Assembly (NCBI GenBank): GCA_020444065.1
Contig: JAHLLQ010000008.1
Span: forward strand, 1-64,000
DNA: 64,000 nucleotides
Source of the DNA: a bacterium
GTDB taxonomy: Bacteria > Sumerlaeota > Sumerlaeia > SLMS01 > JAHLLQ01
Reading direction: 5' to 3'
This document shows positions 1-64,000 of this stretch, piece by piece. Each line of letters opens with the position of its first letter. Positions within the stretch are counted from its first letter, which is position 1. The notes under the pieces were generated by a model. It made no database searches. It worked only from the letters and a program-made list of their open reading frames with translations, and was not told the origin of the DNA. The position numbers were made by a program, and so were the translations under genes.

Positions 1-1
1 G

Positions 2-1828
2 CCTGCACCGAGGTCGGGCGTCGTGTCCAGATGTGGTTCGTGGGACGCATACGCTACCAAGGCCCTGGTGCGATTGCTTGAGAACCGGCTGGTTGTAGCC
101 GAGAAGCTCTGCCGCAATTTTCTTTCTCCAGACAGCGGAACTCCGATAGATGACCCGTATATTGTTGAGCGTATCCTGTGCGCTTCTTACGGCGCGGCAA
201 TGCGATCGCAAAATGTGGATGGTTTGGAGGGGCTTGCCAAGCTTTGCTATGACGTCTTCTTTGCTGCCACTCCTCAGTGCGATCACGTGCTTATTCGCGA
301 TTATGCGTTGGGGCTGATTTTACTCGCTCTGAAGCACGGAGTATCGCTTTCGGTAGATCCTTCGAGGATAGAACCACCCTTCGACACCAAGGGATTCGAT
401 CCAAACCTGACAACGGATGCTATCAAGAAGAAATACAATCTAGAAGACGGCGAGTGGAACGAAGGATACCGTCCTGCTTGGTCGCAAATAGTCCCCAATG
501 GAACAGACTTTGGAATCTATCAGGTCTCCTCAGCGATTCAGGATTTTGAAGACTTTAGCGGCGGAGATCGAGACAAGCGAAACTTACACTCCATCGTCCC
601 AGCTTGGATGCTGGAGTGCATGATTGACCTCGGGTGGTCGTCCGATTTTGAAGAGCCCCAGAACCTCGTCAACCACCACCGGTCGTATAACAGGCACGAT
701 CAGGATAAGCCGGAGTCTTTGACGAAGAAGTATGCATGGATTGCCCTGCACCGAGCCGAGGGCATTATGGCAGATCACTACACGATAAAGGACGGCTGGG
801 GAAGCGAAGCTGAATGGCGTTACAGGCAAGGTCCTTGGGAGGGGTATAGGCGAGACCTTGATCCGTCCCTCATGATTCCTCTGGAGCAAACAAAAGGAGG
901 CGAGTCTGAAGGAGCATCTCAATGGTTTCCAGCGGGGACGGTCATGCCCGACTGGAGGCCCGATGTCGATGATGAAACTTGGATGTCGGATTCGAAGAAC
1001 TTGCCAGTTCTGGATAAGATACTGCCTTGGGATTTTGCAGATGGGACCCAATACCTGATGCTTCAGTCGTTCAAAACAGAAGATCAGCCCGTCTCCCCAT
1101 TGGAAGCAGATGGGAAGCCAACCAGGGATTCGTACCTTTTCGTTTGGAGCTACTTTGTACCGAGCGACATGGCCGACAAAGCGTTCGCCTGGTTCAAGGA
1201 GCAAAACTACTACTCGAAATGGATGCCTGAGTGCCAGTCATCTATGCAAGCGTTCATCGGTGAAATACCTTGGCATCCGGCTAGCGACCCGGAGAGCGAA
1301 TTGAGGCTGCCGATACGCCGTGACTCCCATCATTTCTCCTTTCGCCAGAGGACGCCACCACCGTGTGAACTTCTGATTTCGACCGACGAATACTCTTGGG
1401 GCAGTAGCTACGATACAACATGCCGGACAGACTTCAACTTTCTGATTCCGTGCAACCGACTCATCGCCTCTCGTGGGCTTCACCGTCACGGAGAACTACC
1501 GCCGGAGTTGAAGACCAAGTTCAGTGGTTCCGGTTTCCAAGAAGCGGCTTGGTTCGACAACGAAGGGAGATGTGTGGCGTTTGCACCTGATGCATATTAT
1601 CCTGGACCGTCTGCTTTCTTCATCTCCCGCAGTGCTCTGCTGGAATTTCTGAAGAAGGAAGACCTGGCTCTTTGTTGGATTTTCTTGGGCGAGCGCTGCT
1701 CGTACGTCCGCGATATGGGGGGTGAGCGGGTAATGCCTCCGGGAGAGGCGATAATCAATGGCGCAGGGATTGTGACAATGGATGACAACCTTCGTTGGGA
1801 TATTCGATATGATTACAGACCACTCTGA
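2..1828 (+). CDS. C-terminal part of a large uncharacterised protein (partial at left edge)
   Basis: The reading frame is open from the first bases, so the true start is probably outside the window. The first in-frame start-like codon is GTG at 23, with no clear ribosome-binding site. About 600 residues are visible, rich in Trp, Tyr and acidic residues, with a KKYxWIAL segment near residue 235 counted from 23. No P-loop, nuclease or membrane segment is visible in this part. The KKYxWIAL segment reminds me of the C-terminal regions of very large NTPases found in defence islands; this is recollection and not checked. The next gene starts 58 nt downstream on the same strand. Function unknown. 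Confidence 0.7.
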   Translation, partial: PAPRSGVVSRCGSWDAYATKALVRLLENRLVVAEKLCRNFLSPDSGTPIDDPYIVERILCASYGAAMRSQNVDGLEGLAKLCYDVFFAATPQCDHVLIRDYALGLILLALKHGVSLSVDPSRIEPPFDTKGFDPNLTTDAIKKKYNLEDGEWNEGYRPAWSQIVPNGTDFGIYQVSSAIQDFEDFSGGDRDKRNLHSIVPAWMLECMIDLGWSSDFEEPQNLVNHHRSYNRHDQDKPESLTKKYAWIALHRAEGIMADHYTIKDGWGSEAEWRYRQGPWEGYRRDLDPSLMIPLEQTKGGESEGASQWFPAGTVMPDWRPDVDDETWMSDSKNLPVLDKILPWDFADGTQYLMLQSFKTEDQPVSPLEADGKPTRDSYLFVWSYFVPSDMADKAFAWFKEQNYYSKWMPECQSSMQAFIGEIPWHPASDPESELRLPIRRDSHHFSFRQRTPPPCELLISTDEYSWGSSYDTTCRTDFNFLIPCNRLIASRGLHRHGELPPELKTKFSGSGFQEAAWFDNEGRCVAFAPDAYYPGPSAFFISRSALLEFLKKEDLALCWIFLGERCSYVRDMGGERVMPPGEAIINGAGIVTMDDNLRWDIRYDYRPL

Positions 1829-1886
1829 TCGACCGGGGATATTGGAAAACGCGAGTGTGTAATTCAACTACATCAGGAGGCAAGCC

Positions 1887-2501
1887 ATGAGGCAGCCAGG
1901 CCGAGAGAGAATCCGGATGCTCCGCCACGAGGGCGAGAAGCCACTCGTTGATGCGATCATGATCCCGGACACGCTGTTGACCATCCAGGCAGCCGCTCGG
2001 GCCGCTAATGGCCTATCCTGGCTCTTGATCGGCAGCCAGGCGGCATCATGCTGGATGGGGTCCCGTGCCACCGTGGAAATCGAGGTGCTGGTGCCCACTC
2101 CTCATGAGCAGGCGCTGGTTGAAAGCAGATTGGATCCTCTGCCTGGTGGTCACCGTGTGCTCGTGCGAACCGCCGAGCAGGCAGGAGCATCGGTCGATTC
2201 AGTCGTCCTTTGGAGTTCAAGGGCACGATGGGATGATGTAGGAGGCACTACCGTGCTTGTACCCCAACCCGCCGACCTGTTTCTGCTCATGCTCGCCGAA
2301 TCCAGGCTCATCGAAGCTCCGCAGGCGATGTATTTTGCCGCCCGGCTGTTGCAACTCCATGGACCGTTCGACCTCGCTGAGGAGGATCTGTCTCCCTATC
2401 AGCAAGAGCGGTTGTCTCAGGCGGCGGCTCTGGTGATTCATCATGCGGCAGACGAGCTTGAGAAGCTCGACCAGCGACTTGCGACTGCTGTAGAGTGGTG
2501 A
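1887..2501 (+). CDS. Nucleotidyltransferase-like protein (AbiEii/MNT-type fold, degenerate active site)
   Basis: A 204-residue protein with a strong ribosome-binding site (AGGAGG, about 6 nt before ATG). Residues 43-70 resemble the start of small nucleotidyltransferases: a hydrophobic strand, a Gly-Ser turn, an Arg-Ala-Thr segment, then V-E-I-E-V-L-V where active enzymes have D-I-D. The acidic residues are Glu instead of Asp, so activity is uncertain. The C-terminal part is helical and acidic. Such folds occur as toxins or antitoxins (AbiEii, MNT/HEPN). The next gene follows directly on the same strand, so the two may be a pair. The fold call is by motif only. Confidence 0.5.
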   Translation: MRQPGRERIRMLRHEGEKPLVDAIMIPDTLLTIQAAARAANGLSWLLIGSQAASCWMGSRATVEIEVLVPTPHEQALVESRLDPLPGGHRVLVRTAEQAGASVDSVVLWSSRARWDDVGGTTVLVPQPADLFLLMLAESRLIEAPQAMYFAARLLQLHGPFDLAEEDLSPYQQERLSQAAALVIHHAADELEKLDQRLATAVEW

Positions 2502-2543
2502 TTGAAGGGGCTGTGGATCGGAAACATTCAAAGGGACGACCCC

Positions 2544-3383
2544 ATGTCAGAGAATACCAAACGCATCACATCGAATGTACCGCGGGCTCTGTTTGACCGA
2601 GTCACTCAGAGAGCTGAAGTACTCTGGGGAGAGAATGATTCGGAGTCCGGCATTGTCGCCACTGTGTTACGCGATTGGCTCTCGCTATCCGAGCGAGGGT
2701 CCTTTGATGCACGCCTCGATCAAATGGAGCGCCGGGTCGAGCACCTGTTGACGGTTCGCCCGGTGGAAGGATTTAGGGATGATCGTCCGACTCTCGATGA
2801 TCCGCAGGTTCGGCGTCGGTTGAGGCTTCAAGAAGTTGCGCCGGTAGTTACAATGGCAGGCGTGAAATTGCCTGAGCTACCAAAGAAGCCAAGCCCTAAA
2901 GAGATTAGTAAACGTCGTAGTAAACTTATTAGTGAGCATCGGAGCAAAGGGGTCGGATTTGACTTCATAGAATTCCAGTATATTCACGGCTATGATCCGA
3001 AAGGGCATGTCGAGTTCTCTGCCTATGAACGCGCTGGATTTCCACTGCTGCGCGATGCCGCGTACTACAACATGCAGGAGCCAACGATGAAGCAGATTCT
3101 TGATCGCTGCTGGACGAATACGAAGTTCACCTGTGCGCCGTTGCTTACTTACTCTTATGGTGGAAAGCTCATAGTCCTTGATGGTCTGGCACGTTTCACG
3201 GCGCTGATGGAAGTTTGGCGGCAGGGACTCGGCACACCGACCCGTCTACCCATCGAGCTTTTCTTCGGCGATTTGGAAGAAGCGCGAAGGGAGATGATCA
3301 TGCGCAATCTCCATGGTGGCCCGAGGTCACTTACTCGTTCGGAGTTCGAGCGTGCGGTGGACTGGTCCAAGGGCCTTGCGTAG
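2544..3383 (+). CDS. RHH-like N-terminus with ParB-like C-terminal domain
   Basis: ATG 2544 is chosen; an in-frame TTG at 2502 would add 14 residues of poor sequence. Residues 6-45 resemble a ribbon-helix-helix DNA-binding segment (short strand, then two helices). The middle is basic. The C-terminal half (about 170-275) carries G-G-K-L-I-V-L-D-G-x-A-R-F, a strand-turn pattern like the ParB/DGQHR nuclease-like fold, with a Leu-Asp-Gly-x-x-Arg core, followed by a polar helix with N-L-H-G-G. It starts 42 nt after the upstream nucleotidyltransferase-like gene and is probably co-transcribed. A DNA-binding regulator or ParB-type CTPase-like protein is possible. The role is not known. Confidence 0.5.
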   Translation: MSENTKRITSNVPRALFDRVTQRAEVLWGENDSESGIVATVLRDWLSLSERGSFDARLDQMERRVEHLLTVRPVEGFRDDRPTLDDPQVRRRLRLQEVAPVVTMAGVKLPELPKKPSPKEISKRRSKLISEHRSKGVGFDFIEFQYIHGYDPKGHVEFSAYERAGFPLLRDAAYYNMQEPTMKQILDRCWTNTKFTCAPLLTYSYGGKLIVLDGLARFTALMEVWRQGLGTPTRLPIELFFGDLEEARREMIMRNLHGGPRSLTRSEFERAVDWSKGLA

Positions 3384-3493
3384 ATCGAGTGCTCCAAATC
3401 ACGGTATTCAGAATCTTTCTACAGCGTATATCTATATCTTGTTACTCGGCCACATTCACTCTGGCGGATTGTTCTCGTCAGCAGATGATCCCG

Positions 3494-3946
3494 TCATGCG
3501 GGTAGTTGCCGCACGACGCGATTGCAGGTGCGTCCCACCTTTCTCTCCATTGAAGCAATGACGAGTTCGATCCCGGTCGCGCTTGTGCCGTAACTCCACC
3601 ACCTAGGTGTCTCGTCCCACCACCGCACAACGACCAACTCGCCGAACGTTGGGAAGTGTAGTGTATAGATTGACGCTTGATGCTCCTCGTCGGCCCAGCA
3701 AGTTGGCCCCCACTCGACAGTGGCGACGGGAGTCATCCGCAACCGTGCTATGTTTTCGTCGACCAGTTCTCCCTCAAGGTACGCCGTCGCATCCTCAGTT
3801 ACGGCGAGACCGTGCAGTTCACGGCAGGACGCGATTGCCGAGTTGATCTCTGCCAGCGGGATCAGGCAGGCGATCAGAGGCAGGACAGGTTCCGGTGTAT
3901 CCGGCGATCCCAGATTCAGGTCCGTTGGCTCCAGGTTCTCACCCAT
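3494..3946 (-). CDS. Hypothetical protein
   Basis: A 150-residue protein on the minus strand, in an otherwise empty stretch between plus-strand genes. I take ATG 3946; a TTG at 4012 is an alternative 22 residues further upstream. It begins with an acidic, Pro-rich segment, then a mixed alpha/beta region with a Trp-rich stretch (VVRWWDETPRWW) near residues 106-117. No family recognised, no signal peptide and no membrane segment. The opposite strand also has open frames here, but their composition looks less protein-like. Moderate doubt that this is a real gene. Confidence 0.4.
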   Translation of the reverse strand: MGENLEPTDLNLGSPDTPEPVLPLIACLIPLAEINSAIASCRELHGLAVTEDATAYLEGELVDENIARLRMTPVATVEWGPTCWADEEHQASIYTLHFPTFGELVVVRWWDETPRWWSYGTSATGIELVIASMERKVGRTCNRVVRQLPA

Positions 3947-4169
3947 GAGTCGATTCCGCTCCCGGCCTTGGCTGGAGTTGAAGAATACCCCGCGCACATC
4001 CTTGCGCAGCAATTCTTCTCATTCTGGGCCGAAGGGAGCGAGAGCATTTCGGACAGCGCAGCTTCTCTGGTGTATACGGTCGCGCCTTGACCCTTGGGAT
4101 CCTCGATGAACTCGGCGCTCCCCGGCTTCGACTCCTGGCTGTGAAGTCCGGTTGACTCTGCTCTCTAGT

Positions 4170-4209
4170 TTGGCTACTCAAAATAACCACGCGATAATGA
4201 CAATTATCG
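4170..4209 (+). promoter_or_regulatory. Integrase promoter with overlapping palindromic operator
   Basis: A -35-like TTGGCT (4170-4175) and a -10-like GATAAT (4193-4198) are separated by 17 nt. The -10 sits inside a perfect inverted repeat: CGATAAT (4192-4198), spacer gaca, ATTATCG (4203-4209). The recombinase ATG is 18 nt further on at 4228, behind AGGAG. A protein bound to the palindrome would cover the promoter, which suggests repression of the integrase. Confidence 0.5.
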
Positions 4210-4227
4210 GGTACTCAGGAGCCAGCC

Positions 4228-5211
4228 ATGGAAAATGCCCTCATCAAGCCAGCCGAAGCCCTGCCCGAGGTCCTCGAAGACCAAGAAGCCTCTCGGAAAC
4301 ACTACGAGGCGAGTTGGGCCAAAGGCACTGTTCGGGCCTACCGATCGGATTGGCGAGACTGGGAGGCTTACTGCAAGGCCAGGGAGCTGACTGCACTTCC
4401 CGCTGATCCGCTGGCAGTTGCCGGTTACCTGTCCGCCCTGGCCGAGGGTAAATGGGGCAAACCGCGGAAAATATCTACGATCGAACGACGTCGGGCAGCC
4501 ATCAGCCATATCCATATCGAGTCTGGGCACCCTGACCCAGCCAATGACCCCCGAGTTCCCAGGGTGCTGAAGGGTATCCGCCGTCAGCTCACGGTGAAGA
4601 GGGAGCAGAAGTCGGCGCTGCGGGCTGACGATGTGAAGCGGATGGTGAAGACGCTGGGAAAGGATCCGAGAGGAATGCGCGACCGAGCGCTGATCCTCCT
4701 CGGATTCGCAACCGCCTGCCGCAGGTCGGAGCTTGCTGGACTCCAGGTCTCCGACCTGAAGGACCACCGCGACGGTCTCGTCGTGGAGATCCGCCGATCG
4801 AAGACAGATCAAGAGGGTGATGGCTTGCTCAAGCTTGTCCGGTGCGGGAAGGACAAAGCCACCTGCCCGGTTGAGGCGCTTCGGGCGTGGATGTCTTCCG
4901 CCTGCATCGACTCTGGCCCTGTCTTTCGCACGATCGGCAACGATCTCGTCGTTGGAGCCGAACCGATCAGCGTTTCCGGAATTTCGCTGGCCGTCAAGCG
5001 AGCCGCGAGGAACGCCGGTCTCAATGCAAGCCTCTTCTCAGCCCATTCGCTACGCGCTGGCTTCGTCACCGAGGCCGATGCCCGCGGGGCGAAGACCTTG
5101 GACATCATGAGCCAGACCGGCCATAAGACTACACGAATGATCAGCGTGTACACACGCTACAATGTGGACGAACGCTTCGAGAGTAGCACGGCTTTGGATG
5201 TGGGGCTCTGA
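4228..5211 (+). CDS. Tyrosine recombinase / phage-type integrase
   Basis: A 327-residue site-specific recombinase, probably the enzyme that moves this island. The N-terminal SAM-like core-binding domain covers about residues 25-115 and the catalytic domain about 125-320. The full catalytic set is visible: R165 (in C-R-R-S-E-L), a Lys near 194 in a beta-turn, H273-x-x-R276, H299 (T-G-H-K-T) and nucleophile Y308, with the usual 9-residue gap between H299 and Y308. Length is typical of compact XerC-like integrases. AGGAG lies 6 nt before ATG. The gene is followed by an XRE/ImmA pair. Its likely target is the tRNA-Gly whose 3' half is at 19138-19182, although it is not next to that end, so it probably lies nearer the off-window border. 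Confidence 0.93.
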   Translation: MENALIKPAEALPEVLEDQEASRKHYEASWAKGTVRAYRSDWRDWEAYCKARELTALPADPLAVAGYLSALAEGKWGKPRKISTIERRRAAISHIHIESGHPDPANDPRVPRVLKGIRRQLTVKREQKSALRADDVKRMVKTLGKDPRGMRDRALILLGFATACRRSELAGLQVSDLKDHRDGLVVEIRRSKTDQEGDGLLKLVRCGKDKATCPVEALRAWMSSACIDSGPVFRTIGNDLVVGAEPISVSGISLAVKRAARNAGLNASLFSAHSLRAGFVTEADARGAKTLDIMSQTGHKTTRMISVYTRYNVDERFESSTALDVGL

Positions 5212-5346
5212 GAGTGTTGGACGAGAACCCAGCATTTCACATCAAATCGATTCGGAATCATCGGAGCCTCAAGAGAAGCTCTGGCTTCGATTACGGCCAG
5301 GCCCTAGCCCAGGCAATAGCAAGCCTTGACATTGTGGGCGGCCTGT

Positions 5347-5366
5347 TGTGTCCTGGGTCGGACACA
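5347..5366 (+). promoter_or_regulatory. Operator O1 upstream of XRE repressor
   Basis: A perfect inverted repeat with 7-bp arms, TGTGTCC (5347-5353), 6-nt spacer tgggtc, GGACACA (5360-5366). A consensus -35 TTGACA is at 5326-5331, so the repeat covers the expected -10 position. The repressor ATG is at 5383. A near-identical site (O2) lies at 6439-6458. Autoregulation by the adjacent XRE protein is inferred. Confidence 0.75.
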
Positions 5367-5382
5367 GGCAGGGTGTGATAAG

Positions 5383-5721
5383 ATGGCAAACGTAACACCG
5401 GGATCCAACGAATTGAAACGGCTGGGTGAGAAGATCCGAGCCGCACGTAACAACCAATCTATCAGTCTGCGCCAGTTTGCCGCTCAAGTTGAGCTATCTC
5501 CGTCTTACTTTAGCAAGGTGGAAAGGGGCGAGGCGTTGGCTGGCAGTCATACATACGAACTGATATGCAGGAAACTTGGTCTTGATTCATCAGAACTTCT
5601 TGGGGAGATCGGGATAATCGATAGTGAAACACAGCGCTTGTTTGAGGAGCAGTATCGGGCAAACGCCTCTAAAGTTCAGGGTTTGCTTCGCAAAATGGCT
5701 CATAAAGAGGAAGAAGGCTGA
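5383..5721 (+). CDS. XRE-family transcriptional repressor
   Basis: A 112-residue DNA-binding protein. Residues 10-65 form an XRE/Cro-CI helix-turn-helix: ...IRAARNNQSISLRQFA..., then ...LSPSYFSKVERGE..., the typical recognition-helix pattern. The tail is helical and charged. ATG 5383 is chosen over an upstream in-frame ATG at 5326, because the upstream extension would run through the operator and is not protein-like. The next gene, an ImmA/IrrE protease, overlaps its stop by one base (TGATG), so the two are made together. By analogy with ImmR/ImmA and DdrO/IrrE, the protease probably inactivates this repressor on a signal. It is likely to bind O1 (5347-5366) and O2 (6439-6458). Confidence 0.88.
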   Translation: MANVTPGSNELKRLGEKIRAARNNQSISLRQFAAQVELSPSYFSKVERGEALAGSHTYELICRKLGLDSSELLGEIGIIDSETQRLFEEQYRANASKVQGLLRKMAHKEEEG

Positions 5722-6416
5722 TGGGTCGGGTTCCGTTTATCCCAGAAGTGAGGATTGCCCGAGCCGCTGACGAATTGATTCGGGCCCACCGAGTGCAGAA
5801 TCCCGTTTTTTCTCCACCGTACTCACTTGATGAGTTGATTTGGGACCATCTCAATCAGGTGGATGATCTGAGCTTGGACGATGAAACGCCTTTGGGGCAA
5901 CACCCTGAAACAGGTGAAGCTATTCTCGGAAAAACGGTTCTCGAACAGCGAGTAATATTCATCGACCCCACCGTAAAGACTCAACCGTACTTCCGTTTCA
6001 CCTTGGCTCACGAGATTGGTCACTGGATTCTTCATTGCCGTCCTCACATGCCAGATCCGAATCAGCTATCGTTGTTCGGGGAAGCTGAAGAGGACTACCC
6101 CAAGGTGTTCAACACTTACCACAGAGCGATCCTTGCACCTTCGCCCGGTCTGGATCCCGAAGAGATCCAAGCCAACAAGTTCGCTGCGTGCCTTCTGATG
6201 CCGGAGGTTGACATGCGCCGGAGTTTCGAGGAGCGGTTTGGGAATCCCCAGACTTGCGGGCCGGGTGAGATAGACGCTGCTGCTCGAAAGCTCGCTTCTG
6301 AGAGAGTCCGTGGCTTTCCAAGCCTCCGCGAATTGTTTGGCACTTCAATCGAGTCAACTGGGTACAGACTAAGAGATCTGAGTCTGGTCAGTGAAGAAAG
6401 CCCACTTTTTTCCTGA
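5721..6416 (+). CDS. ImmA/IrrE family zinc metalloprotease
   Basis: A 231-residue predicted cytoplasmic zinc peptidase. The HExxH motif H97-E98-I99-G100-H101 is intact, and a downstream E-E-I-Q-A-N-K-F-A segment (near 150) supplies the third ligand region, as in COG2856 proteins. The ATG overlaps the stop of the XRE gene by one nucleotide, so the pair is translationally coupled. In the known pairs (ImmA/ImmR of ICEBs1; IrrE/DdrO of Deinococcus) the protease cleaves its partner repressor after DNA damage or a cell signal. The same job is inferred here, releasing the DUF2188 and helicase genes from repression. The C-terminal 60 residues have no recognised domain. Confidence 0.9.
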   Translation: MGRVPFIPEVRIARAADELIRAHRVQNPVFSPPYSLDELIWDHLNQVDDLSLDDETPLGQHPETGEAILGKTVLEQRVIFIDPTVKTQPYFRFTLAHEIGHWILHCRPHMPDPNQLSLFGEAEEDYPKVFNTYHRAILAPSPGLDPEEIQANKFAACLLMPEVDMRRSFEERFGNPQTCGPGEIDAAARKLASERVRGFPSLRELFGTSIESTGYRLRDLSLVSEESPLFS

Positions 6417-6438
6417 GCAGGTGTTTTTTTGCTTGCAG

Positions 6439-6458
6439 TGTGTCCTGTGTTGAACACA
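6439..6458 (+). promoter_or_regulatory. Operator O2 upstream of DUF2188 gene
   Basis: Inverted repeat TGTGTCC (6439-6445), spacer tgtgtt, GAACACA (6452-6458). It differs from O1 at only 3 of 20 positions and has the same 6-nt spacing. A TTGCAG/CATAAA pair (6433-6438 and 6457-6462) could be the promoter, with the operator in its spacer. A very strong ribosome-binding site, AAAGGAGGTG, follows before ATG 6487. Confidence 0.72.
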
Positions 6459-6486
6459 TAAACACTCCCGAAAGGAGGTGGTCCCT

Positions 6487-6726
6487 ATGGCTACCAAAGG
6501 CAAGCGAATCCATGTTGTTCCTCACGAGGGTGGCTTTGCAGCCAAGCGTGAGGGTACGAACCGGGCCGGGTCAGTACACCCGACACAACAAGAAGCGATC
6601 GAGGCAGCTCAGACCACAGCCCGCCGTGAGCGTGGCGAAGTCATAATCCATCGACGCAACGGCCAGATCCGGGATTCGGATAGTTACGGCTCTGATCCGA
6701 ACCCGCCAAGAGACACCAAGCACTGA
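6487..6726 (+). CDS. DUF2188 domain protein
   Basis: A 79-residue protein matching the DUF2188 pattern: H-V-V-P-H-E-G-G-F-A near residues 7-16, K-R-E-G-T-N-R-A-G-S, then Q-x-E-A-I-E-A-A and a C-terminal R-N-G-Q-I-R-D-S-D-S-Y-G. The family is small, widespread and of unknown function; such proteins are often annotated as stress-related. It has the strongest ribosome-binding site in this part of the island and sits directly behind operator O2, so it should be strongly expressed when the XRE repressor is removed. ATG 6487 is chosen because the SD lies 8 nt before it. Confidence 0.85.
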   Translation: MATKGKRIHVVPHEGGFAAKREGTNRAGSVHPTQQEAIEAAQTTARRERGEVIIHRRNGQIRDSDSYGSDPNPPRDTKH

Positions 6727-6786
6727 CCATACAGAGGGTGGGGTAATCCGGACTCCGCCCTCCAACTATAATCAGGGAGCATTGTT

Positions 6787-7044
6787 ATGACTCTTGAAGG
6801 CGCAGTAATCAAAGAGCAGGGAGTGACGTTCGCCATCGTGATCGTGAAACGGCACGTTATCCAGAGCAACTTCGTCGCGGATGAGGCGATTGCCAAGTGC
6901 CAACCCCTGTTTCCCGGTCTACCTGTGATCCTGATGGCGCAAGATACGTTTGGTGTCCCGACATACTATGGGCGTCAAGACATAGCCAGATTCATGGCAA
7001 ACGTGCCAATTCAAGCCGTTCCTTGGAAGCGTTACACCCTATAG
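6787..7044 (+). CDS. Small hypothetical protein
   Basis: An 85-residue protein with AGGGAG about 9 nt before ATG. It has a compact alpha/beta pattern: two beta-type segments (VTFAIVIVKRHV and LPVILMAQ), one helix, and a C-terminal helix followed by AVPWKRYTL. No family recognised, and no membrane segment or signal peptide. It lies between the DUF2188 gene (60 nt upstream) and the helicase (96 nt downstream) on the same strand, so it is probably part of the O2-controlled unit. Confidence 0.6.
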   Translation: MTLEGAVIKEQGVTFAIVIVKRHVIQSNFVADEAIAKCQPLFPGLPVILMAQDTFGVPTYYGRQDIARFMANVPIQAVPWKRYTL

Positions 7045-7140
7045 CTGGAAGCTCTTATCGGGTCATTCCACAAACGAAACGAAATCTTACTTCGGAGACT
7101 TCTTAGCCTCTCCCAAAAACAACAAACCTAGGAGTAGCCC

Positions 7141-8940
7141 ATGACTAGCCCTTTTCAGACCCGCCAGCCCGAGATCGATGGCAACAATCGGATTCGTACG
7201 CCACAACGCGAGGCCTACTTGGCACTGCGCAACCACGCCACCCGGTCGAACGAGGCTGAGCGAGAGGTTGGGCTGGTGCTTCCAGTTGGTTGCGGAAAGT
7301 CTGGGTGCATAACCATTGCCCCCTTCGCCTTCGGGTCCAGGCGTTCGCTTGTTGTCGCGCCGAATGTACCAATAGCTGGGCAACTCGCATCCGACTTCGA
7401 TCCGTCAAACCCAAACATGTTTTACCAAAAGTGCCAGGTCATTGCGGGTGCTCCCTACCCGGAGCCTGTTGAGATCCGGGGCACAACCACGAATCGAGCA
7501 GATCTCGAAGAGGCCCATGTGGTTATCACGAACATCCAACAACTTCAAGGAGGTCAGACGAATCGATGGCTCAGTTCTCTGCCCGACGACTTCTTCGATC
7601 TTATTTTGTTCGATGAGGGCCACCACAGTGTGGCGGCAAGCTGGAGCATGCTGAAGGACAGCTTCCCATCAGCAAGAATTGTCAATTTCAGCGCGACACC
7701 CCTGCGTGCCGACGGGCAGCAAATGGGTGGGGAAATCATCTACTCTTACCCCATTTTCCGTGCGATCGAGGAAGGCTATGTAAAGCGATTGAAAGCAGTT
7801 CAGCTAAACCCAAGGACGCTTCGCTATGTTCGGCGGCAAGACGGGGAGGAGATTGAGGTTGATTTGGAAGAGGTTCGTCGTCTTGGAGAAGATGATGCGG
7901 ATTTCAGACGCAGTATTGTGACCTCAGCCGAGACATTGAATACGATAGTGGATGCTTCAATAAGGGAGCTGGACCGTCTTCGCAGCGAGACAGGCGAAGG
8001 TCGCTTGAAGATTATCGCTTCAGCTTTGAACTTCGAGCATTGTCGACAAATCGTTGAAGCCTATCGCGCTCGAAATCGCCGTGCCGAATATGTACATTCT
8101 CGTGAAGACAGCGCCGCGAACGATCGTGTCATGAGCCGCTTGGAGAACCATCAGATTGATGTCATTGTTCAGGTTCGCAAACTGGGTGAAGGATTCGACC
8201 ACCCCTACCTTTCGGTCGCTGCGGTATTCAGCATTTTCAGTAACCTTTCCCCATTCGTTCAGTTCGTTGGTCGTATCATGCGAGTCATCATACAAAACGC
8301 ACCTGGTCACAACCTCAATCAAGGTGTTGTAGTATTCCACGCCGGAGCCAACGTCGCGAGACAGTGGAATGATTTCCAATCCTACAGTGAAGCAGACCAG
8401 GAATACTTCGACCAGTTGCTGCCACTTGAGGGGATTGATCCGGCAGATATAACGGCTGAACGTGAGTACGTACCGCGCCAGCATGGGGTTGAGATTCGTG
8501 CTCAATCAGATGTCTTGATGCAGGAGATTCCGCTACTTGATGACAATGAAGCTATGCGGGCATTGCGGTTGCTTCGTGATCGTGGCTACGAACCCGAAGA
8601 CATCGCCGCTGCGTATCGCACCCTGGAGCCAGTTCCGACCACCAGAGTTCGGGAGCGCCAAGCACTTCGAGCCGGGTTAGATCAACGAATCCGGACGGAA
8701 GCCGCCCGTATTCTCAACGAGCGCGGGATGAACCCAGGGGGACGAGAGCTAGACCGCCAGCGGTTGGGAAGAGACAACCTGATCATCCTGAAGTCGGCGA
8801 TTGATCGGAAAGTGAATTCTGCGATGGGACACTCAAGCGGTCAGCGCCATGAGTTTTCCAGGGATGATCTGGATAGAATCAATCTCCAGTTCAACGAGTT
8901 TGTGACGGAGGCCTGCGAGGAGGTGTTCAATGGCGACTAA
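7141..8940 (+). CDS. SF2 DEAD/DEAH-type helicase
   Basis: A 599-residue helicase-like ATPase. Motif I is variant V-G-C-G-K-S-G near residue 50, motif II is D-E-G-H-H near 158, motif III is S-A-T-P near 184, and motif VI is Q-F-V-G-R-I-M-R-V near 375; V-R-K-L-G-E-G-F-D-H before it is the usual motif V. The layout resembles the helicase part of type III restriction or UvrB-like enzymes, but no nuclease or methylase domain is seen. The C-terminal 200 residues are helical, charged and unassigned. GGAG lies 6 nt before ATG. The last 11 nt overlap the next gene, a small Cys/His protein, so the two products are probably made together. A role in DNA or RNA surveillance, perhaps defence, is inferred from context. 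Confidence 0.88.
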   Translation: MTSPFQTRQPEIDGNNRIRTPQREAYLALRNHATRSNEAEREVGLVLPVGCGKSGCITIAPFAFGSRRSLVVAPNVPIAGQLASDFDPSNPNMFYQKCQVIAGAPYPEPVEIRGTTTNRADLEEAHVVITNIQQLQGGQTNRWLSSLPDDFFDLILFDEGHHSVAASWSMLKDSFPSARIVNFSATPLRADGQQMGGEIIYSYPIFRAIEEGYVKRLKAVQLNPRTLRYVRRQDGEEIEVDLEEVRRLGEDDADFRRSIVTSAETLNTIVDASIRELDRLRSETGEGRLKIIASALNFEHCRQIVEAYRARNRRAEYVHSREDSAANDRVMSRLENHQIDVIVQVRKLGEGFDHPYLSVAAVFSIFSNLSPFVQFVGRIMRVIIQNAPGHNLNQGVVVFHAGANVARQWNDFQSYSEADQEYFDQLLPLEGIDPADITAEREYVPRQHGVEIRAQSDVLMQEIPLLDDNEAMRALRLLRDRGYEPEDIAAAYRTLEPVPTTRVRERQALRAGLDQRIRTEAARILNERGMNPGGRELDRQRLGRDNLIILKSAIDRKVNSAMGHSSGQRHEFSRDDLDRINLQFNEFVTEACEEVFNGD

Positions 8941-9157
8941 ATCCCTCATCACTCCCGTGCGTGTCGAAAGAGCCGAAAGGGCACACAACTGCCAAGCCAA
9001 TGCACGCCATCGAATTGAGCGAGGAGATGTAAGGCTCAAGGTTCGCAATGGACGGGGATGGGATCACTACTGTCGAGATTGTGCAGCCAAGATTATCTCC
9101 AGGGATATCGAGAAACTCCGTAGCCTGCAACACCTTGAAGTAGAGGAGGATGTGTAA
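8930..9157 (+). CDS. Small putative zinc-binding protein
   Basis: A 75-residue protein whose ATG lies inside the end of the helicase gene, behind AGGAGGT. Cys and His residues are spaced as possible zinc ligands: C-x5-H near residues 21-27, then H-Y-C-x-x-C near 46-50, with a G-D-V-R-L-K-V strand between. The arrangement is loosely like PARP-type or other small treble-clef fingers. It is very likely a partner of the helicase, given the 11-nt overlap. The specific function is unknown. Confidence 0.65.
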   Translation: MATKSLITPVRVERAERAHNCQANARHRIERGDVRLKVRNGRGWDHYCRDCAAKIISRDIEKLRSLQHLEVEEDV

Positions 9158-9307
9158 GCCGAGAACAAGATGGGTTAGGTCACCCACCCAAGAGGCTCCT
9201 CGTCTCAGTAGACTGGGTGAAGCCTGTAATCACTCTCGTTACCAACTATTCGTCCCTTGCACACCACACTCCCAGTGACGCACAGATCGAGCCATCAATA
9301 GAGTAGC

Positions 9308-10501
9308 TCATTCAACTGCCCTCTTCAGTTCTGCGATAGAGGTGGCAACTTGCTTTCGACTGCCGTCGCTGATAACCATCTTGTCCGCCCAAATCTTCAT
9401 TCCGGCTGAGAGCTTGTTGTCATAGCAGAGAAAGATATCGCATTTGTGAAGGGCGGAGGCATGGTCGACGTCGAAGGTCAGTCCTTCGGTTGGAGGTTCT
9501 CCGGTTGCAAACATTTTCTCCAGTTCACGGAAAACCAGATCCAACATCATGGCGGGTTGAATTAGTAAGCCCAGCCGATGGTAACGCTCCAGCAAGAGTT
9601 CCCAGAGTTGGGCCGTCTGCTTTGAAGTCAGAATCCCATTGGTTCGGCTTCCAAAGTCAGGTGGTAGAGGGGTAACATCGTCCTGCTTGATGGAAAGGTC
9701 TGGGTGCGGGAAGGGTTGATCCCAATCAGCAATTACTTGCTGGTAATTCATGAGTCGGTAGCTATCCCACGGGGACGGAACCGCAGCCACCAACGCTGGG
9801 AGAGCAAGCGACACAATTCGTTGGGCGATGAGATCCTCCCGATTCTTCTGAAACTTGGAAACACTCCGCCTGGCATCTTTTCCCGGAGTGAATTCGGACA
9901 ATAGTTCCTGAATCTTTGCCTCCATTTCTTCAACTGACAACGTCGCGTATCCCTTATCGCTCTCCATGTGGAATTTCAAATACTCCTCTTGAGTCATCTT
10001 GAGCGACGAAAGAACCAGATTAGGATCCAGCAGGATCTGAGTGTGCTTCAGTCGCGAGAGCTTCTTCGATCTCAGTAACTCCTCATTAGCCCCCGATGCG
10101 TCGTAGTCAACGAGCGCAGCCATGTGTGCAATCACACCGCTGTAAATCCGCTGATTGTCCCCTTGGAGTCTCTCCCGAATGTCATACTGAACGCAGCCTG
10201 GCCAGTGTGTATCGATCAGGTGGAGGAACTCCTGAAGAATCACAAACTCAAAACTTGGAAGTATCCGTCTCCCACGAGTGAGATTCTCCAGTGCCTGACT
10301 CAGCTTCTGCCGAAGTTGCAAATCTGTGCACAAACAAAGCTCAATGGCATTGTGAGCAGACCCCCAGACCTGAATCTTTCCCTCTTCCTGTAACGCGAAT
10401 AGGCAGTCGTATAGAGGTGTTCCACTACCCGAAGCCAAATCAAAGGCTGCGCGGGATAGCGCGGACTGCTCAAGATAGACACTTTTGGGCTTATCAGTCA
10501 T
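9308..10501 (-). CDS. Large protein with PIN-like ends
   Basis: A 397-residue protein on the minus strand, with GGAG a few nt before ATG 10501. The N-terminus (S-V-Y-L-E-Q-S-A-L-S) has the form of the first strand and turn of PIN nucleases, with Glu where Asp is usual. Near residues 340-360, D-V-D-H-A-S-A-L then C-D-I-F-L-C-Y-D-N-K resembles the later acidic positions of the same fold. The middle 300 residues are helical and look like an insertion. A PIN-like RNase with a helical insert is suggested, not proved. It converges on the helicase unit across a 150-nt gap that has no clear terminator. Confidence 0.5.
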   Translation of the reverse strand: MTDKPKSVYLEQSALSRAAFDLASGSGTPLYDCLFALQEEGKIQVWGSAHNAIELCLCTDLQLRQKLSQALENLTRGRRILPSFEFVILQEFLHLIDTHWPGCVQYDIRERLQGDNQRIYSGVIAHMAALVDYDASGANEELLRSKKLSRLKHTQILLDPNLVLSSLKMTQEEYLKFHMESDKGYATLSVEEMEAKIQELLSEFTPGKDARRSVSKFQKNREDLIAQRIVSLALPALVAAVPSPWDSYRLMNYQQVIADWDQPFPHPDLSIKQDDVTPLPPDFGSRTNGILTSKQTAQLWELLLERYHRLGLLIQPAMMLDLVFRELEKMFATGEPPTEGLTFDVDHASALHKCDIFLCYDNKLSAGMKIWADKMVISDGSRKQVATSIAELKRAVE

Positions 10502-10755
10502 GGAGTCTCCATTCCATCTTGTTCAATCAAGCGTCATTGACCGAAATGGTGGTTGTTGCCTCGGGGAGCAACAACCGGTATTCAAGCAACAGAGGCTCTT
10601 GGGGTCTCAGTTCGCGTCGGGAAAACCACTTCTGCTCAGAAAATGGATGGCGAGTTGCTGTGCACGGACACTCGATCACTGCCCTAGCCAAATTTTCCCT
10701 TTTTCGATTCTGAATTTGCCGTGGGGAGGGGAACAACGCCGATTCGTGGAGTCCG

Positions 10756-11265
10756 TTATCCCCTCTTCTTCCACTTCTTCAGTCTCGCGTCGCACTCGGC
10801 CTTCGGGAGCCGACGTTTGTTCTGGAGCAGGTGCTCCAGCTTTGACGCGGCGAGGCGTTCCTCCAGAAGCCCCCTCTGGACCAAGGTGTCGAGAATCCAG
10901 AGCGTTCCGTGGATCTCAACCGAACGCCCAACGCCCGCACGACGGAGAGGACCATCACCAGTCAGGAGCATACATTCCAACCTCTCTGCGAGCCAGAGAA
11001 CAGAGCAGTCTGCCAGATCGGGCCCTTCCCCAACTGCTTCCATCATTTCGACCAATTCACCGATTTCATCGACGGACAGACCATGGCATCTGACGTGGTT
11101 CGTGCGGATGTAGGCAAGCGCGATGGCGTGGCCGCCTTCCTCAAGCTGCCCTTCGATCAAGTCCGTCGTATGCGTTTCAATCCCGTTCTGAAACCAAAGG
11201 TCGAAAAGCCCGGCAATTTCAAGATCAATCAGGATGTTGGCGTCCTGCACGGCCACGCGAAGCAC
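10756..11265 (-). CDS. PIN-domain ribonuclease, probable toxin
   Basis: About 169 residues. The N-terminus has V-Q-D-A-N-I-L-I-D-L-E, the standard PIN start with its first catalytic Asp; near residue 92, L-A-D-C-S-V-L-W-L-A-E holds a later acidic residue, and L-L-T-G-D-G-P-L-R-R matches the last one. GTG 11265 is taken as start; a TTG at 11286 would overlap the upstream gene by 17 nt. It lies 4 nt after the XRE-ImmA gene on the same strand. Small PIN proteins next to COG2856 (XRE plus ImmA/IrrE) antitoxins form known toxin-antitoxin modules, so it probably cuts RNA when not neutralised. The C-terminus is strongly basic. Confidence 0.75.
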   Translation of the reverse strand: MLRVAVQDANILIDLEIAGLFDLWFQNGIETHTTDLIEGQLEEGGHAIALAYIRTNHVRCHGLSVDEIGELVEMMEAVGEGPDLADCSVLWLAERLECMLLTGDGPLRRAGVGRSVEIHGTLWILDTLVQRGLLEERLAASKLEHLLQNKRRLPKAECDARLKKWKKRG

Positions 11266-11269
11266 GATC

Positions 11270-12373
11270 TCAGACCGCCTTCCCAAACTGCTCGTCGAAC
11301 TCCCGCAGTGTTACCCGAAGAAGCCCCGTCGCCTTCGACCGCGTGATCAGGTCCTGCGCCGACGCCCGATGGACAAGCTGGCGGAAGCGGTTTGCCGACT
11401 CGCTCCCGGCCCAGGTGCCCGGCTCCTCCTTACGAAGGCCGGACTGGCTTGCGTGTATGCAATAGGACCGATAGGACTCCTCAACGATGATACCCAAATC
11501 CTTCGCCCGGCGCATCAGGGCGTTGATCGACATGCCCCATTGCTCCTTCATGGCGATGAGTTCTTGAAGGCTCACGTTTGGGAACGAGCGCTTGCGCCCG
11601 AACTCCGCCACAAAGGCTTCCTTCGGGATCAGCATCGCGCCAGCGAACCGGTAGCAAGCCGCCTCCTCGGTCTTCTTGTCGAGCCCCTCGGGCATCTTCA
11701 TCACCAGGTGCCCCAGCTCATGCAGTACCGTCAGCCGCTTACGAGGAAGATCACGGTCCAGCCACGCTCCCAGCACGACGACCGGCGAACCGTCGGCCCA
11801 GCCCGAGAGTCCGTTGAAGCTCTCCTCGGCTTCGACGCTCTTCACTTTCACGCCGTGATCTTCCAGCAACTCGATGGTGTTCGGCAGCGGCCCTGTCCCG
11901 AGCTTCCACGTCTTGCGTACCTTCTCGGCTGCTTCCTCCGCGCCGGTCATCAGGGCCTCGCCCTTGCGATCGGTCAGGTCGACTTTCAGCATCGGCGGCA
12001 TCTTCATCTCCAGGATGCGCTCGATCTCCAGGTAGCGCTCAAAGAACTCCTGCGCCTCCTCGATCACCTGCTCCTGCTTCTTCTTGCCGAGCTTGGCCTG
12101 CTTGCGGAACTCTATGCCGGAGAGGGTCACGCCGTGGCGCTCGAAGAAGAAGTCTGGCCGCACCGCCAGCGCCTTCGCCAGGGCGATAAGCACCTTCGAG
12201 TCTGGCTTCATAAGGCCCTTCTCGTACTTTGCAAGCGCAGCGTGCGAGACCAGCCCGCCCATCTCCCCAGATAGGCCCCGCAGCGACAGACCTCGCAGGG
12301 TACGCCCCCGCCGAAGCCGTTCGCCAAACCGCTCGTTCAGGTCTGTGTTGTTGGTCTGGGTGGTCGTTGTCAT
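11270..12373 (-). CDS. XRE-ImmA/IrrE fusion antitoxin/regulator
   Basis: A 367-residue two-domain protein. Residues 14-70 are an XRE helix-turn-helix (G-E-R-L-R-R-G-R-T-L-R-G, then ...S-H-A-A-L-A-K-Y-E-K-G). Residues 150-330 are an ImmA/IrrE zinc peptidase with H218-E-L-G-H222 and a downstream E-E-A-A-C-Y-R-F-A-G-A-M-L-I-P segment. Repressor and protease are fused here, unlike the separate pair at 5383-6416. AAGGGGG lies 7 nt before ATG. A PIN protein gene follows at 4 nt. Likely roles are antitoxin and autorepressor, with the protease domain perhaps sensing a trigger. It is divergent from the glycosyltransferase/radical-SAM operon across 288 nt. Confidence 0.85.
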   Translation of the reverse strand: MTTTTQTNNTDLNERFGERLRRGRTLRGLSLRGLSGEMGGLVSHAALAKYEKGLMKPDSKVLIALAKALAVRPDFFFERHGVTLSGIEFRKQAKLGKKKQEQVIEEAQEFFERYLEIERILEMKMPPMLKVDLTDRKGEALMTGAEEAAEKVRKTWKLGTGPLPNTIELLEDHGVKVKSVEAEESFNGLSGWADGSPVVVLGAWLDRDLPRKRLTVLHELGHLVMKMPEGLDKKTEEAACYRFAGAMLIPKEAFVAEFGRKRSFPNVSLQELIAMKEQWGMSINALMRRAKDLGIIVEESYRSYCIHASQSGLRKEEPGTWAGSESANRFRQLVHRASAQDLITRSKATGLLRVTLREFDEQFGKAV

Positions 12374-12398
12374 CGTTCAGCCCCCTTGCTGGTTTACA

Positions 12399-12427
12399 GA
12401 TACCACTAATGAGCGCGGTTCTGTCAA
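12399..12427 (-). promoter_or_regulatory. Promoter of XRE-ImmA/PIN operon
   Basis: Read on the minus strand: consensus -35 TTGACA (12427-12422), 17-nt spacer, then GGTATC (12404-12399) as a weak -10. The ATG at 12373 follows 25 nt later behind AAGGGGG. Confidence 0.5.
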
Positions 12428-12442
12428 CCATAATGCTCGGTA

Positions 12443-12461
12443 GGACACCATTTCTGTGTCC
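12443..12461. repeat. Inverted repeat in divergent promoter region
   Basis: GGACAC (12443-12448), 7-nt spacer, GTGTCC (12456-12461). It has the same half-site letters as O1/O2 but the arms are in the opposite order, so it is a different site or chance. It lies upstream of the -35 of the XRE-ImmA operon. Confidence 0.45.
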
Positions 12462-12548
12462 CTGTCCCGATCTCGGCGACTGCTCGTCGGACTTGTCGGC
12501 TACAGCGCAGTTGATGAGGGGGAAACGGCATCTAAAGGCCCCCTAGTC

Positions 12549-12572
12549 GGCTTCCAAGAGTGCTCGGAAGCC
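12549..12572. repeat. Inverted repeat upstream of GT4-radical SAM operon
   Basis: GGCTTCC (12549-12555), 10-nt spacer, GGAAGCC (12566-12572), perfect arms, about 90 nt before the likely start at 12662. It could be an operator, or a hairpin in the leader RNA. No clear -10/-35 pair was found near it. Confidence 0.4.
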
Positions 12573-12661
12573 TCTGCTTGCTTCCAGCCATCTGCTCGCA
12601 GCAGCAGTGATGGTGTCGGGTGAAACTGGTGACCAATCCTGCCGGAAGGGTGAGCTTGCGC

Positions 12662-15019
12662 GTGCGAATACTGAAAGTGATTCATGGGTACCCGATGCGG
12701 TACAATGCGGGGTCGGAGGTTTACTCACAGACGATCTGTCGAGCCTTGGCGGATTCCCACGAGGTACGGGTCTTCACGCGGGAGGAGGATCCCCTCCGTC
12801 CAGACTTCGAGGTTCGCCAGGAAACAGACCCCACGGACAGCCGGGTGCTTCTTCATTTGGTGAACAACCCCAGGCACCGGGATCGGTACCGCGTCACGGA
12901 CATCGATGTTCGCTTCGGAAGCCTCCTTGATGACTTTCAACCTGACATTGTGCATGTCGGCCATCTGAACCACCTTTCCACCTCTTTGGTGAACGAGGCT
13001 GTGTCTCGGGCCATTGCTGTCGTAATGACGCTTCACGACTACTGGCTCATGTGCCCCCGTGGTCAGTTCATGCAGATGTTCCCGGAATCGAAGGGCGAGA
13101 CTTGGGCAGCGTGCGATGGACAGGAGGACCGTAAGTGCGCCGAACGGTGCTACGCCCGGTACTTCAGTGGTGCCCCAGAGGAACAACCAACAGACATCGA
13201 GCATTGGGCTGACTGGGTCGGACGGAGAATGCAGCACGTTCGCTCGCTGACAGATAGTATCGACACCTTCATCGCTCCCGCCCATTATCTTGCCCGGAAG
13301 TTCGAGAAGGACTTCGGTCTGCCAGCGTCGAGGATACGTTACCTCGACTACGGCTTTGATCTCAAACGGTTCACCGGCAGGCAGCGGACTCAGGGCGAAC
13401 CCTTTACATTCGGCTACATCGGAACACACACAGCACCGAAAGGCATTCACCTGCTGCTCAAGGCGTTCGCCTCGGTGGAACCCCCAGTCCGGTTGCGCAT
13501 CTGGGGCCGGGATACAGGCGCTGTTACTGACAGCCTGAAGCGTCTGGTCGAGTCATTTGGTGAGGGCGCTCAAGAGCGGGTAGAATGGCTTCCTGAGTAC
13601 CGGAACGAAGAGATCATAGATCAGGTCTTCAACAAGATCGACGCACTCGTGGTACCTTCGATTTGGGTCGAAAACTCTCCCTTGGTCATACACGAAGCGC
13701 AGCAGGCCCGTGTACCTGTCATCACCGCAAATGTGGGTGGGATGGCCGAATACGTAAAGCACGAGGTGAACGGGCTCCTGTTTGACTTCCGAAATGTTGA
13801 TTCGCTTGCGGAACAGATGCAACGTCTTGCTTCGGAAAAGGAGTTGGCGCGGCGACTTGGGCATCGAGGCTATCTGAATGATCCGAAGGGAAACATCCCT
13901 TCCATCGAGGATCACGTCAGGGAACTTGAAGGCATCTATCGAGATGCAATTCGGCGACGCGATTCACACGAAGTCAGCCACTCAAAAGGTCCCTGGCGCA
14001 TCACCTTTGATACCAATCCAGACACCTGCAACCTGCATTGCATCATGTGCGAGGAACACTCGCCCCACAGCCCGCTGCAAAAGGAACGGAAGGAAGCGGG
14101 GCGTCCTCCAAGAATCATGCCTTTTGAGATGATAGAGCGCGTAATTGCAGAGGCCGCTCCCAACGGACTGAAAGAGGTCATTCCCTCTACGATGGGTGAA
14201 CCTCTGCTCTACGACCATTTCGAGGGCATCATCGATCTCTGCCAGCGTTACGGCGTGAAGCTGAACCTGACCACGAACGGCACCTTCCCGCGACTCGGAG
14301 CCAAGCGCTGGGCCGAGTTGGTTTGTCCAGTCGGCTCTGATGTGAAGATCTCCTGGAACGGCGCGACAAAGGCGACCGAGGAGTCGATCATGATCGGGGC
14401 TCGCTGGGAGAAGGTTCTAGAGAACGTCAGGGAGTTTATCGCCATTCGCGATCGGATTGCCGAGAATGGAGGCAACCGTTGCCGGGTAACCTTCCAACTC
14501 ACATTTCTCGATGCAAACGTACATGAGCTGGCGGATATTGTACGACTGGCGGTGGACCTGGGGATTGATCGCGTGAAGGGGCATCACCTGTGGGCGCACT
14601 TCGAGGAGATCAAGGGGCAGTCGATGAGACGAACGCCCGAGTCAATCAATCGATGGAACCATGCTGTTTCGGAGGCGTTCGCTGCTGCGCAGGAACGTAC
14701 ACTACCAAACGGACAGCAAATTCTGTTGGAAAACATCTACCCACTAAGCAGGGACGCGGTTGAGGACATCGCACCTGGTGGCCCCTGCCCCTTTCTTGGA
14801 CAAGAGGCGTGGATCAGTGCCGTTGGCAGATTCGACCCCTGCTGTGCTCCAGATGCTCAGCGGCGGACACTTGGCGACTTTGGCGAGTTGAACGGTCAGG
14901 GCATCATGGATATATGGCGCGGCCAGCCCTATCGTGAGCTTCTCGAAAACTACAGGAGTCACTCCCTTTGTCGGGGCTGCAACATGAGGAAACCTGTCAA
15001 GGAGGCCGGTGAGCCATGA
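12662..15019 (+). CDS. GT4 glycosyltransferase fused to radical SAM/SPASM enzyme
   Basis: About 785 residues in two domains. Residues 1-430 are a GT-B glycosyltransferase of family 4: N-terminal H-G-Y-P-x-R-Y-N-A-G-S-E-V-Y, H-D-Y-W near 125, C-terminal G-Y-I-G-T-H-T-A-P-K-G, and a P-S-I-W-V-E-N-S-P-L-V-I-H-E-A donor-site segment. Residues 445-780 are a radical SAM domain with C-N-L-H-C-I-M-C (CxxxCxxC, near 456-463), which should bind the 4Fe-4S cluster, and a C-terminal SPASM-type Cys set (C-P-F-L, D-P-C-C, C-R-G-C). GTG 12662 is chosen because G-G-A-A-G-G-G-T-G-A-G precedes it; GTG 12620 is an alternative. The stop overlaps the next start as ATGA. Substrate unknown; a glycosylated, radical-modified peptide or small molecule is inferred. 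Confidence 0.88.
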   Translation: MRILKVIHGYPMRYNAGSEVYSQTICRALADSHEVRVFTREEDPLRPDFEVRQETDPTDSRVLLHLVNNPRHRDRYRVTDIDVRFGSLLDDFQPDIVHVGHLNHLSTSLVNEAVSRAIAVVMTLHDYWLMCPRGQFMQMFPESKGETWAACDGQEDRKCAERCYARYFSGAPEEQPTDIEHWADWVGRRMQHVRSLTDSIDTFIAPAHYLARKFEKDFGLPASRIRYLDYGFDLKRFTGRQRTQGEPFTFGYIGTHTAPKGIHLLLKAFASVEPPVRLRIWGRDTGAVTDSLKRLVESFGEGAQERVEWLPEYRNEEIIDQVFNKIDALVVPSIWVENSPLVIHEAQQARVPVITANVGGMAEYVKHEVNGLLFDFRNVDSLAEQMQRLASEKELARRLGHRGYLNDPKGNIPSIEDHVRELEGIYRDAIRRRDSHEVSHSKGPWRITFDTNPDTCNLHCIMCEEHSPHSPLQKERKEAGRPPRIMPFEMIERVIAEAAPNGLKEVIPSTMGEPLLYDHFEGIIDLCQRYGVKLNLTTNGTFPRLGAKRWAELVCPVGSDVKISWNGATKATEESIMIGARWEKVLENVREFIAIRDRIAENGGNRCRVTFQLTFLDANVHELADIVRLAVDLGIDRVKGHHLWAHFEEIKGQSMRRTPESINRWNHAVSEAFAAAQERTLPNGQQILLENIYPLSRDAVEDIAPGGPCPFLGQEAWISAVGRFDPCCAPDAQRRTLGDFGELNGQGIMDIWRGQPYRELLENYRSHSLCRGCNMRKPVKEAGEP

Positions 15020-16686
15020 CTTGGAGGGACTTGATCGTAGCCCCGAATCAAACGCATCATCTTCGTCATGGAGAGCCTGCTTACGAAAGGCGATTCGATG
15101 AGGTCTTGAAGTTCCATTCACCGGGCCTCGCCCCGGTTCGTGCGAGTAAGGAAGCTTGGCACATTCGCCCCGACGGGTCTGATGCTTACTCTAATCGATT
15201 TCGACGGGCGTTCGGATTCTACGAAGACCTCGCGGCGGTGGATTCTGGCTCTGGATGGTTTCACATCAATGCGGTAGGTAGCCAAGCCTATGAAGTGAGT
15301 TTCGCGTGGTGCGGCAATTTCCAGGAAGGCCGATGTGCAGTGCGGTGCTTGAGTGGGAAGTACGGCCATATCAATCGCGATGGAGTCTTCACAACAGACC
15401 CCGAGTGGAACTATGCGGGCGACTTTCGAGATGGTGTTGCCGTCATCCAGAACAACAGCGGCAAGTGCACGCACGTAACCCAGGACGGCAGCCTTTTGCA
15501 CAACGCTTGGTTCGAGGATCTGGACGTCTTCCACAAGGGATTCGCACGGGCTCGCGATGAGCATGGCTGGATGCATATCAACACAGACGGGCAGGCGCTG
15601 TACGCACGTCGCTTTGCGCTCGTAGAGCCATTCTACAACGGCCAAGCCAGGATCGAACGGTTCGATGGAGCCCGCGAAGTGGTGAATGAGCGCGGCAAGT
15701 GCATCGTGGAACTCTGTCCCCCTCGACGCTCGGAGTTCGCTGTATTGTCTGAAGATCTCGTTGGCTACTGGAAGACAGAGGCGATCGCCACTGCCGTTGA
15801 GCTTGGTGTAGTGGATGCTCTTCCCGCAAGGTCCGAGGATATCGCGGGGAAGCTAGGCCTGCGACAGGATCGACTCCACCGACTTCTCATGGGACTCGGA
15901 GAGTTGGGTATGGTGGTGGTGTCAGGCGAGCAATGGGCCCTTACGGCGAAGGGAAGTTATCTTCGTCGTGATCATCCTTCTTCGTTGTCCGAGGCCGCCG
16001 CAGAGTACAGCACGTTGCTCAGGGAACCGTGGCAGTGTCTCCGGACGGCGATGCAGTCACATTCAGAATGGCAGCCTCCAGATATCTTTCATTCTGTTGC
16101 AAACGATGAAGAGCGCCTGGCCCCGCATCACAGGATGCTGAGCAGCTATGCTGATCATGACTATGCTCAAGTTCCGCCGCTCCTTGGCCTTGAGGGTAAC
16201 GAGCGTGTCATCGATGCAGGCGGGGGAACTGGTGCGCTTGCGCGGCAACTTCTGAAAGTCCACCCGTCGCTTCACTGTACGCTTCTGGATTTGCCAAACG
16301 TTATCGAGGCCGCAAAGAGGCAGCCGGGGCCCGGTAGTGGTCTTCACTACTGCTCTTGTGACCTGTTTGAGGCCTGGCCCATTACTGCGGACGCCGTGGT
16401 TTTGGCACGGGTGCTTCATGACTGGGACGACGAAAATGCGGTGCAAATCCTGCGCAACGCGAGACGGTCGCTGGAGACGAAAGGCAGGCTCTTCGTTATC
16501 GAGATGATCCGTCCTGACGAGGGGTTCGGAGGTTCCCTTTGCGATCTCCACCTTCTGGCTGTGACCGGCGGACAAGAGCGCACTCGGGAGGAGTTCGCGG
16601 ATCTTCTCGATCGATCAGGATTCTCGCTGAAGGAGGTTCGTTCGACTTCGTCAGTCGTTTCAGTTCTGGTAGGCACTGCAAAATGA
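15016..16686 (+). CDS. WG-repeat protein fused to SAM-dependent O-methyltransferase
   Basis: A 556-residue fusion. Residues 45-225 hold five WG-type repeats of about 36-40 residues, each with an H-I/V-x-x-D/V-G core followed by an aromatic F-x-E/D-G segment. Residues 238-325 are a winged-helix dimerisation domain like those of Methyltransf_2 enzymes, and residues 330-556 are a class I methyltransferase: D-A-G-G-G-T-G-A-L binds SAM, and L-H-D-W-D-D is the family signature. Both flanking junctions are 4-nt ATGA overlaps (15016 and 16683), so it is coupled to the glycosyltransferase/radical-SAM gene and the phosphatase gene. The repeats may bind the substrate or partner protein. Methyl acceptor unknown. 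Confidence 0.88.
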   Translation: MTWRDLIVAPNQTHHLRHGEPAYERRFDEVLKFHSPGLAPVRASKEAWHIRPDGSDAYSNRFRRAFGFYEDLAAVDSGSGWFHINAVGSQAYEVSFAWCGNFQEGRCAVRCLSGKYGHINRDGVFTTDPEWNYAGDFRDGVAVIQNNSGKCTHVTQDGSLLHNAWFEDLDVFHKGFARARDEHGWMHINTDGQALYARRFALVEPFYNGQARIERFDGAREVVNERGKCIVELCPPRRSEFAVLSEDLVGYWKTEAIATAVELGVVDALPARSEDIAGKLGLRQDRLHRLLMGLGELGMVVVSGEQWALTAKGSYLRRDHPSSLSEAAAEYSTLLREPWQCLRTAMQSHSEWQPPDIFHSVANDEERLAPHHRMLSSYADHDYAQVPPLLGLEGNERVIDAGGGTGALARQLLKVHPSLHCTLLDLPNVIEAAKRQPGPGSGLHYCSCDLFEAWPITADAVVLARVLHDWDDENAVQILRNARRSLETKGRLFVIEMIRPDEGFGGSLCDLHLLAVTGGQERTREEFADLLDRSGFSLKEVRSTSSVVSVLVGTAK

Positions 16687-17351
16687 CTTCTGATGTTCTC
16701 CCCGACCACGTGCATACCACCCTGAGGGCAATCCTTGATCTGCCAAGAACTTGTCCTGTGGCGGTGCTGTTGCGGCACGCCGAACGTGGCCCCATCCTAC
16801 AGGGAGAAGTTGGGATGGAGGTCCTGCTTACCGATGCTGGATTTCGTGAAGCCCAGGAACTTGGACGTCAAATCGGTCAGAGGATAGTCGGTATAGATTC
16901 GAGTCCGGTTGAACGATGTATGCAAACCAGTAGAGCCATGTTGGAAGGAGCTTCAGGAAGTGTGGCTATCAGCCAGAGTAGTCTGCTTGGAGACCCTGGA
17001 GTCTTCGTTGTCGATGGTGAGAAGGCGTTCGAGAACTGGGTGCGATTCGGGAACGACGGAGTGATGAAGCGAATCTGCACACAAGATGAACCACTTCCAG
17101 GTATGGCCGATCCCCAGAAGGCAGCAGCGCGGTTGTTGGATCACATTTCCGCAACGATTCATGGCAAGGCTGGTGTGCACCTTTTCGTTACCCACGATGT
17201 GATCCTCGCGGGGTTCGTTGGAAGGCTACTTGGAGTGAACCCGGAGCAGGACGCGTTTCCTCGCTACCTTGAGGGGGCGGTTACTTGGCAGGTGGGTGAT
17301 GAGGTCCAAATTCGCTACCGAGATAGTCTGGTGCTTCGGCCTTCGCGCTAG
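16683..17351 (+). CDS. Histidine phosphatase family protein
   Basis: A 222-residue protein with the phosphoglycerate-mutase-like fold. L-L-R-H-A-E-R-G near residue 30 is the RHG-type catalytic segment with the phospho-accepting His; the second His is in F-V-T-H-D near 178. ATG 16683 overlaps the upstream stop as ATGA, so this is the third gene of the coupled operon. Family members remove phosphate from sugars, nucleotides or proteins; here it may act on the product or intermediate of the glycosyl/methyl pathway. Its TAG stop (17349-17351) and the stop of the convergent AbiEi-like gene lie in one CTAG. Confidence 0.85.
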   Translation: MTSDVLPDHVHTTLRAILDLPRTCPVAVLLRHAERGPILQGEVGMEVLLTDAGFREAQELGRQIGQRIVGIDSSPVERCMQTSRAMLEGASGSVAISQSSLLGDPGVFVVDGEKAFENWVRFGNDGVMKRICTQDEPLPGMADPQKAAARLLDHISATIHGKAGVHLFVTHDVILAGFVGRLLGVNPEQDAFPRYLEGAVTWQVGDEVQIRYRDSLVLRPSR

Positions 17352-18838
17352 CATTCTTCATTTCCAATTTTCTCCAGCAGGTGAGCAGCGCCTTCCCTCG
17401 CCCCCTCGGGATGGATTGCCAGGTCCACGTGGGTGAAAATGGGGCTTGCGACTTGGGTTTGAAGCCTCCTTTCGGTGCCCAGGAAGGCGACCTGGTCAGC
17501 GTACTCCATGACCCAGACGTTGGCGGCGTCTTCCTCGCATTGCACAAAGTGGAGCTTCCTCTTGAGCTGGGAGCTGAGCTTGCCTTCGAGATAGCAGGTG
17601 ACGAGTTGGAAGTCCGCCTGACCACCCCAAAGGTAAGCTCCGCCGAATCCGGTGAAAGCGTACCTGCGTCTTGCGGCCCGCAGGCGTTTCTCCAGGGCCG
17701 ACATCGCCTGTTGCCCTGACTTGCTTGGGATCACGCCTTTCAGGATGTTCCCGCATGGCGGGGTGTAAGCCTCACGCCATGCACTCAGGAGTGTGTCGGG
17801 CTCTGGGACGCGAATGGTTCTTCCCTCGCACTCGATCAAATCTTTCTCGCGAAGACGCTCCAGGATGCGGCTCATGTGCCCGCTGTCCACGCCAGTAGCC
17901 TCTCCGATCTCGCGTGCAGTCCATTCTCTACCGGAATGGAGAAGAAGCCAGTGGACGACGCGTGAACTCGTGGGTGCGAAGAGGTTCTTCTTTCGCCCCG
18001 GAGTTCGCTTCTCCGACTTGGTGCCCTCGATGATCACGTGGACTTGGGGACGATTTATGATGCTGGCGGTCCCCTCGGTAAGTTCCTGCCAATCGACTTC
18101 CTGAGCGTTGTGGAGCGCCGCGCCGACTGGGCTCCAATCTTCAACCACAAGAGGTGGCCGGGCTTCGGCCTCAGTGGGAACATCCGAGGCGTCGTTCTGT
18201 GGGGTGCCGTTCGATTCACTCGCATCGGTCGCCAGCGCCCTCAGGATGTCGCCAATCCACGCCGGAGCGTAGCGCACATCGTCCAGGAGTTCCCGGCGAT
18301 CATCAGGGCTGACTTTCTCTCGAAGCCGATTGATCAAGGCTTCATCGACTTGATTCCTTCCCAAGTGATCAAGGGCATGGATGATCAACCCGCTCAGCTT
18401 TCCGGCGGTAGAAATGGCGCGGGAGCTTCGATTCTTCAGTACGATCTGCTGGTTGCCGACCTGAACGGTTCTGGATCTGCCATCGGTGAGGAAGACGATC
18501 TTCGCTGGGACCTGATCGGAGAGACCGAGCAAGTTCGCGGCGTAAGCGCCTGTTGGCTGTAAGCGTATGCCGTCTCGCGATTGGAGAGCCTTCGCGACCG
18601 CCTCGGGTGAAGGTGAAAGCGTCCCCAACTTCGGGTGCTCCCTGGGCACATCATAAAGGCCGCGAGCCAGCCGACGGATCAGTCCTTCCCTTTCTGCATT
18701 CATCAAAGCTAACCGGACCGCCTGGCTCGTCCCGAGATCGGTGAATTCAGAAGATGTGAACACCCAACCGGGTCCGTGATCAGTGATCCTGAAGAGGACC
18801 TTCATCGCCGTTGAGGTTGGCTGCTGTTTTCCAGGCAT
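17348..18838 (-). CDS. DUF6088/AbiEi-like transcriptional regulator
   Basis: A 496-residue protein. Residues 1-200 match DUF6088/AbiEi-antitoxin N-terminal proteins: a winged helix, then R-G-L-Y-D-V-P-R-E-H-P, G-A-Y-A-A-N-L-L-G-L-S-D-Q-V-P and L-T-D-G-R-S-R. Residues 280-350 form a second winged helix (L-L-L-H-S-G-R-E-W-T-A-R-E-I-G), and the rest resembles the AbiEi C-terminal domain. AbiEi proteins repress their own promoter and neutralise an AbiEii nucleotidyltransferase toxin. No AbiEii gene is adjacent; a nucleotidyltransferase-like gene lies far away at 1887. It converges on the phosphatase gene with a 4-bp overlap. A long palindrome (18913-18949) 75 nt upstream of its ATG could be its operator. 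Confidence 0.78.
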   Translation of the reverse strand: MPGKQQPTSTAMKVLFRITDHGPGWVFTSSEFTDLGTSQAVRLALMNAEREGLIRRLARGLYDVPREHPKLGTLSPSPEAVAKALQSRDGIRLQPTGAYAANLLGLSDQVPAKIVFLTDGRSRTVQVGNQQIVLKNRSSRAISTAGKLSGLIIHALDHLGRNQVDEALINRLREKVSPDDRRELLDDVRYAPAWIGDILRALATDASESNGTPQNDASDVPTEAEARPPLVVEDWSPVGAALHNAQEVDWQELTEGTASIINRPQVHVIIEGTKSEKRTPGRKKNLFAPTSSRVVHWLLLHSGREWTAREIGEATGVDSGHMSRILERLREKDLIECEGRTIRVPEPDTLLSAWREAYTPPCGNILKGVIPSKSGQQAMSALEKRLRAARRRYAFTGFGGAYLWGGQADFQLVTCYLEGKLSSQLKRKLHFVQCEEDAANVWVMEYADQVAFLGTERRLQTQVASPIFTHVDLAIHPEGAREGAAHLLEKIGNEEC

Positions 18839-18912
18839 CTTGGAAGGAATAGGCTCCGATTCAGCTTCAACAACCCGAAGGAATGGGGCTATTTCGCCAA
18901 CTGAATCAAGCC

Positions 18913-18949
18913 ATTATGAAACAAAAACGAACCGTTTTTGTTTCATAAT
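18913..18949. repeat. Perfect 17-bp-arm palindrome
   Basis: Arm ATTATGAAACAAAAACG (18913-18929), 3-nt centre aac, then the exact reverse complement (18933-18949). It lies 75 nt upstream of the AbiEi-like gene start. AbiEi proteins bind inverted repeats in their own promoters, so an operator is the first guess. A terminator is less likely because no T-run follows the hairpin on either strand. Confidence 0.85.
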
Positions 18950-18954
18950 ACCCG

Positions 18955-18992
18955 TTTTCTGACTGAATACGGCACCCTATTTAGTCAGAAAA
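18955..18992. repeat. Imperfect 15-bp-arm inverted repeat
   Basis: TTTTCTGACTGAATA (18955-18969), 8-nt spacer, TATTTAGTCAGAAAA (18978-18992). The arms match at 14 of 15 positions, and the odd pair is G/T, which would form a wobble in RNA. It is only 5 nt from the preceding palindrome. Confidence 0.75.
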
Positions 18993-19043
18993 AGAGTCGT
19001 CTACTGACAGATTACTGACATATTCTCGGATTTTCGGGCATTT

Positions 19044-19070
19044 TCTGCCGGATCTGCCGTTTCTGCCGAT
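19044..19070 (+). repeat. Three 9-bp tandem repeats (TCTGCCGnn)
   Basis: Three copies in exact 9-nt register at 19044, 19053 and 19062, each with the core TCTGCCG. They sit about 70 nt inside the att half-site. Spacing below one helical turn and direct orientation would suit integrase or excisionase arm sites, but this is only an inference. Confidence 0.6.
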
Positions 19071-19137
19071 CGTGTAGATTACTGTGTTGACACGGGTTAC
19101 TGGATTGGCTTGACTTACGCGAAGGCCTAAAGAGGCG

Positions 19138-19182
19138 TTCCCAAGCTGAGGGTCGCGGGTTCGAGTCCCGTTTCCCGCTCCA
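19138..19182 (+). tRNA. tRNA-Gly(CCC) 3' half, probable attachment site (partial)
   Basis: The 45 nt read as a tRNA from the anticodon loop to the encoded CCA: loop TTCCCAA (anticodon CCC, 19140-19142), 3' anticodon strand GCTGA, 5-nt variable loop GGGTC, T-arm GCGGG/TTCGAGT/CCCGT (19155-19171), acceptor strand TTCCCGC, discriminator T (typical of tRNA-Gly) and CCA. The 37 nt before it do not form the 5' half (no GCGGGAA, no D-arm, no pairing strand for GCTGA). This is the usual footprint of a tyrosine recombinase crossing over in the anticodon loop. It is not a functional tRNA gene. Confidence 0.85.
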
Positions 19183-19272
19183 GTCTTCTCTTCCGGAAAT
19201 TCATTCACCTTCATTGAGTCTGCGGGCTCTGCCTTGATCGCGGCGGAGGGAGTCTCGCGCTTGGCGGGGGCG

Positions 19273-19288
19273 TGGTATGTGAATTGCA
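19273..19288 (+). promoter_or_regulatory. Sigma-54 promoter for beta-mannosidase
   Basis: TGGTATG (19273-19279), 4 nt, TTGCA (19284-19288), the exact -24/-12 spacing of the sigma-54 consensus (TGGCACG-N4-TTGCW), with two mismatches in the -24 box. The expected start of RNA is near 19299 and the ATG is at 19336. It pairs with a better site at 27433-27448 and an NtrC-family activator at 23659. Confidence 0.65.
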
Positions 19289-19317
19289 CTTCCTCGCCTC
19301 GGAAGTGAATTCATACC
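19274..19317. repeat. Inverted repeat overlapping the sigma-54 promoter
   Basis: GGTATG...GAATTGCACTTCC (19274-19293) against GGAAGTGAATTCATACC (19301-19317); the arms match except for three extra bases in the left arm. It covers the -24/-12 elements and the predicted RNA start, so it could be an operator or a 5' hairpin. Confidence 0.5.
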
Positions 19318-19335
19318 AAGGGGACGGGCGCTTAC

Positions 19336-21846
19336 ATGGATCGCATCGAGTCGCAGATTTCCGGTGTTAGCAAGGTGTCGCTGAATGGCGAATGGCGGGT
19401 GTCGCGAGCCGCCGATCGGGAGGAAGAACTGCCGGCGGTCGTGCCGGGGTGTGTGCACCTGGATCTTCTGGCGGCGGGTCGGATTTCGGACCCATTCGTT
19501 GCGGAGAACGAGGATGACTGCCAGTGGGTTTCGCGAGAGGTCTGGAGCTACCGTCGCGCGTTCGACGTGGACCAGGCGACGCTGGATTGCGATCGGATCG
19601 TGCTCCGTTGTCATGGCCTGGATACTTTGGCCGAGGTCTTTATGAATGGCGTGAAGATCGGCGATGCCAACAACATGTTTCGCACTTGGGAGTTCGATGT
19701 AAAGTCGGTCCTGAGACTTGGGGCGAATGATATCGAGGTGCGATTTCAGAGTGCGCTGCTCTTTACAGAGGCAAAGCAATCCGAGCGCAAACTTCCGAAC
19801 TGGAGCGAGGGAAACGAGAAGCTGGTCGGCGGTCCATGGGTTCGCAAGTGCCAGTCGAACTATGGATGGGACTGGGGGCCAAAGCTTGTCACGTGCGGCA
19901 TTTGGAAGGACATCGAACTTGTTGGATTCTCATTCGGCCGTCTGCAAGACGCGCACTTTCAACAGCACCATGGCGCGGACGGAGTACGCATCCAATTGAC
20001 GGTCGAGGCGGAGATGGTGACGTCCTCGCAGGCGACGGCTCGCGCATTCATCCTGGATGGCGGAGCGGTCGTTGCTGAATGCGAAGCGGCTTTCTCGGAG
20101 GGGAAGGTCACGTTGTCCGCCACGATCACGCGGCCAAAGCTCTGGTGGCCGAATGGAATGGGCGAGGCGCATTTGTACGAACTGCGCGTGGAGTTGTTGG
20201 ATAAGGGCGGTTTCGTGCGCGACGTCGTAGGCAAACGCATTGGCCTGCGGCGTCTTGAATTGCAGCGGCACGCCGATGAATGGGGAGAATCGTTTCAGTT
20301 TGCGGCCAATGGCGTGCCCTTCTTCGCGAAGGGGGCGAATTGGATTCCGGCGGACGCGTTGCTGCCGCGAGCGTCTGCTGGCGATTATCGCCGTCTGCTC
20401 GATGATGCGGTTGGAGTGAACATGAACATGCTGCGGGTATGGGGTGGCGGCGTTTACGAGTGCGAGGAATTCTACGACATCTGCGATGAGCTGGGCATTT
20501 GCGTTTGGCAGGATTTCATGTTCGCGTGCGCCGGCTATCCGAGCTTTGACGCCGCCTGGATGCGCAATTTCGAATTGGAGGCGGAGGAGCAGATACGTCG
20601 CTTGCGTCATCGCGCCAGCCTGGCGCTTTGGTGTGGTAACAACGAACTGGAGCAAGGGATCGTCGCGGAGACGTGGACGGATACCGCGATGAGTTGGGAG
20701 GACTACTCCGCGCTTTTCGACGAGTTGCTTCCATCAGTAATTGCGCGCTTAGATCCGGATACGGACTATTGGCCATCCAGCGCGCATTCACCGATCGGTG
20801 ATCGATGCGATTTCAACAATCCCACGTGCGGCGACGCGCATTTGTGGGATGTGTGGCATGGGCGAAAGCCGTTTGAATGGTACTGGACAAGCACGCATCG
20901 ATTCTGCAGCGAGTTCGGTTTCCAGTCGTTCCCCGAGCCGCGCTCTGTGGAATTCTATGCTCCCGCCGATGAGCGCAATATCACAAGTTACGTGATGGAG
21001 CATCATCAACGAAGCGGCATTGGCAACGCGACGATCATCGACTACATGTTGAGCTGGTTTCGTCTGCCTTGCGGTTTCGAAAACACACTCTGGTTGTCGC
21101 AGATTCTTCAGGCGGCGGCGATCCAGTACGCCGTGGAGCACTGGCGTAGAAACATGCCGCGCACGATGGGGGCGTTGTACTGGCAATTGAACGATTGCTG
21201 GCCCGTCGCCAGTTGGTCGTCGATCGACTACTTCGGCAGATGGAAGGCGTTGCACTACGCCGCAAAGCGTTTCTTCGCGCCGGTCATGCTCAGTGTTGTG
21301 GACGATCCAAAGGCAGCGAAGTTCTCTCTACATATCACGAGCGATCTTCTGACTGAGTGTGAGGGGCAACTGCGTTGGGTCTTGTGCGATACCGACGGCC
21401 GCGAGATCGGAGGCGGCACGAAGATCGTCTCGATGGCGCCGCGCTGCGCACGTCACGTTCTCGACATCGATGTTTCCGATGCGCGCCGGGACGTTGGCGA
21501 GCAGGGTTTGCTGCTCTTCTGTGAGTTCCTCATCAACGGAGAGACGGTCTCGCGTTCGTTCGGTACGCTCGTACGACCGAAGCACCTTCGCCTGCGGGCG
21601 CCAAAGCTCTCTCATCGAGTGGAATCGTGCGGGGACTCCAAGGATGTGATCGTAACCGTATCGGCAAAGCGCCCGGCGCTCTTCGTCTGGCTGGAGTTCG
21701 AGGAAGACGGCGTTCGTGCGGACGACAACTTCTTCCACCTTCAGGGCGGCGAGTCGCGGTCCATCCGTCTTCTGCCGGTGGGGGAAGGGGAGATCAAGGG
21801 CGTCGGGATCCGGGTTCGGAGCCTTTACGATACCTTTGCCGAGTGA
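19336..21846 (+). CDS. Beta-mannosidase, glycoside hydrolase family 2
   Basis: An 836-residue GH2 enzyme that removes terminal beta-mannose from manno-oligosaccharides. No signal peptide is seen, so it acts in the cytoplasm on imported sugars. Domain order: N-terminal jelly-roll (about 1-190), immunoglobulin-like domain (195-305), TIM barrel (310-650), C-terminal beta domains. Acid/base E437 lies in C-G-N-N-E437-L and nucleophile E526 in F-C-S-E526-F-G-F, as expected for GH2 mannosidases. N-Y-G-W-D-W-G-P-K near residue 175 is characteristic of this subgroup. It is the first gene right of the island and has a sigma-54 promoter, suggesting control by the NtrC-family protein at 23659. Confidence 0.92.
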   Translation: MDRIESQISGVSKVSLNGEWRVSRAADREEELPAVVPGCVHLDLLAAGRISDPFVAENEDDCQWVSREVWSYRRAFDVDQATLDCDRIVLRCHGLDTLAEVFMNGVKIGDANNMFRTWEFDVKSVLRLGANDIEVRFQSALLFTEAKQSERKLPNWSEGNEKLVGGPWVRKCQSNYGWDWGPKLVTCGIWKDIELVGFSFGRLQDAHFQQHHGADGVRIQLTVEAEMVTSSQATARAFILDGGAVVAECEAAFSEGKVTLSATITRPKLWWPNGMGEAHLYELRVELLDKGGFVRDVVGKRIGLRRLELQRHADEWGESFQFAANGVPFFAKGANWIPADALLPRASAGDYRRLLDDAVGVNMNMLRVWGGGVYECEEFYDICDELGICVWQDFMFACAGYPSFDAAWMRNFELEAEEQIRRLRHRASLALWCGNNELEQGIVAETWTDTAMSWEDYSALFDELLPSVIARLDPDTDYWPSSAHSPIGDRCDFNNPTCGDAHLWDVWHGRKPFEWYWTSTHRFCSEFGFQSFPEPRSVEFYAPADERNITSYVMEHHQRSGIGNATIIDYMLSWFRLPCGFENTLWLSQILQAAAIQYAVEHWRRNMPRTMGALYWQLNDCWPVASWSSIDYFGRWKALHYAAKRFFAPVMLSVVDDPKAAKFSLHITSDLLTECEGQLRWVLCDTDGREIGGGTKIVSMAPRCARHVLDIDVSDARRDVGEQGLLLFCEFLINGETVSRSFGTLVRPKHLRLRAPKLSHRVESCGDSKDVIVTVSAKRPALFVWLEFEEDGVRADDNFFHLQGGESRSIRLLPVGEGEIKGVGIRVRSLYDTFAE

Positions 21847-22033
21847 CGGAGCGTTCCAACGCCGGTTCCTGTTTGGGTCCCGTTTTGGAACAGCGACAGC
21901 TAAAAGGGCTGGATTCGGACCTCAGATTGCGCTTTCATTGGTTTTGGACCCCATATTAGACGGGCATGTTTGTGGCAATATCAGCGGCGTTCTTGAAGCA
22001 GTCCAGTTGCGATTCTCTAGGAGGTTTCGACGC

Positions 22034-23548
22034 ATGACTACGAAGAGGTATTTGGCGGCACTGTTCGCGACGGCAGCAGCAGCTCTGGTGGCTGTGCCGG
22101 CGTCTGCGGTCCCGACATTGGATGGCGTCATCGACCCGGGGACGGAGGGGTACACGATTCTGGATGAAGCAGCCAGCGCGACCTATGGGGCAGGTGGTAT
22201 CAGCGGGCTCTACGGCTACGTGGACGCCGACGCTCAGGAGTTGTACTTGGCAGTTCGGGGCTCGTGGCCCGATGGGGTCTACTGGGGTTCGGTGATTTTC
22301 GTTGGTCTGGGCAGCCAGGGAGGAGCCAGTTGGCCCTCGTTCACCCAGCTTCCCGTCTCAACAGACACAAACATCATGATCGGCTACACGGGCGGCAATG
22401 CGCTGCGCCCGACGATGGAGTATCCGGTGACCTACGGCATCGCGATGCGCCAGGAAGGCAGCAACACGACCGGCTCGATCAGCCTCACCAACTACACTGT
22501 CATCGATACGGTTCCCGACCCGGACGAGGCCTCGGCCGTGATGGTGCAGTTCAATTCGATTCCGAACGACGGCACGATCATCACGCATCCGTCCGGCGCG
22601 TTTGCCGGAACGCAGATCGCCTGGTCGAAGAGCGCCGACATCAGCACGAACACGGACCAGGGCTGGGAAATCAAGATCCCGTTTTCTGAAATGGGTAACG
22701 ACGCCGGCGACATCTATCGCGTTCAGGCAACATACGGCGACGCGTTGAATGTCGGCGATGCGCTTCCCTACAACGCTTCCTTCACCCAGCAGAACAATCC
22801 ACATTTCCCATCGATCGGAGCTGCCGACGATGACTTCGCGATTCTGCAGTACATCAGTCTCGACTCGGTGACGCTGGCAGATGCGGATGGGGCGGATGTT
22901 CTGGACGCGACCGCGGCCACCAACGATCCGGCGATCGATGTGCAACTCGGCACGGTTGTCGGCGCGGAACTGACTTCGGTGACGTTGGCCCAGGACGCCG
23001 GCTTCTCGCAGAACGTGCTGACTGTTGACTACACCGGGCAGACCGAAATCGCCTATACGCTGACGGCCGGCGATGGCTCGCGCGATGTCTTCGCTCGCCT
23101 GGATGCCGTCGCAGCCAGCAGCACCACAAGCGATTCGATCGTCCTGGATACGGACGTCCCCTCGGTGTCCTCCGCGCTTGCGCTGCAGGGCGGAGCGGCT
23201 ACGGACGTCTCGGCTGTTTCGCTCTCCTACACGATCGACTTCGACGAAGCGATCAATACGATCGGCAACTCCGTTTCGGTGGCTGGTCTGGATGCGGCGG
23301 CCGTTGGCCTGTCCTACAACCCAGGCACCGCCAATCTCTCCAACCTGAACATTGGCGTCACTGGAACAGGACCATACACGATCAGTATTACCGGCACCGT
23401 GGATGTCGCCGGCGACCTGACCGTGACCATCGACAACTCCATCCTCTTCGACGCGGCGGGCAACGCCGTCGATGGAGTAGCGCCGACGGACTCGGTTACG
23501 CTGACGGATCTCTCCTCCGTCGTCGACTGGCGGATGATGGAGCACTGA
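22034..23548 (+). CDS. Secreted protein of unknown function, probably sugar-related
   Basis: A 504-residue exported protein. ATG 22034 is set by AGGAGG 9 nt before it and by the signal peptide that begins there (M-T-T-K-R, hydrophobic stretch, P-A-S-A cleavage site near residue 25). The mature protein starts with a beta-rich region of about 250 residues resembling the domains that bind carbohydrate or polymer (repeated Gly, Asp, Trp), then a repetitive region of Thr/Ser/Asp-rich strands resembling bacterial Ig-like folds (about 275-490). No catalytic motif is seen. It lies between the beta-mannosidase and the activator genes. It is followed by a GC-rich hairpin at 23574-23606. Confidence 0.72.
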   Translation: MTTKRYLAALFATAAAALVAVPASAVPTLDGVIDPGTEGYTILDEAASATYGAGGISGLYGYVDADAQELYLAVRGSWPDGVYWGSVIFVGLGSQGGASWPSFTQLPVSTDTNIMIGYTGGNALRPTMEYPVTYGIAMRQEGSNTTGSISLTNYTVIDTVPDPDEASAVMVQFNSIPNDGTIITHPSGAFAGTQIAWSKSADISTNTDQGWEIKIPFSEMGNDAGDIYRVQATYGDALNVGDALPYNASFTQQNNPHFPSIGAADDDFAILQYISLDSVTLADADGADVLDATAATNDPAIDVQLGTVVGAELTSVTLAQDAGFSQNVLTVDYTGQTEIAYTLTAGDGSRDVFARLDAVAASSTTSDSIVLDTDVPSVSSALALQGGAATDVSAVSLSYTIDFDEAINTIGNSVSVAGLDAAAVGLSYNPGTANLSNLNIGVTGTGPYTISITGTVDVAGDLTVTIDNSILFDAAGNAVDGVAPTDSVTLTDLSSVVDWRMMEH

Positions 23549-23573
23549 CGCAGCAATCACAACGTAATCGAAC

Positions 23574-23606
23574 GCCGGGGCGAGACAGAATAACTCTCGC
23601 CCCGGC
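23574..23606 (+). terminator. Hairpin terminator after secreted-protein gene
   Basis: Perfect 12-bp stem: GCCGGGGCGAGA (23574-23585), 9-nt loop, TCTCGCCCCGGC (23595-23606). It begins 25 nt after the stop. Only a short T-poor tail follows, so termination may be partial. Confidence 0.65.
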
Positions 23607-23658
23607 ACTCTATTAAGGAGATACCTTCTCCACTGGACTCATACCGAGGAGGAGTGCC

Positions 23659-25044
23659 TTGCGGGTCTTGGTTCTGGACGATCAACGAGTGATGGTGGAG
23701 ATGCTGCGCCGTCTTCTGGCCGGGCATGGCTGGGACGTGACAGGCGCCCATGATCTGGAACAGGCACGCGATGCGTTCCGCGCGGATGAGTTCGATTTGC
23801 TGCTCGCTGACGTCTACCTGGCAGAAGAAAACAGCCTGCCATTCGTCTCGGAAATGCGCGCCCAGAAGCCCGGGCTTTGCTGCGTAGTAATCTCGATCGA
23901 GGACACTGAGACGCTGGCGACGAAGGCACGCGAGGCCGGAGCGGATGCCTTCTTGTCGAAGCCGCTCTCCGAGCAGGCGCTGCTGTTTACCGTGAACAAG
24001 GTGATGGAGTCGCGTGCGCAGCGTCTGCGAACTGCGGACCTCGAACGGCAACTGACCCGCGTTTATCACAGCCCCATCTTCCCGCCTGTCGTCACGCGAT
24101 CGGACCGGATGAACAGCATCATGGACTTGGCGCGTAGCGTCAGCGACGAGCTGGTTCCCGTTCTGATTTCCGGAGAGAGTGGCACCGGCAAGGAACTCGT
24201 TGCGCGCGCCGTTCATGAACTGGGCTCACGCATGCAGCGCCCGTTCGTCGAGCTTAACTGCGCAGCGATTCCGGCGACATTGGCGGAAAGCGAATTGTTC
24301 GGTCACGAGAAGGGCGCTTTCACCGGGGCGCTCGCCCGTCACAAGGGACGGCTCGAGCAGGCCGACGGTGGCACATTGTTCCTCGACGAAATCGGAGAGC
24401 TTCCGCTCGAGACACAGCCGAAGTTGCTGCGCGCGCTGCAGGAAAAGCAGTTCACGCGCGTCGGCGGCGTCACATCGACACGGTCGGACTTTCGGCTGAT
24501 CTGTGCGACGAATCGCGATCTGCTGAATGAAGTGCGCGCCGGGCGGTTTCGCGAGGATCTCTACTATCGGGTCGTCGTCTTTCCGATCGTTCTGCCTGCA
24601 CTGCGCGAACGATTGGAAGACATCGAGCCGCTGCTTGCGCACTTCTTCGCAGAGAGCGACCGCGAGCCGCCGGTTATCGATTCGGACGCCATGGACGCGC
24701 TGCGCAGTTACCACTGGCCGGGCAACATCCGAGAGCTTCGGAATTTCGCGCAGGCGGCCCAAGTGCTCTCGGTCGCGAGTGGCCGAATCGACATGCGAAC
24801 CGTACGGAAGATTCTCCCTGGGCTGGGGTCCGTGCCATCCACGCGCCACTTCGTTGAGGGGGATGTTCCGGGGCGGCGGCCCGTTCGCAAGCTGGCCGAT
24901 GTGGAGCGCGAGGAAATCCTGCACGCACTGAGTTACTTCGAAGGCGACGTGACGCGCGCCGCAGTAGAACTCGGAATGGGGCGTACGACTCTCTATCGCT
25001 ATCTGAAGGACCACGGCATCTCGCCGCAGGATTACTCTTCCTGA
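23659..25044 (+). CDS. NtrC-family sigma-54 response regulator
   Basis: A 461-residue three-domain activator. Receiver domain 1-120 (acidic pocket D7, D8, phospho-acceptor D51, Lys near 101), AAA+ domain about 135-370 with G-E-S-G-T-G-K-E (Walker A), the sigma-54 contact loop G-A-F-T-G-A, and L-F-L-D-E-I-G-E (Walker B), then a Fis-type helix-turn-helix at 415-455 (V-T-R-A-A-V-E-L-G-M-G-R-T-T-L-Y-R-Y-L). Translation starts at TTG 23659 behind GAGGAGGAG. It should activate sigma-54 promoters; two fit nearby (19273 and 27433). Its 3' end overlaps the convergent histidine kinase gene by 13 nt, which suggests the two are partners. Confidence 0.93.
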   Translation: MRVLVLDDQRVMVEMLRRLLAGHGWDVTGAHDLEQARDAFRADEFDLLLADVYLAEENSLPFVSEMRAQKPGLCCVVISIEDTETLATKAREAGADAFLSKPLSEQALLFTVNKVMESRAQRLRTADLERQLTRVYHSPIFPPVVTRSDRMNSIMDLARSVSDELVPVLISGESGTGKELVARAVHELGSRMQRPFVELNCAAIPATLAESELFGHEKGAFTGALARHKGRLEQADGGTLFLDEIGELPLETQPKLLRALQEKQFTRVGGVTSTRSDFRLICATNRDLLNEVRAGRFREDLYYRVVVFPIVLPALRERLEDIEPLLAHFFAESDREPPVIDSDAMDALRSYHWPGNIRELRNFAQAAQVLSVASGRIDMRTVRKILPGLGSVPSTRHFVEGDVPGRRPVRKLADVEREEILHALSYFEGDVTRAAVELGMGRTTLYRYLKDHGISPQDYSS

Positions 25045-27389
25045 TCCAACATGCATCGATACGCGGATCGTATCTTTGCGGCCAGATCATTCGCTTCGCT
25101 TTCGTTCGAGTTCCGCGCGGCTGTCATCAATGCGCGGGCCGATTCCTCGATCGCTGTGAAGCCCGTCTGCGCATTGATCCCCGCCATGGCGTGGGCGGTT
25201 CGTTCGACCACACGCCAGTCCTTTGATTCCATCGCAGGGGCCAGCGCCTTGAGCTGATCCTCCATGTCGGCGATATAGAATTCTCGAAGCGTCTCATCGA
25301 GGGCTGGTGCTTTCGGCGCGGGCGGGGGAGAGGTTTCACCTGGCGGAAGAACGTCGCGCAGAACCGCCGCCAGTTGCTCCAGGCGAATAGGCTTCAGAAT
25401 GGCGCCGTCCATTCCGGCATCGCGCGCTTCCTGAGCAATATTTCCGGCGGTTCCGGCACTCACCGCAATGAGCGGCGTCTGCGATTCCTCCCCAGGGAGT
25501 GTACGAATCCGACGCGCGATCTCAAACCCATCCATGCCCGGCAGATGCACATCCAGTAGAACGACGTCGTAGTTCCTGTTGCCCGACGAGATCATCTGCA
25601 GCGCGCGTGGCCCATCTTCCGCCGCGTCGCAACGCGCACCGAGTTCCGCAAGGAAACCCTCCAGCACGAACCGATTGAGCCGTTGATCTTCGACGATCAG
25701 GACGTTCCGCCCCGCGAGCAAATGCGGATCGCTATTGCACTGGCCGATGGGGTTCTCGCCGTTTGAAGGCTGGGGGTTCTTTGGTTCTCGTGTGGGGAGA
25801 GTCACCCAGAACGTCGAGCCACTCGCGGCATTGCGACGGTAACCAATCTCGCCACCGAGGAGGTGAACGAGTTGGCGGCTGATGGCGAGGCCGAGGCCCG
25901 AGCCATCTGTGCGATCAGAATCGCGAATCTGAACGAATGGAATGAAGAGTTGTTCGACCTTCTCCTCCTCGATTCCAATGCCAGTGTCGGAGACTTCGAT
26001 CAGGATTTCCTCGTCGCCCCTCATTCCGAGGCGCAACTCGATGTGGCCTTCCGCAGTGAACTTCACCGCGTTACCCAGCAGATTGAACAGAATCTGGCGG
26101 AGGCGATTGGCATCCGTGTGAATCCAGCGATCCGCCGCCGGTTCCACGCGAATGTCGATTGTGAGCCCTTTCTCCGAGGCTGCGGCAGCCAGAATCTCGC
26201 CCACCTCTCTGACAATGCCGGCGACTTCGACATCCGATTCGTTGATGCTCAGCATCCCCGCTTCGATCCGCGCGATATCGAGCAGATCGTTGAGCAAGAC
26301 CAGCAGATGCTCGGCGCTTGTTCCAATGGCCGATACATATCGGGTCTGTATCTCTTCCAGGCGGGTACGACGCAGCAATTCGCATGCACCCATGATGCCA
26401 TTCATCGGCGTGCGGAGTTCATGGCTGACGCTACTGAGGAAGCGTGTCTTGGCACGATCCGCGGACTCGGCGGCATCCTTCGCCTCGCGCAATTCGATCT
26501 CGGCGCGCTTGCGCTCGATGATGTTTCCCAGCAGCGCCGCGTAGATCGCGATCAACTCCTGGCGTTCTTTGTTGAGAGGCGCCCCCGACAGGCCCGCATC
26601 GTTCACGAACACGCCGACCGGTCGCTCCATCGATTCGATCGGCGTCAGAACAATCCACCCACCGCCGATCATCACGGTTTTCTCACCGTCCCAGTAATTG
26701 TGCTCGCCCTGCGTGACGAAGTACGGCGCCTGGTGATCCCACGTCATGTGAAAGTGCTGGCGCCAAAGGTCGTTGAGGGGGAATTGCAGGCTGTGCTCAG
26801 CGATGGTCCGGCCTTGCTCATCCGTACCGTAGGTTCCGGTGATGAGTTCCGGGCCCTGCAAGTAAAGAGAGCAGCGCTCCAGGCCCAGGCGTTCGCGAGC
26901 GGCCGTGACCGCGCCGTGGTAGACTTCATCGACTGTCGAGCAGGCAAGTAGTTCCTGCGCGATGCGAATAACTTCGCGCAGGCCACGGATCAAAGGGTCC
27001 GCGCTTGTGGGGATGGACGACTGCAATCGGAGGAGCGAAGCGCCTTGCTTTCGCAAGAGTTCCAATTCATCGCTGTCAATCTGGCGGCGTGAAGTTCCGG
27101 CGGCGGTCGCCAGAATCAGGACAGTCGTTTCGCTCAGATCGAGCGCACCAAGGGAAGAGACCATATTCTTGTGTGGCTCGGGAAGTTCAATTTCCAGAAA
27201 ATCGGTCCGTATGGAATGCGAGGTTCCCGCATCAAGAACCTCATCGACAAGGGAGTGATCGAGATTTCGTCCGGCAAGGACTTGCATTCCCTTCCCGGTC
27301 GATTGGAGAATGGCACCGGAGTGGGCGCCCACGCGCCCGATGCAGTAGTCCAGATACGCTTGCAGAGGAGAATTGCATTCGCCATTCAT
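25032..27389 (-). CDS. Hybrid sensor histidine kinase with receiver and HPt domains
   Basis: A 785-residue phosphorelay kinase with no clear transmembrane segment. It has two GAF-like sensor regions (about 5-110 and 150-290), a HisKA with S-H-E-L-R-T-P-M-N-G (phospho-His near 322), HATPase (N, G1 D-T-G-I-G-I, G2 G-S-G-L-G-L boxes, about 430-540), a receiver domain (about 560-680, acceptor Asp in V-L-L-D-V-H-L-P-G), and a C-terminal HPt with A-H-A-M-A-G-I-N near 750. The HPt could pass phosphate to the convergent NtrC-type regulator. Lack of membrane segments suggests a cytoplasmic ligand. It is divergent from the long sugar operon, with 129 nt between them. Confidence 0.9.
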   Translation of the reverse strand: MNGECNSPLQAYLDYCIGRVGAHSGAILQSTGKGMQVLAGRNLDHSLVDEVLDAGTSHSIRTDFLEIELPEPHKNMVSSLGALDLSETTVLILATAAGTSRRQIDSDELELLRKQGASLLRLQSSIPTSADPLIRGLREVIRIAQELLACSTVDEVYHGAVTAARERLGLERCSLYLQGPELITGTYGTDEQGRTIAEHSLQFPLNDLWRQHFHMTWDHQAPYFVTQGEHNYWDGEKTVMIGGGWIVLTPIESMERPVGVFVNDAGLSGAPLNKERQELIAIYAALLGNIIERKRAEIELREAKDAAESADRAKTRFLSSVSHELRTPMNGIMGACELLRRTRLEEIQTRYVSAIGTSAEHLLVLLNDLLDIARIEAGMLSINESDVEVAGIVREVGEILAAAASEKGLTIDIRVEPAADRWIHTDANRLRQILFNLLGNAVKFTAEGHIELRLGMRGDEEILIEVSDTGIGIEEEKVEQLFIPFVQIRDSDRTDGSGLGLAISRQLVHLLGGEIGYRRNAASGSTFWVTLPTREPKNPQPSNGENPIGQCNSDPHLLAGRNVLIVEDQRLNRFVLEGFLAELGARCDAAEDGPRALQMISSGNRNYDVVLLDVHLPGMDGFEIARRIRTLPGEESQTPLIAVSAGTAGNIAQEARDAGMDGAILKPIRLEQLAAVLRDVLPPGETSPPPAPKAPALDETLREFYIADMEDQLKALAPAMESKDWRVVERTAHAMAGINAQTGFTAIEESARALMTAARNSNESEANDLAAKIRSAYRCMLDQEE

Positions 27390-27432
27390 GAGAAACTCCG
27401 CCGGCCGGGCAGGGGTGAAAAGACCTGACCCC

Positions 27433-27448
27433 TGGCATATCGATTGCT
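27433..27448 (+). promoter_or_regulatory. Sigma-54 promoter of the long sugar operon
   Basis: CTGGCAT-N5-TTGCT: -24 TGGCA (27433-27437) and -12 TTGCT (27444-27448), with the exact sigma-54 spacing and only small departures from TGGCACG-N4-TTGCW. Predicted RNA start near 27459, 60 nt before the GTG start at 27519. The NtrC-family activator gene is 2.4 kb away. Confidence 0.75.
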
Positions 27449-27518
27449 CAATTCAGGCACAGATAGGTTTCCGTGCCAATCTTTCATTTCCCAGCAAATT
27501 GCTGGAGGGAGGCAGAAA

Positions 27519-28451
27519 GTGAAGCGGATTTTCTTCTGTGCTTTCGTCGTCGTGAATTTGATGCTCTTGGCATCCGCGCGCGCCGATGTTGTCTTGTACG
27601 AGATGACCCCATCGAACATGACGGACTGGAAGTCTGGAGGGGCCACAGTCTCGCTTGCTCGCCCCGGCGTCATCTCCATTACCGAATCGAACCCGAGCGG
27701 GGGGTGGGGCGATGCGTTGCTCGATGCGCGTCTCCCATACCTCAATTCTGCGATGCTTGAAGTCAATGTCGACAAGGTCCATGCCGGTGCGTTCACCGTG
27801 CAGGGACTCGCCTTTGTGAATGGCGAAATCGTCAAGACGATCGACATGGTGAAAGACCGCGCGCTTGGCGGACAGGTTCTCATTTCGATGGCGGCCCAAC
27901 CATTGCCGGAAAACACGCAGTACCTGCTATTGAAGATCTGGGCTGTGAACGCGGAGGGGGCGCGTGTCGATATTTCGAGCCTGCGCTACTACCTCCCCGA
28001 CAAGACCGGAAATGGCCACTCAACGCGTGTGATTCTCCCGCACAATTGGGAGAAGGATGGTTTGCTCGCAATGCAGCGCGGCGAGAATACACGCCTTCTG
28101 TTGGAGCCAGGCAGAACCTATGGCTCAACGATGTCGGATGCCGCCTTCGACGTGTCGCCAAAGGACTCGATTCTGATTCGCTACGGTGAATTGAAGAATG
28201 GTCGTAGCGCCGTGCAACTCATTGCGTTCGACAAGGACGGGAAGTACCTCGATTCCGTGCAGGTTCTGCGGACTGACGCCCCGGGAATGCAGATCGTTCG
28301 CTTGAGCGATCTGAAGTGGCCGGAGGGCACAAGTAGTTATCGTATCAAGATCTGGTTGGAGGGCGACCCCTCCGCTTCTCTTGTGCTGGATGGAATCGCA
28401 ATCATCGGTGGCCTCGGTGCTCCGGTCGATTCAACGAGTGGGAAACGCTGA
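27519..28451 (+). CDS. Secreted protein of unknown function
   Basis: A 310-residue exported protein. GTG 27519 is chosen: GGAGGGAGG lies 6 nt before it and a signal peptide begins there (K-R, 15 hydrophobic residues, A-S-A-R-A cleavage near 22). The mature part is beta-rich, with two similar halves that each begin with V-L/I-L-Y/F and contain a W-P/A-x-G segment, suggesting two carbohydrate-binding-like beta-sandwiches. No catalytic motif is seen. It is the first gene behind the sigma-54 promoter. A secreted glycosidase gene follows after 12 nt. Confidence 0.68.
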   Translation: MKRIFFCAFVVVNLMLLASARADVVLYEMTPSNMTDWKSGGATVSLARPGVISITESNPSGGWGDALLDARLPYLNSAMLEVNVDKVHAGAFTVQGLAFVNGEIVKTIDMVKDRALGGQVLISMAAQPLPENTQYLLLKIWAVNAEGARVDISSLRYYLPDKTGNGHSTRVILPHNWEKDGLLAMQRGENTRLLLEPGRTYGSTMSDAAFDVSPKDSILIRYGELKNGRSAVQLIAFDKDGKYLDSVQVLRTDAPGMQIVRLSDLKWPEGTSSYRIKIWLEGDPSASLVLDGIAIIGGLGAPVDSTSGKR

Positions 28452-28463
28452 TCGGAGGGCACT

Positions 28464-31400
28464 GTGCCCAGTGAGAACAGGATCATTCTTCTCCTTCTGG
28501 CGATTCTTGCGTGTGGCCTGACTGCCGCGGGAAAAGAAGCTGAGAGTGGAGCACCGGCCCGCGCCGTTTACTTCTCCTCGCCAGGCGAGAGTGTGCCGAA
28601 CGGGATTGCGGCAATCGAAGGCATCACCATTGGGAGCGCCGATGATTTTTGGCCCCAGCTTATCGATGCACTCGAGCACAATCGCACTGCGATTATTGGC
28701 GATTCAGAGCGCTTTCCGGTCGAGAATTGGGGTTTGCTCTCCGCGTTTCTGGAAGAAGGTGGCCGCGCGATCTTCATCGGACGGAGCCCCCTGGAGTCAC
28801 GCCTGCAGACGCACAACGACGAACTCGTGACGCGCGAGGAGTTGGAAAAGCAACTGCGCGCCTCGGCGAACGCCGTCGCTGGATTTAGTGAACTGAGCGA
28901 GTGGCAACATTGTCGAAATCACAAGCCAATCGAATCCGAGCCAACCCCCACCCGAATCATCGGCAGCGACTGGCCGGCGGTCAGCGCATTTGCGCGCGAC
29001 TTGGACGAAGCGGACTATCTCGAGCGGCGATTCGCTTCAGGCACGTTGGAGGATGGTGTTGCGTTGGCGTTCAGCGCGCGCGGAACGAGTACCACAACCC
29101 GCCTGTCGCTTGTTTGTCGCGAAAGCGATGGATCGCATTGGCAAACCGTTCTGACGCTTAGCGATCAGTGGCAGGATTTCATTCTTCACCCACAGCAGTT
29201 CCAGTACTACTGGGGAGGCGAAAACCGCGGCGGCGCGGACGACACGCTGCACCTCGCGAATGCGGATTACCTTAGCATCGGCCTGGACATGCACCTGGGC
29301 CCACAGATGCCTGGCGACCATCGCTATTCGTTGTCCGAGGTGCGCACAGTGATCGATCCCCGTCCGGCGAATCGGCTGGGTTGGTGGCCGGACTGGATGC
29401 TTGTTTCGCCTCCGGTTCGCCGGTACGAGACCTTTGCAACCAGCATCGTTCCAATGCACGGCGGTGAACCGATCGAACTGAACGCGGTGATTGGTTCGCC
29501 GTTGCCGCGGGCACTCGGCACCGGTGGTGAAGCCGCTGCGCCGTATCGTTGGATACCGATCTACGAAGCACTCAATGCCGAAGGAGAGAACGTTGGGTGG
29601 CCGGTTTCAATATACGTTGAACCTGACGAGGAAGGGCGAATCCGGAAGCGCTGGGCATGGATCGGCGTCGACGAAGCGACGGTCTCCGACGAGGTGCTTG
29701 TTGCGCTTGTTGAGACTGCCTTGGAGGAAATCGAAAAGCCGGCGTATCTCTTCAAGGCAGGCAGTCCGAAATTCATCTACTTGCCTGACGAGAAGATTCG
29801 CGTCCAGGCAACCATTATCGGCGACGCACCGGACGCCACGATTGCCGCGAAAATCCTCGATGGCGAGTCACACATCGTCACGGAGTTGGTTGTACACCAG
29901 CATTCGATCGACGAATTACTTCCCGTTCCGAGTTATGAATCGGCCAAAGACCTGACAGTTGAGTTGCAACTGAATCCCGACTCAGCCGCTGCCGATACTA
30001 TTCGCCAACAAGTGCTCGTGCTGCCGCTGGAAGTTCCAAACGATGACGAATGGTTGCAGACCGCAAATGGCTATTTCGTTTCGGATGGCGAACCCGTCTA
30101 CCTGAACGGTGTTAACTACTGGCCACGGACAACGAATGGAGTTCTCGAGAACGAATGGCATTCGCATTGGTTAGAGCCGGGCATCTTCTCGCCGGAATTG
30201 ATTGAGGCAGAACTCGATCGCCTGGCACGTGCAGGAGTGAACGCGATTGCACTGCAATACCACGAGAAAACCCAGGCTCCGCAGCTCTGGTTCGTGGCCG
30301 AACAAGCCCAGCGCCGAGGGATTCGAATCGTTGCGTTCATTGGTTTCCTGCAGCCGATCTGGCAGGAACTGAATCGCGGTATGGCACTGGTGGACGAAGC
30401 GCGCCTCGATCGCTTCCCCACGATTGCGGCGATCGATCTGGCCTGGGAACCGCACCTTGGCGATCACGATGGCCGTCGCCGATTCGATGCGGACTGGCGC
30501 GATTGGCTAGTGGAGCAATTCGGTTCGCTGGAACACGCATGCGAAGTTTATGACCTCTGGCGCGATGACGATGGGCTCGTAACGAATCCGCCGGACGAAG
30601 AGCTCAAGACCGATGGGCCGCACCGCGCCCGCATAGCGCTCTATCGCCGATTCGTCGATGACTGGACGAGCCGGAAGTACGGCGAACTGAAGCGCCTCCT
30701 CCGTGATCGCGGCGTGCGTCAGTTGCTTTCTGCACGCAGCGGCTATGGTGGCACCGGCAACGATTGGGCGGATCCGCTGATGCCCATCGATCTTGGCGCG
30801 GGCGCCTACCACTTGGATTTCATTTCGCCCGAGAACTACATGATCAGCGGAGGGCTGGACAAGTTTCTCGAAGGCGCCTTCATTGTTCAATACGGGCGCG
30901 GAGTCAGCGGCGGTAAGCCCGTCGTGTGGTTGGAGTATGGAGTGTCCGTCGGTAAGCAGCCCATGGCGGGCGATCTGGGAAATCAACAACGCTACTACGC
31001 AAACATGCACGAGTTGCTGTACCAATCTGCATCGGCCGGCGGGTTCGCATGGTGGTTCCCTTCCGGTTGGCGCGTGGAGGAATCGAGCGACTACGGCGTG
31101 ATCGATTACGACGGAACGTGGCGACCGGCGGGGGAGGAGATCGGGCGATTCTCGAAGCGGCTGCAGGACGAAGGCCTGCGGACAATCGATGATTGGGACG
31201 GCTCCACGTTCGAGCGATTCAAGAACGCACGCGGGATTTCTGCCCTTTGGGAAGAGCACCGCAGCGGGGCGCTGAATCAACTGGAGCACAACGAGCTGGA
31301 GGAGATGCGCCCCGAAGGATTCGGTGTTTCAACTTCCAAAGGCGGGTTCATCGGTGTCGGGAAAGTGCCCCTGAACGCGCCCATGCCGATCGAAGGTGTG

Positions 31401-31751
31401 AACGCGGAATGGGACAACATCCTCAGCAATGGCCGGGCGGTGTCGCATCGCTACGGTGCGCCAGTCGAAGTCGGAACCGGGGAAGCGCTCAGCATTGAAC
31501 TCGTGAATAGCTCATGGAGAATGTGGGCTGCGGGCGATGTCTCGGTCCATATCGTCTCGCCGAGCAATGAAGCGAGCACGATCTCGTTGTCCACCGAGGT
31601 GGCTCCGCTGACGGCCACGTCGGTCGAGTTCACCGCCGACGAAATCGGTGAGTACCGCCTGCGGGCAGCGCTGGATGGAGTTGGCGAATTCGGTCAGCCA
31701 TTGATTCTGAAGGTCGCCGACCAGTCCCAAATCGGCACTGAACCGTTCTGA
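28464..31751 (+). CDS. Secreted glycoside hydrolase with TIM barrel, clan A-like
   Basis: A 1,095-residue protein with a signal peptide at the GTG start (hydrophobic 7-22). Residues 30-520 are beta-rich and unassigned. Residues about 530-880 form a barrel-like region: G-V-N-Y-W-P near 550, A-W-E662-P near barrel strand 4 (acid/base candidate) and W-L-E824-Y-G near strand 7 (nucleophile candidate), the two-Glu pattern of clan GH-A (GH5, GH42 and relatives). Residues 960-1095 look like a beta-sandwich. No exact family is assigned. It lies between the secreted protein gene (12 nt) and the pseudopilin (124 nt). Probably cuts an extracellular polysaccharide, perhaps mannan-containing. Confidence 0.7.
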   Translation: MPSENRIILLLLAILACGLTAAGKEAESGAPARAVYFSSPGESVPNGIAAIEGITIGSADDFWPQLIDALEHNRTAIIGDSERFPVENWGLLSAFLEEGGRAIFIGRSPLESRLQTHNDELVTREELEKQLRASANAVAGFSELSEWQHCRNHKPIESEPTPTRIIGSDWPAVSAFARDLDEADYLERRFASGTLEDGVALAFSARGTSTTTRLSLVCRESDGSHWQTVLTLSDQWQDFILHPQQFQYYWGGENRGGADDTLHLANADYLSIGLDMHLGPQMPGDHRYSLSEVRTVIDPRPANRLGWWPDWMLVSPPVRRYETFATSIVPMHGGEPIELNAVIGSPLPRALGTGGEAAAPYRWIPIYEALNAEGENVGWPVSIYVEPDEEGRIRKRWAWIGVDEATVSDEVLVALVETALEEIEKPAYLFKAGSPKFIYLPDEKIRVQATIIGDAPDATIAAKILDGESHIVTELVVHQHSIDELLPVPSYESAKDLTVELQLNPDSAAADTIRQQVLVLPLEVPNDDEWLQTANGYFVSDGEPVYLNGVNYWPRTTNGVLENEWHSHWLEPGIFSPELIEAELDRLARAGVNAIALQYHEKTQAPQLWFVAEQAQRRGIRIVAFIGFLQPIWQELNRGMALVDEARLDRFPTIAAIDLAWEPHLGDHDGRRRFDADWRDWLVEQFGSLEHACEVYDLWRDDDGLVTNPPDEELKTDGPHRARIALYRRFVDDWTSRKYGELKRLLRDRGVRQLLSARSGYGGTGNDWADPLMPIDLGAGAYHLDFISPENYMISGGLDKFLEGAFIVQYGRGVSGGKPVVWLEYGVSVGKQPMAGDLGNQQRYYANMHELLYQSASAGGFAWWFPSGWRVEESSDYGVIDYDGTWRPAGEEIGRFSKRLQDEGLRTIDDWDGSTFERFKNARGISALWEEHRSGALNQLEHNELEEMRPEGFGVSTSKGGFIGVGKVPLNAPMPIEGVNAEWDNILSNGRAVSHRYGAPVEVGTGEALSIELVNSSWRMWAAGDVSVHIVSPSNEASTISLSTEVAPLTATSVEFTADEIGEYRLRAALDGVGEFGQPLILKVADQSQIGTEPF

Positions 31752-31875
31752 TCGTGGTCCCAATCTGGTACGGCCGCCGCGGGCGACCTGTTCTGCCGCG
31801 GAAACGCCAAGGCACGGTTGTTGAAGAGGGATTCACCGGAGCATTAACCCAAGGGGTCTGGAAGGAAGGAGAACG

Positions 31876-32544
31876 ATGAAGGCAAGACGAGGCTTTACGT
31901 TGATTGAGTTGCTGATCGTGGTGGCGATCATCGCCATCCTGGCGGCCATTGCGGTTCCGAACTTCCTCGAGGCGCAAACGCGCAGCAAGGTCAGCCGGAC
32001 GAAGGCAGACTTCCGCAGTGTGGCCACAGCGATCGAATCTTACTCCGTCGATCACAATCACTATCCTGTTCCCAACGTCGACGTGACCTGGCGCGTTGGA
32101 CTTGTTCCGCTGACGACGCCGATTGCGTATCTGTCGTCGATTCCGTGGCGCGACGTCTTCCGTCCGGCCGAGGGAGTGTTGGAGTGGGAAGACGGGACGG
32201 CCGTCGGCGGTCTGGAAGCAGGAAGTCGGCTCTACTACAATTACGAACGCATCGACCCCGCGTCCGGCATCACCTGGGCGGATCGCGTGGCGACATCGGG
32301 CTACGAGCATTTCCGTCGCGGCTATCTGATGGAAAGTGTCGGTCCGAACCAGCGACTGGCCATCGGGAGTTGGTTTGCCTGGAATGCGGTCGAGTGCCAG
32401 GACCCTGGCCCTCATGAAGGCGTGAATACAATCTACGATCCGACGAACGGGACGATCAGCGGTGGCGACATCATGCGCTACGGGGGAGAGACTCCGCCAG
32501 TTGATTGCGGCGCCGCAGCGATCGCTCTGATTAACGGGGGCTGA
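31876..32544 (+). CDS. Type II secretion-like pseudopilin (GspG type)
   Basis: A 222-residue protein. R-R-G-F-T-L-I-E-L-L near residue 4 is the prepilin peptidase site with the conserved Glu+5, followed by a hydrophobic helix to about residue 28 and N-F-L-E-A-Q-T-R-S-K-V-S-R, typical of the pseudopilins common in some candidate phyla. The rest is the globular head. AAGGAGA lies about 5 nt before ATG. It sits in a sugar operon, between a secreted glycosidase and a solute-binding protein (20 nt downstream). The family builds short secretion or uptake pili. A part in moving hydrolases or capturing polymer is inferred from context. Confidence 0.88.
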   Translation: MKARRGFTLIELLIVVAIIAILAAIAVPNFLEAQTRSKVSRTKADFRSVATAIESYSVDHNHYPVPNVDVTWRVGLVPLTTPIAYLSSIPWRDVFRPAEGVLEWEDGTAVGGLEAGSRLYYNYERIDPASGITWADRVATSGYEHFRRGYLMESVGPNQRLAIGSWFAWNAVECQDPGPHEGVNTIYDPTNGTISGGDIMRYGGETPPVDCGAAAIALINGG

Positions 32545-32564
32545 CCGGCCACGCGGAGAGCAGG

Positions 32565-34031
32565 ATGGCTCTGAAGCACATATTCGCGCTTAGCTTTGTC
32601 GCTCTGATCGGACTTAGCCTCGTGACCTACGCATCGTTGCCGCACGCCACGAGCAAGATCCCCGTGCTCTACTGGGTGACCGATGCGAATCCTGCGCGCG
32701 CGCAGCAGATGTCGACCTTCGAGCAATGGATGAAGCGCGAAGGCAACGGCGACATCGACATGCGGCTGGACAGCACAAACAACGACAATTCCAAGAAGAT
32801 CATCCAGGGCGTCTCCGGAATGGCGGGCGATATTCTCGACATGTACGGCGGCGATTCGCTGCGGTACATCCAGTCGATGGGCATTCTGGAAGACGTGACC
32901 GAACAGGCCGAGGAATTGGGTTTCGGGCCGCAATCAACGTGGGAATCGATTCGCCCGGAGATCACGATCGACGGGCGCCAGTATGCTTACCCGTGCAATG
33001 TATCGCCCGATCTGTACTGGGTGAACGAGAAGACCTTCGCGGACGCCGGGCTCGAGACTCCACCGATCCGAATGCGCATCGAAGAGTTCGAACGTCTTGG
33101 AAAACAATTTGTCGAAGCTGCAAATCCCCCTGGCGAGCACCAGCAGTTCTTCTTTGCCGATCGCGTGGATCGGAACATCCTGCGGCGCAGTCTCGGGCTC
33201 AGCCTGTACAACGAAACGCTGACGCAGTGCCGTCTGGATGATCCTCGTGCGGTTCGAGTACTCGAACTCGTTCACAAGTGGACCTACGACGACCGCATCA
33301 TCCCGAGTGCTGCCGACGTGGCTTCGTTTTCGACGGCAAACACGTATGGAGGCTCGTCGTTTCAGCTCTTCAACAATGGCAACTTCGCGCTGCTCTTCTC
33401 CGGGCGCTGGGCTCTCACACAGTTTCGCGAATTCGGTGCGCTACAACTTGATGTGGCCGAGCCGCCGTACTTTGAGTTCCCAAACACAAACGTGAATTCT
33501 CGCAGTTCGACGGTCTACGCCGGGACACAGAATCCGGAGGTCGCTGTTCACTTCTTGGCTTTTCTCGCCAGTGAAGACTACAATATGCTGATCGTAGACG
33601 TCGCGGATGCGTTGCCTCCGAATCCGAAGTACACTGAAACAGAACGATTTCTCCACCCGGCGGACTATCCAAATGAGTGGGGGACGCACGAGCAATTTGC
33701 CCGTGCGGCGAAGGAGCTTTCCGTCGCAGCGGTTTACAGTCCGTACGTTTCCGCTTCGTTCGTGAACCGGATGGAGCGGGAATACTACGAGGGTTACATG
33801 GCAGGGTTGTACGACGCGAGCGAGGCATGTCGCCGCGCCGCCGAACGCGTAAATCGCGAGATCGAACGCAATTTGGAAGAGTCGCCCGAGTTGCAGGCGC
33901 GCTACGATCAGGCAATGAGGCGCCAGGACAATATCGATGCCCGCCTTGCCGAAGGGAAACCAGTGCCGGCCGAGTGGATCGATAATCACTTCTCCCGGCG
34001 GTACCTCGCGGCGAAGGGGTTGCTCGAATGA
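32565..34031 (+). CDS. ABC sugar transporter, extracellular solute-binding protein
   Basis: A 488-residue family 1 solute-binding protein, first component of an ABC importer. The N-terminus has a hydrophobic export segment (residues 5-22) without a lipobox Cys, so it may be a periplasmic or anchored protein. The body has the usual two-lobe pattern: Y-W-V-T-D strand, G-G-D-S-L-R, Y-W-V-N-E-K-T-F-A-D-A-G-L hinge region, and G-N-F-A-L-L-F-S-G-R-W near 270. The C-terminal 90 residues are extra, helical and charged (R-R-A-A-E-R-V-N-R-E). GGAG precedes ATG. It overlaps the next permease gene as ATGA (34028). Substrate probably an oligosaccharide of the same glycan that the neighbouring enzymes cut. 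Confidence 0.88.
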   Translation: MALKHIFALSFVALIGLSLVTYASLPHATSKIPVLYWVTDANPARAQQMSTFEQWMKREGNGDIDMRLDSTNNDNSKKIIQGVSGMAGDILDMYGGDSLRYIQSMGILEDVTEQAEELGFGPQSTWESIRPEITIDGRQYAYPCNVSPDLYWVNEKTFADAGLETPPIRMRIEEFERLGKQFVEAANPPGEHQQFFFADRVDRNILRRSLGLSLYNETLTQCRLDDPRAVRVLELVHKWTYDDRIIPSAADVASFSTANTYGGSSFQLFNNGNFALLFSGRWALTQFREFGALQLDVAEPPYFEFPNTNVNSRSSTVYAGTQNPEVAVHFLAFLASEDYNMLIVDVADALPPNPKYTETERFLHPADYPNEWGTHEQFARAAKELSVAAVYSPYVSASFVNRMEREYYEGYMAGLYDASEACRRAAERVNREIERNLEESPELQARYDQAMRRQDNIDARLAEGKPVPAEWIDNHFSRRYLAAKGLLE

Positions 34032-35503
34032 ACCTCCGGCAACGTCGCGATCTTGCGTCCGGGCTGTTGTTCCTCGCGCCGAATCTGGCGGGCGTGTTGG
34101 TCTTTACACTGGTACCATTTGTCCTCAGCATTGTCTTTGCCTTCACGAACTGGGATCTTCGTCTGCACAACCAGTTTCAGAACCAGCCGCTTGAATTCGT
34201 CGGACTGGAGAATTTCACACGCCTGCTGAGCGAACACGAATTCTGGAAGTATCTCGGCAATACCTTATTCTTCATGATTGGTGTGCCATTCTCGATCGCC
34301 GGCAGCCTTGTGCTGGCCTTGTTGCTGACCGGCGATATGCGTGGGAATTCTCGGGCGGCAAGTCGTCGCGTGATCGCAGCGTTGCTGGGGGTCGGTATTC
34401 TGCTCGCTGCGATCGCACTTCTCGGCGGAGCAGGGCGCTTGACGACTTTCCTCCTCCTGATCGGCGCCGGCCTTGTTGTCGGCGGAATCCTCTGGGGCAG
34501 CACGTTCTATCGCACGCTGTTCTACATTCCGCACTTCACGGCCGGCGTCGCGACCTTTGTGCTGTGGAAGAAGCTCTACAATCCCCACACTGGGCCTGTG
34601 AATACGACACTCGAGCCTGTCCTCGACGGCTTGGCGTCGGCCGTCAATGCGCTGCCCGCATCCATCACCGAGGGAATCGGCTGGGCCCTGTTTCTTTGCA
34701 TCGGCATCGTGGGGGGCTTTTTCATCTCGGCGACGATGAAGCAGCGATCAGAGGGAGATACCGGGGCACTGTCTCTGGCCGCAGGGATCGGAGTTGTCTC
34801 ACTGGCGCCGATCTTCACGTTCTTCATGACTCCGCTCCGCATCGGCGCTGTCACTCTTCTTCTCGTCATGGTAGCGATTCCAATCGTCACAGCAATGCGG
34901 CAGCGCGGGACGAGCAATTTCCCGGCTCCGCGAGCCGAAGGAATGGGGACGGCTCTGCTTGTCGGCGGGATGGTTCTGGCGCTGCAGTTCGTCCTGCTCG
35001 GAATCGCACTCGTGCTCTTGCGGCTGCCCCAGATGGCTGTCGATGGACTTCGGCCGCCGGGATGGCTTGTGGACTACCACTGGTCAAAGCCCTCGCTCAT
35101 GATCATGGCGTTTTGGGGGGCGGTCGGATCGAACAACATGCTGCTCTATCTCGCAGGTCTCAGCAACGTCCCGAAGGAGCTGTACGAATCCGCAGAGATC
35201 GACGGCGCGTCCGGCGTGAAGAAATTCTGGCACGTAACCTGGCCACAACTGGCGCCGGTTACCATGTTCATCGTCATTATGAGCGTGATCTATGGGTTGC
35301 AGGGCGGCTTCGAGATGGCGCGCACGATGACGGCCGGCGGGCCCGCGGGGGCGACGACGACGCTCAGTTACTACGTCTACAATGAAGGTTTTGAAACCGG
35401 GCGCCTCGCGTACGCGGCGGCGATTTCGTGGGTCATCTTCGCTCTGGTGTTTGTTCTAACCTTGATCACGTGGAAGTTCGAGAATCGCTATGTCACTGAC
35501 TGA
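34028..35503 (+). CDS. ABC sugar permease, MalF-like, with extra membrane segments
   Basis: A 491-residue inner-membrane subunit. The standard MalF-type pieces are there: N-terminal segment, F-Y-R-T-L-F-Y-I-P near residue 160, and the EAA motif E-L-Y-E-S-A-E-I-D-G-A-S near 387, which contacts the ATPase. Usual length is near 290-320. Here about 50 residues with two hydrophobic segments are added before F-Y-R-T, and about 150 residues with four or five more hydrophobic segments (about 215-345) before the C-terminal half. Both joins overlap: ATGA with the upstream gene, and 14 nt with the downstream permease. No ATPase gene is in the operon. Confidence 0.87.
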   Translation: MNLRQRRDLASGLLFLAPNLAGVLVFTLVPFVLSIVFAFTNWDLRLHNQFQNQPLEFVGLENFTRLLSEHEFWKYLGNTLFFMIGVPFSIAGSLVLALLLTGDMRGNSRAASRRVIAALLGVGILLAAIALLGGAGRLTTFLLLIGAGLVVGGILWGSTFYRTLFYIPHFTAGVATFVLWKKLYNPHTGPVNTTLEPVLDGLASAVNALPASITEGIGWALFLCIGIVGGFFISATMKQRSEGDTGALSLAAGIGVVSLAPIFTFFMTPLRIGAVTLLLVMVAIPIVTAMRQRGTSNFPAPRAEGMGTALLVGGMVLALQFVLLGIALVLLRLPQMAVDGLRPPGWLVDYHWSKPSLMIMAFWGAVGSNNMLLYLAGLSNVPKELYESAEIDGASGVKKFWHVTWPQLAPVTMFIVIMSVIYGLQGGFEMARTMTAGGPAGATTTLSYYVYNEGFETGRLAYAAAISWVIFALVFVLTLITWKFENRYVTD

Positions 35504-36377
35504 GAACAGCGCAGCCAATGTTGCGTCGCTCTCGGCGGGCGATCGCGGCGTCTCGATGATCAGAATCTCAGCCATTCGCACAATTGTGCGGCACTTGGTT
35601 CTGGTGACGATTGCGTTCACGATGGTGCTGCCGTTCTTGTGGATGGTGCTTACCAGCCTGAAGCCACTCGATGAAGTCGGCCTGCGTCATTGGATCCCGA
35701 AGAGCATGCAATGGGGAAACTATCGCGAGGTTTTCGACGTCATTCCGTTTGCGCGATTCTACTGGAACAACCTGTTCGTCGCGACGTGGGTGACGCTGCT
35801 GCATCTTGTTACCAGTTCCTTCGCCGCGTACAGTTTTTCGCGCATCGATTGGCCGGGCCGCGACAGGATCTTCGTTCTCTATCTGTCGACCATGATGTTG
35901 CCGGGCCTCGTCTTGATGATTCCGAACTACCAGATTATGGTCACGCTCGGCCTCGTTGATACATTGCCCGGCCTGATTATTCCCGTAGCCTTTAGCCCGT
36001 TCGGCACGTTCCTGCTGCGACAGTTCATGATGACGATTCCGCGCAGCCTCGACGAAGCCGCAGCGATCGATGGCGCAGGGCGCTGGCGCACGTTCTGGGA
36101 TGTGATTCTGCCGCTGGCGCGCCCTGGACTGATTACGCTGGCGATCTTCACGTTTGTCTCTGTGTACCAGAGTTTCTTCTGGCCGTTGGTGATGCTGAAG
36201 AGCATCGAGCGCTACACGTTGCCAGTCGGTTTGCTTTTCTTTGATTCGACGGCGGGACAGGCCACGCACCTCCTGATGGCCGCGGTCACGATGTCGGTTC
36301 TGCCGATGATCGTCCTGTTTGTCTTTCTGCAGAAGTTCCTTGTGAGTGGCATTCAGCTTGGGAGTGTAAAAGGATGA
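35490..36377 (+). CDS. ABC sugar permease, MalG-like
   Basis: A 295-residue second permease of the same importer. Six hydrophobic segments are visible, with the EAA motif S-L-D-E-A-A-A-I-D-G-A-G near residue 195. The length is normal for the family. The start ATG 35490 overlaps the upstream permease by 14 nt. An internal ATG at 35559 is an alternative. Its stop overlaps the next gene as ATGA (36374). With the preceding two genes it forms a complete substrate-binding and membrane part; the ATPase must be encoded elsewhere. Confidence 0.9.
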   Translation: MSLTENSAANVASLSAGDRGVSMIRISAIRTIVRHLVLVTIAFTMVLPFLWMVLTSLKPLDEVGLRHWIPKSMQWGNYREVFDVIPFARFYWNNLFVATWVTLLHLVTSSFAAYSFSRIDWPGRDRIFVLYLSTMMLPGLVLMIPNYQIMVTLGLVDTLPGLIIPVAFSPFGTFLLRQFMMTIPRSLDEAAAIDGAGRWRTFWDVILPLARPGLITLAIFTFVSVYQSFFWPLVMLKSIERYTLPVGLLFFDSTAGQATHLLMAAVTMSVLPMIVLFVFLQKFLVSGIQLGSVKG

Positions 36378-37576
36378 CATCGCCCGTGGAGATGCAATTC
36401 AGTGCACCGCTGTTGATGGGAGAGGCGCTACCGCTTCCGTTGCTGTTCGGTCATTTCCTGCCGTGGTACACGTTGGAGCCGGAAGACTTCGACCTCGCCG
36501 ATGCGCTCGATGTTCCCGTGCCGATCATGCCGCCGATCGGGCGCCTTCGCCATTGGCAAGACGCCCGATCCGGCTATCGCCGCACGCACCTGCACCAACC
36601 GATGATCGGGCGATACGATTCTCGCTCGCGCGACACCATCTTCTGGCAGATTCGGATGGCGCTGGAGCATGGGTTCACAGGCTTCATCATCAACTGGTAC
36701 GGGCAGAATTCGGTGGAGAATGTGCTGACCCTACACTTCCTTGCCGGTGTCGAGGAGTGGAACGCATCGCACCCCGACGAGCCATTCCTGTACTTCCTGT
36801 GTATCGATTCGCAGGCCCAGGTGGCGACGGAAGACAAGACGCCGGTGACATTGCAGGAAGACATGGAATACATCCGCCGATTCCTGATTCGATCGGCCTA
36901 CCTGCATCGGAACGGCAGGCCGATCATTGCCGCATTCCCGTACGAGAATAACGCGCGGCATTGGGTTGAAACGGCCGAGCGAGTGTTTGGGGCGGATGGC
37001 GTCGATCTGATCTGGATGAATCAATGCACATGCTCAGGGGAGAGCGCCGTGTATCCTTGGATTCATCCCGATCGATCGGCCGTCTCGGACTCGCTCTACG
37101 CGTGGACCGACCCGGACTCTGCCGGTATCGAGTTTCTTCATGAGATGCTGCATGATGCCAACACTGCTGCATGCGAAGAACGCGGACCAGAGTACGTGAT
37201 GGGGGGTATCTGGCCGGGCTTTGACGATCAGCTTGTTCGATGGGCGTGGGATCCGCGTGGCGACGATGCGCCCGTGCGCCCGCGTGTGATGTGTCGCGAG
37301 ACGACCGAGGGCAACACGCTCGAACGTACGTGCGAGGCGATGCTGCAATACCTGCGGGCGCACCTATCCGGCGAACCCGACGCGGCACTTCCGCTGCCGC
37401 TGATTCAAGCTGTGACCTGGAATGACTACGCCGAAGCGAGTACCATCGAGCCGACGCTCGATTACGGCATGCAGCCGCTTCAGACCTGCGCCGATTTCAT
37501 TCAGAAGGCGCGTGAAATCGTCGCCTCGTCGGAACGACAGATCACAAGGAATCTCTCCGGCGCAGGTCCGACGTAA
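36374..37576 (+). CDS. GH99/GH71-like glycoside hydrolase
   Basis: A 400-residue protein without a signal peptide, so probably cytoplasmic. The sequence fits the GH99/GH71 type barrel: H-F-L-P-W-Y near residue 27, Y-D-S-R-S-R-D near 80, G-F-T-G-F-I-I-N-W-Y-G near 98 and W-N-D-Y-A-E-A-S near 345, which matches the W-N-E-W-x-E-G-T signature. GH99 enzymes cut alpha-mannans and GH71 enzymes cut alpha-1,3-glucans; the beta-mannosidase in the locus favours mannose-type substrates. The ATG overlaps the permease stop as ATGA. The last 76 nt overlap the convergent sortase gene. Confidence 0.7.
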   Translation: MTSPVEMQFSAPLLMGEALPLPLLFGHFLPWYTLEPEDFDLADALDVPVPIMPPIGRLRHWQDARSGYRRTHLHQPMIGRYDSRSRDTIFWQIRMALEHGFTGFIINWYGQNSVENVLTLHFLAGVEEWNASHPDEPFLYFLCIDSQAQVATEDKTPVTLQEDMEYIRRFLIRSAYLHRNGRPIIAAFPYENNARHWVETAERVFGADGVDLIWMNQCTCSGESAVYPWIHPDRSAVSDSLYAWTDPDSAGIEFLHEMLHDANTAACEERGPEYVMGGIWPGFDDQLVRWAWDPRGDDAPVRPRVMCRETTEGNTLERTCEAMLQYLRAHLSGEPDAALPLPLIQAVTWNDYAEASTIEPTLDYGMQPLQTCADFIQKAREIVASSERQITRNLSGAGPT

Positions 37577-38076
37577 CGGAACGGATAGCACGTCGACAAA
37601 AGAAGCACATCTGGCTTGCTCATCTCGGCAACGCGTTGCTGCAGAGACTGTGGCGTATGAATCTCGATGTCCGTGACTTTAAAGCGCTGCACTTGCTCAA
37701 CTGTCTCAAGCTGCACTTCCATCCCCACGCGCACGCTCTGCAGCTTGCGGAAATGCGTATCGCGGTGGGCCAGGATCATCGGCGAGCCGCTGCCCTCAAC
37801 AAAAGCAGGACTCTGCACGAGATGCTGCAGCGTGGCAGTCTGAAGGACGTTCTGCTCGAGACCGATATCCATAATCTCAAGGCGTGCCACGGGATCGTTC
37901 GCTCCCGTCCGATCTGGTTGCGCGAGCACGCGATGCCACGTGCGCTCGCCTTGCCATTGCAAGCACGCGCGGCGGCACCATCGGCCCACAGGCGGACCGG
38001 CGAGACCGATGCCAACTGCAAGAAGCATCGCCCCCGCGAACAGCCTGAGTCTGATTGGAGGATTACGCCACGGCAC
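37501..38076 (-). CDS. Class D sortase
   Basis: A 191-residue membrane-anchored transpeptidase. GTG 38076 is chosen because GGAGGG lies 6 nt before it; an upstream TTG at 38115 has no such site. Residues 10-26 form the N-terminal anchor. Catalytic residues are clear: H104 in I-L-A-H-R-D, C163 in L-L-L-S-T-C-Y and R175 in A-P-E-R-F-L-V. The gene overlaps the end of the VIT/vWA gene (38063-38076), so the two are coupled. This pair matches the proteobacterial sortase and its single dedicated target. The sortase probably cuts the C-terminal signal of that protein. Confidence 0.88.
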   Translation of the reverse strand: MPWRNPPIRLRLFAGAMLLAVGIGLAGPPVGRWCRRACLQWQGERTWHRVLAQPDRTGANDPVARLEIMDIGLEQNVLQTATLQHLVQSPAFVEGSGSPMILAHRDTHFRKLQSVRVGMEVQLETVEQVQRFKVTDIEIHTPQSLQQRVAEMSKPDVLLLSTCYPFRYVGPAPERFLVICRSDEATISRAF

Positions 38077-40084
38077 GACGTTCCCTCCGCATGAAGAGCA
38101 CGGAAAGTCCTCCAAGCAGCAGCAACAATCCTGCTCCGAGCAGCGCCCAGTCGTTCGTCGCCGTCGCCGCCAGGCCCTGAGGCATCTCGACAGGAACGAC
38201 GATCTCCATTGCTGTCGTGGGATCGACCTTCACGCGCTTCTCGACTGCGACGAAGGCGGTTTCCTCGGTCAGTACACGATGGGTCGTGGAGAGCTTGATG
38301 ATTTGATTGCGCACCTCCGTCGGAAGATTGCGGGTCTGTGCCGCCTTCAGGTCTGACATCCGAAGATCCCAGATGCGCGAACGCGCCCACAGCTTGCGGA
38401 TGAAGGAGAAGTCTTCGCCCGCGGATTGCTCTGTGGCCGTGATTTCTCGGCGGTAGGCTCCGTTGGCAGTCTGGCCGACCAACGTCACAACCGCATCCCG
38501 GGCGTCGCCATCGAGTCGCCCATGCAGCATGATCGGGGTTTCTGTGAAGATGTCGGGAATGGTCGCCGGCGTCACATCTCGCACGGGCAGATCTCCCCAA
38601 TCGACGTCGATGTCCGTCAGCACGGGCGAGTGAATCCGCATCAGGAAACGGTCCGCAGCCTTCTGCGTGTCGCCATCAAGCGGTACGTAGGCCACGTCGC
38701 CGCGACCGATCCGCGCCATCTGGTCGAGCAGAAAGCGGTTCACGCCGTCGCCGATTCCAAAGCTGAACACCCGCGACGTATCGACGTGCTCGCGAATCGC
38801 GGAAAGGAGTTCGTACTCATACCCGATGTAGCCATCGGTCATGAAGCACACGATACGCAGTCGATTAGGGTCGTGCTTTCCGCCAAGTGCAGCCTGCACG
38901 GCCGGCATCATCTCCGTTCCGCCATGGCTTTGCAGGCTATCGAGGAACTTGCGCGCGGCGCGCATGTTGTCCGCAGTGCTGGGGACCGGTGCCTCGAACG
39001 CGGCCTGTGTTTCCGAGGCAAACGCCAAGAGGTTGAACGTGTCGTCCGGTCCGAGCGTCGCGATGCACTTCCTCATCGCAGCCTTTGCAACATTCAGCGG
39101 CCGACCCAGCATGGAGCCACTCGAATCGATGACGAAAATCACTTCGCGCGGAAGGACAGCCTCTGGCGCAACGCGCGTAGGAGGTTGCACCAGAAGGCTG
39201 AAGTAAGTCCCCGTCTCGTCCGTGTAGGTGAAGAAGCCCTCCTGGATGCTTGGCCCGCCGGTCCGATAGCGCAGAATGAAATCGCGGTTCGGGATTTCAT
39301 CTCGCCGGGCCAGGGAAACTCGAACGCTGTTGCGATCGCTGTACACCACATCGATGGCGTGCAGATCGCTCTCGATGTTCGTCACGGGTGCAGCACTCAG
39401 AATATCGACCGAAAGGGAAATCGTGTGGCCTGCACGCACCGACGGCGGCAACGTCGGGGGAACGATTTCACCGGCATCGATCACACGCGACGTATCGACA
39501 ACGCCGTTTTCGTTCGGCACGTAACGTGGCCCGGCAACCATTGGGAACGTCCATTCGTACGTGCCTTCAACGAGCTTGACGGATTCGAGGAAGCTGATCT
39601 CAATCACGATCTCTTCGCCAGGGGCGATGTTCGCGATGCGTTGTGTGAAGCAGTTCGGGCGCTCCTGATTCAACAGACTCGCTGTGCGGCCTTCACTCTT
39701 TGCGACCTGGTAGATTCGCTGCGATTCCTGGCGTTCGTGGATCTCGCCGACGATGCGACGGTCGCCGACGATCATCGTCATGTCATCGACGGCGCATTCC
39801 GCCGGCAGGGGGAAGATGTACTTGGCTTCGACGGGACGATCGAACGTGTTGGCGAACGTCTGGCGCACGGTTGTGCGAACGACCTGGCCGAGGATCGTCG
39901 CGTGAACTTCGGTCTTCTTCAGCGGACATGACCCCAGATGCACGGTGTTGTTCTCCATATCGAAGACCAACATTTCACCGCCGATTTCTGGAGCCGGAGA
40001 CCCCTCCTGGGCCGGGACGGTAGACAGGGCGAAACAGAAGGAGCAGAACATGAGGAAAAGGGACAGACGGACAGAACGGAACAT
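38063..40084 (-). CDS. VIT and vWA domain sortase-target protein
   Basis: A 673-residue exported protein. ATG 40084 is preferred: GGAGG lies 9 nt before it and a signal peptide starts there (cleavage after V-P-A-Q near 26). VIT domain at about 35-165; vWA domain at about 285-455 with the MIDAS D-S-S-G-S-M and a later T-D-G-Y. The C-terminus is a sorting signal: M-P-Q-G-L-A, hydrophobic stretch of about 17 residues, then M-R-R-E-R-R. M-P-Q-G-L is a variant of the usual LPxT-type motif. The sortase gene follows with overlap. Family members are surface proteins of Gram-negative bacteria. The ligand is unknown. Confidence 0.86.
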   Translation of the reverse strand: MFRSVRLSLFLMFCSFCFALSTVPAQEGSPAPEIGGEMLVFDMENNTVHLGSCPLKKTEVHATILGQVVRTTVRQTFANTFDRPVEAKYIFPLPAECAVDDMTMIVGDRRIVGEIHERQESQRIYQVAKSEGRTASLLNQERPNCFTQRIANIAPGEEIVIEISFLESVKLVEGTYEWTFPMVAGPRYVPNENGVVDTSRVIDAGEIVPPTLPPSVRAGHTISLSVDILSAAPVTNIESDLHAIDVVYSDRNSVRVSLARRDEIPNRDFILRYRTGGPSIQEGFFTYTDETGTYFSLLVQPPTRVAPEAVLPREVIFVIDSSGSMLGRPLNVAKAAMRKCIATLGPDDTFNLLAFASETQAAFEAPVPSTADNMRAARKFLDSLQSHGGTEMMPAVQAALGGKHDPNRLRIVCFMTDGYIGYEYELLSAIREHVDTSRVFSFGIGDGVNRFLLDQMARIGRGDVAYVPLDGDTQKAADRFLMRIHSPVLTDIDVDWGDLPVRDVTPATIPDIFTETPIMLHGRLDGDARDAVVTLVGQTANGAYRREITATEQSAGEDFSFIRKLWARSRIWDLRMSDLKAAQTRNLPTEVRNQIIKLSTTHRVLTEETAFVAVEKRVKVDPTTAMEIVVPVEMPQGLAATATNDWALLGAGLLLLLGGLSVLFMRRERRAVA

Positions 40085-40340
40085 TCGGAGAGGCCTCCAG
40101 CATGGGATTCGCAGGCACGAGAACCCGTAGGCCACCAGGCAAAAGGGAAGCGTCTCTCGCACAGCGTTCGCGCGAGTTATTCACAGCTTTTTGCGGCGTT
40201 TCTGAAGAAGCGAAGATGCCCTACGTTGTTTCTGCCAGCTTGTTCCTCCTTCCGCCTCCAATGCGAACACCGTCAAGACCAAAAGGAAGCGCTAAGCCCC
40301 GAAAACGGAGCCGTTTGTGCCCTCTTTCAGCTTGAGGAGT

Positions 40341-43300
40341 TCAACTGGTCAAACCGCTGATCTGTTGGCGAATGCTCGGGTCCTTGATCTGCTTGTCCCG
40401 CGCAAGGAGGAGCACCTTCGCGACCAATTCGGCGCACTTCGGATCGTCATCCACAAACGGAAGGAACAGCCGCCCCCGGTGCGCGGCATGTACCGGGATG
40501 ATGCAGAGATGCCCGCCCGGCATGACGGCCGCCTCGGCGCTTCCGAGGTGTACGTTGTATTCCGCCAACTCGCCCCGGATGATGACGTGACGCTCGACGA
40601 TTCGCACGTTATCAAGTTTCAGGACAGCGGCCGTTTCTCGCACGATCGCCGCACGAACCTCGATGCTGGACTCGCTGCTCTCCGGATCGACGCCACTCCG
40701 ATGAGCGACGCTGACCACAAGGTCGAGATCCCGCATCGTTTCGCTGAACACGCGCGGGGGCACTTCGGTCAATGGCTTGGGCCACCAGGAGTCGCGCGGA
40801 TAGAAACGCAGTCCCTCCAGAGTCAGGCCTTCGACATCGGCCGGCGTGTAGAAGTATTCCTCGAACTGCAGAAGCGCATTGAGCCTTTCCTTGAACCAGG
40901 TTCGGCGGCTTCCTTCCTCCTGCGCCAGCACCCAGCCACGGCTGCCGAGCAGCGCGATCGCCTGGCGAGGATGCACCTGGTGGCCCGCATAGCGCGTCGA
41001 GACCGTGCAATCCTCTTCCTGTTCTTGCTTCGTCGGCACGTACAGCTCGCGGAAGACTTGCTTGAAGGGCTGGGTGATTTCGCGAACGAAGCAATCACGC
41101 TGCCAGGCAGACCACTCGCCCGAAGCCAGGAAGTCGCACGGGTGCGCGATGCGAAGCAGATCCGTTGCGCCGATCTTCTCCTCATCGCCTGCCGCATCGC
41201 ACAAAGTCTTCCCCCCTGCTGTCAGCCACCCCATCCGGCCATCCTCGTTCAAGAACACAACAGACGTCAGCATCGGAGCAAGCAGCGGGTGATCGGAGAG
41301 CAATTGAAGCTCACTGCCGACGAATTCGTCGGCGCGGATCATTGCGTCTTCCAACGAGCGGCGCACGCGAGAGACTTGTTTCTTCAGATCGCCCTTGCGC
41401 TGGCACAGATCGACGATTTCCGGGTCCTTTTTGATGCTTGCTGGAATCGACTTCTGCGGCTTACCATTCTTCTCGACGAGCAACTCCGCCTCGCCGAGTT
41501 CATCGATGCGCAAGGTCACCGAGGCGTTCCCGCGTGCGATCGTCTTGCTACCCTCGCGCAGATCGCTCATCGCCTCGATTTCCATGCTCCAGCGAAGTCG
41601 CAGTGGATCTGCATAGCCGGCGGTTCTCGCCAGGTTGTCCAGGGCGATCTCGGCCGCTCGTCCTTCGCTGGCGCGTCGCTGCGCACCGAACTTGCGGCCC
41701 GTGCGAATGAACTCCTGAATGAACTCGTAGCGCCTTAGTACATCGGCCTGTGCGGCCTTCTTGCTTCGCGGCAACGGAACCAGTCCGATCGCACGGAGGC
41801 GATCTTGGTTTCGCTTGCTAACAACGTGTGCGATCAAGTCATCGACCTTCAACTCGCCCCGAAGGGCATCGCCAAAGATTCTCGCGCGCGAGTGCCCGAT
41901 ATTTGAGCACGTGTACTTCGCGGCCTTGTGCAACTTGTCCCAGCGCTTCTTGCCGAGCGCCTTGTAACACGCGGCAAACCACGATACATCGACCGCCCCA
42001 TCTTGCAGATCCGCATTGGAAAGCGGCGTGCGACCGGCGACTTCCTGGCCCACGCGTTCCCTCAAGCCATGCGGCAATTCGTAGCGACCGTCCTTCGTGT
42101 GGGCGTAGAACCACCAGACGGCATCCTCCATGGCCTTCCAATTCAGAGCTAATCCAACGTGCCTCGCCCATTGCGGCGCAAACATGGCGAGCTCAATCAG
42201 GCGTGATTCGGGAATCTTGGCCGCGTTCAGTTTCGCAACAATCTTCTTTGGAGCCTCTGCTTCTTCCTTTGTGGGATGAATCGCGCGAACAAGACGGCTG
42301 AATGATTTTGCCTGGATCTTGCCATCGCCCCAATAATCACCTGAACGCTCGAAGTTCGTCTTCCCGAGCACTCCCAGAACGCCGATCAGCCTTTCCACGC
42401 CCTCAATATACGAGAGACTATAGACGAGTCTCGAAACGGGCGTCTCCTTCTCGCCACGACCGAGTTCAATCTCCAGCACTCGATCCAGGACCTTCTCAAC
42501 GACCGGGCGAATCTGTGCTTCGTGCTCTCTGGCGTAGTCCGGGTACTTCCGCACGGTGAATGCGCTCAGATTGTGCCCTTCATCGCCTCCGCCCCGACGG
42601 ACTCTTGACTGTTTGCAAAAGATCAGTTGGCTGATCAGGTTTTCTTCGGGTGCGTTCCCGCGACAGAATTCATACAACATGATCGGAAGGGGGGGGAAGT
42701 ACACTTCGCGCTTTGCCTGTCGAAGAACTGAGTCGAACCACAGAAGTGCATTCCAGATTCTCAGTTGTACTGGACGATCCAGTTGCTGGTACGGCTCATC
42801 GTAGGGTCCGATCATTCGGTAGATATAGTGATTTCCAGGCAAATACGATCCCCAGGATCTGCGGCCTCCCCAGGATGTGCTGGCATCCAGCTCGGCAACA
42901 TCAAAGTGGGCTTTCTCGCAGCGCGCGACGACTTGAAGCCCAGCATCGATGATGAACTGAGCAGCTTTCTTGGGGCGACTGATTCGCAGAAGCCACTCCA
43001 GTACGCAGGGAATCACCCCATTATCGTACCTGAGGGACAGATTATGCATTGGCCCCAGGAGTTCTCTCGCGAGTGCCTTTCTTGCCATTATCGCATCATT
43101 TGCATCTTCGGGAAGATCTCGCGAAGTCTCGATGCCAAGGGCAAGACTTGCGCGCAAGAGCTCTAGCCCATCGCTATCACGCAATTCCTCTCCGCGCTCC
43201 AGGAACCAGGTTTCCCATACATCCCGCATTTGGAAGTCATCTATCTGCTCCTCAATCGGCACATCGTGATCAGGATATGGAAAGAAGCACTGTCGATCTC

Positions 43301-45323
43301 CGAGGAGCTTCTCTCCAGCATATCGGCATTTGATGGGCGTGTCCCGGTGCTCGTGGACGAGCGCATCGAGAGACTTCACGCACGCAACCGCCGCTGGGGT
43401 CACGAAATCGAAGGGATTCTTCTCCGGGCGGGTCGGCTTGGCGAGATTGCGGGGATCGATCAGGCCGAAGCAGGTTTCGATCGCTTCCTCTGAATCCAAA
43501 GGCACTTCCTCGGAGATAATCGCTTCGAGTTGTTTGTCTTCCGCCTCCGTTCTTTTTGTGCGTCGCTGCTTGTACTCCTCGGCGATCCGTTTGCATTCGG
43601 GGATTGAGCGATGCTCATCGGAAAGGCGTCGCAGGATTTCCAGCCCAGCCATTCGTTGATGCGCGTTCTTGCCTTCTGTCAGGCGCTTTGCCGAACGCAG
43701 CACTTGTTCGTCGGATTGTTGGAGAAGAAGATTGAAGATAAGTTTGCGGCGGTTGGCCGACTTGCGTCGAAGTGGCACCTCAAGCTGAAGCCACTCTTCC
43801 TCGGTCAGAGGCGAATCCAAGTTGCTCAGGATCTGATAAACATCTTCTACCCAGTAGTCGGAACCGCCCACAGCGAAACGCAGAAGGACGTTCCGATAGC
43901 CTTTGGGTTTCTGTTCTTGCTCTGACCACTTCTTGATGAGGTCCACGGCAGCAAAGGGAGACATCGCTTCGAGATACTTGCAGGCCGTGTCGAGATCGGT
44001 CTCATGGACATTGACAAGACCATAGGCGATATTCTCTCGCTCAATTCGCAGCTTCAAGAATGGAAACAGAATCGGCTCGCAATCCATTGCCTTCGGCCAC
44101 CGATCGAATTGCGCCCGGACGCGAGCGGTGCGTTCCTGTTGTAGTTCTTCAACTCTGCAGGATGTGATCGCAATGTACGCGACGCGCAGATCCGGATCGT
44201 CAAATGACTTCAGAAGCCGACGCGCCGATTCGATCATCCCGCAGTTTGCAAGGATCACGACAGCCGCAAATCGGTGAGCGACATTCTCATGTTCGATCAA
44301 TGCCTCCGCCGCATCGATCGCGAGTCCCATATCGTCAAAAGCCAGCGCCGACAGCGCGAAGTAGACCTCCTGCGCGTTTTCCGACTTCAATGATTCCTGC
44401 AGAGCATCCGGATCGTCCAGACATCGCAGCAACGTCTCCATCGCTTCGAGAAGCGGCCGCGTGGCAGATGAATCCCACGAGAGGCCCAGCCACACGTTCA
44501 CGGCGCGCGCCACGGAACTGAAGCGCACCATGTTCTTCTCGATCAAGAGGCGCAACATCCGACGAAATGCCTGCGGATGACTGAGATCGACTTGCTCGAG
44601 AATCGTCTGTCGCAGTCCTTCCTGGCGCTGCGCCGCGAGCAGCATCTTCTCGACGACGTCCCATGCCTCGGGACAATTGCAGGACATGAGAGCCGCATAC
44701 GCCTGATGGGAAGGCTCGGCAATCGGGTGCTCGCCTCGAACGCTCTGTGCTAGAATCTCGAGCACCTGGCGGCCCGTATCATCTCCTTCATCGATGGCCG
44801 ATGCCAATGGCATCCAAGCATAGCCATAGTAGCCCAGAAGCCCGGTGACGCCGCTGATGTGCTCGGCGAACCATACGATGTCTTGAGACCGATATGGCAG
44901 CAGGTCGGGGAGCATTTGTTGGAGCTTTAGGATCGAACGGGCCAGGCGTTCCGTTTTCGTCAGGTACTTCAACCCGTGCGCGCCCAATCTGTAGGGGCGA
45001 GGCTGAATCTCGCTGGACTGATCGAGTGGATCCACCATGTCATCAAGTGATGCCAGAATGTACGCGCCGATGTGAGGGAAGAGATCATGAATGATCTCAT
45101 CGAACTGCTTTCTGGGCAGGCGATACAGTTCCACGATCGCATCGGTCAGCATCTGCCGGCGCTGATTGTAGTTCTGCGCATCGAAGTACATAGACTCGAA
45201 CAGCCCGTGGACGATTTGGCGATGCGGTCCCTTTGACGCGGCGAGGATCTGCTCGGTCTCTCGATCGCAGTTGAATTCCGCGACCTCCTTGACCTCTTGC
45301 TGCATCCGACTCTCCGATTCCAT
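40341..45323 (-). CDS. DUF4132 family giant protein
   Basis: A 1,660-residue cytoplasmic protein of unknown function. The N-terminal 700 residues are helical with HEAT-like repeats (for example near residues 300-450). The C-terminal DUF4132 domain starts near 1220: L-A-R-T-A-G-Y-A-D-P-L-R-L-R-W, D-L-C-Q-R-K-G-D-L-K-K-Q-V-S-R-V-R-R-S-L-E, and Q-P-F-K-Q-V-F-R-E-L-Y. ATG 45323 is chosen: AGGAGG lies 9 nt before it; ATG 45329 and GTG 45332 are too close. A small gene ends 6 nt upstream and both appear translated from one message. Some DUF4132 proteins carry a WGR domain; none is seen here. Confidence 0.85.
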   Translation of the reverse strand: MESESRMQQEVKEVAEFNCDRETEQILAASKGPHRQIVHGLFESMYFDAQNYNQRRQMLTDAIVELYRLPRKQFDEIIHDLFPHIGAYILASLDDMVDPLDQSSEIQPRPYRLGAHGLKYLTKTERLARSILKLQQMLPDLLPYRSQDIVWFAEHISGVTGLLGYYGYAWMPLASAIDEGDDTGRQVLEILAQSVRGEHPIAEPSHQAYAALMSCNCPEAWDVVEKMLLAAQRQEGLRQTILEQVDLSHPQAFRRMLRLLIEKNMVRFSSVARAVNVWLGLSWDSSATRPLLEAMETLLRCLDDPDALQESLKSENAQEVYFALSALAFDDMGLAIDAAEALIEHENVAHRFAAVVILANCGMIESARRLLKSFDDPDLRVAYIAITSCRVEELQQERTARVRAQFDRWPKAMDCEPILFPFLKLRIERENIAYGLVNVHETDLDTACKYLEAMSPFAAVDLIKKWSEQEQKPKGYRNVLLRFAVGGSDYWVEDVYQILSNLDSPLTEEEWLQLEVPLRRKSANRRKLIFNLLLQQSDEQVLRSAKRLTEGKNAHQRMAGLEILRRLSDEHRSIPECKRIAEEYKQRRTKRTEAEDKQLEAIISEEVPLDSEEAIETCFGLIDPRNLAKPTRPEKNPFDFVTPAAVACVKSLDALVHEHRDTPIKCRYAGEKLLGDRQCFFPYPDHDVPIEEQIDDFQMRDVWETWFLERGEELRDSDGLELLRASLALGIETSRDLPEDANDAIMARKALARELLGPMHNLSLRYDNGVIPCVLEWLLRISRPKKAAQFIIDAGLQVVARCEKAHFDVAELDASTSWGGRRSWGSYLPGNHYIYRMIGPYDEPYQQLDRPVQLRIWNALLWFDSVLRQAKREVYFPPLPIMLYEFCRGNAPEENLISQLIFCKQSRVRRGGGDEGHNLSAFTVRKYPDYAREHEAQIRPVVEKVLDRVLEIELGRGEKETPVSRLVYSLSYIEGVERLIGVLGVLGKTNFERSGDYWGDGKIQAKSFSRLVRAIHPTKEEAEAPKKIVAKLNAAKIPESRLIELAMFAPQWARHVGLALNWKAMEDAVWWFYAHTKDGRYELPHGLRERVGQEVAGRTPLSNADLQDGAVDVSWFAACYKALGKKRWDKLHKAAKYTCSNIGHSRARIFGDALRGELKVDDLIAHVVSKRNQDRLRAIGLVPLPRSKKAAQADVLRRYEFIQEFIRTGRKFGAQRRASEGRAAEIALDNLARTAGYADPLRLRWSMEIEAMSDLREGSKTIARGNASVTLRIDELGEAELLVEKNGKPQKSIPASIKKDPEIVDLCQRKGDLKKQVSRVRRSLEDAMIRADEFVGSELQLLSDHPLLAPMLTSVVFLNEDGRMGWLTAGGKTLCDAAGDEEKIGATDLLRIAHPCDFLASGEWSAWQRDCFVREITQPFKQVFRELYVPTKQEQEEDCTVSTRYAGHQVHPRQAIALLGSRGWVLAQEEGSRRTWFKERLNALLQFEEYFYTPADVEGLTLEGLRFYPRDSWWPKPLTEVPPRVFSETMRDLDLVVSVAHRSGVDPESSESSIEVRAAIVRETAAVLKLDNVRIVERHVIIRGELAEYNVHLGSAEAAVMPGGHLCIIPVHAAHRGRLFLPFVDDDPKCAELVAKVLLLARDKQIKDPSIRQQISGLTS

Positions 45324-45328
45324 CCCCA

Positions 45329-45760
45329 TCACCCTCCTGCCAGAAATGTTAGCCGAATCAGTGTGATCGTGCTGTCTTCGGAAATGTGAACTTGCTGGTC
45401 CAGGTTCGTCTTCTCCTCGTCATCGATCAGCACGAGGTACATGCCATCCTCGAAGGCCTGGAGCGCCACCCCGATGGCCTCTTCCTCGCTGACTTCCGGC
45501 GGCGGCAGATCGCGACCACCGGACGTGACCTTGCCCTTGGCCAACGATTCTCGGATTTCATCCTCGGAGAGCACGGTGACGTAGCGCTGGTCCTTCTGGC
45601 GCTCGTGAAAAGCCTCGACCTCCTGGGCGACGAGACCCGCCAGCAGGCACCGCAACGTCAGGGGCTCGTCATCCCGGTCCCTGAAGTGGGGGAGCCGCAG
45701 ATTCCAGTTCGGCACCAGGCTGGCTTTGCGGCCTGGGATTCTGGTGATGACAGTCGGCAC
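45329..45760 (-). CDS. Small protein coupled to the DUF4132 gene
   Basis: A 143-residue protein from GTG 45760, which has GGAG about 8 nt before it; a longer start at 45829 gives a less likely N-terminus. It is acidic and mixed alpha/beta: a basic N-terminus (R-I-P-G-R-K), a charged helix around 40-60, D-L-P-P-P-E-V-S-E-E-E-A near 90, and V-L-I-D-D-E-E-K strands at the end. No family recognised. Its stop is only 5 nt from the start of the DUF4132 gene, so the products probably work together. Confidence 0.65.
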   Translation of the reverse strand: MPTVITRIPGRKASLVPNWNLRLPHFRDRDDEPLTLRCLLAGLVAQEVEAFHERQKDQRYVTVLSEDEIRESLAKGKVTSGGRDLPPPEVSEEEAIGVALQAFEDGMYLVLIDDEEKTNLDQQVHISEDSTITLIRLTFLAGG

Positions 45761-45968
45761 TTGATTGCTCCGGAAGTGTTGCGAAAGTGATATGCAAAAC
45801 TCAATGCACAAGTGGATCATTGCGTGCATCGAGGCTCAACCGAAAACGGAACGACACGTTTCGGCCTTGACGGGCGCTCACATTCGGGCGGAGAGGTAAG
45901 TCACCGGCTTGCAACGATGCAGGCCGGTATCCATCTTCTTCCCTCGGGAGGTCTAAGCCGTACCACGA

Positions 45969-46448
45969 ATGATCGAATCGAGCACCATTGAGGTCACAAA
46001 GGCGCGGGTAGCGCACGCGCCAGAAATCCATCGCCTGATTTCGTATTGGGCGGAGCGCACGCCTGTACTGCCGAAGTCGCTGGGCCAAGTCTACGAGACG
46101 CTGCGAGAGTTCGTCGTGGCGATCGAGGACGGCCGCGTGGTGGGTTGCGCCGCCATGCACATCGACTGGGCAGACCTGGCGGAGATTCGATCGGTCGCGG
46201 TGGCTGCCGACCGCCAGAGCGCCGGCATTGGCCGACGCCTTATAGACGCCCTGATCGCCGAAGCGGGCGAGCTTGGTGTCGAGAAAGTCTTCTGTCTGAC
46301 GGACAAGCCGGAGTACTTCGCACGCCTTGGTTTCGGCGCCGTCGACAAGGCCGACCTGCCGCACAAGGTCTGGCGCGATTGCGTGCATTGCCCGATCTTC
46401 ACGCAATGCACCGAAGTCGCGATGGGTCGTGCTGTGGGGACGGAGTAG
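45969..46448 (+). CDS. GNAT N-acetyltransferase, short ArgA-like
   Basis: A 159-residue acetyltransferase. R-S-V-A-V-A-A-D-R-Q-S-A-G-I-G-R-R-L near residue 75 is the acetyl-CoA-binding loop (Q/R-x-x-G-x-G/A). The C-terminus with F-A-R-L-G-F-G, P-H-K-V-W-R-D-C and C-P-I-F-x-x-C resembles the short stand-alone N-acetylglutamate synthase group. That would start arginine synthesis, but the substrate is not proved. It is divergent from the DUF4132 pair and converges on the phosphatase gene with only 2 nt between stops. Confidence 0.82.
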   Translation: MIESSTIEVTKARVAHAPEIHRLISYWAERTPVLPKSLGQVYETLREFVVAIEDGRVVGCAAMHIDWADLAEIRSVAVAADRQSAGIGRRLIDALIAEAGELGVEKVFCLTDKPEYFARLGFGAVDKADLPHKVWRDCVHCPIFTQCTEVAMGRAVGTE

Positions 46449-46450
46449 GC

Positions 46451-47617
46451 TTACTCGACCGGCGGCCGTTCCAGAATCAATACCAGCACATCATCCTGCC
46501 ACTCGGTCTCGCCCTTGTGGGTCTCGACGCTGCTGACCAAGAACTCGCCTGCGTCTTCCAACTCCAGACTGGTCGTCACGGCGATCAGGCCAGGGAACTG
46601 CGCCAGGCCGAATGGCTCGCCCTGCTCATCGCGTTGTTGCCAGATGCCGTTCGTGAACAGGAACAGCCGCGCACCGGTCTCGAGCATCGTCTGCGATTGT
46701 TCGTACTCTCCACTCTCGAAAACGCCGAGCGGAGGTCCGCCCGCGACAACGATCTCCTCGGGCGCCTCTGCGCCGGGGCGAGTGCTCCACGGATTCGCAT
46801 GACCCGCAGTCGCGTGTGTCAGGCGGCCGGTCGACGGTTCCAGTACACCGACGTAGCACGTGATCAGGTCGTCGGTGCCGAGGGCTTCGAGCAGGACATT
46901 GTTTGCAGCGACAAGGGCCGCGGCGGGACCCTCTCCGGATCGCAGACTCGAAGAAACAGCCGTGCGCAGCATCGCGGCGTGGACCGTTGCGTCGGCGCCA
47001 TGACCGCTGACGTCGGCCAGGATTACGGCCAATCGCTCGCCGTCGAGCGGTAAGACCTCCGCATAGTCACCGCCGCTCTTTCCGCAGGGGACCTGGCGCA
47101 TGCAGAAGTGAATTCCTTCCAACTGCGGCATTTCGCCGGAACCGATCCGTGCCTGCGCGGCGACCATCCGCTCGCGTTCGCGTGTTAGTTCCGCGGCCGT
47201 CTCGGCCAATCGGTCGTGCGTGTTCTTGGCGCTCAAGTACGCCCGGATGCGGTTGGCAAAAAGCCGCGGGTGAATCGGTCGCGAGACCACATCGTTCGCG
47301 CCGGCATCCAGGAACGGGTCGGCAACGTCGCCCTGGCCCGCGGGATAGACGATCAGGATCGGCAGGAATCGCGTCGGGCGCAGGCTGAATCGCAACTCGC
47401 GCAGAACCGTCTGGCAATCGATGGACTTGGCCGCCGGATCCAGCAGGATCAGATCGACGCGCTCGCGATCGACACGATGGAGTACGTCCTCGCTGGAGAA
47501 TGCTGGAATGGGCACCCATCCGTTGTCCTCGATCAACGAGCGGATCAGCGGACCTTCCGTTTCGGCCAGATCCAGGTAGAGGATGCGATGCTCGTCGTGA
47601 TGGGTCGTCGTGGTCAC
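46451..47617 (-). CDS. RsbU/SpoIIE-type protein phosphatase with receiver domain
   Basis: A 388-residue protein. Residues 10-125 form a receiver-like domain (acidic strand I-L-Y-L-D-L, V-D-L-I-L-L-D-P-A near 57). A helical linker (125-165) leads to a PPM-type phosphatase at about 165-385: G-K-S-G-G-D-Y-A, V-I-L-A-D-V-S-G-H-G-A-D (metal-binding Asp) and D-D-V-L-V-L. Start is GTG 47617. A STAS protein gene lies 22 nt upstream on the same strand. Such enzymes dephosphorylate STAS anti-sigma antagonists in partner-switching control. No matching kinase is nearby. Confidence 0.87.
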   Translation of the reverse strand: MTTTTHHDEHRILYLDLAETEGPLIRSLIEDNGWVPIPAFSSEDVLHRVDRERVDLILLDPAAKSIDCQTVLRELRFSLRPTRFLPILIVYPAGQGDVADPFLDAGANDVVSRPIHPRLFANRIRAYLSAKNTHDRLAETAAELTRERERMVAAQARIGSGEMPQLEGIHFCMRQVPCGKSGGDYAEVLPLDGERLAVILADVSGHGADATVHAAMLRTAVSSSLRSGEGPAAALVAANNVLLEALGTDDLITCYVGVLEPSTGRLTHATAGHANPWSTRPGAEAPEEIVVAGGPPLGVFESGEYEQSQTMLETGARLFLFTNGIWQQRDEQGEPFGLAQFPGLIAVTTSLELEDAGEFLVSSVETHKGETEWQDDVLVLILERPPVE

Positions 47618-47638
47618 TGCCGGCCCCAGTGAGAGAAG

Positions 47639-47995
47639 TCAGACGTCGTCGGTAAGTCCAAAAATGGGCAGAAGGCGCATCATCGAGAGCACCTGGTGGA
47701 CACGTGGCGAGGGCTGCGCGATTTCGATTCCGATGCCTTTGCTGCGCAGGTGCGCGCGCAGGCCAACCAACACGCCAACACCGCTTGTATCAATGAACGG
47801 CGTCTCCGCCATGTGGAGCACGACCTTGTTGGGTTCCTTCGCCGCGGATTCCAGCACCATATCCCGCAGATCCGAGCAGGTGTCGGCCACCAGCTCTCCC
47901 ATGATCCGCACCTGGAGAGTATCCTTATTGCCTTCAACGACCAGTTCCACGGCTGACTCCCGCGCAAAGATGGATTGCATGATCGAGCTACCCAT
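47639..47995 (-). CDS. STAS domain anti-sigma factor antagonist
   Basis: A 118-residue SpoIIAA/RsbV-like protein. Its key motif is F-I-D-T-S-G-V-G-V-L-V-G-L near residues 70-82, where the Ser is the phosphorylation site; the four-strand STAS pattern is clear. It lies 22 nt before the RsbU-type phosphatase gene on the same strand, so that enzyme is its likely activator. The target anti-sigma kinase is not in the window. A nearby alternative start at 47980 would shorten it by five residues. Confidence 0.88.
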   Translation of the reverse strand: MGSSIMQSIFARESAVELVVEGNKDTLQVRIMGELVADTCSDLRDMVLESAAKEPNKVVLHMAETPFIDTSGVGVLVGLRAHLRSKGIGIEIAQPSPRVHQVLSMMRLLPIFGLTDDV

Positions 47996-48039
47996 AGACG
48001 GGCCGCCAAGGGGGATGCGAGTCGAATCTTCGCTCGATT

Positions 48040-50145
48040 CTACTCCTTCAGTCGTTTCTCCCAGGCCAGCATTTGATCCCGCAGGGCCGCCGCCAGCTCG
48101 AAATCCAGTTCCTGTGCCGCGGCTTTCATCTTCTTCCGGATTTCCTCGATGCGTCGACGGATGTCCGCCTTGGTCAAATACTCGCTCTCGGCCTCAGCAG
48201 CGATCATGGCGGATTCGCCCGGTTCCTCCGTGATGTAGGACGTTTCAATGATCCGGGCGAGCCGCTTGCGAATCGTCTGTGGCGTGATGCCGTTCGCCTC
48301 ATTGTGAGCCTGTTGAATCTCGCGTCGACGATTCGTCTCGTCGATGCACTCCCGGATCGAGTCTGTTTCCCTGTCCGCGTACATGATCACGGTGCCGTCG
48401 ACGTTTCGTGCCGCGCGGCCGACGGTTTGGATCAGTGAACGCGCCGACCGCAGGAATCCTTCTTTGTCGGCGTCGAGAATCGCGACGAGCGAAACCTCCG
48501 GCAGGTCGAGGCCCTCGCGCAGCAGATTGATGCCGACAAGCACTTCGATCTCTCCTGAGCGCAATTGTCCGATGATTTCCACGCGCTCCAGCACCTTAAC
48601 ATCGCTGTGCATGTAGCGGACCTTCAGACCCTGCTCACCGAGGTACTCGGTCAGTTCCTCGGCGAAGCGTTTGGTCAGCGTCGTGACCAGGACGCGCTCG
48701 TTCTTCTTTGCGCGAGTGCGCGCTTCGTCCAGTAGGTCCTGCACCTGGTGCTCCACGGGGCGAATAATGATCTGCGGATCGAGCAATCCCGTCGGACGGA
48801 TGATCTGCTCGACGATGATTCCGCCTGCGCGCTCCAACTCGTAGTCTGCGGGCGTGGCACTGATGAAAATCAACTGGCCGACGCGCCGCTCGAATTCCTC
48901 GAATCGGAGCGGGCGATTGTCCAGCGCCGACGGAAGGCGGAAGCCGTGATTAACCAGGACTTCCTTGCGGCTGCGATCGCCGGCGTACATCGCGCGCAAT
49001 TGCGGTACCGCGATGTGGCTCTCGTCGATGAACATCAGGAAGTCTTCAGGGAAGTAATCGAGCAGCGTGTAAGGCGGCTCGCCGACCGTGCGTCCCGACA
49101 GGTGCCGCGAGTAATTCTCGATCCCCGGGCACGAGCCCATCTCCCGCATCATCTCGATGTCGTATTCCGTGCGCTGCTTCAGCCGTTGATATTCCAGGAG
49201 GCGGTTCTCGTCTTCCAGGAAGCGCAATCGCTCGACCAACTCCTCCTGGATCTTGACGATCGCACCCTGCAGCGTCTCCTCGCTCGTCGCATACACCGTG
49301 GTGGGGTAGATCGCCGCGCGCTTCAGGCGTTGCAGGCGCTCGCCGGTCAGCGGATCGATCTCGAAGATCGCTTCGATCTCATCCCCGAAGAACTCGATGC
49401 GAAGCGCACTCCGCTCTTCGTACGCCGGGAAGATGTCGACGATGTCGCCGCGCACGCGGAACGACCCGCGATAGAAATCCATCTCGTCGCGCCGGTATTG
49501 CAGGCTGACGATTTCGCGCAGCAACTCGTCCCGCTCGTAGACATCGCCCTCGCGGATGAACAGGCACATCGAGTGGAATTCCGCCGGCGAACCGATGCCG
49601 TAAATGCACGAGACGCTCGCGACCACGATGACATCTCGCCGCTCGAGCAGCGACTTCGTGGCACTCAGCCGCAGCTTATCCAACTCATCGTTAATCGACG
49701 AGTCCTTCTCGATGTAAGTATCCGTGCTTGGGATGTAGGCTTCGGGCTGATAGTAGTCGTAGTAGGAAACGAAGTACTCGACGGCGTTCTTCGGGAAGAG
49801 GTCTTTGAACTCGCGATAGAGCTGTGCGGCCAGCGTCTTGTTGGGCGCCAGCACCAGCGTCGGGCGATTGACGATAGAGATCACCTGGGCGGCCGTGAAG
49901 GTCTTGCCGGTGCCCGTCGCTCCCAGAAGAACTTGCGCCGGCAGGCCGTTGGCCAGCCCGCCGACGAGTTTCTTTATTGCCTCCGGCTGATCGCCGGCAG
50001 GGGAGAATTCGCTCTCAAGCTCGAACGGATTGTCTTCACGCGGCGCGTCTGCCGCGGCTGGTCGACGCCCCGTCCAGGGCTGCGCCGCAGGAGCCGTGTT
50101 CATCGTGTTCGGCCTTTGAGGGGGCCGCTTATGGGACTTGCTCAC
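48040..50145 (-). CDS. uvrB: UvrABC system protein B
   Basis: A 701-residue nucleotide-excision repair helicase. N-terminal extension of about 40 residues, then G-A-T-G-T-G-K-T (Walker A) near 80, [11 protein letters not shown] (beta-hairpin region) near 135, D-E-S-H near 375, S-A-T-P near 430, Q-T-V-G-R-A-A-R-N (motif VI) near 590, and a UvrC-binding UVR motif near 660-695. UvrB loads onto damaged DNA with UvrA, then recruits UvrC. The gene order here (STAS, phosphatase) is not a standard uvr context. It is close to the family's usual length of about 670, plus the N-terminal extension. Confidence 0.96.
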
Positions 50146-50172
50146 GATTGGCTCCTGATGCGGCGAGACGCC

Positions 50173-51246
50173 TTACGGGGCCATAGGCCCGGCGTTCCCG
50201 CTCTTGATTCCCTGGATGACTTTGTCGATCGCTGCCGGAGGAACAATGATGGACAGGTAAGCGCGGTTTCCATTCGTCTGGAACTGAGCCATTTGCAGTG
50301 TCTGTGCGAGGGCCTGAACGTCCGGATCGCCCTGAGCCTGCGAGTACATCATCGTACCCGCGATGCTGATGGCCTGCTGAAGCTGCGTGACCACGCGATT
50401 TCTGGACTGCTCATCCACACAATCGACGGCGAAGTTTAGGCGAAGACCCTGGTTCTCGGCAACGGAAAAGAGCACCGAGGTCACGCCCTGGGTCATGTTT
50501 GTGATTTCCGACTTCGCCTGGGCCTTCATCTGCTCATTCATGACCTGGCCCTGTGCCGCCGCAGCGTCCATTGCAACCGACATGATCCGGTTGACCAGAT
50601 CAGGCGACATCTCCAGGTTGAAGAACACATAGGAACGGCCGGCGGCTCCGCCGCTGCCGGCAATTGACTTGCTGCTCTGCGCCAGCGCGGTCGGGGCGTT
50701 CGGCTGCTCCACCAGATCGATCATCTTCTTCATATCTGTTGGGCCGTAAGTCGTGAAGATCGTCCAGGCATTCGGCATCGTCAGGCAGACGAGGCGATTC
50801 GGGTCGATGAAGATCGTCGAGTTCTTGTATGTTTCGCCCTTGATCCAGCCAGCGGCCGTGAGCTGCTTCGCGATGGCGGCGCCATCGAATCGTCCGTAGG
50901 CGATCTGGTAGGTCGGGTTCTGAGCGGCGGTGACTTCGCGTGTCCCGGACTCGAGAATCAGCACCTGGCCCGGGAAGCCCTCGATCAATTGATCGATGTT
51001 TCCGGCCGTGTTCTTGTAGGCATCCAGGAGAAGATGAGCCTGATAGTTGGCCTGCCGCTCGGCGGCCGATTGCAGCACTTGCGCGAGTTGGGGGTTCTCT
51101 CCAACCTTCTGCAGGTCAATCCGGCCGATTCCCTCGACATCTCCCGGGATATAGGCAAACGGTGCAGGCAATTGAGCCGCCGCCACCGAGGCCAGCAAGA
51201 TCATCGCGCACAGTGCGCTCCAGAGTATTCTTGCATATCGAATCAT
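50173..51246 (-). CDS. Secreted protein of unknown function
   Basis: A 357-residue protein with a signal peptide (M-I-R-Y-A-R, hydrophobic 9-22, A-A-A-Q cleavage). The mature part has a repeating alpha/beta pattern with many Ala, Gln and Met residues, and an L-A-P/I-F-A-Y-I-P-G-D segment near the start that resembles DUF3352-type secreted proteins. No catalytic motif is visible. It lies between uvrB (27 nt) and the AI-2E family gene (70 nt) on the same strand. Confidence 0.68.
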   Translation of the reverse strand: MIRYARILWSALCAMILLASVAAAQLPAPFAYIPGDVEGIGRIDLQKVGENPQLAQVLQSAAERQANYQAHLLLDAYKNTAGNIDQLIEGFPGQVLILESGTREVTAAQNPTYQIAYGRFDGAAIAKQLTAAGWIKGETYKNSTIFIDPNRLVCLTMPNAWTIFTTYGPTDMKKMIDLVEQPNAPTALAQSSKSIAGSGGAAGRSYVFFNLEMSPDLVNRIMSVAMDAAAAQGQVMNEQMKAQAKSEITNMTQGVTSVLFSVAENQGLRLNFAVDCVDEQSRNRVVTQLQQAISIAGTMMYSQAQGDPDVQALAQTLQMAQFQTNGNRAYLSIIVPPAAIDKVIQGIKSGNAGPMAP

Positions 51247-51316
51247 GAGGAACTCCTCGATCTGAGTATTCGTTTTGGTCTTCCGTCAGGTTCTACGCAT
51301 TTCCTGCTCGGAACAT

Positions 51317-52867
51317 TCACTCCGACTGGATCTTGCCCTTGCTGACGGGCTGCTTGTCCTTCTTCTTCGACTTGGGTTCTTCGTCGTCATAGTGCACTTT
51401 GCCGGTCGTGAATTGCCAGTGCTTCATGCGCTTATTCCAGAAGAACTCCTCGAACACCACGCGGAGCATCGCCGCCGCCGGAACGGCGATGATCATACCC
51501 ATAATGCCGAACTGGGCGCCGACAGCCAGGGCGATGATCACGATGACCGGATGCAACTGGGCATTGGGACCGACGATTTTGGGCTGGAAGACGAAACCCT
51601 CAATCACCTGGATCATTGCGAACAATCCGATCACCAGGCCGGCGAAGAGCAGTTTTGCCTGGAAGGTGCCGTGGGCGTCGCTGAACAGCATGTAGAGAAT
51701 TGCCGGCGTGGCTCCCATCACTGGACCAAAGTAGGGGATCAGGTTACCGATCGCGGCGATACAGGCGATCAACAGTGCGTACTTGCCCAGGCCGAGGACC
51801 GTCAGCCCGATAAACGCGATCAATCCGACCAACATGGCCGTGATCATCTGGCCTCGGATGAAGCCGCCGACCGCGACGTCCAGCTTTTTCGCGACGTCGA
51901 AGAATTTCGGTTCGTACTTATCCGGCATCAGAATTTCGATGATGCCGCGGAACTTCCCAAAGTCGATCAGCAGGTAGAAGCTGACCAGAATGGCGAAAAT
52001 GAGGAAGGTTACCGAGCCGACGACCCCCGATATGAAGCCGGCAATGCCGGAGACCACACGCGTCAGTAGTCCCGCGCCCTCGGTCGCCGCTGAAGTCGCC
52101 GCTGTTCGCACGCCCTCGCTACCAAAGGCCTTCTGTACCAATGAATCGACAGAGATATCGCGTGCCGCCATCCAGGCCTCGAGGCGTGCCGGCAGATCGT
52201 GGGAATTCTCGTACGTGGCAGCACGCCCAGCCGCCCAGGCCGCGGCCGACTCCTGAATATCGTCGTAGGGATTCGGGCTGTCCGAGGACGCAGTTGAGGC
52301 CTCCTCGTCCCAGACCCCGACAGCACTGACGAAATCCTTTGGTGCAATCTGCCTGGGCTGTTCCTCCAGCCACGCATCGAAGCGCTGGCTGACCTCTGCC
52401 GGGGCGTTCGCTGTCCACTGCGCAAACACGTTACGGAGTTCTTCGTGCCCCAGCGTATCCGGCTCGGCGGCCAGGACCTTCTCCTCAACGAACGGCAATG
52501 CCGTATCGACGACGAAGTGCTTCGTTCCCTGGTAGGCGGCCTTTACCTGGACAGTCAGGATCGGAATCACGATCGCGATAAAGACGCCGACGACCAGCAG
52601 GATCATCAGGTACAAGAACGCCACACCCGCCACGCGGCTCAGCTTCAGGCGCTTCTGGAAGAAGTTCACGACCGGGTTGAACACGTATGCGACGACCAAG
52701 GCTACGATGAACGGCGACATGATCTTGAAGAATGTCGATATCACCGGCCACAAGAGCTTCAAGGCCGCTGCAAACCCAGCAATAATAAGCATATATCCGA
52801 TCGTCACCGCAATACGGCGCATTTCGGGGTCCAGCTTCAGGAACGGCTGCTCGGGATTCTGATTCAT
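51317..52867 (-). CDS. AI-2E family transporter (PerM-like)
   Basis: A 516-residue membrane protein. ATG 52867 is taken; the frame runs further upstream, but GGAAGCG precedes this ATG and the body of the family starts here. Family pattern: three or four N-terminal hydrophobic segments, a long variable region of about 180 residues, and the C-terminal cluster P-Y-F-G-P-V-M-G-A and P-K-I-V-G-x-x-A-x-L-H-P-V, which is diagnostic. The family exports or exchanges small molecules or ions; AI-2 itself is not proved. A charged C-terminal tail follows. It is divergent from serA. Confidence 0.9.
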   Translation of the reverse strand: MNQNPEQPFLKLDPEMRRIAVTIGYMLIIAGFAAALKLLWPVISTFFKIMSPFIVALVVAYVFNPVVNFFQKRLKLSRVAGVAFLYLMILLVVGVFIAIVIPILTVQVKAAYQGTKHFVVDTALPFVEEKVLAAEPDTLGHEELRNVFAQWTANAPAEVSQRFDAWLEEQPRQIAPKDFVSAVGVWDEEASTASSDSPNPYDDIQESAAAWAAGRAATYENSHDLPARLEAWMAARDISVDSLVQKAFGSEGVRTAATSAATEGAGLLTRVVSGIAGFISGVVGSVTFLIFAILVSFYLLIDFGKFRGIIEILMPDKYEPKFFDVAKKLDVAVGGFIRGQMITAMLVGLIAFIGLTVLGLGKYALLIACIAAIGNLIPYFGPVMGATPAILYMLFSDAHGTFQAKLLFAGLVIGLFAMIQVIEGFVFQPKIVGPNAQLHPVIVIIALAVGAQFGIMGMIIAVPAAAMLRVVFEEFFWNKRMKHWQFTTGKVHYDDEEPKSKKKDKQPVSKGKIQSE

Positions 52868-52988
52868 GATCGCTTCCGGACTGGTTTTTGGACTCGCCGG
52901 GACTTGTACGCGACGACGGGGTGGATATTCAACAGGGGAAAATCGCAGTTTCCCTTCGATGATTCGGAGAATCCCGCTCCGGGTGTGC

Positions 52989-53016
52989 TTGACAACGCCG
53001 GTCGTCTCTGTACGAT
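52989..53016 (+). promoter_or_regulatory. Promoter of serA
   Basis: Consensus -35 TTGACA (52989-52994), 16-nt spacer, TACGAT (53011-53016) as -10. The serA ATG is 54 nt after it, behind AAGGAGA at 53054-53060. Confidence 0.55.
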
Positions 53017-53069
53017 AGCCGGTTTTGCAACGAAGAGGGGAGCCCCCCGATATAAGGAGAGTTCGAAAA

Positions 53070-54269
53070 ATGAAGATTCTGGTCGCAGACAAATTCCCCG
53101 AGGACAAATTGGCGGCGATGAATTCCCTGGGACACCAGGTGACATTCGATCCGGAAGCCTCTGCCGAAACGTTGCCGGAGAAGATCGGGGATCACGAAGT
53201 CCTGATCGTTCGCAGCACAGTCGTAAGCGCCGCGACCATCGATGCGGGAAAGGCTCTCGCCCTGGTGATTCGCGCCGGTGCCGGATACAACACGATCGAC
53301 GTTGCCCAGGCCAGCGCCCGCGGCATCTTTGTCGCCAACTGCCCCGGCAAGAACTCCGTCGCCGTGGCCGAATTGGCCATGGGGCTGATGATCGGCATGG
53401 ATCGCCGAATTCCGCAGTGCACCGCCGAGTTGCGCGCTCACAAGTGGAACAAGAAGGAGTACTCGAAGGCGGACGGCCTGAAGGGCAAGACCATCGGCGT
53501 CGTAGGCCTCGGCCAGATCGGCCAGGCCCTCGCTGCGCGCGCCAAAGCCTTCGAGATGAACGTGATCGGCTGGTCGCGCTCCCTGACGCCGGAGAAGGCC
53601 AAGGATCTTGGTGTTGGCTTCTGCGGCAACCTGGAAGAGCTCTGCGAGAAGGCAGACGTGATCTCGATTCACCTGGCGCAGAACGCGGACACGAAGAAGC
53701 TGTTCGATCAGAAGCTGTTCAACTTGATGAAGACCAACACAATCTTTATCAACACCAGCCGCGGCGGCATCGTTGATCAGGAAGCGCTCAAGAAAGCCAT
53801 GCGCGAGAAGAACATTCGCGCCGCACTCGATGTGTACGATCCCGAACCGGCCAGCGGAAAGGCCGACTTCGAAGACGAGATTCTCGACATGCCGAATTTG
53901 ATCGGCACGCACCACATCGGCGCATCGACGAACCAGGCCCAGGATGCCATCGCCGAGGAGACGATCCGAATCATCCGCGAGTTCGCCACCAAGGGCGAAG
54001 TTCCTAACTGCGTAAACATCGAAGACGCCCCGCCGGCCAAGTGCACGCTCGTTGTGCGGCACTTCGACAAGGTCGGTGTGCTGGCCAACGTCATGGACAA
54101 GTTGAAGGCCGAAGGCCTGAACATCGAAGACATGTCCAACACCGTGTTCCAGGGGGCCAAGGCCGCCGTCGCCGTTCTGCGCCTGAGCGAAATGCCCGGC
54201 GAAGCGCTGCTGAAGACCATCGAAGCCAACAGCGACGAGGTCATCCACGTCGAAGCGAAGAAGTGCTGA
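53070..54269 (+). CDS. serA: D-3-phosphoglycerate dehydrogenase
   Basis: A 399-residue NAD-dependent enzyme, first step of serine synthesis. ATG 53070 is set by AAGGAGA 9 nt before it. Substrate domain strands include V-L-I-V-R-S-T; the cofactor domain has G-V-V-G-L-G-Q-I-G-Q (Rossmann fold). R-A-G-A-G-Y-N and N-T-S-R-G-G-I-V are the catalytic-site motifs, the catalytic His is in G-T-H-H-I-G-A-S. The last 80 residues form an ACT domain, the site of serine feedback in many family members. The length fits this short class. A strong terminator follows at 54291-54326. Confidence 0.92.
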   Translation: MKILVADKFPEDKLAAMNSLGHQVTFDPEASAETLPEKIGDHEVLIVRSTVVSAATIDAGKALALVIRAGAGYNTIDVAQASARGIFVANCPGKNSVAVAELAMGLMIGMDRRIPQCTAELRAHKWNKKEYSKADGLKGKTIGVVGLGQIGQALAARAKAFEMNVIGWSRSLTPEKAKDLGVGFCGNLEELCEKADVISIHLAQNADTKKLFDQKLFNLMKTNTIFINTSRGGIVDQEALKKAMREKNIRAALDVYDPEPASGKADFEDEILDMPNLIGTHHIGASTNQAQDAIAEETIRIIREFATKGEVPNCVNIEDAPPAKCTLVVRHFDKVGVLANVMDKLKAEGLNIEDMSNTVFQGAKAAVAVLRLSEMPGEALLKTIEANSDEVIHVEAKKC

Positions 54270-54290
54270 CACGGCGAAATCGCTGAATCC

Positions 54291-54326
54291 CGGGGGCCGT
54301 CGCAAGACGGCTCCCGAATTGTTTTT
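54291..54326 (+). terminator. Rho-independent terminator after serA
   Basis: An 11-bp stem with one G-U pair: CGGGGGCCGTC (54291-54301), GCAA loop of GNRA type, GACGGCTCCCG (54306-54316), then a T-rich tail ending in five T. Confidence 0.9.
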
Positions 54327-54441
54327 AGGGATGTCGTCCGGCCGGCAGCGACCCTTCACTGAGTTTGACACCCTCGCTTACGCCCGGCTCTACTGGACCT
54401 GTTGCGCCTCGGCGCGAACATCGATCTGGAGGACGCTTCCA

Positions 54442-55452
54442 ATGGCCTGCGCCGGCGAGTTTTTCCCCGACGAAATGACGAAGGAGATGCTCGAAGCCCT
54501 GGGGCGATCGTTCCAGAGAAGTCGAATGCTCCTGTCCGCCGTGGACCTCGACCTGTTCCGCGCCGTCGGGACGGAGGGCCGCACGGCCGTGCAGATCGCC
54601 GAAGCGCTGCACATCGATCCGCGCGCCACGGACAGGCTGATGAACGGCCTCGTCGTTCTCGGTATTCTGGAGAAGGAAGGCGGGCACTTTCGTAACACGC
54701 CGGTGGCGGCGCGCTATCTGGACAGTTCCTCTCCGGACTTCATGGTGATGCTTCGCCACCTCTCCGCCATGTGGGATCGATGGGGAACATTGACGCAGGC
54801 CGTTCGAGCGGGGCGCAGCGTCGTGCACAAGCCAATCGAGCAGCGCGACCCCAAGAACACCGAAGCGTTCATCGACGCCATGCACTATCGCGGCAAAGCC
54901 GACGCCAAGGACGTTGCGGCGAACATCGGATGCGAGAATGTGTCCCACGTGCTCGATGTCGGTGGAGGCAGCGGTGTGTACTCGATGGAGATCGTTCGTG
55001 GACGAAGCGATGCCAAAGCTACCGTGCTCGACCTGTCGCGCGTGACCGAGATGACGCGCAAGTACGCAGCGCTCGAAGGCCTGTCCGACCAGATGCACAC
55101 GATCGAAGGCGATTACCTCGAGACCGACTTCCGCCACGGATACGACCTGATGCTGATGTCGGCGATTCTCCACATCAACTCGCCGGATCAGAATCGCCTG
55201 CTGTTGAGGAAAGCCTTCGAGGCTCTGGTGCCCGGCGGCCGCGTCGTGGTGATGGAATTTCTGTTGGAAGAAGATCGCATCCATCCGCCGCACGGGGCGA
55301 TTTTCGCACTGAACATGCTGACGGGGACGGAGTGCGGCGATGCGTATACCGAAGCCGAAATCCGTCACTGGATGGAAGGCGCAGGTCTCACGAACATTGA
55401 ACGGAAAGAATCCATCGGCCGCGCGTCGATGTTGATCGGCCACAAAAACTGA
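54442..55452 (+). CDS. SAM-dependent O-methyltransferase (Methyltransf_2 family)
   Basis: A 336-residue enzyme. ATG 54442 is chosen: GGAGGA lies 8 nt before it, and longer starts run into the serA terminator. Residues 1-95 form the winged-helix dimerisation domain (I-A-E-A-L-H-I-D-P-R-A-T-D-R-L), and residues 150-330 the methyltransferase domain with L-D-V-G-G-G-S-G-V-Y (SAM) and an M-S-A-I-L-H-I-N segment in the L-H-D-W position. The same family as the methyltransferase half of the island gene at 15016. The substrate is not known. It lies between serA and rph, 12-18 nt from the latter. Confidence 0.87.
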   Translation: MACAGEFFPDEMTKEMLEALGRSFQRSRMLLSAVDLDLFRAVGTEGRTAVQIAEALHIDPRATDRLMNGLVVLGILEKEGGHFRNTPVAARYLDSSSPDFMVMLRHLSAMWDRWGTLTQAVRAGRSVVHKPIEQRDPKNTEAFIDAMHYRGKADAKDVAANIGCENVSHVLDVGGGSGVYSMEIVRGRSDAKATVLDLSRVTEMTRKYAALEGLSDQMHTIEGDYLETDFRHGYDLMLMSAILHINSPDQNRLLLRKAFEALVPGGRVVVMEFLLEEDRIHPPHGAIFALNMLTGTECGDAYTEAEIRHWMEGAGLTNIERKESIGRASMLIGHKN

Positions 55453-55470
55453 CCTGGAGGTCTATTGCAA

Positions 55471-56220
55471 ATGGAGAACGAAAACACGACGCCGCGCATC
55501 GATGGCCGCATGCCCGCGGACTTGCGAGAGATCAAGATTACGCCGAACTACCTGCGATTCGCAGAGGGCTCGGTTCTGATGGAATGGGGAAACAACAAGA
55601 TCATCTGTGCAGCCACCGTGGCGCCGAACGTCCCGCCCTGGATGATTGGCAAAGGCGAAGGTTGGGTCACCGCCGAGTACTCGATGCTGCCGCGCTCCGG
55701 CAAGCAGCGCAACGTGCGCGACGTCTACCGCAACTACCCGAACGCGCGTGCGATTGAAATCCAGCGCCTGATCGGCCGAGCCCTGCGAGCGGTGTGCGAC
55801 ATGTCGGCCTTTGGCGAGCGCATGATCACGATCGACTGCGACGTTGTCGAGTCAGACGGCGGCACGCGCACCGCCTCGATTACCGGTGGATTCGTCGCGC
55901 TTGCACTTGCGATCGAAAACCTGCGCAAAGCCGGCCAGATCGGAAAGAAACCGATCATCAAAGATTACCTGGCCGCCGTCAGCGTCGGCATCGTCGAAGG
56001 TCGCGCCGTCTCCGACTTGAACTACATGGAAGACTCGCAAGCCGAGACCGACATGAACGTCGTCATGACCGGCTGCGGCGACTACGTCGAAATCCAAGGC
56101 ACCGCCGAAGAAAACCCCTTCAGCGCCACCCAACTCCAGGACCTCCTCGGCCTGGCAAAGGACAGCACCCAGAAACTCATCGCGATGCAAAAGGAAATTG
56201 TGACGATTGAAGTGGAGTAG
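55471..56220 (+). CDS. rph: Ribonuclease PH
   Basis: A 249-residue 3'-5' phosphorolytic exonuclease that trims tRNA 3' ends. ATG 55471 has GGAGG 10 nt before it. Conserved motifs: R-x-D-G-R near residue 10, G-x-G-W-V-T-A-E-Y-S-M-L-P near 67, R-N-Y-P-N-A-R-A-I-E-I-Q-R-L-I-G-R-A-L-R near 87, and C-D-V-V-E-S-D-G-G-T-R-T-A-S-I-T-G-G near 130. The length fits the family. No downstream terminator is seen in the 210 nt that separate it from the AIPR gene. Confidence 0.94.
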   Translation: MENENTTPRIDGRMPADLREIKITPNYLRFAEGSVLMEWGNNKIICAATVAPNVPPWMIGKGEGWVTAEYSMLPRSGKQRNVRDVYRNYPNARAIEIQRLIGRALRAVCDMSAFGERMITIDCDVVESDGGTRTASITGGFVALALAIENLRKAGQIGKKPIIKDYLAAVSVGIVEGRAVSDLNYMEDSQAETDMNVVMTGCGDYVEIQGTAEENPFSATQLQDLLGLAKDSTQKLIAMQKEIVTIEVE

Positions 56221-56430
56221 GGAACTCGTTGGCCACCAGTACAGATCCGGAAGCAAGGCACTCACAGACTTCCGCCTTTTGACAATGGGTGGCAGATCTC
56301 TGAGGTTCTGTTACTTGGAATGGGTCATCCGCGAATTCTCTGATTGCGGTCCGACTGGGATTTTGAGATGGAGGCGTAAATGAAATGGCTTTGCCGCTAA
56401 CGCTAGCAGATTTCGGGAGGGGGCTCCAAA

Positions 56431-58425
56431 ATGCTCGACAAAATCATCGAGGGCTACTTGCTGGACTTTAAGGAAGATCACATGCTGACCGATCTTCCTG
56501 ATGCTGAAGCTTTTGAGAAGCTGGTGAACTACGCCATCCTCTCCCGCTTCTCGCCTGGGAGTGTCGATGTCGACTGCATGGATACAGGGCAAGGAGACGA
56601 TTTCCATATCGATGGCATTGCGATCCTGGTCAACGGCAACCTCATATCGACAGAGGCCGAACTCGCTGGGATCATTAAGAATCGAAAGAACATCTCCGTC
56701 GACTTCATATTCACTCAGGCGAAGACCAGCCCGACCTTTTCGCTAGGCGATATCCTCAAGTTTGGCCACGGAGTCTCTGCCTTCTTCTCCGAATCTGCCG
56801 ATAAGCCGATGACCGACAAGGTGCGCGTTTTTTGCAGGCTCAAGGATGAACTGTATAAGAACAGCATAAGATTCTCAAACAGTCCTGAGTGTCATGTCTT
56901 CTTTGTCTCCACAGGGACCTGACAGGGCGACAAGAACATCGAGCACGGAAGGAAGAGCATTGAGCATGAATTGTTTGAGACGGACCTTTTCTCAAATGTG
57001 ACCTTCCAAATGGTAGATCGAGAACGAATCAAAGTCTACTACAGGGAGCTCAAGAATAAGAGCGTAAAAACCGTCGAGCTTGATCAGTACTGTGACATAC
57101 CCACTGTTACCAAGGTCCGGGAATCACTCCTTGGAGTCGTATCAGCAAAGGAATTTGTCAAACTTATTAGCGATGGAGATGGCAACCTATCACGAGGCAT
57201 ATTCTTCGAGAACGTGCGCGATTTCCAGGGCATGAATCAGGTAAATCAAGAGATTTACGACACAATTCGGGATGAATGCCGAAGTGATCGATTCTGTCTT
57301 CTGAACAACGGAGTGACGATCGTAGCAAGAGATCTATTGAAGACCGGCAAAGTCTTCCGCTTGACGGATTTCCAGATTGTTAACGGGTGCCAAACAAGCA
57401 ATATTCTCTACTCGGCACGGAATCTCGTATCTGATGCAGTCCACCTTCCCGTGCGAATCATAGTCACGGATGATATTGATGTGATTTCCGAAATCGTGTA
57501 TGCGAACAACCGGCAGACTACGGTTCTCCAGGAGGCATTTCATTCCCTTACACCGTTTCACAAGGACCTTGAGGAATATTACCGAGCTTGTCGAGGCGAG
57601 GACAAGAGGCCTCTCCTCTATTACGAGCGCCGGTCGAAGCAATATAGTGGCCAGGATGTGAGGCCGGTGGACGTAATAACTCCCTCTGCTCAGATAAAAT
57701 CCTTTATCGCCGTATTCTTGGAGGAACCGCATAGCTGTGACGAATATTATGGACAGAGCCTAAGCAAATTCCAGGGAGCCATGTTCGTTGATGGGCATTC
57801 CTTCGCTCCCTACCACACAAGCGCACTCATCTGGAATCTGGTAGAGAAGAAGTACAGGGGAGGAGGGCTGAGGGGGATTCAGAAGAGGTTTCGGCCGCAC
57901 CTTGCGCTCCTGATCAGAAGAGCTTTGGGAGGCGAGGATCTCCCAAACATGCTCTCTGCGAAGAAGATGGAGGCGTATTGTGCATCTCTTCGCCGAGAGC
58001 TTCTTCATCCAGAATCCTTTGAGCCCGCCCTTCGCAGTGCAATTCAATCCGTGAAGAATGCCATAGACTCTGAAGCCTCAGGCTTCAGAAGCTTGCATCA
58101 GAAGAAGGCATTCACGAGAGCGCTCTGCGGCTCGGCGCAAGAGCGAGGTCCCAATTCGACGAAAAGTGAGGATGACTCCCATCTGAACGAAGAGAAGGAG
58201 TACTTTGAGGATCCGTACCTTCTTTCCGGAAAGGTGGAGCGCTATAATCCCAAGCGCGGGTTTGGGTTCATCCGATCAGAGGGGAACAACAAGCTCTATT
58301 TTCATATTTCATCTGTAAATGACAAACCCAGGAGCGGCGAACCCCTTCCAGGGCAACGCGTGTACTTCTATGAGGAGTTCTCAACGCCGCTGAACGTGGC
58401 GCGAAAAGTCTCCCGTTCTCCTTGA
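56431..58425 (+). pseudogene. AIPR abortive-infection gene with cold-shock domain, split by one in-frame TGA
   Basis: The frame runs 665 codons from ATG 56431 to 58425 with a single TGA at codon 164 (56920-56922). The pieces before and after are in the same frame and are both AIPR-like. The stop falls in S-T-G-T-*-Q-G-D, where family members often have Trp, so TGG to TGA is the simplest change. Signature sequences after it: F-F-E-N-V-R-D-F-Q-G-M-N, L-L-N-N-G-V-T-I-V-A, and Q-I-V-N-G-C-Q-T-S. Residues 595-660 add a cold-shock domain (G-K-V-E-R-Y-N, R-G-F-G-F-I, L-Y-F-H-I). The upstream piece has GGGAGGGG before its ATG. AIPR proteins stop phage growth by cell death or dormancy. Confidence 0.82.
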
Positions 58426-58543
58426 TTGGGCCGAGCATACATGCCTATTTGATGGCGTGCTATACGAACGTCTAGTTCTGCCCGGGGCATGCAACTACTT
58501 CTGGTATTCAGACAAGGTGCTGAGGGTGCCGTGAGCTTACCTG

Positions 58544-60670
58544 TCACATCTCGCCTGCGGCGATGGCGATGAGGCTGGCGGCGGACCAGGAGAAGTGTTC
58601 CTTCGAGTTCGCGCCGCGTTTGCCGGTCTTTGAGTTGTAGTTTTCGTGAATGCCGTTCATCATGGCCATGGAGAGAATCCGGCGGCGGGCTTCGTCGATT
58701 CGCTCGCGATAGTCGGGATCGAGCACGTCACGGTGGCGTTCGAGCGTGGCGAGCATGAAGAACGCCTGGTCGAGCCACACGGGGCCGCGCCAGTAGCCGC
58801 TCGCGCCCGCTGCGTCGTACTTCGCGTGCGAGTACGCGATCGTCGGGAACGGGTAGGGACCGAAGAACTCCGCCTCGTTCAGCAGATGCCTCTGCAGCAC
58901 ATCCCGCGTGCGCTCTGCATCCAACGGCACGCCGGCCCACAGCGGCATGAAGCTGGCCGGCGTCGGGATGCGAACAAATTCGTCCGTTTCGATGTGGCGA
59001 TCGTAGAACAACGCGTCGCGTTCATCGTACAAATTCTCGACGATGAGTTCCGCAAGGCGATCGGCCTTTCCCTGCCATTCCCGCGCTTCCTCATTGCGCC
59101 CGAGCTCCGTCGCGATGCGCGCCAGTTCGCGCATGTCGGCGACCAGGAACGAATTCAAATCGACTGCATCGAGTTTCGCCGCACCATCGTCATTTCCCCA
59201 CCCGGCCTTGCGATCCGTATCCCAGCGCGCGGAATCGTCCCACCCGCTGCAGAGGTTGTTCGGCCATTCCATCAGGCCGTTGCCATTCGTGTCGCACTCG
59301 GCAAACCACCACGCGTTCCACTTTGCCAGCGGCTCGTACACGTCTGCGAGAAACTCGCGCGCCGCGAGCGGATGCGTCGGACTTTCCCGTTCGAAGATCA
59401 ACATCGCGGCATTGGCGAATAATGGCGGTTGCGTGCTGGCAATGCGCGAATCTGGATGCACCATGTAGAGCTGGCCCGTCTCCGGATCCTGGTTGCTGAG
59501 CATCACAAGTACATTGTCCCGCGCCAGCGCCGTGTTCCACTCCGCGAACCCCCACGCGTGCTTGGCAGAGTCCCAAATCCAGAAGGCCTCGTATCCGTGG
59601 CGCGCGGGGAATGTTCCCAGGAATCCGTGCATCTGGCTGCCGAAATCGCATTCGAGCTGCGGGGCGATCGAGTTTTTTAGCAGGATCGTCATCGCCTGGC
59701 GCACCAGCCCGTGATATTCGGGCTCGATGCGAGAGAGATCGTAGGCGGCGAACTGCGCTTCCCAACGCGCACGCGCTGCTTCGACGATCTCCTGTGGAGT
59801 GCGCTTTGCCGCTTCATCCAGTCGCCGTGTTGCGATGGACAGAATTCTTGCCAGAGCCTCGCTGTTCTTCTCGGTCTCTGTCCGCATATCGTGGCTCGCG
59901 GCCGTCAGTAGCAGGGGAAACTCTCGCGACTCACCAGCCTCCAGTTCGAACGTCGGCGTGATTGCCGCACAGGAAGTTTCGCCGATCAGCCCGTCGCATT
60001 CGAAGTCGAACTGCGGGCGCAGCAGCGTGACGATTCGGAAGTCCGGCTCGGGCCGAAGTTGCCACTGCGAGGTCGGCCTGGACGTCTGCGCAATGGCCAC
60101 CGTCTGGGTCTCGCCATTGCACGTTGCGATGGCATCTTCCGCACCATCGGCACAGGCACTCTCAAATCGCATGGCAAGATCCATCGATGCGTCACGGCGA
60201 TTCGTCACCTCGACATTCACGGCAACAACATCCATTGCGGCGTAGGAGACGCGGAACGCGATGCCGACTCCGTTTTCCTCGGCGAATTCCTCGAATCCCC
60301 ACGGATGGCACGCGACGCGGCGAGACTGCAGATCGCCTTCGAGTCCTCCGGCCAGGATCGCGCCATTCTGCGGATCGATGACCTCAGCCCGCAGCATGGG
60401 CGCCATGAAGACCTTGCCTTCGCGCTGACTCGCCAGATGTCCCCGAGCGATTCCAAACGTTGCCAGCTTTGGATCCATGGAGACGCCGAGCCTTGAAAGC
60501 AAGTCGACGTACTGGCGATCAGGCGCATCGTAGGTCAGGAAGGTTGGTCGGGCGGACATAGAGGGCTCCTTGGTTTCAGGAACCGCGCTCTTCCTTGAAG
60601 CTGTCCCGCAGGCGCACGACGCAATGGCACTTGCCGCCAGCAGCGCAGTAAAGACTCTCCGGAGAGACAT
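58544..60670 (-). CDS. GH63-like lipoprotein glycosidase
   Basis: A 708-residue lipoprotein. ATG 60670 is chosen: GGAGGAG lies 7 nt before it and a lipoprotein signal follows (R-R-V-F, hydrophobic stretch, A-I-A-S-C near residue 19). An N-terminal beta domain (about 40-290) leads to an (alpha/alpha)6 barrel with W-D-S-A-K-H, G-W-D-D-S-A-R-W-D near 500, G-Y-W-R-G-P-V-W near 640 and S-K-E-H-F-S-W-S-A near 690, the GH63/MGH1-like pattern. GH63 members act on alpha-glucosyl or mannosylglycerate-type substrates. The acid/base and base are not pinned down. It follows the GH16 gene by 72 nt on the same strand and is probably co-transcribed. Confidence 0.8.
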   Translation of the reverse strand: MSLRRVFTALLAASAIASCACGTASRKSAVPETKEPSMSARPTFLTYDAPDRQYVDLLSRLGVSMDPKLATFGIARGHLASQREGKVFMAPMLRAEVIDPQNGAILAGGLEGDLQSRRVACHPWGFEEFAEENGVGIAFRVSYAAMDVVAVNVEVTNRRDASMDLAMRFESACADGAEDAIATCNGETQTVAIAQTSRPTSQWQLRPEPDFRIVTLLRPQFDFECDGLIGETSCAAITPTFELEAGESREFPLLLTAASHDMRTETEKNSEALARILSIATRRLDEAAKRTPQEIVEAARARWEAQFAAYDLSRIEPEYHGLVRQAMTILLKNSIAPQLECDFGSQMHGFLGTFPARHGYEAFWIWDSAKHAWGFAEWNTALARDNVLVMLSNQDPETGQLYMVHPDSRIASTQPPLFANAAMLIFERESPTHPLAAREFLADVYEPLAKWNAWWFAECDTNGNGLMEWPNNLCSGWDDSARWDTDRKAGWGNDDGAAKLDAVDLNSFLVADMRELARIATELGRNEEAREWQGKADRLAELIVENLYDERDALFYDRHIETDEFVRIPTPASFMPLWAGVPLDAERTRDVLQRHLLNEAEFFGPYPFPTIAYSHAKYDAAGASGYWRGPVWLDQAFFMLATLERHRDVLDPDYRERIDEARRRILSMAMMNGIHENYNSKTGKRGANSKEHFSWSAASLIAIAAGEM

Positions 60671-60742
60671 GGGTGGCTCCTCCAACGTATTTTGCCAGGA
60701 CGTATTCCGCCCTCCATCCGCAGGGAGCAAGTCAAAGGAGCG

Positions 60743-63304
60743 TTACCGGGCCGACCCCGCGCGATATGAGGCGATCGCTGCGTTGAGTTCCGTGAGCGTG
60801 ATGATCGCGTCTGTTGGATTGATATCGGCGCTGGCAGGCGCGGGCAGAAGGCCGCGATAGGCCAGCAGAACAGCATTGAGTTCCGTCAGCGTCACCATGC
60901 CGTCACCATCCTCGTCACCCGGCAGAGGGGCGGGCGTCGGAGTCGGAGAAGGTGTGGGGATGGAACCGTCCGACAGGATTACCTGGAACCATTCCGTATC
61001 GTAGGCGAGGGCGCTGGACTCGTACGTGAAGAAGAAGTCCAGAATGTCGCCGTGACTTCCGCTGACATCCCAGGTGTGGACGCCGCCGCCTTGGTCGACC
61101 ATGCGGAGGTTTTGTTGTCCGCCTTCGTTGAGCTTGTAATGAATGTCCGCCCAGATCGAACCCACCTGGGATTCCATCGTCACTGTTGCCACACCGGCGT
61201 TCAGCGGCGAAACGCACCAGTAGACTTCGCCGTTTGCGCTCGAACCGCAATCCGGCACTGGTGTCGGCGAAGGGGTTGGCGTTGGTGACGGAGTGGGGGA
61301 GGGCGTCAACGTCGGCGTCGGCGTTGCATTCGGATCGGGTGTCGGGGACGGAGTTGGTGTTGGGGAAGGCGTCGGCGTCGGACCGGTGCCTCCGGCGAAG
61401 TACACATCGTCGATTTCGATATCGCCGATGCCACCTTCTGTCCCAAGAATCTGGAACAGATGATAAACGTTGGAGAAGTCCACCTCTGGTCCAAGGTCCA
61501 CCGTGGGAATCTCAATCACGTGCCACTGGCCATCGCGCGCAAACCCGTATGGGTCGCTGCCAGCTTCAAAGCGAATCCACTTCTGGCCGATGCCATCCAG
61601 GTTTCCACTCTTCATTCCAATGCTGAAGGGCGTACTGCTGGAGGACTTCATCGCGAAGTGCAACAGCCCATCCTGGTTATCGTAGGCGCTCAGATCGTAC
61701 AGCGTGTTCGGAGTGAATGCGGCGCCAAACCAGGTCAGTCCTGTTGCCGATTCGAAAGCTAATGAGTCAGTTCCTTCGATCGGCGATCCCGTGGCGGGCA
61801 CCAGCGTGTTCTCCCACACATAGAAGTCGCCATCCACGCCCAACTCGAACGTATCGACGACCGGATGCGTTTCCGTGAAGATTCCGAAGTCACCGCCAGA
61901 AGGTGTCGGCTTTGCGCCGTCTGGTTCCAGGTAGACGTTGTCGATCGACACGTTGAACGAAGAGGCCGGGGCGTCGCCCTTCAGCATGAACATCTGCAGG
62001 ATCGCGTTGTAATCCACGTTGTAGAAGGCGTTGAGCGGGATCGTCACTTCGTGCCACGCGCCATCGCGAACGAGACCGTACTCGTCGCCGCCATTAGTGA
62101 GAGAAACCCACGCTTCCCCGCCGGCTGAACTGGCCAGTCCGATGTCGATTGTCTGCGTCGTGGTTGTCTTCATGTGGAAGTGCAGACTGCCATTAGAGTA
62201 GTTCTTCATGTTGCGATCGACGGTACAGTACACGCCCATGCCGAACCACGCGCCGCCCGCCACGTCGAACGACCACGCGTTGTCGCCCTCGAATGGAGTC
62301 GTCGTAGCCTCCGTCATGTTGTTCCACAGATAGAGTTCCGCGTTCGTGCCGAACGTCAGCGCATTCGTTACCGGCGTCGTGTCGGTAAAGACGCCGAACG
62401 TGCCCGTTTCCACCGGGTTGCCCGTCGGATAGAGTTCCGTGAAGCCATTGTCGTAGATGCGAATCCAATCCACCATCATCTCGGCCGGAAAGGGCGCCGT
62501 AATCTGCGCGGGATTCGTAATGTTCACGAAATTCCACCCGCCGACCGCGAGATTCAGAATGATGAATTGAGGAGCGTGAAACTCTTCCAGCGAATTCGTT
62601 TCGGCGTCGCTGATGTCCAGCCAATAGTATGGGACGCCATCGAGCGACATCTCGATCATCGTCGGCGTCCAACTCATCTTGAAGAGATGGTAGTCGTTGT
62701 TCAGATCGACCGCCGCATCTGTCGATAGACTATGGCTTGCGTAGCTGGATTGGTAATCCCAGTGGGCTGCCGCGCTGACCCGGCGATTCGTCACGCCATC
62801 CAGTCGGGCGGACTCCATGCCCATTTCCAGAATATCGAGTTCCCCGCACGAAGGCCATCCGTTCTGGCCGAAGTTATTCCCCAGGCACCAGAATGCCGGC
62901 CACAGACCTTCGGCCAGATCGGGAACCTTGATGCGCGCTTCGATATCGCCGTACCGAAAGGCGAACCGACCGTGGGTCTTCAGTCGTGCGGAAGTAAACT
63001 GGCTGCCGTTCGAGGCTTCTCGGCGGGCCGTGATAACGAGGTTGCCACCCTCCACGCGAGCATTCTCCGCCCGCGCCGTGTAGTCCTGCAACTCCCCATT
63101 CCCCCAGCCCGAATTGCCGACATCGTACGTCCATGTCTCTGAATCGATCTCCGCCCCATTGAACTCGTCGGACCAGATGGGCGTCTGTGCAGAAGCATGG
63201 CCCGGCGCGACGGCGCCCAGCGCTATGAGGCACAGCAGCGCAGCAACGACCACCACGCGGTTCAGCAGAAGACTTGTACGCTGCAAGAGTGACGATAGGC
63301 GCAT
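60743..63304 (-). CDS. GH16 laminarinase-like enzyme with CBM and EF-hand tail
   Basis: An 853-residue secreted enzyme. ATG 63304 is set by GGAGGA 7 nt before it; the signal peptide runs from residue 1 to about 40 (P-G-H-A-S-A cleavage). GH16 catalytic domain at about 45-290, with E155-L-D157-I-L-E160 as nucleophile, helper and acid/base. Two beta-sandwich modules follow (about 305-450 and 470-640), a Pro-Thr-Ser linker, a CBM56-like module (about 705-790; G-G-Q-Q-N-L-R-M), a second short Thr-Pro linker, and two EF-hand-like D-x-D-G-M-V-T repeats like those of dockerins. CBM56 and GH16 point to beta-1,3-glucan. It heads a two-gene operon with the GH63-like gene. Confidence 0.87.
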
Positions 63305-63431
63305 GCCGATCCTCCGAACAGGATGGAGTCGATTGCAGGAGGGGAACCCAAAGCCCGCCGATCGCATGGCAGGTCCACGGCCGTTTCCCTTCCCCCAAAC
63401 GATCGCATGCTAGGGACTCGGGAGGCGGCTG

Positions 63432-63465
63432 TGTCAAGCTGGATATTGTAACGATAACAATTGTT
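63432..63465 (-). promoter_or_regulatory. Promoter and LacI-type operator of the GH16 operon
   Basis: On the minus strand, -35 TTGACA (63437-63432) is followed by a weak -10 in the CCTAGCAT segment. Directly upstream of it, 63446-63460 reads TTGT-N7-ACAA, a CG-centred box of LacI/CcpA-type form, and 63456-63465 is the perfect palindrome AACAATTGTT. A bound repressor next to the -35 would block the promoter. Confidence 0.55.
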
Positions 63466-63515
63466 CGATAGGTTGTGGAATAGCTAAAAACGATCAGTTG
63501 TGAGCGCAATAGGGT

Positions 63516-63523
63516 TATCGATA
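63516..63523. promoter_or_regulatory. Second CG-centred palindrome upstream of GH16 gene
   Basis: Perfect palindrome TATCGATA inside GGTTATCGATAGCT, about 50 nt upstream of the first operator. Its CG-centred form resembles LacI-family sites, so it may be an auxiliary operator. Short length makes chance possible. Confidence 0.4.
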
Positions 63524-63559
63524 GCTGTGGGGGGGGTGAGGTCGGCATGAGGCAGTGTC

Positions 63560-64000
63560 CTATCCTGCTAACTCTTCCATGAAGCGCGAGATGAAGCGCG
63601 AGTACTCGTCCTTCATTGGGAGTTCCTGATCGATCTTCACTCTGCGCCGTTCGGCCCAAACGGCCTGTTCCGTCTGGGGATTGAATCCTTCCATCGCGTA
63701 GGTCTCGAAGTAGAGCCCAGTTCCTCGTCGCTGCCACAGTGGCAGGTCATTGAAATTGGTTCCTCTCTCGAAAAGGAGTTCGTTCTTCTCATCCTTCCCG
63801 AGGCTCTCAAGGAGACTCGTTGCTTCTTTTGCGGTCTTCCCCTCTTCGCGTAACGTCCAATAAGTCCACCCATTCAAGCAGCAGCGTGTTGCATCGCTCT
63901 GTCGCCACCTGAAGTAATCAACCACCGTACCCGAGTTCGGTCCTATCCAGACTCGGCTGTCGAAATGCGCGACCTCCCCGCACGACAATGTGAATCGTGC
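63560..64000 (-). CDS. tRNA-His guanylyltransferase, Thg1-like (partial, runs off right edge)
   Basis: The C-terminal 146 residues or so of a longer protein; the frame is open to the window edge and the true start is outside. D-Y-F-R-W-R-Q-S-D-A-T-R-C-C-L-N near residues 24-39, E-A-T-S-L-L-E-S-L, E-L-L-F-E-R-G-T-N-F-N and W-Q-R-R-G-T-G match the Thg1 C-terminal region. Family length is near 250, so about 100 residues with the metal-binding catalytic Asp residues are missing. Thg1 adds G-1 to tRNA-His in eukaryotes; bacterial and archaeal relatives repair tRNA 5' ends with 3'-5' polymerisation. Which role applies here is not known. Confidence 0.8.
   Translation of the reverse strand, partial: ARFTLSCGEVAHFDSRVWIGPNSGTVVDYFRWRQSDATRCCLNGWTYWTLREEGKTAKEATSLLESLGKDEKNELLFERGTNFNDLPLWQRRGTGLYFETYAMEGFNPQTEQAVWAERRRVKIDQELPMKDEYSRFISRFMEELAG

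Follow-up and report, generated by a model that had tools for sequence, protein, structure and literature searches.

We consider it likely that the locus described here is a controller of the CapH-CapP type that stands in line with its cargo; this is the best explanation that we have for it. It lies in a 64,000-nucleotide stretch of contig JAHLLQ010000008.1 (the window) and combines an XRE-type repressor gene and an ImmA/IrrE-like protease gene with two candidate operators, O1 before the repressor and O2 before the next gene, which encodes a DUF2188 protein. This switch probably turns on DUF2188 upon DNA damage or attack. The switch type is already known; new are its in-line version with DUF2188 and an 85-aa partner (orf85) and the recurrence of DUF2188, neither of which we found in the open literature, outside which most subscription papers lie. 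The features of the locus are:

4228-5211, + strand: tyrosine recombinase (PF00589, 4.5e-18)
5347-5366, no strand assigned: O1, palindromic operator candidate before the XRE gene (TGTGTCC-TGGGTC-GGACACA)
5383-5721, + strand: XRE/HTH_31 repressor, 112 aa, CapH-like (PF13560, 6.8e-10; PADLOC capH, 3.2e-7)
5721-6416, + strand: ImmA/IrrE (M78) metallopeptidase, 231 aa, CapP-like, with HEIGH motif (PF06114, 5.7e-12; PADLOC capP, 3.2e-17)
6439-6458, no strand assigned: O2, second operator candidate, before the DUF2188 gene (TGTGTCC-TGTGTT-GAACACA)
6487-6726, + strand: DUF2188 protein, 79 aa, first gene behind O2 (PF09954, 1.9e-23; PADLOC PDC-S16, 2.2e-30)
6787-7044, + strand: orf85, 85 aa, conserved unannotated family (no Pfam match; plasmid relatives; model pLDDT 91)
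7141-8940, + strand: SF2 helicase (ResIII), possible distal cargo (PF04851, 3.3e-22)
8930-9157, + strand: 75-aa protein overlapping the helicase end, which accompanies the helicase on plasmids

The first-pass annotation had proposed that paired operators flank the regulator genes. Both 20-bp sites were re-found at its coordinates, ahead of the repressor gene and of the DUF2188 gene, with 17/20 identical positions, an equal 6-nt spacer and a 7-6-7 layout. The arms of O1 form a perfect 7-bp palindrome around the 6-nt centre, and those of O2 pair at 6/7 positions (one arm mismatch) around a centre of the same length. The XRE start codon (5383) lies 16 bp past O1 and that of DUF2188 (6487) 28 bp past O2, the latter gene having AAAGGAGGTGG as its Shine-Dalgarno sequence. 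We searched the whole 5.20-Mb genome with the pattern TGTGTCC-N6-GGACACA, allowing up to two arm mismatches and using the reversed pattern as a control. At one mismatch or fewer, O1 and O2 were the only two sites in 5.20 Mb, which rules out a motif of random genome frequency; sites with two mismatches were scattered through the genome in about the number found with the reversed pattern. A 17/20 match between both intergenic regions was reached in 0/3000 shuffles under a dinucleotide model, and a perfect 7-6-7 palindrome arose upstream of XRE in ~1% of shuffles. Since a search of the window alone with three mismatches allowed gave a site count at chance, the case for O1 and O2 being significant lies in the strict sites and in where they stand. 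Neither O1 nor O2 gave a promoter in a sigma-70 scan. The higher symmetry of O1 relative to O2, likewise seen in R. phaseoli (see below), suggests, as a guess from the sequences, that autoregulation may be tighter than control of the cargo.

The coupling of the two regulator genes was confirmed: at TGATG (5719-5723), the stop codon of XRE and the start codon of ImmA share the A. As in CapH-CapP controllers, an XRE/HTH repressor adjoins an M78 metallopeptidase with intact HExxH, here HEIGH, followed by a downstream E..A..FA..LLMP helix. The predicted operators likewise lie at both the regulator and the cargo promoter, as is the case for such controllers. The XRE protein matches ClgR structures in a sequence search, and among the PADLOC models HTH_VI and control-protein models score slightly above capH, itself a weak match (3.2e-7). 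No close relatives of the XRE-ImmA pair were found among plasmids; viral contigs, phages and the small phylum yielded only weak ones. One viral contig (L008) carries XRE-ImmA and has no O-like site. A further match (G017) was rejected as a relative, being a different sigma-like/ImmA module.

Compared with CapH-CapP, the locus shares an XRE-type repressor and an ImmA/IrrE-like zinc protease, next to what may be an immune-type operon. It differs in its cargo, which is DUF2188-orf85 and perhaps the helicase pair instead of CBASS, and in its arrangement, with co-directional genes and two separate operators here but one divergent promoter region there; in addition, the alignment of ImmA with the capP model covers chiefly the catalytic core (70-171). 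IrrE/PprI-DdrO also pairs an M78 protease with an XRE-type repressor, whose cleavage is a prediction at our locus. DdrO governs many DNA-repair genes via the RDRM, whereas two strict sites were found in our whole 5.2-Mb genome, and a DdrO-type regulon is ruled out. In Deinococcus, the ssDNA-activated M78 protease cleaves the XRE-type repressor (PMC10904395), and two papers describe cleavage of CapH by CapP upon ssDNA binding (PMC13373217, PMC10904395). An experimental parallel for paired control of regulator and cargo comes from CapK-CapS, in which CapS binds two palindromes, one at its own promoter and one at that of the downstream immune operon, and in which small YegP genes also occur as cargo (PMC13373217). 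Here, too, one regulator is predicted to act on palindromes at its own and the downstream operon; CapK-CapS, in contrast, consists of a kinase and STAS-wHTH proteins, includes no protease and is unrelated in sequence.

In the mechanism that we propose, a dimer of the XRE protein would bind O1 and O2 and hold down the xre-immA and DUF2188-orf85 operons, and at O2 possibly also the helicase pair. The ImmA/CapP-like zinc protease would be activated, most likely by ssDNA during phage attack or DNA damage, and would then cleave the repressor. Both promoters would open, the cargo would be made, and fresh repressor would reset the switch. DUF2188 would serve immune operons as a general accessory gene, standing first behind such a switch. 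We infer that XRE binds both sites and is cleaved by ImmA, and likewise how far the O2 operon reaches; ssDNA is the presumed trigger by analogy with CapP and PprI (PMC13373217, PMC10904395). The protease-triggered switch put forward in the first-pass annotation stands up well to comparison, as homologous cassettes of R. phaseoli and Nitrosospira have paired operators, while repressor binding and cleavage are predictions; IrrE/DdrO and ImmA/ImmR, the models it named, are less apt than CapH-CapP, which is nearest.

In the beta/gamma-proteobacterial CBASS group, TGTTGTC-N6-GACAACA (0-1 mismatch) was present in 19/20 divergent intergenic regions. This operator has the same 7-6-7 layout as O1/O2, at a near-fixed distance and with nearly invariant arms and a variable centre; the sole exception (L071) has three mismatches, and XRE-ImmA was not detected there. 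Cassettes arranged in line, as in the window, test the reading more stringently. On plasmid pRetR611b of R. phaseoli, the genes XRE-ImmA-DUF2188-multiubiquitin-E2-ThiF-DUF6527 run in one direction throughout, with the site ACGCTGAT-CTGCGT-ATCAGCGT before XRE and ACGCTAAT-TAGCGG-ATCGGCGG before DUF2188, a pair match equalled in 15/3000 shuffles. A related in-line XRE-ImmA cassette of Nitrosospira (L136, 4342-4629), followed by a DUF3892 gene, has a clear operator pair of the R. phaseoli sequence type (0/1500 shuffles). A Paraburkholderia cassette gave no significant ungapped operator-pair match and showed similar half-sites by eye. The cargo differs among these in-line cassettes (DUF2188-multiubiquitin, DUF3892, a JAB operon), and O1/O2 are unrelated in sequence to the R. 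phaseoli and Nitrosospira pairs. The two-operator layout therefore recurs with unrelated site sequences, as predicted for a functional XRE switch. With candidate operators for at least two unrelated kinds of in-line XRE-ImmA cassettes, targets can be predicted directly.

The DUF2188 protein of the locus matches PF09954 with 82.8 bits (curated cut-off 22) over the full profile (1-62 of 62), and PADLOC model PDC-S16, which we take from its name to be a phage-defence-candidate model. Strongly conserved in the family are HVVP and E, H, G and IR positions. Its fold was predicted with modest confidence (pLDDT 74), and the model matched nothing in Foldseek below E 0.001 and reached a VIA Z of at most 3.3; a sequence search returned no credible solved homologue. 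We scanned a DUF2188 alignment against 84,980 genomes, which gave 325 relatives, and examined the best 80 of these 325 loci, that is, those closest to a seed set already including ImmA-linked sequences, many of them from related species. Among these similarity-selected loci, an ImmA gene lay within 2.5 kb of DUF2188 in 62 of the 80, upstream and divergent in 61 and usually behind an XRE gene. The sampled genomes carry ~3 M78 genes each, and chance proximity was estimated arithmetically at ~0.3% per DUF2188 locus.

The genes 3' of DUF2188 in the same similarity-selected set were largely immune genes: patatin with a DncV-like cyclase, E1-E2 and JAB; a SMODS cyclase with SAVED and E2; TRIP13; and multiubiquitin with ThiF. 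A CBASS cyclase was present in at least 37 of the 80 loci, and some gene of the listed immune kinds in 53. One CBASS relative with DUF2188 (L091) encodes a full-length capP (2.7e-72). On plasmids, DUF2188 loci contained a TIR gene (Sphingomonas), a ThiF-patatin operon (Ruegeria) and a CBASS phospholipase (Mesorhizobium). A WYL (CapW-like) regulator replaces XRE-ImmA at three loci (L025, L060, L133), and some DUF2188 genes of Klebsiella, E. marmotae, Sinorhizobium and Nostoc have no adjoining ImmA. The earlier remark that such a switch had not been reported for a DUF2188 gene holds in so far as the open literature, which leaves out most subscription papers, yielded no role for DUF2188, the papers naming it dealing with other topics in title and abstract. 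The linkage itself is widespread, with ImmA and with many immune operons, and the first-pass annotation had overlooked that DUF2188 recurs at the head of immune operons.

Tentatively, and with somewhat less than even confidence, we read DUF2188 as a general constituent of bacterial immune operons that has so far gone undescribed, stands first behind controllers of the DNA-damage type (CapH-CapP, XRE-ImmA fusions, WYL) and is common to CBASS, multiubiquitin-ThiF and TIR loci. Together with the 85-aa family it would form a compact protease-switched unit, also found beside IetAS, and DUF2188 may serve to hold back, prime or license the effector after the switch has opened. As a small conserved protein before several different antiviral systems, with the same kind of protease switch, DUF2188 would allow one deletion or reporter to probe a step common to bacterial immune systems.

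Directly 3' of DUF2188, orf85 was also found on R. johnstonii pRL8, on pRi1724 and on R. etli and Gemmobacter plasmids. In three Rhizobium cases of DUF2188-orf85 (L107, 2224-6261; L108; L109), the pair is divergent from genes for an ATPase and an S8 peptidase, a defence pair of the IetAS type; the pRL8 proteins score as IetA (1.4e-100) and IetS (3.5e-59). Relatives of orf85 without DUF2188 lie near XRE-ImmA or sigma-like/ImmA modules (L110, L123, L124). Because a search of 26 DUF2188 genomes detected no orf85, we regard it as one alternative cargo. Its model is a confident small alpha/beta fold (pLDDT 91); the matches to an epimerase-type enzyme (best Z 6.2) and to tRNA-splicing endonuclease subunits (Foldseek E 0.005) were middling, and neither was taken as its function. 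On two Ti plasmids (L113 and L114, 5347-6240 each), a partial DUF2188 match lies beside an IS5 element, and the end of the orf85 relative there differs and is shortened.

Relatives of the helicase occur on 130 plasmid records from many genera, with up to 70% identity, and the annotated helicase plasmids that we inspected were without XRE-ImmA-DUF2188. A homologue of the 75-aa protein overlaps or adjoins the helicase end in 6/6 plasmid loci read (L017-L022). Because this pair recurs on plasmids without the cassette, its control by O2 is only possible. The helicase and 75-aa ORF (7141-9157, + strand) may be a separate defence unit. Among the genes behind O2 (6487-9157), none encodes the CD-NTase cyclase that would mark CBASS. 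The cargo here, DUF2188-orf85 and perhaps the helicase pair, matches no known system in Pfam or PADLOC; DUF2188 recurs in immune operons elsewhere.

Other explanations of the locus were weighed against these data. In ICEBs1 and prophages, ImmR is an autoregulated repressor that is removed by the protease ImmA, and XRE-ImmA might similarly control integration and excision of a recombinase-bearing element, with DUF2188 as a passenger. Such a mobile-element switch would account for the tyrosine recombinase adjoining XRE-ImmA, and the overlap and order of the two genes resemble those of ICE regulators as generally known. However, the recombinase has no strict O-type site before it, the window holds no third strict site, and the only strict sites genome-wide precede xre and DUF2188, so that the excision switch implied by the proposed ImmA/ImmR likeness is not borne out. 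The cargo is, moreover, of immune-associated type, and DUF2188 accompanies ImmA in many lineages beside immune genes, which argues against a passenger; we consider this explanation improbable. It is very improbable that XRE-ImmA is a self-regulating toxin-antitoxin module of the COG2856-Xre type and O2 a side effect or minor site. Xre-COG2856 pairs reportedly feature in a comparative survey of toxin-antitoxin and related modules, and close by stands an XRE-ImmA fusion that, with its DUF3368 partner, resembles a toxin-antitoxin pair; yet the protease here follows XRE with HEIGH intact, its family is known for cleaving repressors, the next operon has in O2 a strict copy of the site, and the paired layout returns in independent cassettes.

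DUF2188 could also belong inside the control loop, for example by feeding back on the ImmA protease as its inhibitor or activator, instead of being a cargo effector. That it mostly adjoins the controller and heads the operon, with whichever cargo, would fit such a role, as would its strongly conserved residues. Because it also stands beside WYL regulators without ImmA and beside IetAS without XRE-ImmA, DUF2188 is nevertheless not tied to one protease, and we regard a place in the control loop as unlikely. The CapH-CapP-type controller in line with its cargo is the reading that we prefer.

Downstream of the helicase unit, a 397-aa ORF with no family match (9308-10501, - strand) separates it from the XRE-ImmA fusion (RmrA-type, 1e-55), which adjoins a DUF3368 PIN-like gene and forms a separate toxin-antitoxin-like pair with it (10756-12373, - strand). 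In other genomes, modules of a sigma-like ORF, a ~145-aa ORF and ImmA were seen in L104 (4623-6476), L110 (3753-5556), L124 (2808-4605) and L070 (about 4000-5842); two of these modules are divergent to orf85 relatives. Sigma70_r2 scored just under the cut-off in L110, the only locus tested. These modules suggest a sigma-type regulator as the target of M78 proteases.

What the first reader, a model, noticed from the sequence alone, without database searches (positions are those of the whole stretch)
12443..18992. Candidate new system: GT4-radical SAM, WG-methyltransferase, histidine phosphatase, with a convergent AbiEi-like regulator
Three genes are joined by 4-nt ATGA overlaps (15016, 16683). 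They encode a glycosyltransferase/radical-SAM fusion, a WG-repeat/methyltransferase fusion and a phosphatase, so one pathway could glycosylate, radically modify, methylate and dephosphorylate a target. The unit lies in a defence-type island next to a toxin-antitoxin pair, and a DUF6088/AbiEi-like protein sits at its end. I know no named defence or RiPP system with this set.
Basis: partly seen in the sequence, partly recalled or inferred. Interest (0 to 1): 0.85.

Follow-up and report, generated by a model that had tools for sequence, protein, structure and literature searches.

The report
Mobile glycosyltransferase–radical-SAM biosynthetic gene cassette
Three neighbouring genes in this bacterium belong to a previously unnamed set of enzyme genes that has spread between very different microbes, and whose core also sits in the genome of a virus of the insect symbiont Wolbachia; it probably builds an unusual sugar-containing molecule, but the product is unknown.

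Summary
In detail: GT4–radical-SAM/SPASM (12662-15019), WG-repeat–O-methyltransferase (15016-16686) and histidine phosphatase (16683-17351) form one operon with ATGA overlaps. It is not unique. I found the core in 43 genomes from Proteobacteria, Myxococcota, Chloroflexota, Planctomycetota, Chlamydiota, Bacteroidota, a cyanobacterium and an archaeon, plus 20 Myxococcota loci found with the radical-SAM domain alone; all 20 have WG next to it. The usual operon is [short peptide]–[NDP-sugar-type SDR]–GT4–rSAM–WG–O-methyltransferase–phosphatase(±nucleotidyltransferase). O-methyltransferase and carbamoyltransferase replace each other (Fisher p=3e-8). In the window's class the cassette occurs in 1 of 39 genomes, and it rides on a Tn7-like element, Arsenophonus plasmids and phage WO: it is mobile. 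Closest known system: UC2–UC4 of phage WO's Undecim Cluster, product unknown. Best reading: a mobile pathway for a glycosylated, radical-SAM-modified, O-capped product; whether the acceptor is a peptide or a small molecule is open. A conserved 50–100 aa peptide ORF precedes the operon in 27 of 63 relatives, but not here, and also occurs as an orphan gene. A defence role is not shown. The AbiEi-like gene is a chance neighbour.

The parts
12662..15019 (+). GT4 glycosyltransferase (12662-13990) fused to radical SAM/SPASM domain (13994-15016); CX3CX2C radical-SAM motif and SPASM cysteines intact
   Evidence: Pfam/NCBIfam; start set by homologues; alignment A2; fold matches rSAM/SPASM enzymes
15016..16686 (+). 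WG-repeat beta-propeller domain (15016-15720) fused to O-methyltransferase (15721-16683) with intact SAM motif DAGGGTG and HDW motif
   Evidence: propeller model pLDDT 96.5; ATGA overlap with the upstream gene
16683..17351 (+). Histidine phosphatase superfamily protein (RHAER motif), short form without the nucleotidyltransferase-like extension seen in many relatives
   Evidence: ATGA overlap with the upstream gene
17348..18838 (-). Neighbour, not part of the cassette: DUF6088/AbiEi-like protein with winged-helix domain, convergent, no AbiEii beside it
   Evidence: absent from all 43 relatives
10756..12373 (-). Neighbour, not part of the cassette: Xre-ImmA protein (PADLOC RmrA-like) with DUF3368 protein, toxin-antitoxin-like pair
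   Evidence: absent from all 43 relatives

Best explanation
This is a horizontally mobile biosynthetic cassette that makes a glycosylated, radical-SAM-modified product. The GT4 half transfers a sugar to an acceptor, and the fused rSAM/SPASM half then carries out a radical oxidation, deoxygenation, epimerisation or cross-link on that glycoside. The WG beta-propeller holds the substrate or docks the enzymes. The O-methyltransferase caps a hydroxyl (a carbamoyltransferase does so in other lineages), and the histidine phosphatase removes a phosphate from an intermediate or activates the product. Where present, the NDP-sugar-type SDR prepares the sugar. Shown: domain content, gene order, conservation, fusions, intact motifs, exchange of the two capping enzymes, and mobility. 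Inferred: order of steps, substrate and product. I favour a sugar-derived small molecule or glycoconjugate as acceptor over a ribosomal peptide (about 65:35).
For: Domains. rSAM 63/63, WG 63/63, GT 61/63 in order; in the unbiased rSAM-only search of 379 Myxococcota genomes, 20/20 loci inspected have WG adjacent and 19/20 have GT, the missing one at a contig end. SDR-GT-rSAM single-chain fusion in L053 and separate genes with short overlaps in deep lineages point to coupled steps. SDR matches NDP-sugar dehydratase/epimerase models. O-MT and carbamoyltransferase are mutually exclusive, 1 locus with both against 45 and 12 with one, p=2.7e-8. Phosphatase class is swapped (His or Tyr/DSP type) while an NTase domain recurs. 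rSAM fold resembles BlsE and DesII, which act on sugar substrates, as well as SuiB/SkfB/PqqE, which act on peptides. Mobility: 1/39 genomes of the class, tree at odds with taxonomy, Tn7-like, plasmid and phage contexts.
Against: No product, substrate or expression is known. No exporter is conserved with the free-living cassette. The short peptide upstream in 27/63 loci would fit a peptide acceptor. In phage WO the methyltransferase half has lost its SAM motif, so methylation is dispensable there. The window lacks SDR and peptide, so its copy may be incomplete.
Confidence: 0.55

Rival explanations
1. The cassette is a RiPP-like system: the 50-100 aa upstream peptide (core DN[RH]xxQLNPxHPxYxxSRG) is the substrate, glycosylated by GT4, modified by the rSAM/SPASM domain and methylated, roughly like mycofactocin maturation.
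For: Peptide is the first gene in 27/63 loci including Bacteroidota and Verrucomicrobiota; one copy per genome and beside the cassette in 20 of the 21 cassette genomes with a hit; two core copies in L024 and L036; rSAM fold matches SuiB, SkfB, PqqE.
Against: Same motif occurs as orphan small genes or N-termini of larger ORFs in genomes and plasmids without the cassette seen nearby. Absent from the window genome, Undecim Cluster and Arsenophonus copies. No RRE/PqqD-like domain found by Pfam in the cassette proteins.
Confidence: 0.22
2. It is an anti-phage defence system, making an antiviral metabolite or modifying a cellular target, carried in defence islands.
For: L027 copy lies between brxHI and pglZ/brxA of a BREX operon; L034 and L049 lie beside BREX genes; GmrSD, AbiEii, HipA and PD-T4-6-type neighbours elsewhere; window has RmrA-like and AbiEi-like neighbours; viperins are among the fold matches.
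Against: Cassette proteins match no PADLOC system beyond weak generic rSAM and MT hits. Control genes from the same genomes also matched many PADLOC models: 114 families from 72 genes against 181 from 76 flanking genes, so enrichment is not shown. Presence on mobile elements explains the company.
Confidence: 0.1
3. It is a cell-surface glycan (LPS/EPS) modification operon, as proposed for the Undecim Cluster.
For: SDR and GT4 are typical of glycan loci; the Undecim paper suggests EPS/LPS roles for WD0611-WD0613.
Against: No flippase, polymerase, ligase or other glycan genes recur beside the free-living cassette; present in an archaeon and Chlamydiota.
Confidence: 0.13

Closest known systems
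Undecim Cluster of Wolbachia phage WO (WD0611-WD0621), UC2-UC4
   Same: SDR, GT4-rSAM fusion (52% identity over 779 aa) and WG-methyltransferase-like protein (30% over about 530 aa) in the same order
   Different: Undecim adds NTP-transferase, PhyH dioxygenase, ABC exporter, PLP lyases and MFS; its MT half is degenerate; no histidine phosphatase or peptide seen. The window lacks the SDR and has an intact MT motif and phosphatase; its relatives are mostly free-living.
Arsenophonus plasmid clusters (CP132902, CP132904, CP132908)
   Same: SDR, GT4-rSAM (54%) and WG-MT (37%, CP132902) in order
   Different: Followed by PhyH dioxygenase and threonine aldolase as in Undecim; no phosphatase seen
BlsE/DesII and SuiB/SkfB/PqqE radical SAM enzymes
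   Same: Fold of the rSAM half (TM about 0.55-0.65)
   Different: Only 13-20% identity; none of these is recalled as GT4-fused or WG-associated (own knowledge)
Mycofactocin pathway (own knowledge)
   Same: Combines a small peptide, rSAM/SPASM, glycosyltransferase and methyltransferase
   Different: No RRE protein or peptidase in the cassette; different GT family; extended NDP-sugar-type SDR

Membership tests
Undecim Cluster (phage WO) | Homologous SDR-GT4-rSAM-WG-MT core in order | tested here: met
   GT-rSAM and WG-MT homologous and in order; SDR present in 35/63 relatives but missing in the window itself
Undecim Cluster (phage WO) | Eleven-gene set including PhyH, ABC exporter, PLP lyases, association with phage WO | tested here: not met
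   Those genes identified in L074; none beside the window operon. It is a relative of the core, not an Undecim Cluster
RiPP (rSAM-modified) | Conserved precursor peptide next to maturase | tested here: inconclusive
   Peptide in 27/63 relatives, absent here and in G000; orphans exist
RiPP (rSAM-modified) | Recognition element (RRE/PqqD-like) in the cluster | tested here: not met
   No such domain in the window cassette proteins by Pfam; divergent RREs could be missed, and not all RiPP systems have one
RiPP (rSAM-modified) | Peptide is modified by the enzymes | not testable with these tools
   Needs mass spectrometry
Known anti-phage defence system (PADLOC) | Cassette proteins match a defined system | tested here: not met
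   Only weak pVip and mad2 hits to generic rSAM and MT domains
Known anti-phage defence system (PADLOC) | Enriched beside defence genes | tested here: inconclusive
   Three BREX-adjacent loci, one nested in the operon, but control genes also score widely
AbiE type IV toxin-antitoxin | AbiEi next to AbiEii | tested here: not met
   AbiEi-like 17348-18838 has no AbiEii beside it
Radical SAM/SPASM superfamily | CX3CX2C motif and SPASM cysteines | tested here: met
   CNLHCIMC and CPF...PCC...C..C conserved in alignment A2

The most novel reading that the evidence does not exclude
A new class of mobile, radical-SAM-modified glycopeptide or glycoside, made by one enzyme core in many bacterial phyla and an archaeon, from which phage WO's Undecim Cluster was derived; the QLNP peptide would be its substrate and the WG propeller a new kind of substrate-binding module.
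Probability: 0.22. Interest if true: 0.85.

Novelty: new variant of a known kind. Interest (0 to 1): 0.6.

Why it matters
The Undecim Cluster of Wolbachia phage WO is highly expressed, mobile between endosymbionts and of unknown function. Tying its core to a widespread cassette in free-living, partly cultivable bacteria (Azospira oryzae, Pseudodesulfovibrio, Paludibacterium) gives tractable hosts in which the product can be isolated, so a question stuck in an uncultivable symbiont becomes testable. The GT4-rSAM coupling, the WG propeller as a fixed partner and the methyl/carbamoyl swap describe an enzyme logic that I found in no paper of the held library.

Tried and rejected
AbiEi-like protein as cassette regulator: rejected, absent in relatives. 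Short ORF upstream in the window (12443-12660) as precursor: no peptide match, nor convincing in G000 (best E 0.08 inside a 481-aa ORF). SDR remnant upstream in the window: none, unlike L055 and L068, which keep SDR remnants. Cassette in viral contigs: none. Peptide in the phage collection: none; long peptide in plasmids: none, consensus peptide: orphans. Orphan peptide partner: the convergent neighbours are unrelated to each other. Defence enrichment by PADLOC tally: no clear difference from control. Literature for GT + rSAM + WG, or for rSAM + carbamoyltransferase + histidine phosphatase + GT + NTase: nothing. In one search the rSAM2 column is a cross-match of the main rSAM domain and is ignored.

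Full report
CHECK OF THE OBSERVATION. The three genes and their overlaps are as described. Domains: GT4 plus Radical_SAM plus SPASM; WG repeat plus O-methyltransferase with dimerisation domain; histidine phosphatase. The rSAM motif reads CNLHCIMC, the SPASM cysteines are present, the methyltransferase has DAGGGTG and LHDW, and the phosphatase has RHAER (alignments). Homologues start at MKILKVIHGYP, which puts the window's start at GTG 12662. So the unit is 12662-17351, not 12443-18992.

IT IS A WIDESPREAD CASSETTE. A scan of one genome per species with the WG-MT protein gave 43 loci with the WG domain, in Proteobacteria, Myxococcota, Gemmatimonadota, Chloroflexota, Planctomycetota, Verrucomicrobiota, Chlamydiota, Bacteroidota, a cyanobacterium and an archaeon (most are MAGs, so single taxon assignments may be wrong). 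All 43 carry the rSAM half beside it, and 42 the GT half. To avoid the bias of searching with WG, I searched 379 Myxococcota genomes with the rSAM domain alone: 27 have it. In 20 loci fetched, 20 have WG directly downstream and 19 GT directly upstream; the missing GT lies beyond a contig end. Over 63 relatives: SDR 35, O-MT 46, carbamoyltransferase 13, histidine phosphatase 48, NTase-like domain 18, NTase-tyrosine-phosphatase fusion 2, upstream peptide 27 (counts are lower bounds because of contig ends).

ANATOMY AND VARIANTS. The common order is [peptide]-[SDR]-GT4-rSAM-WG-O-MT-phosphatase, mostly with 4-nt overlaps. GT and rSAM are separate genes in Chloroflexota, Chlamydiota, Bacteroidota and the archaeon, fused in most Proteobacteria, and fused with SDR in one chain in L053. 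The WG domain persists when the methyltransferase is lost or separate. A Myxococcota form has WG, phosphatase, carbamoyltransferase and two further rSAM/SPASM proteins. O-MT and carbamoyltransferase almost never co-occur (1 against 45 and 12; p=2.7e-8; related loci are not independent, so the p-value is optimistic). In an archaeon and a Bacteroidales genome a Pol-beta NTase is fused to a tyrosine phosphatase, taking the place of the histidine phosphatase.

THE PEPTIDE. A 50-100 aa ORF with core DN[RH]xxQLNPxHPxYxxSRG lies at the 5' end of the operon. In cassette genomes it is beside the cassette in 20 of the 21 genomes with a hit; the exception is an archaeal MAG with the motif on another contig. 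In a sample of 300 genomes from the order of Azospira, 4 genomes without the cassette hold a motif match (two of them strong), and none of the other 299 has the rSAM. It also appears as an orphan on plasmids of Pseudomonas, Vibrio, Thioclava and Cereibacter. So the linkage is real but not exclusive. Neither Pfam nor NCBIfam has the family. The window and its genome lack it.

STRUCTURE. The rSAM half (pLDDT 87) matches SuiB, SkfB, BlsE, DesII, PqqE and viperin at 12-20% identity: both peptide and sugar or nucleotide substrates are compatible. The WG domain (pLDDT 96.5) is a beta-propeller, nearest to BamB and designed propellers, with no sequence relative in the PDB. The SDR is most like NDP-sugar dehydratases and epimerases.

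MOBILITY AND NEIGHBOURS. Only 1 of 39 genomes in the window's class and 1 of 40 in its phylum has the cassette. The protein tree mixes phyla, for example Gemmatimonadota inside Pseudomonadota and Desulfovibrionaceae with a delta-proteobacterial MAG. Contexts: TnsB-like and TniQ genes upstream in Azospira; tyrosine integrase in L047 and resolvase in L042; BREX genes around L027 (nested between brxHI and pglZ) and beside L034 and L049 (and gene maps; the assignment for L034 rests on near-identity of its genes to those of L027, that for L049 on the tally); phage WO; Arsenophonus plasmids. PADLOC tallies for 76 flanking genes (181 families) and 72 control genes (114 families) do not settle enrichment, since one protein can match many models.

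CLOSEST KNOWN. UC2-UC4 (WD0612-WD0614) of the Undecim Cluster (PMC9203015). That paper reports transfers among Wolbachia, Rickettsia, Cardinium and Phycorickettsia and suggests EPS/LPS and methylation roles; a 2025 paper calls the functions unknown (PMC12801941). I found no paper that links it to free-living bacteria. In the phage copy the methyltransferase half is degenerate.

MECHANISM. Shown: content, order, conservation, fusions, swaps, intact motifs, mobility. Inferred: sugar transfer, then radical chemistry on the glycoside, then capping by methyl or carbamoyl, with a phosphatase step. The acceptor is undecided. The window copy, without SDR and peptide, may rely on host NDP-sugars; 28 of 63 relatives also show no SDR nearby, partly because of contig ends.

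Noticed in passing
L036:4089-4334, L024:3073-3318, L114:4992-5137, L112:4992-5123: Small-protein family with core DN[RH]xxQLNPxxxxYxxSRG, absent from Pfam and NCBIfam, both cassette-linked and orphan, sometimes as the N-terminus of larger ORFs (L106, L107).
   Followed up: partly
L027:3833-14960: Whole cassette nested between brxHI and pglZ/brxA of a BREX operon in Pseudodesulfovibrio pelocollis.
   Followed up: partly
L023:536-5983: TnsB-like and TniQ (Tn7-like) genes directly upstream of the cassette in Azospira oryzae.
   Followed up: partly
L057:7913-9313 and L061:3316-4743: Pol-beta nucleotidyltransferase fused to a tyrosine phosphatase in the cassettes of an archaeal MAG and a Bacteroidales MAG.
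   Followed up: no
L049:13035-16751, L050:11997-15742: Myxococcota variant with carbamoyltransferase and two extra radical SAM/SPASM proteins.
   Followed up: partly
window 9308-10501 (-): 397-aa protein without any Pfam, NCBIfam or PADLOC match, beside the toxin-antitoxin-like pair.
   Followed up: no
window 17348-18838 (-): Lone AbiEi/DUF6088 protein with an added winged helix and a long C-terminal part, without AbiEii.
   Followed up: partly
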